This document shows, piece by piece, positions 1 to 33,704 of a stretch of DNA of 33,704 bases; position 1 is the stretch's first letter, and every line of letters begins with the position of its first letter. Under the pieces are notes generated by a model, which saw only the letters and a list, made by a program, of their open reading frames with translations, did not search any database and was not told the origin of the DNA. Source of the DNA: an uncultured Clostridia bacterium (GTDB lineage: Bacteria > Bacillota > Clostridia > Oscillospirales > Ruminococcaceae); the NCBI GenBank assembly GCA_947632425.1, contig CANRPG010000002.1, forward strand, positions 1-33,704. The letters are read 5' to 3'. The translations under genes and the position numbers were made by a program.

Positions 1-200
1 ACGAGCTTTTCAAAAGCCTCGGTATGGGTGGGAAAATCACAGTCCGCCTCGAATTTTCTGCCGTCGCCCGTTTTTGCGGAAATATGACCGCCGATGCCTA
101 TTCTGTCGCAGTTTCCTTTTGCTATAACTTCTTCGTTGGTCATATCAAGAAGCTGATATTTGAGTGATGAACTGCCTGCGTTTACTACAAGTATTTTCAT
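1..200 (-). CDS. ackA: Acetate kinase, N-terminal part (gene runs off the left edge)
   Basis: Reverse complement of 200..1 reads [66 protein letters not shown], the classic acetate kinase N-terminus ([12 protein letters not shown]). RBS-like AAGGAGAAG lies upstream. Confidence 0.95.
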
Positions 201-249
201 TGTACTTCTCCTTACGTTAATTTGATTTTGTCCTTTGGCAAAGTTTTAC

Positions 250-300
250 TTGACAATGCCCTATCTTTATTATATTATAACATTATGACGAAAATTTCAA
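250..300. promoter_or_regulatory. Overlapping divergent sigma-A-like promoters between ackA and tmcAL
   Basis: Plus strand: TTGACA (250-255), 17 nt, TATTAT (273-278). Minus strand: TTGAAA (300-295), 15 nt, TATAAT (279-274). Both lie in the divergent intergenic gap. Confidence 0.45.
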
Positions 301-351
301 GTGTTTTGCGAGAATTTTCTTCAAATATTTTTTAAAAAGGCGGCAAAAGTC

Positions 352-1521
352 ATGGCAGTGTGCAGGAAAGTTGCGGCAATAATCGCGGAATATGACCCTT
401 TTCACAACGGGCACAGATACCACATTGACAAAACGCGCGAACACGGTGCGACGGAAATAATTGCGATAATGAGCGGATCTTTCACACAGCGCGGTGATGT
501 AGCACTGCACGACAAGCATTTCAGGGCGCGGCAGGCGGTGCTTGGCGGCGCTGACTTGGTGATAGAGCTGCCATACCCTTTTTGCTGCTCGTGCGCGGAA
601 GTTTTTGCAGGCAGCGCGGTTAGCATTGCTGACCGTCTTGGCGTGGTGGACGAGCTGTCGTTCGGGTGCGAGTGCGGCGATGTGGGTATTTTAGAAAAAT
701 GCGCCGAGATCTCGCTGTCTTTGGCAGATGACAAGGACGTTGCGGCACTTGTTTCTTCGGGGTACAGCTACCCGGCGGCGGTATCGGAGATAGTTTTACA
801 AAAGCACGGGAAAGAGGCGGCGGATATTTTCGGGCAGCCGAACAATGTGCTTGCGATAGAATACATAAAGGCACTTAAAAAGCGCGGAAGCAGTATTACG
901 CCGCTTGCTGTTACACGCTTTGGCGCTCCGCATAGTGGAGAGACTTTCTGCGCAGGGATCGCGAGCGGTACGCAGATACGCAAAATGGCTCGCGCAGGGC
1001 AGGATACTAAGGGACTCTTGCCTTACACGGGCGAAGAAAGCGCAGTATGCGACATTGAAAGAATAGGCAGTGCGATAATTCTGCGGCTGCTGCAAGTTGT
1101 TCAAAGCGGAGAGTACATAAACGTTCCCGACTTTGACTACGAGCTGGCGCAGAGGGTGGCAAAGTTTGCTGCTGCACGAGAATACACCACCTTTGACGGG
1201 TTTATAAAAGCTGTAAAGTGCAAAAGCTTTACATACGCAAAGGCGGCACGGGCGTTTGTAAATGCGTATTTGGGTGTTACTTATGAAGATATAAAACGTG
1301 AACCGCAAGCGAGAGTGCTGGCATTCAACGAAAAGGGGCAAGGACTTCTGAAAGAGATAAAAGAACGTTCGTACGGAATAGAGGTGTACACATCTCTTTC
1401 GCAGCTTAGCGACAAAAGGCTTGCGTTTTTAGACGATATTTCGTGCCGTGCGCTGGCAATGTGCGCAGGTAAAAAATACAAAAGCGAGTTTTGCAGGAAA
1501 TTTACGGGAGCTATTCTGTAG
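352..1521 (+). CDS. tmcAL: tRNA(Met) cytidine acetate ligase, TmcAL/YlbM family nucleotidyltransferase
   Basis: ORF 301..1521; likely start ATG at 352 (MAVCRKVAAIIAEYDPFHNGHRYHI). Motifs IIAEYDPFHNGH, IMSGSFTQRGDVA and DLVIELPYPF are characteristic of YlbM/TmcAL. Confidence 0.93.
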   Translation: MAVCRKVAAIIAEYDPFHNGHRYHIDKTREHGATEIIAIMSGSFTQRGDVALHDKHFRARQAVLGGADLVIELPYPFCCSCAEVFAGSAVSIADRLGVVDELSFGCECGDVGILEKCAEISLSLADDKDVAALVSSGYSYPAAVSEIVLQKHGKEAADIFGQPNNVLAIEYIKALKKRGSSITPLAVTRFGAPHSGETFCAGIASGTQIRKMARAGQDTKGLLPYTGEESAVCDIERIGSAIILRLLQVVQSGEYINVPDFDYELAQRVAKFAAAREYTTFDGFIKAVKCKSFTYAKAARAFVNAYLGVTYEDIKREPQARVLAFNEKGQGLLKEIKERSYGIEVYTSLSQLSDKRLAFLDDISCRALAMCAGKKYKSEFCRKFTGAIL

Positions 1522-2410
1522 AGAGCGCGCGTTTCATGAAATCTTCGGTGGAGATGCCGCTGGGGCGGTTATATCTGTTCAAGCAGTAGAGGCACTCGGA
1601 GTTGCGCGTGATGAAGTTAGGCTTTTCTTCCACGCCGTAGCTTGCTGTAAAGTGGCAAGCCTTTACATATTCTTTGCTCTCCTCGCTGACAAGACCGTAT
1701 GGGTATGTATAGACCTGCGGAGTAATGCCGCAGTTTTTCTCCAGACCGTCAATGCTGAGCAGCAGGTCGGAGATGAAAGCGCTGCGGTAGTCCTCGTTGC
1801 TTTCGCCTTCTTTTTTCAAAGCGCCGCGGCGCAGACCGAGTTTGTGCATATCGTAGCTATGACTGGCTATTTCTACATAACCGCACTTTGAAAGCAGGCG
1901 AATCTGCTCGTAGTTCAGGTAAGAATAGCTTGAATGCTGCTGCTTGCCGTTTTCGTTTTCTGCATAGCTGCCGACTACAGACAGCACTGCTTTTGCGCCG
2001 GAGTCGCGAAGGATAGGCTCGACATATGACAGAAAATTATAGCAGCCGTCGTCAAAGGTAAGAATGACGGGCTTTTGCGGCAGGGGCTTGCCGCTGTTTA
2101 CATATTCAATAAGATCGGCTGTGAGGATAAATTCATAGCCGTTTTCTTTAAGATACCGGATATCTTCGGCGAGGACTTCGGGAGAGAGGACATAGTCGCC
2201 CCACTGGGTTTCATCGCGCAGGATGCTATGGTACATAATGACGGGAACAAAAATTTGCTCTACTTTGACTTCGGTGGGGAGTTCTTCTTCTCTGCCAAAG
2301 TGCGAAGCTAAAGGTATAGAAAGCAGCACGAGGGCTGTGAGAAGCGATAAGAGAACGCACACTTTACTTACTTTACCTGCTTTTGAGGTTGTAAAACTTT
2401 GTTTTAACAC
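1511..2410 (-). CDS. Polysaccharide deacetylase family protein (NodB domain), secreted or membrane-anchored
   Basis: ORF 1511..2485; likely GTG start near 2410 (VLKQSFTTSKAGKVSKVCVLLSLLTALVLLSIPLA, signal/TM). Motifs VIMYHSI, ILTFDDGCYNF and IASHSYDMHKLG are NodB-type. Confidence 0.88.
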   Translation of the reverse strand: MLKQSFTTSKAGKVSKVCVLLSLLTALVLLSIPLASHFGREEELPTEVKVEQIFVPVIMYHSILRDETQWGDYVLSPEVLAEDIRYLKENGYEFILTADLIEYVNSGKPLPQKPVILTFDDGCYNFLSYVEPILRDSGAKAVLSVVGSYAENENGKQQHSSYSYLNYEQIRLLSKCGYVEIASHSYDMHKLGLRRGALKKEGESNEDYRSAFISDLLLSIDGLEKNCGITPQVYTYPYGLVSEESKEYVKACHFTASYGVEEKPNFITRNSECLYCLNRYNRPSGISTEDFMKRALSTE

Positions 2411-2494
2411 ATTGAAGCACCGCCTGTTTTTGTTGATATATAACAATATATTGCGCTCGTTTTGTAAAAATACTTCAAAAATCAAAAAACACTA

Positions 2495-2523
2495 TTGAAA
2501 AAGTTGTGCAAATATGATAGAAT
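2495..2523 (+). promoter_or_regulatory. Sigma-A-like promoter upstream of the MCP gene
   Basis: TTGAAA (2495-2500), 17 nt spacer, TAGAAT (2518-2523). Confidence 0.5.
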
Positions 2524-2586
2524 ATAAGTGTATGAAATTCATAAAAAACTTCCGAACGATTTCGGGGATTAGGAACGGTGAGATAA

Positions 2587-4380
2587 ATGAAAACTATTCG
2601 TGCAAAGATCATGACCTCGATGCTGTGTGTGGCGTTTGTTATCATTATTACAGTGTCAATTATCTTTCTCAGCGCGATAAACAGCTCTACAAAAGCGGTG
2701 CTGCAAAACAGTCTGCTGCCGCTGGCTACACAGACCGCTGACAAGATAACCATGATAAAGCAGGACAACAGAGATACCGACGTTGACAAGATACTCAACG
2801 GCATTGACGTGAGCGACGGCAACCTGGCTTTTGTTATAAACAACGACGGCACTTTCGCTTACAAGGGCAAGAACACCGCTGACTTCTTCAACGAGGAGAA
2901 CATAGTAACTGCCAACAAAAAAGAGAATGAATCTATTGCGGAATTTGCCGCGCTGTCTGTAAGCAAACCCAGCGGCTTTGGTATATTTGAATATGAAAAA
3001 GAAGAATATGTGGCAGGCTTTGCGGAGCTAAACGGCAGAAATCAAACGATAATAATTGCAGTGCCGACCGATGATTTTTCAAGATACACGGCGGACTCGA
3101 TGAACACTGTGATAATTGCCTGCGCTATACTGGTAGTTGCTGTTATAGTTTTCACTATACTGTTTGCTAAGACGTTCACGAAGCCTATAACGAGCACTAC
3201 AAACCGTCTGAGGGCGCTGGCGCAGGGCAACCTTACCGACCCTGTTGACGTTCACTACTCACGCGATGAGTTGGGCGTACTTTCTAAATCTCTGGAAGAG
3301 ACGATAGTTTCGCTGAGGCAGTATATAAACCTGATAACCGTTGCGCTGACGAACATTTCGGAAGGCAACCTGTGCCACAGAATGGAGGGCACTTTCAAGG
3401 GCGATTTCAGCAAGATAAAGAGCACGTTCAACACTATTCTGGAGTCGCTGTCAGACACGTTTGCTTCGATAAACACGGCTGCGGAACAGGTAAACAGCGG
3501 CGCTATGCAGGTATCTAACGCGGCACAGGCGCTTTCGCAGGGCTCTACCGAACAGGCAAGCTCTATAGAGCAACTCTCTGCGACGCTTTCAGATGTTGCA
3601 AATCAGATAACTTACAACGCTAACGCTGCTAAAGATGCTTACAAGATAGTACACGACAACACCAACTCTATAAACGACTGCAACAATGACATGACTAAGA
3701 TGCTGACGGCTATGAACGAGATAAACGAGTCGTCGGAGCAGATATCTAAGATAATAAAGGTAATAGATGAGATAGCGTTCCAGACGAATATTCTTGCTCT
3801 TAACGCGGCTGTTGAGGCGGCGAGAGAGGGTTCTAAGGGATTCAGCGTTGTTGCGGACGAGGTAAGACGTCTGGCGGCAAAGAGCGCGGAGGCTGCAAAA
3901 CAGACGGCGTCGCTTATTGAGGAATCCACGGCGGCTGTAAAGCGCGGCTCGGGAATTGCGACTGTTACGGCGGATTCGCTGCACAATATTGTTGAAAATT
4001 CGGCGCAGATAAAGAAGCTGGTAAAGGATATTTCGGAAGCTTCGGAGCATCAGTCGGAAGCTGTAGTACAGATAAACGCAGGGGTAGATCAGATCTCTGC
4101 TGTAGTAGCGGCGAACACTTCTTCTGCGGTAGGCTCGGCATCTGCAAGCGAGGAGCTTTCGAGCCAGTCGCTGATACTGAAAAACATGATAGCGCGTTTC
4201 AAGCTGTCGGACAAACATTCTTCGGGCGGTTCGCAGTATGATTACTATGATGATGCGGATACGGCTGAGGACGGCGGCGATGCGCCTGCGACGTTTATGT
4301 CTAAATACGCATACCCGAGCGACGACCCCGACGACGGCGCGATAAAGATTGTTCTTGACGATGAGGACGACAAATACTGA
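2587..4380 (+). CDS. Methyl-accepting chemotaxis protein (TM, extracellular sensor, HAMP, MCP signalling domain)
   Basis: Hairpin-tip motif [52 protein letters not shown]-like region after TM2. Confidence 0.95.
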
Positions 4381-4434
4381 TAAACTTTACACATACTAAC
4401 ATACTAAAATACACACAAAGGAGTTGTAACAACT

Positions 4435-5517
4435 ATGAAAAGAAGAATAGGCATACTCACCAGCGGAGGCGACTGCCCGGGACTGAACGCTACCATTCGC
4501 GGCGTTGCAAAGGCGTGCTATGAAAAATTCGGCAGCGACGGCATTGAGATCGTTGGTATAAACGACGGTTATTCGGGACTTATCAACAACGAGTGCAAGG
4601 AAATGGAGCCTTCGGATTTTTCGGGAATACTTACTATGGGAGGCACTATTTTCGGCACTAAGAGGACTCCTTTCAAGATGATGACGGTGGTTGAAGAGGA
4701 CAACGTTGACAAGGTAAAGGCGATGAAGGACACCTACAAAAAGCAGAAGCTGGATTGTCTTTTCACGCTGGGCGGAAACGGAACGCACAAGACTTCGAAC
4801 CTGCTGGCGAGCGAGGGGCTGAATGTTATCGGGCTGCCAAAGACCATTGACAACGATATTTTCGGAACGAGCGTTACGTTTGGTTTTCACACGGCGGTGG
4901 ATATTGCGACTGATGTTATTGACAGGCTGCACACGACGGCGAACTCTCACGGCAGGATAATGGTAGTTGAGATAATGGGCAACAAGGCAGGCTGGCTGAC
5001 TTTGTACGCAGGTGTTGCAGGCGGCGCTGACATGATTGTTATACCCGAGATACCGTTTGACATTGACAAGCTGTGCGAGGCTTGCGAAAAGCGCGAAAAG
5101 GCAGGCAAGGCGTTCTCAATAATGGCGGTAGCAGAAGGTGCGTTTGACACTGAAGAAGCGAAGATGAAGAAGAAAGAGAGAGCCAAAAAGCGCGTTGAGG
5201 CAGGAGAAAAGACGGCATCAGCGAGAATTGCGGCTACGATAGAGGCAAACACCGGAATTGAGACGAGAGTTTGCGTACCGGGACATATGCTGAGAGGCGG
5301 AAGTCCGTCGGCTTATGACAGGGTACTGGCGACACAGTTCGGCACACGCGCGGCAGAGCTTTTATTCAAAGAGAAGTTTGGTTACACGGTGGCTATGGTT
5401 GACGGCGAGATCACCGAAAACAAGCTGGAGGACATTGCAGGCAAGACAAAGTTTGTTGACAAAGACGATCAGATGGTGCTTGCGGCGCGGCGCATAGGCA
5501 TTTCGTTTGGTGATTGA
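4435..5517 (+). CDS. pfkA: 6-phosphofructokinase (GGNGT / PKTIDND subtype)
   Basis: MKRRIGILTSGGDCPGLNATIRG; LGGNGTHKTSNLL; GLPKTIDNDIFGTSVTFGFHTAVD; RGGSPSAYDR. RBS AAAGGAG upstream. Confidence 0.95.
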   Translation: MKRRIGILTSGGDCPGLNATIRGVAKACYEKFGSDGIEIVGINDGYSGLINNECKEMEPSDFSGILTMGGTIFGTKRTPFKMMTVVEEDNVDKVKAMKDTYKKQKLDCLFTLGGNGTHKTSNLLASEGLNVIGLPKTIDNDIFGTSVTFGFHTAVDIATDVIDRLHTTANSHGRIMVVEIMGNKAGWLTLYAGVAGGADMIVIPEIPFDIDKLCEACEKREKAGKAFSIMAVAEGAFDTEEAKMKKKERAKKRVEAGEKTASARIAATIEANTGIETRVCVPGHMLRGGSPSAYDRVLATQFGTRAAELLFKEKFGYTVAMVDGEITENKLEDIAGKTKFVDKDDQMVLAARRIGISFGD

Positions 5518-5518
5518 T

Positions 5519-6049
5519 ATGCAGTTTGATGATCTTTTGAAAAAACGCAGGTGCATACGCTCTTACACGGGTGAGGGCGTTACGAAAGAGCAGGCAATGG
5601 AGATCCTCGATGCAGGGATAAGGGCGCCGAACTCATGCAATTATCAGGCGTGGAGGTTTTACGCGACACTTGACAGGGCGCTTATTGCGGAAGTTCACCA
5701 AAAGGCGGCAAACATACCGTGGGCAAGCGACATACCATTTCTTGTGGTGATATGCCTTGACAATGAAGTCATGGATAAATTGCAGAAGCAGTTTGGCGAG
5801 GAGCGCGGAAAGCTGTTTGCATATCAAGATGCTGCGGGGGCTGCGAACCATATGCTGCTCAAAGCTGCTGACATGGGGCTTGGCGGCTGCTGGATAGGCC
5901 CTATTGACGTTGACAAGTGCAGGGAGCATTTTTCTATACCCCTAAACCACACGCCTGCGGCTATAATAACGATCGGCGTACCCAAATACGACAAGGGTGC
6001 GAGAGAGCGCAGACCGCTTGAAGAAGTGGTCACGTTTATAGGTGAATGA
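5519..6049 (+). CDS. Nitroreductase family protein
   Basis: MQFDDLLKKRRCIRSYTGEGVTKEQAMEILDAGIRAPNSCNYQAWRF; C-terminal GLGGCWIGPID. Nitroreductase/FMN-binding pattern. Confidence 0.9.
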   Translation: MQFDDLLKKRRCIRSYTGEGVTKEQAMEILDAGIRAPNSCNYQAWRFYATLDRALIAEVHQKAANIPWASDIPFLVVICLDNEVMDKLQKQFGEERGKLFAYQDAAGAANHMLLKAADMGLGGCWIGPIDVDKCREHFSIPLNHTPAAIITIGVPKYDKGARERRPLEEVVTFIGE

Positions 6050-6068
6050 CACGAACAGACAATACGTT

Positions 6069-6104
6069 ACCCCCGGGAACTTGGGTGTTCTCGGGGGTGT
6101 TTTG
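6069..6104. terminator. Intrinsic-terminator-like hairpin between convergent nitroreductase and TfoX-like genes
   Basis: ACCCCCGGGAAC (6069-6080), TTGGGT loop, GTTCTCGGGGGT (6087-6098): 12-bp stem with one wobble, followed by GTTTTG. Confidence 0.75.
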
Positions 6105-6105
6105 T

Positions 6106-6423
6106 TCACTTATGCTTCTTGGGTTGTGGCAGCTCATCATACATAGCCTCAAACAGCTCTGCTAAAAGCTCTTTGTTATCAATATTATCGACACGGAGCA
6201 GTTTCTTTCTGCCGCCGGCGGTCATTGAATCATATTCGGCATCGGGCAGCAATCTCACTGCTGACGGTGTGGGTCTTACAAGAAGGCGGCCGTCACAGAC
6301 ATAGGCGGCGGTCTTATCATGGTAATATATCAGATATTCGCCCATCATCGGGCGGAATGATATTCCATCGAGAGAGGAAAGCTGCTCGGACAGGAAGCTG
6401 AGATATTCTTTAGTTGTTGACAT
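6106..6423 (-). CDS. TfoX/Sxy N-terminal-domain family protein
   Basis: MSTTKEYLSFLSEQLSSLDGISFRPMMGEYLIYYHDKTAAYVCDGRLLVRPTPSAVRLL fits the short TfoX_N-type family (FRPMMGEYLIY). Upstream-extended ORF to 6477 considered less likely. Confidence 0.75.
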   Translation of the reverse strand: MSTTKEYLSFLSEQLSSLDGISFRPMMGEYLIYYHDKTAAYVCDGRLLVRPTPSAVRLLPDAEYDSMTAGGRKKLLRVDNIDNKELLAELFEAMYDELPQPKKHK

Positions 6424-6571
6424 ATGGTGTTCATCGGAAATTATTTTATTGCGCTTACGCGCGGCGCAGGAGCGCACAGGTTGCTTGCACTAAGATGTTC
6501 TGAAAAAGATCGATTACCTACCCAAAGCACATTTGTCAGAAAATTTGCTGGCAGTATATTCTTCCAGCGGC

Positions 6572-6656
6572 GTGTGGGGTGGCGTGGAAAGTGGTGGTGG
6601 TTGGTGGGTAGGGTGTAAAGTGTGAGGCGTTGAACGCTCTCGCTGAAAAGTTACAG
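6572..6656. repeat. G-rich ~85-bp direct repeat, copy 1
   Basis: gtgtggggtggcgtggaaagtggtggtggttggtgggtagggtgtaaagtgtgaggcgttgaacgctctcgctgaaaagttacag; 2 mismatches to copy 2 (6900-6984), with weaker similarity ~30 bp further upstream. Confidence 0.95.
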
Positions 6657-6899
6657 AAGATTACGCGCAAAGTGAGGATAGAGCAGAAAAAAGCCCGTCA
6701 TACCGCAAGGTATGCGCCGCCGACCGTTTTTGGCGGCGAGGGATTTTTTCGGGGGGTTGAGACTTACGCCGAAAAGACGATAGCTTCAACCGACTGCTGC
6801 TAAAGCAACGAAAATTTCTTGCCTCTAATTATCTTGTTTCTGATACCCTCTCAAACGACCTCGGCAGAAAATGCACTGGTAGAATATTCTTCCGGTTGT

Positions 6900-6984
6900 G
6901 TGTGGGGTGGCGTGGAAAGTGGGGGCGGTTGGTGGGTAGGGTGTAAAGTGTGAGGCGTTGAACGCTCTCGCTGAAAAGTTACAG
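6900..6984. repeat. G-rich ~85-bp direct repeat, copy 2
   Basis: gtgtggggtggcgtggaaagtgggggcggttggtgggtagggtgtaaagtgtgaggcgttgaacgctctcgctgaaaagttacag; offset 328 bp from copy 1. Confidence 0.95.
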
Positions 6985-7119
6985 TTTAAGATACGCATTA
7001 TGTTGGTAAACCTCGCAGAGGATTATTCGACACTTGCGGCGGTAAACCTGTGGCTCCGCAGGCTTGCTGCGTAAGCAGCGAAAACTTTTTGTAACACTAT
7101 TATTCACAAGTGCGCTATA

Positions 7120-7854
7120 TCACTTATTTTTAGAATGCTCTCTATGAAACTTTTCGACTATTTTATCGCGGTAGAGTATGCCGATGACGGAGAGCGCCAG
7201 CACGCAGACCGAGAACACGCCTGCTGCGATATAATTCTCGCTGCGTATACAGCCGCCGACGACCGATGACAGCACCAAGGCAGGCACGCGGGCAGGCATT
7301 ATTACGAAAAAGAAGTCTTTCTTTGACATTTTTGTTAGCGGCAGCACGAATGTGAGCATATCTTTCGGGAAGCCGGGCACGAGAAACATTATTGCCATTA
7401 TGGTGACAACTTTGTTTTCGTCATACAGAAATTTGAAACGATGCAGCTTTTTTTCGTCAAGCATAGTTTGCACAAACGAATAGCCCAGCCACTTGACGAG
7501 AAAAAACACCACCGTTGAGCCCAGCACTATACCGAGTATTGAAAGCAGTGTACCGAGCACCGAGCCGAACAGCATACCGCTGACTATTTGCAGCGGCGGC
7601 AGGACGGGTATTATAACTTGCAGCGCTTGGCAGGCTATAAACAGCAGCACGCCTTTGAGCATATTGTCGTCGACGATGCTTTTGAGGTACTGTCTGCCCT
7701 CTTTGGTTTTTATAAACTCAACATAGGGGTAGAGCTTGAACACGAGGTATGTTGAAACTGCGAGGACAAGCACCAGGGTTATCACTCTTACTATGATCCG
7801 CCGTTTATATGTTGACGAATTTTTGTCAAGCAGGTACTTATCGTATTCTCCCAT
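7120..7854 (-). CDS. TVP38/TMEM64 family (SNARE-associated/DedA-like) membrane protein
   Basis: Multi-TM; VLPPLQIVSGMLFGSVLGTLLSILGIVLGSTVVFFLVKWLG and FLVPGFPKDMLTFVLPLTKMSKKDFFFV are TVP38 signatures. Confidence 0.9.
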   Translation of the reverse strand: MGEYDKYLLDKNSSTYKRRIIVRVITLVLVLAVSTYLVFKLYPYVEFIKTKEGRQYLKSIVDDNMLKGVLLFIACQALQVIIPVLPPLQIVSGMLFGSVLGTLLSILGIVLGSTVVFFLVKWLGYSFVQTMLDEKKLHRFKFLYDENKVVTIMAIMFLVPGFPKDMLTFVLPLTKMSKKDFFFVIMPARVPALVLSSVVGGCIRSENYIAAGVFSVCVLALSVIGILYRDKIVEKFHREHSKNK

Positions 7855-7872
7855 TGTTATCCTTTTCTTTCT

Positions 7873-8421
7873 CTACTTATCTATATGTTTAATGAACTTT
7901 TTGCGAAACCACTTCATATAGGCGGTTATTATATTGGTAAGGGCTACGTCGTACACGAGGAACACGACGTTTGCCAGACCAAGCATTATTATCAGCGAAT
8001 ATTTGCCGTATTTGCCGAGCGATTCGGTGAGTTCCTGACTTACGACCAGTATTTTTACAAGCTGATAATACACCACGAGCGCTGCATTGAACAGCACAAA
8101 TTTTGCCGCCCACTGCCCTGCGCGCGGCTTTATCTTTGTTTCAAATACAGATTTTATTATAGGGTAATAGCCCATGAACGTGATATACAAAAGCCCTGAT
8201 TCTTTATTCGGCACGATGAAAAACGTCAGCAGTGCGACTGCAACATAAGAAAGCAGCGCCCACCGCAGGTTTATCTCGATAACTATTACTATAAGCAGAA
8301 TGCCTGCCAGCGCAGGGATAGTATATTCAAGCCCGGGGATAACGGATGCCAGCAGCATGACGACCAGACTCAGCGAGGACACCACGCCGCCGAGGGCTAT
8401 TTTATAACTTTTCTTTTTCAT
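7873..8421 (-). CDS. Conserved multi-pass membrane protein, function unknown (ECF-transporter-S-like topology possible)
   Basis: MKKKSYKIALGGVVSSLSLVVMLLASVIPGLEYTIPALAGILLIVIVIE...: about 5-6 hydrophobic segments. Confidence 0.7.
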   Translation of the reverse strand: MKKKSYKIALGGVVSSLSLVVMLLASVIPGLEYTIPALAGILLIVIVIEINLRWALLSYVAVALLTFFIVPNKESGLLYITFMGYYPIIKSVFETKIKPRAGQWAAKFVLFNAALVVYYQLVKILVVSQELTESLGKYGKYSLIIMLGLANVVFLVYDVALTNIITAYMKWFRKKFIKHIDK

Positions 8422-8437
8422 ATTTTACACGCTTTTC

Positions 8438-9052
8438 TCAGCAGCAGGAAATGAAGTCGCCGCCCATACATTCGCAGCAGCAGTCGGTACAGATAAGCGC
8501 TTGACACATATCGCACGGGCCGCAGCCGGGTCTGTCGCTGCCCATATTATAGTGCTGAGAGCCTTCGCCGTTCATATAGCCGCTGCGGCGCTGGTTCATC
8601 TGATTCATCGCTGCGCTGTACTCTCTGTTTGAAGGATCCATCGAGCAGGCGCGCGAGAAGTTTGAGTAGGCATCATTCAGCCAGCCTCTTGAATAGGCAA
8701 CGCTGCCTTTGAGGAAATACCACTCGGCGTTTCTGTTATATTCGGGTATGCCGTTTAAGATATTATCGGCTTCGGAGACATTGCCATTGCGGATAAGCTC
8801 GCGGACGTGGTTATAGCTTGCGTTTCCGTATGAGGTACTCTCCCCTGCTGTGCTGCTGCCGCCTCGGCGCATATTCATTATTTGGTCATACGCCTCGTTT
8901 ATCTCGGACATCTTCTCGTTAGCGAGGTCGCTGAGGGGGTTGTCTGCATAGTTATCGGGGTGATACTTTTTTGCAAGCTCTCTGTAAGCCGCTCTTACCT
9001 CATCATCGCTTGCTGAGGGAGAAACTCCCAAAGTTTTGTAAGGATCTGTCAT
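8438..9052 (-). CDS. J-domain (DnaJ-like) protein with TPR-like middle and Cys-rich C-terminus
   Basis: MTDPYKTLGVSPSASDDEVRAAYRELAKKYHPDNYADNP (HPD motif); tail CGPCDMCQALICTDCCCECMGGDFISCC. Confidence 0.9.
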   Translation of the reverse strand: MTDPYKTLGVSPSASDDEVRAAYRELAKKYHPDNYADNPLSDLANEKMSEINEAYDQIMNMRRGGSSTAGESTSYGNASYNHVRELIRNGNVSEADNILNGIPEYNRNAEWYFLKGSVAYSRGWLNDAYSNFSRACSMDPSNREYSAAMNQMNQRRSGYMNGEGSQHYNMGSDRPGCGPCDMCQALICTDCCCECMGGDFISCC

Positions 9053-9081
9053 TTTATTTTCCTTTCTGTTTTATGTATATT

Positions 9082-9966
9082 TTACTTTTCTTCTATAGAA
9101 AATCTCTTTTCAAGCACTGCCTCACAGGAGGCTTTGAGCCCCATATACACGATATTATCAAGTATGGGTTTGAAATTTTTTATCTCCAGCTGCACATAAT
9201 AGTCTGCCAGCGCGGAAAGCGTCATATTCACGCTGTTTATCATATACTCTTTAATTCTGCCGCAGTCGCTCTCGCTGATGCTGCCATGCAGGTCAAGCTC
9301 TTTTATAAGAGGGTCATAACTGCCGCGCTTTATGTCGTCATGCAGATCGTCGGCGGCATCGCACAGATACACAAATCTGCCGATAAAATAGCCGAACTTA
9401 CGCAAGATCTGCTGCTTGTCGCTGTCTTGTGAAAGACCAGAGGCTATGCTTTCCATCATAGAGGCGGATGGCTGTATGGCTTCGTCGATAGACACGCCCT
9501 GTTTGCGCTCGGTCTGCTGCTGCAATATCATCTGCTGCTCAATACTTTTGGCAAGATCGGGGTACATACCCTTGGCTTTTTTATAGCCTTTCTTCATAAG
9601 CAGCAAAAGCAGCCTTGCTGCTAGCTTTTTTATAATGCCGCCTTTATCGTAGACATCATCGCGCAGTTTATGGTATATAAGTATCTGCGCTGAGGCGGCT
9701 GAATACTCATACCCCTCGCCGCAGAAGGCGCAGGGTCTTTTCTTTATCGGGTGCGCGATACATCTGCACGGTTTTACGTCGGGTCGGCAGCCTTTCAAAG
9801 AGAGGTCTAAAAGAGCTAAAAATGCAAAGTCGTAGCTTAGCACCATTCTCGGGACAAGCCCATACTGCTTGCCTATATATTTACAAAGACCGCAATACAC
9901 CGCTTTATACGTTTCATACTCGCAGATGCGCATTTGCGGCTTATACGTTTTTACATATCCAAACAA
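9082..9966 (-). CDS. DUF5685-family protein, Cys-rich N-terminus, two DDxxD motifs
   Basis: MFGYVKTYKPQMRICEYETYKAVYCGLCKYIGKQYG (TTG start, RBS AAAGGGG); DDVYD (aa 103-107) and DDLHD (aa 206-210). Confidence 0.8.
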   Translation of the reverse strand: MFGYVKTYKPQMRICEYETYKAVYCGLCKYIGKQYGLVPRMVLSYDFAFLALLDLSLKGCRPDVKPCRCIAHPIKKRPCAFCGEGYEYSAASAQILIYHKLRDDVYDKGGIIKKLAARLLLLLMKKGYKKAKGMYPDLAKSIEQQMILQQQTERKQGVSIDEAIQPSASMMESIASGLSQDSDKQQILRKFGYFIGRFVYLCDAADDLHDDIKRGSYDPLIKELDLHGSISESDCGRIKEYMINSVNMTLSALADYYVQLEIKNFKPILDNIVYMGLKASCEAVLEKRFSIEEK

Positions 9967-10025
9967 GCGGCTGCCCCTTTCTATTTAGCAGCAGAAATCC
10001 TTATACAAGCCGTCTCTACTGCTAT

Positions 10026-10055
10026 ATTGTATCATATCCATGCAAGAAAAATCAA
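10026..10055 (-). promoter_or_regulatory. Extended -10 sigma-A-like promoter for the DUF5685/J-domain genes
   Basis: Minus strand: TTGATT (10055-10050), 18 nt, TGa-TACAAT (-10 at 10031-10026), in the recN-DUF5685 gap. Confidence 0.5.
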
Positions 10056-10071
10056 CAGATTTAATAATTTT

Positions 10072-11766
10072 TTAAGATTTTTTACTTTTTAACTTAAGAC
10101 TTGCCGCTTCGGCTATAAGCTCCTCGGCGTTTTTGATGGTGGTTTCGGTAACGCTCTCGCCGCCCAAGATACGGGCTATCTCGTCTACCCTGCCCTTTTC
10201 GTCAAGCACTGTAACGGCTGTAGTTGTTCTGCCGTCTGCGGTGCGCTTATCTATAAGTATATGCTCGTCAGCCTGAACGGCTATCTGCGAAAGGTGCGTA
10301 ACGCATATTACCTGCCTGTGCGCGGCAAGTTCGCTGAGTTTTATGCCTATTTTCTGAGCCGCTCTGCCGCTTACGCCCGTATCTATCTCGTCAAAAATCA
10401 TGGTGGGTATGTCGTCACGGTCGGCGATAACACATTTGAGGGCTAGCATTATTCTTGAAAGTTCGCCGCCCGAGGCTATTTTTGCTATGGGTTTTGGCGG
10501 TTCGCCTAGATTTGCGCTGATAAGTAGTTCTATGCTGTCCATTCCGCTGACGGTAAGTTTGCCTTTGGTATGCTCAAAACTGAGTGTGACGTTTGGCATA
10601 TTGAGAAATTCGAGCTCTTTGGCAACGCTTTCACAAAAGCGCTTGGCGGCTTTCTCTCTTATATCTGAAAGCTTGGCGGCTTTTTGAGATACCTCTTTCA
10701 GAAGATCGGCACGCTCTTTTTGAAGCTGCTCGATATTGCTTTCGCCGCTTGTGAGTTTCAAAAGCTCGTCGCCCGAAGTTTCGCAAAGCTGTATAAGCCC
10801 ATTAACATCTGTATTGTACTTTCGTTTTAGCTGTAGTATCTCGTCACGGCGGCGGCTGAGGCGCGCAAACTCGGCAGGGTCTATCTCAACGCTGCCTATA
10901 AAGCGCATAAGAAGCGTTGAAATATCGTCAAGCTCTATTCTTACGCTGTCAAGACGCTGCACTATCGGCTCGAGGTCTGAAAATTCTTCCTGAAAAGCGG
11001 CAAGTTTTTGTGAAGCATCTGCAACGCTGCTGCTTGCGCCAAAAGACTGCTCATCGCTGCCGTATATTGCGGTCACAACTTCTGACAGCACCTGCGAAAG
11101 TTCGCGCGAGCTATCGGCAAGTTCAAAGCGTTTTTCTATATCGGTATCTTCATCGGGCGCAAGCTCCAGCGGCTTTATATCGTTGACAATAGTGGCAAGC
11201 TGCGAGGTGCGTGCCTGCTTCTGCTGAGAATCTGCGCTTGCTTTTTTAAGTTCACGCGATACGTTTTGCAGCTGCCGAAATGACTTTTTATAGTCTTCTA
11301 AAACGTCTGCATCTGCGGCGAAAATATCTATAAGCTCTAAATGCCGCTCGGCTGAGAGGAGAGAACGGCTGTCGTGCTGACCGTGGATATTCACGAGCAT
11401 GGGAGCAATATTCTTCAAAAGCGCAACGCTTACGGGGCGTGAATTGAGCCTTGCAACGCTGCCGCCGTCACAGTTTATCTCACGGCTGATGACTATCTGG
11501 TCATCGTCGCAATCTATGCCGTTTTCTTTTAAAGCCGCGGAAAGCTGCTCTGTTATACCGTCAAAAACTGCGGTGATAACGGCTTTTTTCTCTCCGCCGC
11601 GGACTATATCTTTAGTCATGCGCTGACCGAGCACCGCATTTATGCCGTTTATAAGTATAGACTTGCCTGCGCCCGTTTCGCCCGAAAAGACGTTAAGACC
11701 GCCTGCAAGCTGGATCTCAGCCTTTTGAATTACTGCGAGATCTTCGATATAGAGCTCTCTGAGCAT
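10072..11766 (-). CDS. recN: DNA repair protein RecN
   Basis: MLRELYIEDLAVIQKAEIQLAGGLNVFSGETGAGKSILINGINAVLGQR; IASGGELSRIMLALK; TMIFDEIDTGVSGRAAQKIG. Confidence 0.97.
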   Translation of the reverse strand: MLRELYIEDLAVIQKAEIQLAGGLNVFSGETGAGKSILINGINAVLGQRMTKDIVRGGEKKAVITAVFDGITEQLSAALKENGIDCDDDQIVISREINCDGGSVARLNSRPVSVALLKNIAPMLVNIHGQHDSRSLLSAERHLELIDIFAADADVLEDYKKSFRQLQNVSRELKKASADSQQKQARTSQLATIVNDIKPLELAPDEDTDIEKRFELADSSRELSQVLSEVVTAIYGSDEQSFGASSSVADASQKLAAFQEEFSDLEPIVQRLDSVRIELDDISTLLMRFIGSVEIDPAEFARLSRRRDEILQLKRKYNTDVNGLIQLCETSGDELLKLTSGESNIEQLQKERADLLKEVSQKAAKLSDIREKAAKRFCESVAKELEFLNMPNVTLSFEHTKGKLTVSGMDSIELLISANLGEPPKPIAKIASGGELSRIMLALKCVIADRDDIPTMIFDEIDTGVSGRAAQKIGIKLSELAAHRQVICVTHLSQIAVQADEHILIDKRTADGRTTTAVTVLDEKGRVDEIARILGGESVTETTIKNAEELIAEAASLKLKSKKS

Positions 11767-11802
11767 GAATACATCTCCTTTCGCTTTAATTAAAACAATA
11801 CG

Positions 11803-12270
11803 TCAGTCGGCAAGACCGTCGGCTGTGCCGCTTAAAACATCTGCAAGGCGCGCGGCATCTTCACCGGTCCTTACAAGAACAAAAATGGTATCATCGCCTG
11901 CAAGAGTGCCTACGACCTGCGGCAGGGCGGCGGCATCAAGTTTAGCGCAAACCGCCTGCGCCATGCCTGTCTGGCACTTTATTACCACGGTATTTCCTGC
12001 ATAGTCGAGAGATACCGTCAGTGTTTTCATCAGCGAATAGAGCTCCTCCAGCGGCGAGAGGAGGCGCTTGCTTTGCGGCATAACGCTGTAGCGATACTGC
12101 CCCTGACCGCGCAGCACCTTTACAAGTCCCATATCATTTATATCGCGCGAGACGGTAGCCTGCGTTACCTTAAAGCCGAGTTTTTCAAGCTCTGCTTTAA
12201 GCCCCTGCTGCGTGTCGATATTTTTCTGCTCTATAAGTTCTTTTATTGCCTGCTGACGCTCTTTTTTCAT
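11803..12270 (-). CDS. argR: Arginine repressor ArgR/AhrC
   Basis: MKKERQQAIKELIEQKNIDTQQGLKAELEKLGFKVTQATVSRDINDMGLVKV; C-terminal VVGTLAGDDTIFVLVRT. Confidence 0.96.
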   Translation of the reverse strand: MKKERQQAIKELIEQKNIDTQQGLKAELEKLGFKVTQATVSRDINDMGLVKVLRGQGQYRYSVMPQSKRLLSPLEELYSLMKTLTVSLDYAGNTVVIKCQTGMAQAVCAKLDAAALPQVVGTLAGDDTIFVLVRTGEDAARLADVLSGTADGLAD

Positions 12271-12288
12271 AGTTTTTTCCTTTCAGGC

Positions 12289-13170
12289 TCAAACGCCTTT
12301 CATGGGTGTCATGAGTTTTTTGCTTATTGAATTGTGGAAGCTGTTGCCCGTTATATCCACAAGTTTTACGCTGCCGACAGCCTTACTTATCTGGACACTG
12401 TCGCTCTCTGTTATGTGCATTTCGTCTATGCCGTCAACTGTGAGAATGACCTTGCCGCTGCCCTTTGAAGAAAACGTCACGTTGAGAGATGAGTCGGGCG
12501 TGAATATCATCGTTCTTGCAAAAAGCGAGTGTGGGCATATCTGCGTAAATTCTATACACTGCATTTCGGGTTCTATCAGCGGCCCGCCTGCCGAAAGAGA
12601 ATATGCTGTTGCGCCCGTGGGGGTAGAAAATATAAGTCCGTCGGCACGCAGTGATGAGACCACGGCATCTTCTTTAGTTACACAAAAATCGGCGATCTTG
12701 CAGCCCTCGCTTTTCATGAAGACAATATCGTTGAGCGCGGTAAACGTCTTTTTCTCGCCGCCCGAAAAAGTTACATCTGCCTGTATCAGCATTCTTTCGG
12801 AAATTCTGTAGCTGCCATTGCAAAGCTCTTCAAGCAGGTGAAGCTCGTCGTGCTCAAGCGTTGCCATAAAGCCCAGCCTGCCGCAGTTAAGACCCAGAAT
12901 AGCCTTATCATACGCAGAATACCTTTTAGCGTGCTTTAGTATCGTGCCGTCGCCGCCCGAAACCAGAATTATATCGCACTGAGGCAGCAGCTGCTCGGGT
13001 TTGCCGAAAACAATGCCATTAAAGAAGCCTTGCAAACTTTCATCTGCAAAAACACTGCACCCGTTAGCGGTGAGTATCTCGCAGGCTTTTTTGGTATATT
13101 CAAGGCAGTTTTCTTTTTCAAGATTTGGCGAAAGGTAGACTTTTTTTATCTTTTCATTTTGTTTATTCAT
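12289..13170 (-). CDS. nadK: NAD(+)/NADH kinase
   Basis: ILVSGGDGTILKHAKRYSAYDKAILGLNCGRLGFMATLE; GLIFSTPTGATAYSLSAGGPLIEPEMQCIEFTQICPHSL. Confidence 0.96.
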   Translation of the reverse strand: MNKQNEKIKKVYLSPNLEKENCLEYTKKACEILTANGCSVFADESLQGFFNGIVFGKPEQLLPQCDIILVSGGDGTILKHAKRYSAYDKAILGLNCGRLGFMATLEHDELHLLEELCNGSYRISERMLIQADVTFSGGEKKTFTALNDIVFMKSEGCKIADFCVTKEDAVVSSLRADGLIFSTPTGATAYSLSAGGPLIEPEMQCIEFTQICPHSLFARTMIFTPDSSLNVTFSSKGSGKVILTVDGIDEMHITESDSVQISKAVGSVKLVDITGNSFHNSISKKLMTPMKGV

Positions 13171-13201
13171 AAACGTTCACCTTAACTTTGTTAAGTATAT
13201 G

Positions 13202-13999
13202 TTATATACATTTGAGCGTATCAAACGCATTTTTTACTATGTTTTCTATGTCAATAATGTGGGTGTCGGCGGTATCGTCATACACGGCATACAGAAGATA
13301 CTCAATATTGCCGTCGCCGCCCTTTATAGGCGAAAATGCAGCGCCAACTACCGCACAGCCGCCCTGCACTGCTGCGTTACAAACCTCGTTTATGGCGCGG
13401 ACGTGGGCTTTTTTATCTTTGACTATGCCGCCCTTGCCCACCGCTTGCCTGCCTGCCTCAAACTGGGGCTTTACAAGCAGCAGCAGTTTCGCGCCTTTTT
13501 CAAGAGATGAGAGCATGAAAGGCAGCGCAGTTTTCAGCGATATAAACGAAAGATCGGCGGTCATTATATCTATGCGCTCGTCAAAAAAGCTTTGGCACAG
13601 CTGTTTTACATTAGTGCCCTCGATGTTTTTTACTCGCGTATCGCTTCTGAGTTTCTCTGCAAGCTGGTCGTGACCGACATCTACCGCATAGACCTTTTTT
13701 GCGCCGCCTTGAAGCATAAGATCTGTAAAACCGCCTGTAGATGCGCCTATATCGGCACAAACCATATCTTGAAAAGAAATATCGAAAACCTTGGCGGCGT
13801 GCTCCAGCTTATAACCTGCGCGAGAGGCATACTTCATCTCGCCGCCCATAAGGGTGATAGTATCGTTGTCTGACACCTCAAAAGAGGGTTTTAAAACTTG
13901 TCTGCCGTTTACGGAAACGCAGCCGCTTAATATAAGCTCCTTGGCTTTTTGACGGGAGGGGCACAGACCGCGCTGCACCACGGCTATGTCAATTCGCAT
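13202..13999 (-). CDS. tlyA: TlyA family RNA methyltransferase (S4 domain plus FtsJ-like)
   Basis: MRIDIAVVQRGLCPSRQKAKELILSGCVSVNG; VCADIGASTGGFTDLMLQGGAKKVYAVDVGHDQL. Confidence 0.95.
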   Translation of the reverse strand: MRIDIAVVQRGLCPSRQKAKELILSGCVSVNGRQVLKPSFEVSDNDTITLMGGEMKYASRAGYKLEHAAKVFDISFQDMVCADIGASTGGFTDLMLQGGAKKVYAVDVGHDQLAEKLRSDTRVKNIEGTNVKQLCQSFFDERIDIMTADLSFISLKTALPFMLSSLEKGAKLLLLVKPQFEAGRQAVGKGGIVKDKKAHVRAINEVCNAAVQGGCAVVGAAFSPIKGGDGNIEYLLYAVYDDTADTHIIDIENIVKNAFDTLKCI

Positions 14000-15845
14000 G
14001 GGGTTCGCCGCTTTCTATAAGCGCGGCAATTTTTTCGGCAGAGAGCGAGCAGTCGTCCAAAAGGCTGTCAACATCTGCGTGGGGGAGAAAGCCATTTATG
14101 CACGTAGAAACGGTGTTTTTATTCAGCGCGGCTATCCTTTCGGCAACGGAGTTTTCTTTATAGCTCTCTTCAAAAACGTACACTTTTTTGTACTTTTTAA
14201 CTATCTTTGCGACTTCATCACTAAACGGAAAGACCTTTACTAGCTTTAAAACATCACAGGCTTTGCCTTTTTCTGAAAGAGTTTCAAGGGCTTCAAGAGC
14301 GTTGTTATACACTCTGCCATAGGTGACCACAAGCGTTTTGCTGCCGTTTTTGGTATAGGTAAATTCTGTAGAGATTTCGTACTTTCCTGCGCTTTCATAA
14401 GGCTCGCCTTTGGGGTATCTTACGGCGCACAGACCTGTATCTTCATTGACGGCTTTTTCAATGCACATCTCCAGTTCCTCGCTGCACGAGGGAGAATAGA
14501 CGGTTGCCCCGGGCATACATGAAAGCATAGGCACATCGAAAATGCCCTGATGCGTTTCGCCGTCGCCTGCCACCACACCTGCTCTGTCAATACCCAGAAC
14601 AACGTGCAGACCTGCAATTGAAACATCATGCACGAGCTGGTCGAAACAGCGCTGCGAAAAGGTTGAATATACTGCGAAAACAGGCACTAACCCTGCACTT
14701 GCAAGACCTGCGCAGAATGTTACCGCGTGCTCCTCGGCGATGCCGACATCGAAAAAGCGCGAGGGGTATTTGGCGGCGAAATATTGCAGACCCGTGCCGT
14801 ACTTCATGGCGGCTGTAACGCAACAGATCTTCTTGTTATCCGCGGCAAGCTGACATATTTTCTGACCAAAGCGCAGAGAATAGCTGTCGCTGGTCTCGAT
14901 ATCGGGGTGACCCGTTTCGACCTCGAAAGAGCCTATTGCGTGGTACTCGCCCGAATTTGCCTCGGCAGGCGCATAGCCCTTGCCCTTGACGGTATTTACA
15001 TGGACGATGACAGGCTTTTTCATAGCCTTTGCCTGTTTCAGCGCGAATTCAAGCTCGGCGATGTTGTGACCGTCAACGGGACCGATATATTCAAAGCCCA
15101 TATCTTCAAAAATGGTGCTGTGTATAATTGCTTCTTTAATGGCGTTTTTTGAAACACGGATAGTATTCGCCAGCGGTTTGCCGACGATAGGCGTTTTATT
15201 GAGGACACTTTCGACCGCGCCTTTGGTTTTTATATAGCTGTCTTTTGTGCGAAGGGTGGACAGATATTTTGCAAAGCCGCCGACATTTTTTGAAATGGAC
15301 ATTTCGTTATGGTTGAGTATGACTATTGTGTTTGTGTCACTTTTTCCTGCATTGTTGAGGCCTTCATAAAACATACCGCCTGTTGCCGCGCCGTCGCCCA
15401 CCACTGCCACAGCGCAGTGACGTTTATCGCCTGCAAGCCGCATAGCGGTAGAAAAGCCGAGAGCCGCAGAAACAGCCGTTGAGCCGTGACCGCAGACAAA
15501 GCAATCGTGCGGAGATTCGCTAGGTCTTGAAAAGCCCGAAATACCGCCCTTTTGCCGCAGCGTTGAAAACTCTTTTAGTCTGCCAGTCAAGATTTTATGA
15601 GTATAAGCCTGGTGGCTGACGTCCCAGATAATTTTATCTTTCGGCGAATCAAACACACGGTGAATGGCGACGGTAAGCTCCACTACGCCGAGATTTGAGG
15701 CAAGGTGACCGCCGTTTTTTGACACCGTATCTACAAGCAGCCTGCGTATCTGCTCGCAAAGGCTGTCGCACTGCTCGGGCGTGAGTTTTTTCAGCTCGCG
15801 CGGGAGATCAAGCTTATACAAGTCTACAGAATTTGTATTGCCCAT
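13989..15845 (-). CDS. dxs: 1-deoxy-D-xylulose-5-phosphate synthase
   Basis: LGVVELTVAIHRVFDSPKDKIIWDVSHQAYTHKILTGR; VVGDGAATGGMFYEGLNNAG; overlaps tlyA by 11 bp. Confidence 0.97.
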   Translation of the reverse strand: MGNTNSVDLYKLDLPRELKKLTPEQCDSLCEQIRRLLVDTVSKNGGHLASNLGVVELTVAIHRVFDSPKDKIIWDVSHQAYTHKILTGRLKEFSTLRQKGGISGFSRPSESPHDCFVCGHGSTAVSAALGFSTAMRLAGDKRHCAVAVVGDGAATGGMFYEGLNNAGKSDTNTIVILNHNEMSISKNVGGFAKYLSTLRTKDSYIKTKGAVESVLNKTPIVGKPLANTIRVSKNAIKEAIIHSTIFEDMGFEYIGPVDGHNIAELEFALKQAKAMKKPVIVHVNTVKGKGYAPAEANSGEYHAIGSFEVETGHPDIETSDSYSLRFGQKICQLAADNKKICCVTAAMKYGTGLQYFAAKYPSRFFDVGIAEEHAVTFCAGLASAGLVPVFAVYSTFSQRCFDQLVHDVSIAGLHVVLGIDRAGVVAGDGETHQGIFDVPMLSCMPGATVYSPSCSEELEMCIEKAVNEDTGLCAVRYPKGEPYESAGKYEISTEFTYTKNGSKTLVVTYGRVYNNALEALETLSEKGKACDVLKLVKVFPFSDEVAKIVKKYKKVYVFEESYKENSVAERIAALNKNTVSTCINGFLPHADVDSLLDDCSLSAEKIAALIESGEPHAN

Positions 15846-15866
15846 TTTTACGTCCTCGTTTCAAAG

Positions 15867-16766
15867 TTAATTGCACCTGTCTATGAGCATTTCGGTAAGA
15901 GAGGTAAGAAATTCGTTGTTTTCAAAGTGTGACAAAATTTTTACCGCCTGCTCTGAAAGTTCTCTGCAAAGCTTTTCGGCTTTTTCTACCCCCAGAAGCG
16001 TTACAAAGGTGGATTTATTCTGCTCTTTATCGCTGCCTATCGGCTTGCCTAGTTCTTCAAACGTACCCGTGACATCTAAAATATCGTCGCGTATCTGAAA
16101 GGCAAGACCGAGTTTGTCGGCATATTCTTTCGCAAGCGAAATGGTTTGGTCATCTGCGTTTGCTAAAATACAGCCCATTTCGCAAGCTGCCGAGATAAGC
16201 GCACCTGTTTTCTTTTTCTGAAGTTCATAGAGCGTTTCTTCGGATATTTGCGTATTTTCGGAAAGCATATCTATCACCTGACCGCCTATCATGCCGTCTA
16301 TCCCTATAGCATGGCTGAGCGTTAAGGTAAGCTTTGCCGCTGTTTCATACGAAATAACGCCGTTTTTTGCGCTCTGCGATATTATTTCAAACGGCAGCAC
16401 GCTGAGGGCATCGCCTGCAAGAAGCGCAATAGCTTCGGGGTATGCTTTATGGCAGGAGAGCCTGCCGCGGCGATAGTCGTCGTTATCCATACACGGCAGG
16501 TCGTCATGTATCAGCGAAAATGTATGCACAAGCTCTATAGTACAGAAAATATCGAGAAGTCTGTCGCTTTCTTTGCCGCCGCACAGTTCAAAAAACTTCA
16601 TCATCAGCACGGGGCGAAGCCTTTTGCCGCCGCCCGAGAGCGAATAGACCGCCGCATTTGAGACCTCGCTCGTAAGGGCGCTATCGCTCGGCACCAAGGT
16701 GCACAGACTGTCGTTTATTTTGCGGCAGACAGTTTCAAGTTCACTATTAAAACGGCTGATCATCAT
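15867..16766 (-). CDS. ispA: Polyprenyl (geranyl/farnesyl) diphosphate synthase
   Basis: SLIHDDLPCMDNDDYRRGRLSCHKAYPEAIALLAGDAL; FQIRDDILDVTGTFEELGKPIGSD. Start set at internal Met (MMISRFNSELE) because the 16799 start would run further into xseB. Confidence 0.93.
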   Translation of the reverse strand: MMISRFNSELETVCRKINDSLCTLVPSDSALTSEVSNAAVYSLSGGGKRLRPVLMMKFFELCGGKESDRLLDIFCTIELVHTFSLIHDDLPCMDNDDYRRGRLSCHKAYPEAIALLAGDALSVLPFEIISQSAKNGVISYETAAKLTLTLSHAIGIDGMIGGQVIDMLSENTQISEETLYELQKKKTGALISAACEMGCILANADDQTISLAKEYADKLGLAFQIRDDILDVTGTFEELGKPIGSDKEQNKSTFVTLLGVEKAEKLCRELSEQAVKILSHFENNEFLTSLTEMLIDRCN

Positions 16767-17070
16767 TTTCACCCTGCTGCGTGTCGCCCGAGGTATCATC
16801 TATATCTTGCTGCGTGTAGTCCGCTTCAACTATCTCGTCTTTTACTGCAAAGTTCGGGTCGTCGCTCACGTCCTGCTCTGTGCCGTCCTCGCTGAGGATC
16901 TTTATCTGCATTCTGGCGTTATCAAGCTTTTGCTTGCACATTGCCGAAAGCTCCACGCCCTCTTTATAAAGATCTATTGCCTCATCGAGGGCAAGATCGC
17001 CGCTTTCAAGAGCATCGTTTATATCTTCAAGGCGGTCAAGAGCCTCTTCAACTGTCATATCGTTGTTCAT
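16747..17070 (-). CDS. xseB: Exodeoxyribonuclease VII small subunit
   Basis: MTVEEALDRLEDINDALESGDLALDEAIDLYKEGVELSAMCKQKLDNAR, directly after xseA. Confidence 0.93.
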   Translation of the reverse strand: MNNDMTVEEALDRLEDINDALESGDLALDEAIDLYKEGVELSAMCKQKLDNARMQIKILSEDGTEQDVSDDPNFAVKDEIVEADYTQQDIDDTSGDTQQGENDDQPF

Positions 17071-17085
17071 ATTTTTACAACTCCT

Positions 17086-18357
17086 TTAATGTATTTTGTT
17101 TACTGTAAGTATTTTTGCCGTCATATCAAGTCCTGCGGTCTTTATATTTACCGTATCGCCGACATTAGCTTTTTCGGCTGTTATGGTCTTGCCGCTTTCG
17201 TCAGTAACATGGGCATAACCGCGCTTTAATACTGCAAGAGGGTCAAGCGCGCAAAGGCGTGAATACTCTTTTTCAAGGGTATGCAAATGCAAGTCAGCCA
17301 CCGAGTTTACAGCGGTATTTATGTCTTTATCAAGCTGTGAAAGCTCATCTTCATATTCTTTTATAATGCCTGAAGGCGACAATGACAACAGTCTTTTGCG
17401 CTGCTCTTCAAGGCGCCTGATATTATTATCGAGCACCGCACTCGGCGACAAGGACGACAATTTGTTGCAGAGTATTACAAATCGCAATTCGTACTTTCCG
17501 AGCTTTAAGTTCATGGTTTTATATATGGAATCTTCGTAAAACTCCAAAGTTTTTGAAAGGTTTTTAGTCTCAGGCACTGCTTTCATTGCCGCCGCGGTCG
17601 GTGTTGAAGCTCTGTCGTCTGCGGCATAGTCGCAAAGGGTGGTATCTACCTCGTGCCCGACTGCGGAAATTATAGGCGTTTTGCAGTTATACACCGCCAT
17701 TGTAACGCTTTCGGCGTTGAAAGTTTTAAGATCCTCACCCGAGCCGCCGCCGCGCGTTAAAATAAGCACATCGCAGCCGCAGTTATCGGCGCGTTTTATG
17801 GCGCTGCATATATCCTGCTCGGCATAAACGCCCTGCACAGAAGTCGGCGAGATCACCACATTAGCAGAGGGAAAACGCCCTTTTATGGTCTTTAAAACGT
17901 CATGCACTGCCGCGCCGTCAAGCGATGTTATAACGCCTATTTTTCTGGGACTTTCGGGCAGAACTTTTTTATTCTCATCGCTGAAAACGCCCATTTTTGA
18001 AAGCTTTTGCTTTACTCTTTCAAGTTCAGCTTTCTGAGCACCCTCGCCCAGCGGTGTCATATCAGTACATTTTATCTGCATTATGCCGTCGCGCTGGTAA
18101 TATTCTGCGCTGCCCAGTGCAAGTATCTGCATACCGTTTTTAGGCATAAAACGCAGCCTTTCAACGCAGGAAGAAAACATTATTGCGCTTATTTTTGCAT
18201 CGTTGTCTTTTATGGTAAAGTACATATGACCGCTGCGTGCGTTTATGTTGGTGTCGGCAAGTTCGCCTGTCACGGCTATGTTGTTGAGTTTTCTGTCCTG
18301 CTTTATATTAGATGCAAGGTATCTGTTCAGTTGTGATACAGTTAATGTAGATGCCAT
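17086..18357 (-). CDS. xseA: Exodeoxyribonuclease VII large subunit
   Basis: LTVSQLNRYLASNIKQDRKLNNIAVTGELADTNINARSGHMYFTIKDNDAKISAIMF; LTRGGGSGEDLKTFN; ISAVGHEVDTTLCDYAADDRASTPTAAA. ORF extends to 18366. Confidence 0.97.
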   Translation of the reverse strand: MASTLTVSQLNRYLASNIKQDRKLNNIAVTGELADTNINARSGHMYFTIKDNDAKISAIMFSSCVERLRFMPKNGMQILALGSAEYYQRDGIMQIKCTDMTPLGEGAQKAELERVKQKLSKMGVFSDENKKVLPESPRKIGVITSLDGAAVHDVLKTIKGRFPSANVVISPTSVQGVYAEQDICSAIKRADNCGCDVLILTRGGGSGEDLKTFNAESVTMAVYNCKTPIISAVGHEVDTTLCDYAADDRASTPTAAAMKAVPETKNLSKTLEFYEDSIYKTMNLKLGKYELRFVILCNKLSSLSPSAVLDNNIRRLEEQRKRLLSLSPSGIIKEYEDELSQLDKDINTAVNSVADLHLHTLEKEYSRLCALDPLAVLKRGYAHVTDESGKTITAEKANVGDTVNIKTAGLDMTAKILTVNKIH

Positions 18358-19307
18358 TTTACACACCTTCTTTCAGCTGCGGCATAAAGGGCTGTGCCTG
18401 CCGCGTTATCGCACGAAAATTCAGCCGCCGAGAACGCCGCCGCAGTTTTCTCTGAAATTGCTTTTTGCAAAAGTTTATCGGACATTACGCCGCCTGCATA
18501 GACGGTACTGAGTCTGCCGCAAGTTTGATATGCATACTCTGTCATACCCAGAAGGGCGTCTGCAATGCTGTCAAGGCAAAACCTTGCGACATTTTCGCGC
18601 GTTTCGCCGCTGTCTATCATTTTAGCGCACTGATTTTCTATACCCGAAAGGCAGCAGCTGCCGTCTTTCAAAGCTATCTTACATTTAAAGCGCTTATCTG
18701 CGCGGTTTGCAAGCTCTTCAAGCTGCTTGCCGCAAGGAAAATCAAGCCCTAGCATAAGCCCCACCCTATCAATGGCTTGTCCTGCTTTTAAATCGAGCGA
18801 GGAACATATGGTTTGTATATCGAGAAGGTTGTCTTTCTGCGGCGTACACAAAAGAACATCTGTAGTTCCGCCGCTGACATGAAACGCTATAAACGGCTGT
18901 TTTTCATACAGCCAGCCGAGCTTGTCCGCGGAATAGAGCGCTGCGAGCACGTGACCCATTTGGTGAGTGGTAAGGTAAAGCTGACAGCCTGTTGTGGCTG
19001 CTATCGACCTTGCCGCGCCCTCACCGACAAGAAAACACGGCATATATGAGCCTGTGACCCCTCGCGGACGTGAGGAAGCGCACACGGCGCAAATTCTTGG
19101 TTTTCCCTGCTCTTCAAATAGCTTTTCTAAGAGAGATGGCAGCTGCTTGGTATGGTGAAACACCGCATCGGACTGCCTCAGCCCCACCTCGCCTTTTTTA
19201 ACGGGAAGAAGCAGCTTTTCCTGACAAATTTCGCCCGTTTGCGTATTGAGCAGAGCGCACGAGGTTGTATAGTTGCTGGTATCTATACCGAGGATATATT
19301 CAGCCAT
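18342..19307 (-). CDS. Peptidase M22 / TsaD(Kae1)-like ASKHA-fold protein, paralog of canonical TsaD
   Basis: MAEYILGIDTSNYTTSCALL; HHTKQLPSLLEKLF; LTTHQMGHVLAALYSA (HxxxH); FHVSGGTTDVLL; FSCDNAAGTALYAAAE. Confidence 0.85.
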   Translation of the reverse strand: MAEYILGIDTSNYTTSCALLNTQTGEICQEKLLLPVKKGEVGLRQSDAVFHHTKQLPSLLEKLFEEQGKPRICAVCASSRPRGVTGSYMPCFLVGEGAARSIAATTGCQLYLTTHQMGHVLAALYSADKLGWLYEKQPFIAFHVSGGTTDVLLCTPQKDNLLDIQTICSSLDLKAGQAIDRVGLMLGLDFPCGKQLEELANRADKRFKCKIALKDGSCCLSGIENQCAKMIDSGETRENVARFCLDSIADALLGMTEYAYQTCGRLSTVYAGGVMSDKLLQKAISEKTAAAFSAAEFSCDNAAGTALYAAAERRCVKWHLH

Positions 19308-19713
19308 TTTCTTTCTTTTCCAGATCTCTTGAAAACGAGCCGAGAACGCCGTTTATAAACGAAACATCGCTGTTATATGCATAGGCGCGCGCCAAAAGCA
19401 CCGCCTCGCTTATAGCAACGTTCACGGGCACTCTGTCGTTATAGAGAGATTCATAGATAGCTATACGCAAAATAGCGAGGTCGAGCCGCGGTATTCTTTC
19501 TACCGTTCTTTTATCGCTGTACTTAGCTATCATGCTGTCCAGCTCGTCTTTCTTTTCCAGAACGCCTTTAACAAGCTTTTTTACATCTTTATTCACAGGC
19601 AGCCCTGCGAAACTTTCGGCTATCTCAAATATCTCCTCGATATCACCGCCGACAAAAAATTCCTCAAAGCAGATTATAAAGGCTGTTTCTCTTATTTCAT
19701 GTCTTGTAGGCAT
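19300..19713 (-). CDS. nusB: Transcription antitermination factor NusB
   Basis: MPTRHEIRETAFIICFEEFFVGGD...IPRLDLAILRIAIYESLYNDRVPVNVAISEAVLLARAYAYNSDVSFINGVLGSF. Confidence 0.95.
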   Translation of the reverse strand: MPTRHEIRETAFIICFEEFFVGGDIEEIFEIAESFAGLPVNKDVKKLVKGVLEKKDELDSMIAKYSDKRTVERIPRLDLAILRIAIYESLYNDRVPVNVAISEAVLLARAYAYNSDVSFINGVLGSFSRDLEKKENG

Positions 19714-19803
19714 AATTTTACCGTCCTTATGTATTTTAGCGCATTAACACAAAAGCAGTCTGACCCACCCCCGTAAGGGAGCAGGCTCGACCACGTTTAT
19801 TAT

Positions 19804-20151
19804 TCAGTCAAAAGCTATATCAGCGACCGTTACATTTACTCTTGCCACGGTAAGCCCAGTCATTGACTGCACGGCGGACTTTACCTTTTCCTGCACCTGC
19901 TCTGCCACTGCTGTTGCCTTTGCGGTATTCTTTACCGTGATGCTTATCGAAAGCTCTACCACGTCATCGACATAGCCTACTTTTACACGGCGGCTCTCAG
20001 GCTTCTGGGTTATTATATCTATGACAGACTTTGGCTGCGGCTTTATATCCTGCACTGCGTCTATATCCTTGACGGCGTTTACCGCGATCGTGGAAATAAC
20101 ATCCTCGCTTATCATCAGTCTGCCCTTAACGTCCTTTTCTGTTTTCTCCAT
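19804..20151 (-). CDS. Asp23/Gls24 (YqhY-like) family protein
   Basis: KGRLMISEDVISTIAVNAVKDIDAV...VVELSISITVKNTAKATAVAEQVQEKVKSAVQSMTGLTVARVNVTVADIAFD. Confidence 0.93.
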   Translation of the reverse strand: MEKTEKDVKGRLMISEDVISTIAVNAVKDIDAVQDIKPQPKSVIDIITQKPESRRVKVGYVDDVVELSISITVKNTAKATAVAEQVQEKVKSAVQSMTGLTVARVNVTVADIAFD

Positions 20152-20213
20152 GAAAATACCTCCTGCTGTATAGAAGTTGTGCCTTGTGGGCGCTATGCCG
20201 CACTGCTACTTCT

Positions 20214-20242
20214 ATTATAGCACATATTTTCAATAAGTACAA
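20214..20242 (-). promoter_or_regulatory. Sigma-A-like extended -10 promoter for asp23/gls24
   Basis: Minus strand: TTGTAC (20242-20237), 17 nt, TGc-TATAAT (-10 at 20219-20214), just after the spoIIIAH stop. Confidence 0.6.
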
Positions 20243-20788
20243 CTAGTTTACGTCAAAAATTCTGATATTTTCATTTTTAACGTCAACAACGCCGAGGAGT
20301 ATGGCTTTTATCTGCGCTGCCTGCTGGGCTGTAAGGCCTTCGGATTTTACCACTATATTCGCGGTTTCTCCGTCAAGATAGACTACGCAGTCTTCAAATC
20401 CTGCGGCGATTATAAGGTTTTCTACCTTGCTCTCGGCTTCTATAAGCTTACTTAAAGCAACGGCGTTTTCGGTAGCGACTGTCTGCTCCTCAGCGGTGGA
20501 GTCGCCGCCGTTCATTATAAGCGAGAGGGTCTCTATAGCCTCATCGCGCGACTGTGTTCTGTCAATTCTTGCCTGCGCGAAATACTCGGCATTGTCGGGC
20601 GCTGCGCCGTTTACCGACTGTGTATCGCCGTATGCTATGCTTGTGCCGCCTGCTATGACCTCGGTAGCTTTAAGCTCGGGGGCGGTTTGCGATGCGACAT
20701 AGTTGACATACACGGCAAGACCGAGTATAAGCGTCATTCCTGTGAGGATTATCTGCTGCTTTCCGATAACAACGTGTGGTTTTTTCAT
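20243..20788 (-). CDS. spoIIIAH: Stage III sporulation protein AH
   Basis: MKKPHVVIGKQQIILTGMTLILGLAVYVNYVASQ...ARIDRTQSRDEAIETLSLIM...AAGFEDCVVYLDGETANIVVKSEGLTAQQAAQI. ORF extends to 20863; internal Met start fits the RBS. Confidence 0.92.
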   Translation of the reverse strand: MKKPHVVIGKQQIILTGMTLILGLAVYVNYVASQTAPELKATEVIAGGTSIAYGDTQSVNGAAPDNAEYFAQARIDRTQSRDEAIETLSLIMNGGDSTAEEQTVATENAVALSKLIEAESKVENLIIAAGFEDCVVYLDGETANIVVKSEGLTAQQAAQIKAILLGVVDVKNENIRIFDVN

Positions 20789-20838
20789 AAGAAACATTCC
20801 TTTCAAATTATGTAAAATATATATTTTTCTGTACAATA

Positions 20839-21375
20839 TCAGCCTGAACGGCGTGCGACGCATATATTAGCTGTTGATATACCCAAGGCTGCGGCTGCGG
20901 CGTTTATGAGCTTTTCATCTATGGCTGCGCTGCCTGCGCCGTCGGCGACTATGAGCACGCCCGTGACTTTGGGGCTTACGACCTTTGAAATAACGGGGCT
21001 GCCGTCTTTTATGACGACCGGTTCGCTGCGGTAATCTGTGCTTTGTTCGCCGTCGGCTGTGTCAGACTTATTCTCATACTTTTGAAGATAGACATATTCG
21101 GTAGAGCCCTCGACCGATATCATGACTTCTACCTTGCCTGCCCCCGAAATTTTTGAGAGGATATTCGTAAGGCGCGATTCCTGCTGCTCGCGAAATGCCT
21201 CCGCGCTTGCAGTGGTTTCAGGCTCAGCAGTTTCGTCTGGAGCGCGGGTTTTCCCAAAATCGAGAGATGACAAAAAGATGAGAGCTATGCCTATCATTCC
21301 TATGGCGACGATAACGCCCGTTTTCAGCTTGCCAGTTTTAGGGTCGCAGAGCCTGTTTTTGAGTTTCTTCAGCAC
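20839..21375 (-). CDS. spoIIIAG: Stage III sporulation protein AG
   Basis: N-terminal TM; ESRLTNILSKISGAGKVEVMISVEGSTEYVYLQKY; SPKVTGVLIVADGAGSAAIDEKLINAAAAALGI. Confidence 0.93.
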   Translation of the reverse strand: MLKKLKNRLCDPKTGKLKTGVIVAIGMIGIALIFLSSLDFGKTRAPDETAEPETTASAEAFREQQESRLTNILSKISGAGKVEVMISVEGSTEYVYLQKYENKSDTADGEQSTDYRSEPVVIKDGSPVISKVVSPKVTGVLIVADGAGSAAIDEKLINAAAAALGISTANICVARRSG

Positions 21376-21850
21376 TTTTATCCTCCCAACTTACATTTAT
21401 CTCTCCCTGCAAAAGCTCATCTGAAACTATGCGCTTTATGTCGTCGTAAAACTCTAAATCTTCTTTATCTATAACGACGTTTGTGCGCCTGACTTGCACC
21501 TGCCCGTCTTGCGTTACAGTTAATTCTATGCTGACAGACTGTGGTTTTATTCCGGCTGAAACAAGTTTTGCAAAGATATATTCTGAAAGGTTTTCCTCGG
21601 CGGTGTCAAGTACGTTTTGCGCCATAGCCTGCTGAGATATATTTTCCTCTTTTATGGTGTCCATTTCCTCAATATAACGGGATATGAACGAGTCAAAGTC
21701 GGTCTGCATAAATGGACCTGAGATGATGACTATCAGAATAAGCGCGATCATTGTGCGAATCTGCGTGCGGTATTTTGAACTTACGGTAATATCTGCAAGA
21801 GATGCCGCTATGCCGACGGCGCACCCTGCCAGTATTGCTGCTTTCAGCAT
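21338..21850 (-). CDS. spoIIIAF: Stage III sporulation protein AF
   Basis: Two N-terminal TM segments, position between AE and AG, length ~170 aa. Confidence 0.85.
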   Translation of the reverse strand: MLKAAILAGCAVGIAASLADITVSSKYRTQIRTMIALILIVIISGPFMQTDFDSFISRYIEEMDTIKEENISQQAMAQNVLDTAEENLSEYIFAKLVSAGIKPQSVSIELTVTQDGQVQVRRTNVVIDKEDLEFYDDIKRIVSDELLQGEINVSWEDKSAEETQKQALRP

Positions 21851-21865
21851 TTTTTCACGCTCCTT

Positions 21866-22999
21866 TTAAGCTGCGTTTATGCACATGAGCATCATTATTG
21901 CGGTGGCGATTATGAATACAAGGCTCATAAGTATTGCAATGGTAAGGATTATTGAAAAGACATCTGCCGCGCCCGAAAGCAGCCTTGCGACATTTTTCTG
22001 ACCGAGGATATCGGCAATTGCGGCTGATATTTTTACCGAGGCGCTCAAAAGCAGCACTGCGGCTATGGGTCTTATAACGGTAAAAAAGACTGCCATAACG
22101 CCAAAGCTGCCTGCCGCGGAACGTATAAGCGCAACGCTGCCGCTTACGGTGGTATATGCGTCTGCAACTGCGCTGCCTATTACGGGCACAAAACTGGAGG
22201 CTGTAAATTTTGCGGCTCTTACTGCAACGCTGTCGGCGGCGCAGGCTATTATGCTCTTTATTGAAAGCACGCCTACAAAAGCTGTAGCAGCCACGCCGAG
22301 CGACCACTGTACGGCTTTTTTCATCATTGAAGATATACTTGACGAATACAAAGGACATATGCTTTCGGCGACAGAAACGGCAAGAATAACGCTGCAAAGG
22401 GGCACTATAAGCCTTTCGGAGACTATGTTTATGACTTCGCACAGCGCCATAAGCGAGATATAGTAGCCCGATGCCGCTGTGGCATAACCGCCGCCTGTAA
22501 GCAGGCTGACAAACACGGGGATATAGGCTATCATAAAGGCGTTGAGCTCGCCGAGCATGATACACACGACAGACAAAGCGGTGTTTATCTGCTCATAAAG
22601 CACGCCTGCCGCCGCCAGAGTTCCCACTATGCCCAGAACGCCGCTAAGTTCGCCCGAGGCATCGGAAAGCGATGAAAACATGGTACATATTAGTATTATG
22701 CCGAGCAGTCTGCCCAAAAGAGCCAGTGGCAGCGACACCTGTCCCGAGATACTTTTTGCTATGTACTTTACCACGCCGCCGAATGTGAGCTTGTCCGCTG
22801 TGGAAGAACCTATATCATCAAAGCCGCTCTGCTCCAGGGCATCTCTGGCTTCATCGCTGAGGGTGTTTTCGGCAGTACCGAGTTGTTCGGAAATATCTTC
22901 GGCATAGTCTGCAAAAGCGGTCACAGGAGGCGCAGCAATAACAAATACAAATGCTGCGAGCAGCAATACAAAAAAGCGCAAATACACTGATAATTTCAT
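21866..22999 (-). CDS. spoIIIAE: Stage III sporulation protein AE
   Basis: Signal plus multi-TM; LLGRLLGIILICTMFSSLSDASGELSGVLGIVGTLAAAGVLYEQINTALSV; order in operon. Confidence 0.93.
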   Translation of the reverse strand: MKLSVYLRFFVLLLAAFVFVIAAPPVTAFADYAEDISEQLGTAENTLSDEARDALEQSGFDDIGSSTADKLTFGGVVKYIAKSISGQVSLPLALLGRLLGIILICTMFSSLSDASGELSGVLGIVGTLAAAGVLYEQINTALSVVCIMLGELNAFMIAYIPVFVSLLTGGGYATAASGYYISLMALCEVINIVSERLIVPLCSVILAVSVAESICPLYSSSISSMMKKAVQWSLGVAATAFVGVLSIKSIIACAADSVAVRAAKFTASSFVPVIGSAVADAYTTVSGSVALIRSAAGSFGVMAVFFTVIRPIAAVLLLSASVKISAAIADILGQKNVARLLSGAADVFSIILTIAILMSLVFIIATAIMMLMCINAA

Positions 23000-23017
23000 T
23001 TATTTTATCTTCCAAAT

Positions 23018-23407
23018 CTAACTGTTTATAAGAGCTGTTATAAGCTCCATTACCGCGGTATAAAGCGGCAGTGAGATAACAAGCAGTGACACCCTTGCGA
23101 CTATCTCTATCTGCGAGGCTAGGGCGCTTTCACCGCAGTCGCGGCAGCAATCGGCGGAGAGCTGCGCTACGATACATATGCCGACCGCGCGCAGGAGAAT
23201 GGATACATACTCGCTGTTTATATCCGCGGTTTCAAATAAAGCTCTCAGCCTGTCTGCAACGCTGCTGAAATAGTCCATATATCCTGCGGCTGAAATAATT
23301 ATCACCGAGAGAGAAAGGAGCACTCTCATATCGGGGTCTTGCCTGCCGATAAGCTTTGCTATTACGCAGGCGCAGAGTATAAGACCGCATATGCTGAATA
23401 TGCTCAT
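23018..23407 (-). CDS. spoIIIAD: Stage III sporulation protein AD
   Basis: ~129 aa, multi-TM; LLRAVGICIVAQLSADCCRDCGESALASQIEIVARVSLLVISLPLYTAVMELI. Confidence 0.93.
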   Translation of the reverse strand: MSIFSICGLILCACVIAKLIGRQDPDMRVLLSLSVIIISAAGYMDYFSSVADRLRALFETADINSEYVSILLRAVGICIVAQLSADCCRDCGESALASQIEIVARVSLLVISLPLYTAVMELITALINS

Positions 23408-23604
23408 CAGTATATACCGAAAATGCTCTTTATGCTCTCAAACAAGCCGCCTATCTCGGTGATTATCATAAAAAGCACCACTATCAGACCTGCCAGCGTT
23501 GTCATAAGCGCTTGTTCATCGCGCTCGGCACGTTTTAAAAGCTGGTTGAGCACCGCGACTATTATGCCTATTGCGGCTATTCTGAAAATAAGATCTATGT
23601 CCAT
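23407..23604 (-). CDS. spoIIIAC: Stage III sporulation protein AC
   Basis: 65 aa, MDIDLIFRIAAIGIIVAVLNQLLKRAERDEQALMTTLAGLIVVLFMI. Confidence 0.94.
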   Translation of the reverse strand: MDIDLIFRIAAIGIIVAVLNQLLKRAERDEQALMTTLAGLIVVLFMIITEIGGLFESIKSIFGIY

Positions 23605-23620
23605 TACACTGATGACCTTT

Positions 23621-24103
23621 CTAGATTATTAGCAGCGAGACAAATATGCCGCCGAGAAAGCCTAAAGTATCGTAAAGGCGGCACTTTTTAGCGCACTCTT
23701 CCTCGCAGGAGTCAATGGCAGAGGAAAGCCTTGCTTTGGCAAACTCTATCATAGAAAGCTGGGTGGCAAGGTCGGTGCAGCCAAGCTGTGAGAAAACATC
23801 GCACACTATGGCGCGCTCTTCGGCGTTTATACACAAGGCTTCAAAGCTTTCGCTGGTCCGGAGAGAGTGCGGCAGATCAAGCGGGTCAAGGTCTGCGAAA
23901 AATGAGAGTTTGCCGCCGCGCGAGAGCATGGAAATTATCTCACCCGTGGTGGCGCTGCCATACTGGAAGGCTATGGAGATATCGCAAAAAGCCTTTTGCA
24001 AGAGTTTCAGCTGCCGCAGCCTTTCACGCAATTCGTTTGATTTGCGCGTACCGAGTATGCCGCCGCACATGACCACTGCCGCCGCGCCGAGCAGCTTAAT
24101 CAT
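23621..24103 (-). CDS. spoIIIAB: Stage III sporulation protein AB
   Basis: MIKLLGAAAVVMCGGILGTRKSNELRERLRQLKLLQKAFCDISIAFQYGSATTGEI...LYDTLGFLGGIFVSLLII. Confidence 0.92.
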   Translation of the reverse strand: MIKLLGAAAVVMCGGILGTRKSNELRERLRQLKLLQKAFCDISIAFQYGSATTGEIISMLSRGGKLSFFADLDPLDLPHSLRTSESFEALCINAEERAIVCDVFSQLGCTDLATQLSMIEFAKARLSSAIDSCEEECAKKCRLYDTLGFLGGIFVSLLII

Positions 24104-25034
24104 TGGTTATCCTGACAAGGCGCGTGACCTTGCCGCACAGACTGCCCGTTCCCAAAACGCAGGCATAGTCGAACACCTTGTCCTTGATAAGTTTTGATAC
24201 ACCGCTGCGGCGTTTGGCGCTGTCGTAGTCGGGGGCGTGGGTGGTGGCAATTAGCTTTACGCCAGAATTTACGGCATATTCCAAGGCTTTCATATCCTCT
24301 TTAGAGCCTATTTCATCACAGACCAGAGCGTTTGGGGACATTACCCTGACAGCGGTCATTATGGCATCGAATTTATCGTAAGATGTGAAAATATCGGTAA
24401 GTATGCCGACATCGTTATAAGCTCTGCCGTCTGAAACTGCGGCAATTTCGTTGCGCTCATCTATCAGTGAAAGGCGATATTTTTTACCCAAAGATCGGCA
24501 GATATCACGAAGCACCGTTGTTTTGCCGCTGGAGGGCACGCCTATTACAAGGAGGCTTTTTAGGTCGGAAGCAAACACGCTGCGCATTATTTCGTCGGCG
24601 CAGCCTATTACCTCGCGCGCTATGCGGATATTTACCGAAGATATATTTTTGACCGTTTCTACGGTATAATTTACGGGTCTGCTGAGCACCGCTGTACCGC
24701 AGAAGCCTATTCTGCAACCGCCTGCTACGGTCATATAGCCGTCGGAGATCTCTTTTGCATAGCTATGTACGGAGCATTGCAGAGCGCGCTTCATTACGGT
24801 ATCTATGTTGTCGCCGCTGACTTTGACTGCCTGCTCGGGGGTATTTACAAGCTTGCCGTCGGCGCGGATAAAATATTCTTTATCAAACACGGTGCAGGAT
24901 AAAAATTTATCACGCCGAAGCCTTATTTCCTGTATGCGGTATCTCTCCAGCTGCGGCACAAGCCGCACGCTTTGCGACAGCTCGTCCGGCAAAAGCCCTA
25001 AAACACCGTCTATTTTGCTTATCTGCTTTTCCAT
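24096..25034 (-). CDS. spoIIIAA: Stage III sporulation protein AA (secretion-type ATPase)
   Basis: QEIRLRRDKFLS; SVHSYAKEISDGYMTVAGGCRIGFCGTAV; LLVIGVPSSGKTTVLRDICRSLG; LVCDEIGSKEDMKALEYAVNSGVKLIATTHA. Confidence 0.95.
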   Translation of the reverse strand: MEKQISKIDGVLGLLPDELSQSVRLVPQLERYRIQEIRLRRDKFLSCTVFDKEYFIRADGKLVNTPEQAVKVSGDNIDTVMKRALQCSVHSYAKEISDGYMTVAGGCRIGFCGTAVLSRPVNYTVETVKNISSVNIRIAREVIGCADEIMRSVFASDLKSLLVIGVPSSGKTTVLRDICRSLGKKYRLSLIDERNEIAAVSDGRAYNDVGILTDIFTSYDKFDAIMTAVRVMSPNALVCDEIGSKEDMKALEYAVNSGVKLIATTHAPDYDSAKRRSGVSKLIKDKVFDYACVLGTGSLCGKVTRLVRITND

Positions 25035-25077
25035 ATTCTCTATCCTTTCCGTTCAACATGAGGGGTCGTCCTACATA

Positions 25078-25107
25078 ATAATATGTTGCAATATACGGCG
25101 TTATGAC
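25078..25107 (-). promoter_or_regulatory. Candidate sigma-E-type promoter for spoIIIAA
   Basis: Minus strand: GTCATAAC (25107-25100), 14 nt, CATATTAT (25085-25078); resembles the B. subtilis sigma-E consensus (roughly GTCATATT-N13-15-CATACAAT). Confidence 0.5.
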
Positions 25108-25122
25108 TTGAATATTTTACTC

Positions 25123-25151
25123 TTGCATTTCTGTCGAAAAAATAGTATAAT
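25123..25151 (+). promoter_or_regulatory. Sigma-A-like promoter for the moxR operon
   Basis: TTGCAT (25123-25128), 17 nt, TATAAT (25146-25151). Confidence 0.65.
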
Positions 25152-25245
25152 TATATATGTATGATAATTTTTCTGTTTGTTTGGAAATTATGCACTTCTT
25201 TTCTATATAAAAATACTAACAGTAAGAACGAAAGGAATGATACCG

Positions 25246-26217
25246 ATGAACAAGGTTTCGCAGGAACACGCCGCGGTACTGGAGCGGTCTCGAGCGGTGG
25301 TTGACGAGGTAAAAAAAGTTATAGTGGGCAAGGACGATATTATAATATCCGTTCTTATTGCCATACTTTCAAAGGGACATATTCTTCTGGAGGACAACCC
25401 GGGCGTCGGCAAGACGACGTTAGCGCTGGCGTTTTCAAAGGCGCTCTCGCTGGACTACAAGCGTGTGCAGTTCACGCCCGACGTTCTGCCGAGCGACATT
25501 ACGGGATTTTCTATATACAACAAAGAAAAAGGCACTTTTGAGTATTCGGAGGGCGCGGCGCTGTGCAATCTTCTTCTGGCGGACGAGATAAACCGTACCT
25601 CGAGCAAAACGCAGTCGGCGCTGCTTGAGATAATGGAGGAAGGCAAGATAACCGTTGAGGGCGTTACGCGTGAGATACCAAAGCCTTTTTTCGTTATTGC
25701 CACGCAAAACCCTATTGGTTCGGTGGGAACGCAGATGCTGCCCGAGTCTCAGCTGGACAGGTTTCTGGAGAGGCTGAGCATGGGTTACCCGAGCATTGAG
25801 AGCGAAGTTGATATGCTTAAAGCGCGCCAGAATGAGAACCCTCTTGACAAGGTAGTGCCCGTTATTACGAAAGAACAGCTGATAGACGCGCAGAGGGTTA
25901 CAGAGAACATTTACGTTGACGATGCTATACTTCAGTACATAACAAAGCTGGCAGATGCGACGAGAAATCACCCGATGATAAAGCTGGGGCTTAGTCCGCG
26001 AGGCTCTTTGGCTTTGTGCAGGGCTGCAAAGGCGACTGCTTTGCTTACGGGCAGAAGTTATGTAACGCCCGATGACATAAAATACGTATTCAACAACGTT
26101 TCGGCGCACAGGATACTGCTTAGTACGAGCGCAAAGGCAAGCGGCGCTACTGCTTCTGATGTACTTTCGCAGGTGATAGGACAGATACCGGTGCCGCGCG
26201 TTTCAAAGGACAGATGA
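25246..26217 (+). CDS. MoxR family AAA+ ATPase
   Basis: KVIVGKDDIIISVLIAILSKGHILLEDNPGVGKTTLALAFSKAL; LLLADEINRTSSKTQSALLEIMEEGKITVEG; ATQNPIGSVGTQMLPESQLDRF. ORF extends to 25177; start chosen from RBS GAAAGGA. Confidence 0.96.
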   Translation: MNKVSQEHAAVLERSRAVVDEVKKVIVGKDDIIISVLIAILSKGHILLEDNPGVGKTTLALAFSKALSLDYKRVQFTPDVLPSDITGFSIYNKEKGTFEYSEGAALCNLLLADEINRTSSKTQSALLEIMEEGKITVEGVTREIPKPFFVIATQNPIGSVGTQMLPESQLDRFLERLSMGYPSIESEVDMLKARQNENPLDKVVPVITKEQLIDAQRVTENIYVDDAILQYITKLADATRNHPMIKLGLSPRGSLALCRAAKATALLTGRSYVTPDDIKYVFNNVSAHRILLSTSAKASGATASDVLSQVIGQIPVPRVSKDR

Positions 26218-26218
26218 T

Positions 26219-27427
26219 ATGCTTATAATAGGTATTTTTTATCTGATAATACTTATAGGCTGCGTGCTGTTTTATGTGCTGTATGTTGATATTTTTTCGT
26301 TCTATCTGCTTCTGGCGGCGATAATTACGCCCGTGCTTTTGCTGATAGTTATGCTGATATGCGCAAGGAAGATAAAAATGTCGATGCTAAGCCTCTCAGC
26401 CAGCTGCGGTGAGGGCGAAATTGCCCCTGTGGTACTAAGCATAAAGAACGATTCGATATTCGCGGTATCCTGCATAAAGATAACCGTGGGGTACAAAAGC
26501 AAGCTGGACGGCATTGAGAAAAGACTGGAGCTGCACACCCCGATCTTCGCAAAGAACGAACAGCAGATATGCCTGAAAATTTCGGCTGAGTACTGCGGGA
26601 TTATAGAGGTAAGGCTGATAAAGGCGCGAATATACGACATGATAAGGCTGTTTTCAAAAAGGCTGCGCTGCAAGAACATCACTGCGAGCGTTATGGTATG
26701 CCCGAAGATGATACCCATTGAGCCGCAGCTGGCGCTATATCAGAATTTTGACAGCGAGAGCGACAGGTTCTCGAAGCGGCAGGCAGGCGACGACCCTTCG
26801 GAGATATTTCAGCTGCACGAATACCGCCCGGGCGACAAGATGAACCGCATACACTGGAAAGCATCGGTGCGGCAGGACGAGCTTATTGTAAAGGAATTTT
26901 CAAAGCCTGTATCAAACGATATTGCGTTCATAATATGTCCGCCGTCGCACATGGACGAGAACGACAGCGGTATTGCAGAAAGCTACAGCAGGATAATGTG
27001 CGCCGCGGCATCGCTGAGTTTTGCTATGCTTGAAAACGATGCTTTGCACACGTTTATATGGAGCGCGAACGGAAAGAACATATCTGCGGCGGTGGCTGAT
27101 ACAGAGAGCTATCTTAATTTTTTGTCTGCGATATTTTCATACAAGATAGATGTTTCAAAGCCTTATGATGCGATAGAGGGGTATTTTTCGCAGCTGGGCG
27201 GCGGCAGTGCGCCGAAGTTTTCTCATATTATTATAATTACCGACGGCGCGGACGAACAGTTATATGACAGTCTGGGCAGTGACGAATACGGACTTAAAAA
27301 GACTGTGATATGCTGTTTGCCGAATTCCAAAAAAGCGCCCATGCCGCAGGAAACGGACGATATGACGCAGTTTATTTTTGTAGGAGGAGAAAGCGGTATG
27401 TCGGCGCTTTCGGATATGATAATCTGA
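26219..27427 (+). CDS. DUF58 domain-containing protein (MoxR-associated)
   Basis: Two N-terminal TM; DPSEIFQLHEYRPGDKMNRIHWKASVRQDELIVKEFSKP is the DUF58 core motif. Confidence 0.93.
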   Translation: MLIIGIFYLIILIGCVLFYVLYVDIFSFYLLLAAIITPVLLLIVMLICARKIKMSMLSLSASCGEGEIAPVVLSIKNDSIFAVSCIKITVGYKSKLDGIEKRLELHTPIFAKNEQQICLKISAEYCGIIEVRLIKARIYDMIRLFSKRLRCKNITASVMVCPKMIPIEPQLALYQNFDSESDRFSKRQAGDDPSEIFQLHEYRPGDKMNRIHWKASVRQDELIVKEFSKPVSNDIAFIICPPSHMDENDSGIAESYSRIMCAAASLSFAMLENDALHTFIWSANGKNISAAVADTESYLNFLSAIFSYKIDVSKPYDAIEGYFSQLGGGSAPKFSHIIIITDGADEQLYDSLGSDEYGLKKTVICCLPNSKKAPMPQETDDMTQFIFVGGESGMSALSDMII

Positions 27428-27445
27428 TAACGAGGTTTGTGTAAA

Positions 27446-30373
27446 ATGAAAAGGAGCAAAAAGCTGAATTTTGACAACCCGTCAAAGATAAGCATACAGC
27501 CTGATGTTGGCATGATAACCAAACGAGAGTATAAGTTCTCGGACGGCATCATACAGTACATACTGCTGAATGTTATTGCGCTGTGCAGCCTGCTGACGGG
27601 ACTTAGCTATATAAATGTACCTTTGCCGCTTTTCTGGCCTTTTTTTGAAAGTATGCTGCTTAGCGCGATACTTTGTTTTGCGCCGAAGAAGTCATACAAG
27701 GCAGGTATAGTTCTGGTTTGCATAATATTGCTTTTCTGGCGGAGAGATGATGTTATATACGGGGCGGCTGTACTGATAGACAAGTACGCGCAGCTGCTGG
27801 GCACTTCGTTTGATATACCAAGTTCCTTAGTGACCGATCTTACAAGCGGCGCGGCGATGACTGTTTTTCTGCACGCTTATATGCTGCTGATGATAGTTGT
27901 ATTATACTACAGCGTATTTCTTACAAAGAATTTTATATTCACGTTTGCGGTAAGCTTTATACTGCCCGAGATAGGTCTTTACAACGGCAATGCGCCCAAC
28001 TATTTTACGGCGTTTATGCTGGTGGCGGCGTGGGTATGCGTTTTTGCTATGCAGCTGAACGACTACCACGCGAACCGCGCAGGCAAAAATAACATTTTTA
28101 CGCGGCAGAAGAAAAAGAACATTTTCTACATGACCGAGCGCGGCATGAAAAATTCTGTGTTCGGGCAGCTTTCGGCGCAGCTGTGCATAATTATGGCGGC
28201 GGCTTTGCTTCTGGGTATTGCAGGCTCGGCGCTCTCGGGGTATGAACGCAGCGACAAGATAAACATTATGCGGCGAAACCTTACCTATGATTTTTCCGTA
28301 AAGACGATAGTAAGCACCCTGAGAGAGCTTGGCGGCATAGATCTGCCGTTTACACCCTCGGTCCAGGGGGCGGCTTCTGTATCGGGCGGTCTGTCTAAGG
28401 GAGATCTGAGAAAGGTAAACGACATAAGGTTTCAAAACGTAAAACTTATGGAGGCGGCGTTTGACAGCTACCCCCACGACAGCGTATACCTGAGAGGGTA
28501 CGCGGCAGGAAAATATTCCGACAGCCGCTGGCGCAGTGAGAAAGCTTCGATAAACGAGGCGGCAGGAAAATATCCTATGAATAATTTAAGTTCGCCTTAC
28601 TATTTCTTCACGAATACCGGCTTGGAGCCGAATACGGTAAGAATAACGGATCTTACGGACAGCAAAACACTGTTTACACCGTATTATGCATCGTTTCTGG
28701 GCATAGAAAACATAAAGAACATAACTTACGACAATGTGACGACCGACAAAAAAAGCTATGAAGTTACGTTTTCTGACGGTACAAAACGTTTTCCGGACAC
28801 GGAATTCGCATACAATTACGGTTTCAGCAGTTTTGGATTTGACACATTTATATATTTTATAGGCACTTATGCGCAGAAAGCAGAAGAAGATAAGGACATC
28901 TCCCCACTGGAAGTGCTGGAGCAGATGCCGTTGACAAAGCTGTCGCAGAATCTGGGTATTGAGAAAGAGTACATGGAAGATCTTGTCAGCGGCTTGAACA
29001 TATATCTTAACGAAGGGCTGGATATTCCGCTGTATTACGCGCACATATCGGGTTACAGCGAGGGTGACACGATAGCTGAAAGATACCCGATAATACTGGA
29101 TACTATGAATGAAAACGGCGGCACCGCACAGAGCGGCGCATCTGATCTTGATACTCTTACAAAACTGGCTTACGACAATTACATGGAGCATACATCTTCT
29201 GACAGCGCTTACGATGACGAGTGCATTTACACAAATTACGCATTTGACCACTACACCACGCCCGACATAAACATTGACGAAGATATTCTTGCAGAGCTTG
29301 ACAGGCTGTATCAGGAGGAGATGGGCGGTATGCCGTTTATCGTAAGTTACTTATCGCACGTAAATTCTGTTATAAATGCGGTAGGCGCTTACTTTGAGCA
29401 GCACTACACATACTCTTTGCAAAACCCGAAAACGCCTTCGGGCAGGGATTTTATTGAATACTTTCTGACCGACATGAACACGGGTTCATGCACATATTTT
29501 TCAAGCGCGGCTGTTGAGATACTGCGCTGCTACGGCATACCTGCAAGGTACGCGGAAGGGTTCATGATACCCTCTTCGGATCTGAGGAGCGCTCTGAAAA
29601 TGAACACCGATGACGGTTTATACCACATAGACATAAAAGACAACTACGCTCACGCATGGGCGGAAGTATTTCTCCCGGGGGTGGGCTGGCTGCCTGTTGA
29701 CCTGACGCTTTCGGTAAGCAACTTCTACGGCAGCACAAGCACGGTAACGACGTCCGGCAGTGAGACGACCACCACTACCACCGCGCAGACGGAGGCAACG
29801 ACGACTACTGAAAATATCACGACAACGACAGAGGTAACTACCGCTCCGCAGGCTAGCGCAAGCGGAACAATTACGACGACGGGCAACGGCGGCAATGCAA
29901 ATGAGGAAAGCAGCGGCGGCTCGAAAGTTAAAGACATACTGATGACGGCAGGCGCGGCGGCGCTGATAATTGCGATGTTCGTGCTGGCGTATCTGGCGTG
30001 CATAAGCGCGATAAAACGCGGCTTGAAAGACAGCATAAACGAGGAAAACCAGAACAAGCGCGCTGTGAACATTTACGACATTGCGCTTATGTATCTTGGG
30101 TGCATTGGCATAAGGTGCGGTGAGAATATTTCGGACAAGGATAGATGCGAAAAGCTGTGCGAGATGCTTGAAAAGGCAGGTATCTCAGGGCTTGGCGATG
30201 AGTTGAGGGCGGCTTGCGCTCTGGCAGTAGAGGCAGGTATGAGCGGCGGCGAGATAACGCATGAAGAAAACGAGCAGATGATGTCGCTTTTGAAAAAGGT
30301 GCGCGAGGTCTGCTATGAGAAGATGAGCAAGGCGCAGAGGTTCACGGCGAAGTACATAAAGGGGCTGTACTAA
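27446..30373 (+). CDS. Multi-TM transglutaminase-like domain protein (TgpA-like) with Thr-rich linker and C-terminal TM
   Basis: N-terminal multi-TM; GSCTYFSSAAVEILRCYGIPARYAEGF (Cys), NYAHAWAEVFLPGVGWLPVDLT (His, Asp); T-rich linker; TM near the C-terminus. Confidence 0.92.
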   Translation: MKRSKKLNFDNPSKISIQPDVGMITKREYKFSDGIIQYILLNVIALCSLLTGLSYINVPLPLFWPFFESMLLSAILCFAPKKSYKAGIVLVCIILLFWRRDDVIYGAAVLIDKYAQLLGTSFDIPSSLVTDLTSGAAMTVFLHAYMLLMIVVLYYSVFLTKNFIFTFAVSFILPEIGLYNGNAPNYFTAFMLVAAWVCVFAMQLNDYHANRAGKNNIFTRQKKKNIFYMTERGMKNSVFGQLSAQLCIIMAAALLLGIAGSALSGYERSDKINIMRRNLTYDFSVKTIVSTLRELGGIDLPFTPSVQGAASVSGGLSKGDLRKVNDIRFQNVKLMEAAFDSYPHDSVYLRGYAAGKYSDSRWRSEKASINEAAGKYPMNNLSSPYYFFTNTGLEPNTVRITDLTDSKTLFTPYYASFLGIENIKNITYDNVTTDKKSYEVTFSDGTKRFPDTEFAYNYGFSSFGFDTFIYFIGTYAQKAEEDKDISPLEVLEQMPLTKLSQNLGIEKEYMEDLVSGLNIYLNEGLDIPLYYAHISGYSEGDTIAERYPIILDTMNENGGTAQSGASDLDTLTKLAYDNYMEHTSSDSAYDDECIYTNYAFDHYTTPDINIDEDILAELDRLYQEEMGGMPFIVSYLSHVNSVINAVGAYFEQHYTYSLQNPKTPSGRDFIEYFLTDMNTGSCTYFSSAAVEILRCYGIPARYAEGFMIPSSDLRSALKMNTDDGLYHIDIKDNYAHAWAEVFLPGVGWLPVDLTLSVSNFYGSTSTVTTSGSETTTTTTAQTEATTTTENITTTTEVTTAPQASASGTITTTGNGGNANEESSGGSKVKDILMTAGAAALIIAMFVLAYLACISAIKRGLKDSINEENQNKRAVNIYDIALMYLGCIGIRCGENISDKDRCEKLCEMLEKAGISGLGDELRAACALAVEAGMSGGEITHEENEQMMSLLKKVREVCYEKMSKAQRFTAKYIKGLY

Positions 30374-30374
30374 A

Positions 30375-30414
30375 TAAAAAAGAGCTTTCACGAAAAAGTG
30401 AGAGCTCTCTTTTT
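30375..30414. terminator. Bidirectional intrinsic terminator between transglutaminase gene and TIGR04086
   Basis: AAAAAA, AGAGCTTTCAC (30381-30391), GAAAAA loop, GTGAGAGCTCT (30398-30408), then CTTTTT; 11-bp stem with one wobble. Confidence 0.88.
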
Positions 30415-30415
30415 A

Positions 30416-30826
30416 TCAGTATCTGTGCTTTTTGGTATTCACGCCGACTATGCCGCCGACCGCGCCGCACAACATGGTTATCATAAGCTTGCCTGCGGAA
30501 GATATGCCGAGGGCGGCTTTTGCAAACACTGCGCCGAAAATCAGCACGGTCATAAATATCAGCACGCCGCACATAACGCCCATGAGCATACCGTTTCTGC
30601 GGCGTTTTCTTGCGCAGAAGTAGCCGCCGAAATATCCGCCTACGCCGAGGGCAACTGTTGCGAGGACTGACACCATTACGGCAGGGGCGTTTATTCTGCT
30701 GAGTATAAATGCAAACCCCATAAGACATATTATTATCATTCCTATTCCCATGACTGCCGAGATCAGCATGGTATACAGCCCTGAATCAGACATCCTGCGC
30801 TTGCGGCGGCGAACAAATCTGGGCAA
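30416..30826 (-). CDS. TIGR04086 family membrane protein
   Basis: 136 aa, multi-TM; TVALGVGGYFGGYFCARKRRRNGMLMGVMCGVLIFMTVLIFG...MITMLCGAVGGIVGVN; TTG start with AGGAGG RBS; next to yajC. Confidence 0.82.
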   Translation of the reverse strand: MPRFVRRRKRRMSDSGLYTMLISAVMGIGMIIICLMGFAFILSRINAPAVMVSVLATVALGVGGYFGGYFCARKRRRNGMLMGVMCGVLIFMTVLIFGAVFAKAALGISSAGKLMITMLCGAVGGIVGVNTKKHRY

Positions 30827-30840
30827 AAAAGATCCCTCCT

Positions 30841-30863
30841 AAAATGATGCTATACACCATTTT
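30841..30863 (-). promoter_or_regulatory. Intercistronic hairpin immediately upstream of the TIGR04086 RBS
   Basis: Minus strand: AAAATGGTG-TATAG-CATCATTTT followed directly by AGGAGGG; 9-bp stem with one G-T wobble. Confidence 0.5.
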
Positions 30864-30897
30864 ATTCGGGAACCCTGAAGTTTATGCGAAATGTGCC

Positions 30898-31218
30898 TTA
30901 CTCGTCATGCTCGGTATTGTTCTTGGCTATTGCCCATTTCATTATTCTTATCTTGCTTCTGTCGCCGCCTGTTTCTACAACTACGGTATCGTCTTTGATA
31001 GAAACAATGAGACCTACTATTCCGCCTGCGGTGACTATCTCGTCGCCTACCTCGAGCTTTTCACGCATTGCCGCATCGGCTTTTTCCTTTTTTCTCTGAG
31101 GTCTTATGAGCAGAAAATAAAATACGACTAAAATAATTACAAGCCATATTATTGAAAAATAGCCCATTGTATTGGTATTTGCTGCTTCATCGGCGAGCAT
31201 TGTGATAAACATATTCAT
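30898..31218 (-). CDS. yajC: Preprotein translocase subunit YajC
   Basis: IIWLVIILVVFYFLLIRPQRKKEKADAAMREKLEVGDEIVTAGGIVGLIVSIKDDTVVVETGGDRSKIRIMKWAI. Confidence 0.95.
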   Translation of the reverse strand: MNMFITMLADEAANTNTMGYFSIIWLVIILVVFYFLLIRPQRKKEKADAAMREKLEVGDEIVTAGGIVGLIVSIKDDTVVVETGGDRSKIRIMKWAIAKNNTEHDE

Positions 31219-31324
31219 TAAAACGACTTCCTTTCATTTTTCACTAAATAGTATTGTACCACAAAATCTGCCGATTGGCAAGTGTTTCTTTAAAATTTAA
31301 TAAATTTTCCTTGCCCGTGATGCT

Positions 31325-32602
31325 TCAGCTGCCTGTTTTTTCGGTATGCGAATTGGCGCAGGCTGTGATCGCTTCGCGCTCGGAGGACATTTTATCTGCA
31401 AGTGTTTCATCGCTTTCAAATAGGGTTGAGTAGTTATAAAGCGCAACGCCGCTGACGTTTTCAAGAGAAAATGCGTCTGTCATTTGCTTGGCAATTATAT
31501 TTTCTGTCTCCAGAAATTCTGTTTCCTCGGCAATTTTGTATACGCCCAGACCTATCACCAGTTTAACGCCGCTGTCGGAGGTCATTTCGCTCCACTTCCC
31601 TATCGTTTCAAGGTATGGTGATGTGCTGCCATAGCTGAAATAGACCTGCGGAATGATACAGTCGCAGATAAGTGGGCTTGCGCACCAACTGCCGACATCT
31701 GCATAAAGCTGCTGATAGTTGTTGTTTATATTGCCCTGCGGTGATATTTCAAAAATTACTGTAGGATCGATATTTTTTATAGACATATTCATTTGCAGAA
31801 CGAGCTTTGTGGTATTGTTCATACGCCACTGAGATAGATCTTCAGCGCCGCTTTTTTCAAAATTTTGCTTATCGAATGCCTCATCTGTAGTGGGGTAAAA
31901 ATAGTCATCAATGTGTATGCCGTCAACATCATAGCGTGAGACTATTTCTGCCGCCGCATCGGCGACGTATTCCCTCACCTCTTCTGCTCCGGGGTCAAGC
32001 CACAAAAACGGGCTGCCTTCTGCTGAATTTATATACTCGCCGAAATGCTCGGTATAAAACTTCTTTAGGGGGTAGTCGTCGCTCATGCTCTCAAAGCTTT
32101 CTTCTGTCTGACAACGGAGAGGGTTTATCCACGCATGGAATGAAAGCCCCAGTTTATGGGCTTCTTCGACCATTATTTCAAGCGCATCGTAAGGCTCTGT
32201 GCTGCCGAAAGAGGTGGTATACGGGTACATAACAGAGGGATAATAGGCATCTGCAAAGGCGCGGACATGGACATAGACTGTATTTGCGCCGACGGAGACA
32301 ATATTTTTATACGCCTGCGATATACTCTCTCGAAACTGCTCGGCGGTCGCGCCGTTCATCATGTTACCGAGGTCGATATACGATATCCACACGCCTATTT
32401 GCTCATCATAGTTGAGGGCTTGGTAGTCGCTTTTGGGGAAGATGTGGTCATGCACTAAGCTTTTGAACATTGCAATGCTGCCAAACGAGCTTCTCTGCTG
32501 TTTTACAGCCTTTCCCCCACTGCTTGGCAGAACGCTTTGCGACTGAAACATCAGGCTTACGAATATTACAGCTGCCAAAGCTATTGAAATTACAATTTTC
32601 AC
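31325..32602 (-). CDS. GH10-like / YngK-type (GHL10, DUF187-like) glycoside hydrolase, secreted or anchored
   Basis: GTG start, N-terminal TM; GVWISYIDLGNM; VHVRAFADAYYPSVMYP; GLSFHAWINPLR; LDPGAEEVREYVADAAAEIVSRYDVDGIHIDDYFYP. Confidence 0.9.
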   Translation of the reverse strand: MKIVISIALAAVIFVSLMFQSQSVLPSSGGKAVKQQRSSFGSIAMFKSLVHDHIFPKSDYQALNYDEQIGVWISYIDLGNMMNGATAEQFRESISQAYKNIVSVGANTVYVHVRAFADAYYPSVMYPYTTSFGSTEPYDALEIMVEEAHKLGLSFHAWINPLRCQTEESFESMSDDYPLKKFYTEHFGEYINSAEGSPFLWLDPGAEEVREYVADAAAEIVSRYDVDGIHIDDYFYPTTDEAFDKQNFEKSGAEDLSQWRMNNTTKLVLQMNMSIKNIDPTVIFEISPQGNINNNYQQLYADVGSWCASPLICDCIIPQVYFSYGSTSPYLETIGKWSEMTSDSGVKLVIGLGVYKIAEETEFLETENIIAKQMTDAFSLENVSGVALYNYSTLFESDETLADKMSSEREAITACANSHTEKTGS

Positions 32603-32655
32603 GGCTTGTCCCCCTTTCTATATTAGTCTATGGCAAAATTTGGTATTTAATTCAC

Positions 32656-32694
32656 AAGCCACACCGCTTTTTTACGATGTGGCTTAGTTTTTTT
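32656..32694 (+). terminator. Terminator-like hairpin with T-run on the plus strand (antisense to flanking genes)
   Basis: AAGCCACA (32656-32663) / TGTGGCTT (32678-32685), then AG and T7 (32688-32694); no comparable T-run on the minus-strand side. Confidence 0.55.
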
Positions 32695-32699
32695 GCAAA

Positions 32700-33575
32700 T
32701 TACTTATTTCCGGGCAGTTTATAACCCACCGCTTCGCCCATGAGGACGGGTGTTTCGCAGTCTCTTTCGGTGTTTATCAGTATGTCATAGTCTGGCGAGA
32801 TGACGTCTTTTCTGAAAAGCTGTATTATCGTTGAGCCGCCAAACTCGAACATTCCCTTTTCGTCGCCTTTGTGAATAACGCCGCGCTGGTGGTGGTTGCT
32901 TATTTTGCCTACGCACAGCGCGCCGACTTCTATCTGCACGACCTCGGAAAAGTTTTTTGTCTTCATCAGCGTAAATTCGCGGCAGTTGTTCTTAAACACC
33001 TTACAGCGATTTATCGCTATTGGCTGGACGGTATGCAGCACGCCTTTAATATAGAAATTATCCGATTTAGCACCGTCGTCTATATACGCGTACCTATGAT
33101 AATTGCACGGCTCCAGCCGATATATAAAACACCAGCCGCCGCAAAATCTATCGGCAAGTTTACCGCTGTGCAAAAGCTCTTTGAGCGTATACGGCGTACC
33201 CTTGATCTCAAACACGCTGTCGCTGTCTATTTTAAATACGGTAAGTTTGCCGTCGCAGGGGGCGCACAGCTTTGTTTCATCTGTGCAAAAAGGTCTGGCC
33301 TCTTTATATAGCTCACGGGTGAAGAAGTCGTTAAAAGAAGAAAAATGATGCTTTTTGGCATAGGTCATGTCAATATCATACTTCTTTATATACCTGTTTA
33401 CCATAGGTCTGGAAAGGCGGCTGCTGAGAAACAATGCTGCTGCCTTTGAAGCCCACGGCATGGTCAGAGGGTAAAGAAGCGCTCTGCCGACGGGTGTTTT
33501 ATACAAAAACCTAAGAAAGACATTGCTTTTGTTATAGTCTGCCTTTATGCCGACCCTGAAAACTTTACTGCTCAT
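32700..33575 (-). CDS. psd: Phosphatidylserine decarboxylase
   Basis: FSSFNDFFTRELYKEARPF; CAPCDGKLTVF; YRLEPCNYHRYAYIDDG; GALCVGKISN; KGDEKGMFEFGGSTIIQLF (GGST-type processing site). Confidence 0.95.
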   Translation of the reverse strand: MSSKVFRVGIKADYNKSNVFLRFLYKTPVGRALLYPLTMPWASKAAALFLSSRLSRPMVNRYIKKYDIDMTYAKKHHFSSFNDFFTRELYKEARPFCTDETKLCAPCDGKLTVFKIDSDSVFEIKGTPYTLKELLHSGKLADRFCGGWCFIYRLEPCNYHRYAYIDDGAKSDNFYIKGVLHTVQPIAINRCKVFKNNCREFTLMKTKNFSEVVQIEVGALCVGKISNHHQRGVIHKGDEKGMFEFGGSTIIQLFRKDVISPDYDILINTERDCETPVLMGEAVGYKLPGNK

Positions 33576-33590
33576 AAAAACCGCTCCACA

Positions 33591-33704
33591 TCAGAATTTT
33601 GAAAAGTCGATAAGCACCATGAAAAACTCTATCAGTCCGATTATTGACATTGCCACCATGCCCTTGGTTTTAGGCTTTTTGATACGCAGCGGCGAGATAT
33701 ACGC
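33591..33704 (-). CDS. pssA: CDP-diacylglycerol-serine O-phosphatidyltransferase, C-terminal end (runs off the right edge)
   Basis: Reverse complement reads AYISPLRIKKPKTKGMVAMSIIGLIEFFMVLIDFSKF*, directly upstream of psd; assignment leans on synteny plus a PssA-like C-terminal. Confidence 0.65.
   Translation of the reverse strand, partial: AYISPLRIKKPKTKGMVAMSIIGLIEFFMVLIDFSKF

Follow-up and report, generated by a model that had tools for sequence, protein, structure and literature searches.

The DUF5685 family: a predicted class I isoprenoid-synthase fold encoded beside a cysteine-rich tail, the candidate substrate for a proposed bacterial cysteine prenylation

In class I terpenoid synthases, three Mg ions are bound by a first motif, D-x3-D, and a second, about 100 residues further on, with the spacing N/D-x3-S/T/D-x3-E/D. 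Among the enzymes that transfer prenyl groups to peptides, ComQ prenylates a tryptophan of ComX and needs NDxxx or GDxxx as a pseudo-second motif (PMC5331326), and according to a 2026 review the characterised bacterial trans-IDS-like prenyltransferases all target peptide tryptophan (PMC13290415). In protein farnesyltransferase, Zn activates the thiol that receives the lipid (PMC13290415), and a farnesylated Hsp40 has been documented (PMC8262983). Here we compare these systems with a locus in which DUF5685, a family that our literature search found mentioned once, in passing, is encoded next to a protein with a cysteine-rich tail; the same search found no account of a bacterial J protein with a Cys tail in company with a prenyltransferase.

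The window (the whole 33,704-nt stretch of DNA that was analysed) contains an open reading frame, 9082-9966 on the minus strand, which over its whole length matches PF18937 (DUF5685; E 1.4e-79), its sole Pfam match, and which starts with TTG at 9966 (Table 1); residues are numbered here as in the window protein. A sequence-only reading of this DNA had pointed to two DDxxD motifs as the paired signature of isoprenoid synthases, and both are located as claimed, DDVYD at residues 103-107 and DDLHD at 206-210. Shuffling the protein gives at least two DDxxD motifs in 0.3% of cases, and elsewhere among the 33 window proteins two are found in one, a chemoreceptor with an acidic C-terminus.

Table 1. 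Coordinates of the features discussed (positions in the window unless another locus is named)
Feature	Position	Strand	Basis
DUF5685 protein, 294 aa, predicted class I isoprenoid-synthase fold	9082..9966	minus	PF18937; AlphaFold2 and Foldseek
Ribosome-binding site AAAGGGG ahead of the DUF5685 TTG	9974..9980	minus	read from sequence
C25-G-L-C28, invariant cysteines, with invariant Y24 just before	9883..9894	minus	45-homologue alignment
C69, third invariant cysteine	9760..9762	minus	45-homologue alignment
First aspartate motif, D103-x3-D107 (DDVYD)	9646..9660	minus	D103 and D107 invariant, 45/45
Second motif, predicted to bind metal, D203-x3-D207-x3-D211 (DAADDLHDD)	9334..9360	minus	invariant, 45/45; aligns with N-x3-D-x3-D of SQS/PSY
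Partner, 204 aa: J domain, TPR-like region and Cys-rich C-terminal tail	8438..9052	minus	PF00226, E 2.3e-16; same-strand downstream pairing
Cys-rich tail of the partner: last 30 residues, 10 Cys, SCC end	8441..8530	minus	tail analysis
Third gene: membrane protein of 182 aa with a predicted RibU-like (ECF S-component) fold	7873..8421	minus	AlphaFold2, pLDDT 76; Foldseek, RibU
Prenyl-synthase-like proteins near DUF5685, NDxxN second motif	L146:7565-8509, L147:3757-4899, L149:3795-4817		motif reading

An alignment of 45 diverse DUF5685 members, with identity down to 20%, has 12 invariant columns (Y24, C25, C28, C69, D103, D107, E153, G196, Y200, D203, D207 and D211), which include the five aspartates expected to bind metal (D103/D107 and D203/D207/D211) and three cysteines (C25, C28 and C69). 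The paired signature thus stands insofar as both aspartate regions hold invariant residues, but not in its DDxxD form: the motif at 103 is canonical in only 22 of the 45 homologues (the second residue, D in these 22, is N in 14 others) and that at 206 in only nine, while D103, D107 and the DxxxDxxxD frame never vary. Because D103 and D107 are among the invariant columns, the first motif is given here as D-x3-D; the second, judged from the alignment, reads as DxxxDxxxD at 203-211 rather than DDLHD at 206-210. Lying about 100 residues apart, the two motifs have the spacing of those in class I terpenoid synthases. The GGKRxR, RRG and FQxxDDxxD motifs conserved across 26 IDS are missing from the 45 members, and since it is GGKRxR and RRG that provide trans-prenyl synthases with their canonical basic residues, it is not obvious how DUF5685 would bind a diphosphate. 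The window protein has D at residue 218 (codon 9313-9315), where 44 of 45 homologues have N, so that SYDP replaces YNP at 9312-9320 (residues 216-218); the near-identical proteins of L031 and L032 also have D at this position.

The AlphaFold2 model of the window protein, made from an alignment of seven sequences, is all helical (pLDDT 83, pTM 0.84), as the sequence-only reading had expected from its largely helical look, and places D103 and D107 at one end of a helix, D203 to D211 inside a long later helix, and C69 in a loop whose pLDDT is under 50. When this model was compared with solved structures, the check that had been proposed for it, the best 50 Foldseek matches in the PDB were all isoprenoid synthases (probability 0.99-1.00, best E 1.4e-3, query TM-scores 0.39-0.63), among them geranylgeranyl, farnesyl, octaprenyl and solanesyl diphosphate synthases and MoeN5. 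In a viral structure library all matches were weak; the top ones included trans-prenyltransferases and UbiA proteins. Sequence searches of solved structures gave no match with the single protein, and with the 45-sequence profile returned designed helical repeats and helical chance matches only, with no isoprenoid synthase. Our modelling makes it very likely that DUF5685 has the class I isoprenoid-synthase fold; this claim rests on a prediction, but on a specific one.

In profile comparison with hhalign, DUF5685 scores 37.3 against four squalene/phytoene synthases (SQS/PSY; E 1.4e-4 to 2.2e-4), compared with at most 20.5 for 40 column shuffles and 14 for the reversed profile, and the alignment, which is limited to the region round the second motif, puts D203/D207/D211 on the N/D/D of NxxxDxxxD and the Y-N/D-P after them on Y-L-P. 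The second motif is also in register with DUF2600 (27.2) and with polyprenyl synthases (25.4). These two matches were dropped as proof of homology, since an unrelated J-protein alignment scores 26.5 and neither does appreciably better, and the SQS/PSY comparison alone is counted as sequence evidence.

The position of the gene downstream of dxs and ispA on the same strand had also been remarked on. The location is correct, but its relevance is not borne out: the surroundings of dxs and ispA represent a common gene order, xseA-ispA-dxs-tlyA-nadK-argR-recN, and three genomes of the same genus (G004, G005 and G007) have DUF5685 a long way from ispA or on a different contig. We rejected this vicinity as functional evidence because it is not conserved within the genus, and the closeness of DUF5685 to ispA and dxs is incidental. 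The telling neighbour is the gene directly downstream, which was absent from the sequence-only reading.

In the window, this gene encodes a J-domain protein whose cysteine-rich tail (CGPCDMCQALICTDCCCECMGGDFISCC; also given as GCGPCDMCQALICTDCCCECMGGDFISCC) has no tryptophan. The tails of the partners compared have 4-11 Cys together with a conserved D and G, and the near invariance of these two residues beside the cysteines may mean a metal site. The tail is the constant part of the partner, and the J domain or TPR can be missing: the tail is kept without a J domain in L052, L060 and three f66 genomes (L150-L152), where it belongs to TPR-like or unclassified proteins, and the partners in L042 and L048 are short J proteins that carry it. 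Moreover, the J domains of L014, L022, L026 and L030 have lost HPD, the motif that J proteins require for driving Hsp70.

DUF5685 was found in 31 of 41 near-relative genomes and in 34 of the 300 genomes of a phylum-wide sample, and Thermotoga maritima, which carries it, was the control in both scans. Among the near relatives, all 29 complete loci have a Cys-tail gene next downstream of DUF5685 on its strand; in the phylum sample such a gene lies directly downstream in 29 of the 34 genomes with DUF5685, in 20 as identified by the tail profile and in nine as a J protein whose Cys tail is shorter. In one further genome (G177) it is DUF5685 that bears a long Cys-rich tail, and in the other four (G090, G164, G223 and G247) there is no Cys tail nearby. 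Three of these four keep the invariant DUF5685 residues despite this; in G164 the gene is broken. That copy (G164:C4:6175-6777, in L153) has an internal TGA, is shortened and is probably a pseudogene. The C-terminal tail of the tailed DUF5685 (L059:1501-2628, the same as L146:6001-7128) is rich in both Cys and His (HHHHDCCCDCCDCDD...CELLECFC). In 43 measured DUF5685-partner pairs, which were picked for the presence of a partner so that their count is uninformative on frequency, the two genes are on the same strand with a median spacing of -4 nt, many of them overlapping.

At least five Cys in the last 30 residues were found in 16 of 370 genes (26 regions), namely 15 partner genes and the tailed DUF5685. 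A protein profile of the tail only matched 20 of the 300 genomes, once each and always beside DUF5685, which is expected of a profile built from DUF5685 neighbours; the informative part is the absence elsewhere, as there was no match in the 266 genomes of the sample that lack DUF5685. This profile replaced a strict DNA pattern for the tail, which was too narrow (three of 300 genomes, all with DUF5685). Our results indicate that the pairing of DUF5685 with the tail is a functional link, of a kind that the pairing itself does not tell.

We speculate that DUF5685 may attach a lipid to the tail, because it has a predicted isoprenoid fold and metal site and because its gene is almost always directly ahead of the tail gene. 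DUF5685 is probably an enzyme that acts on a prenyl diphosphate; that it is a metal-dependent enzyme of class I fold which prenylates the Cys tail of its neighbour is a reading we prefer tentatively, at a little under an even chance. Starting from the conserved residues, the predicted fold, the gene pairing and the co-occurrence, we infer metal binding (Mg and Zn), donor, acceptor, reaction, product and membrane anchoring as follows. D103, D107, D203, D207 and D211 would coordinate Mg2+, and these ions would bind an allylic prenyl diphosphate and ionise it; FPP from the cellular IspA would be the obvious donor. The acceptor would be at least one cysteine thiol in the Cys-rich C-terminal tail of the next gene's product. 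C25, C28 and C69 could hold Zn2+, which would activate the acceptor thiol like the Zn in protein farnesyltransferase, and such a Zn-Cys3 site could leave the fourth position open for the substrate thiol. The prenylated tail would then anchor the J-domain/TPR co-chaperone at the membrane, where the product of a third gene would also sit. DUF5685, possibly with a Zn-Cys3 site, and the Cys tail of a dedicated J/TPR co-chaperone may thus constitute a separate bacterial machinery for cysteine prenylation, comparable to farnesylated Ydj1 or to the cysteine-string protein of eukaryotes; we advance this as possible, with more doubt than confidence.

It could also be argued that DUF5685 is a terpenoid synthase with a small isoprenoid product, comparable to squalene/phytoene synthase or the DUF2600 enzyme YtpB, and that the J/TPR/Cys-tail protein is its dedicated chaperone or membrane scaffold rather than its substrate. 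The DxxxDxxxD spacing is that of the NSE/DTE triad of terpene synthases, squalene/phytoene synthase is the closest profile match with the second motif in register, and DUF2600 carries a motif of similar spacing where the two align. However, a chaperone role leaves unexplained why the tail persists in proteins whose J domain is degenerate or gone, we recognised neither a cyclase nor any other terpenoid gene next to DUF5685 in the regions read, and C25, C28 and C69 have no known role in such chemistry, all of which makes this explanation rather unlikely. The three invariant cysteines would have a role if the tail carried metal or Fe-S and delivered it to a metal centre at C25/C28/C69, with DUF5685 as a metalloprotein on an isoprenoid-synthase scaffold, by analogy with the J protein HscB in Fe-S transfer. 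The 4-11 tail cysteines with their conserved D and G, the fusion of one Cys-rich tail to DUF5685, and the fact that many of these Clostridia are anaerobic are consistent with a carrier, but we consider it improbable, as it does not account for the five invariant aspartates in both isoprenoid motifs, and G223 and G247 keep the three cysteines with no tail gene nearby.

The same aspartates bear on whether DUF5685 is instead a non-catalytic relative of the fold that merely binds the tail or a lipid, as the missing canonical basic diphosphate-binding motif and the lack of any DUF5685 activity on record might suggest. Since the five expected metal ligands are unvarying in 45 diverse sequences, we regard this as very unlikely. 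Of the diphosphate-metabolising or degenerate synthase-like fold proposed in the sequence-only reading, the fold is upheld by Foldseek, but the degeneracy does not fit with metal ligands that never vary.

Alongside the proposed prenylation of the tail by DUF5685, other genes at these loci deserve mention. The third gene of the window encodes a protein with no Pfam match, whose model matches RibU in Foldseek (probability 0.98-1.00, E no better than 0.03); membrane proteins of about 180 residues also come after the tail gene in several other genomes, and relatives of the third gene have weak DUF2232 matches. In G177, G223 and G247, which represent two other families (G177 one, G223 and G247 the second), a polyprenyl_synt protein is encoded near DUF5685 (E 2.9e-49, 2e-42 and 1.9e-39, respectively). 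These proteins keep the first DDxxD, RRG and KT, have NDxxN as their second motif and R or M in place of the GGKR lysine; on these motifs they resemble the ComQ pseudo-motif and are candidate new peptide prenyltransferases. In addition, G223 and G247 have two Hsp70 genes at the DUF5685 locus. As ComQ-like genes and Hsp70 both occur at DUF5685 loci, prenyl transfer and chaperones would therefore recur there by independent routes. The two Hsp70 genes (L147:1-3754 and L149:16-3792; about 510 aa, no Cys tail) are beside DUF5685 and the ComQ-like gene, and the protein between them has a C-terminus that is J-domain-like by eye (NSPD or NHPD).

For a family of no assigned function, present in Clostridia and Thermotoga maritima, the analysis predicts a fold and an active site and proposes the product of the next gene as substrate. 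If the proposal is true, bacteria would have a new kind of lipidation, a cysteine-directed one with a co-chaperone as its target, unreported for a bacterial enzyme of class I fold. Should the tail not be the substrate, an explanation is still needed for why an isoprenoid-type enzyme and a Cys tail seem to be paired exclusively.

Compared with known systems, DUF5685 is like the squalene/phytoene synthases (PF00494) in its predicted class I fold and DxxxD first motif, and their N-x3-D-x3-D is in register with its second motif, with Y/F-x-P nearby; unlike them, it has no PF00494 match, its C25, C28 and C69 are invariant and its partner carries a Cys tail. Its best structural matches are trans-isoprenyl diphosphate synthases such as IspA (PF00348); D103/D107 resemble their first motif, and D203/D207 fall on DDxxD positions 1 and 5, whereas their GGKRxR, RRG, FQxxDDxxD and Pfam match are lacking. 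The DUF2600/YtpB terpene synthases (PF10776) have the D-x3-D-x3-D spacing and an N seven residues later, but the profile score is 27.2 vs 26.5 for the control, and their genome distribution differs from that of DUF5685. DUF2600 was found in 61 of 150 phylum-sample genomes and PF00494 in four of 150; the window genome has no DUF2600. Because the defining features of trans-prenyl synthases, PF00494 and ComQ that were tested are lacking, we place DUF5685 only in the class I isoprenoid-synthase superfamily, where on the predicted fold it is a new family. ComQ and PalQ, which are trans-IDS-like peptide prenyltransferases, have the class I fold, a gene adjoining that of the ribosomal substrate and an acceptor near the C-terminus, as proposed here; however, they modify tryptophan, and ComQ needs NDxxx (PMC5331326, PMC13290415) where DUF5685 has DxxxDxxxD (DAxxDLxxD). 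With protein farnesyltransferase and farnesylated Ydj1/DNAJA1, the DUF5685 system would share a J co-chaperone lipidated at a C-terminal Cys and a Zn-activated thiol, but protein farnesyltransferase has another fold, recognises CaaX and is eukaryotic. By analogy, DUF5685 may therefore work like ComQ in its fold and neighbouring ribosomal substrate, and like protein farnesyltransferase in its Cys acceptor and possible Zn, while being a member of neither.
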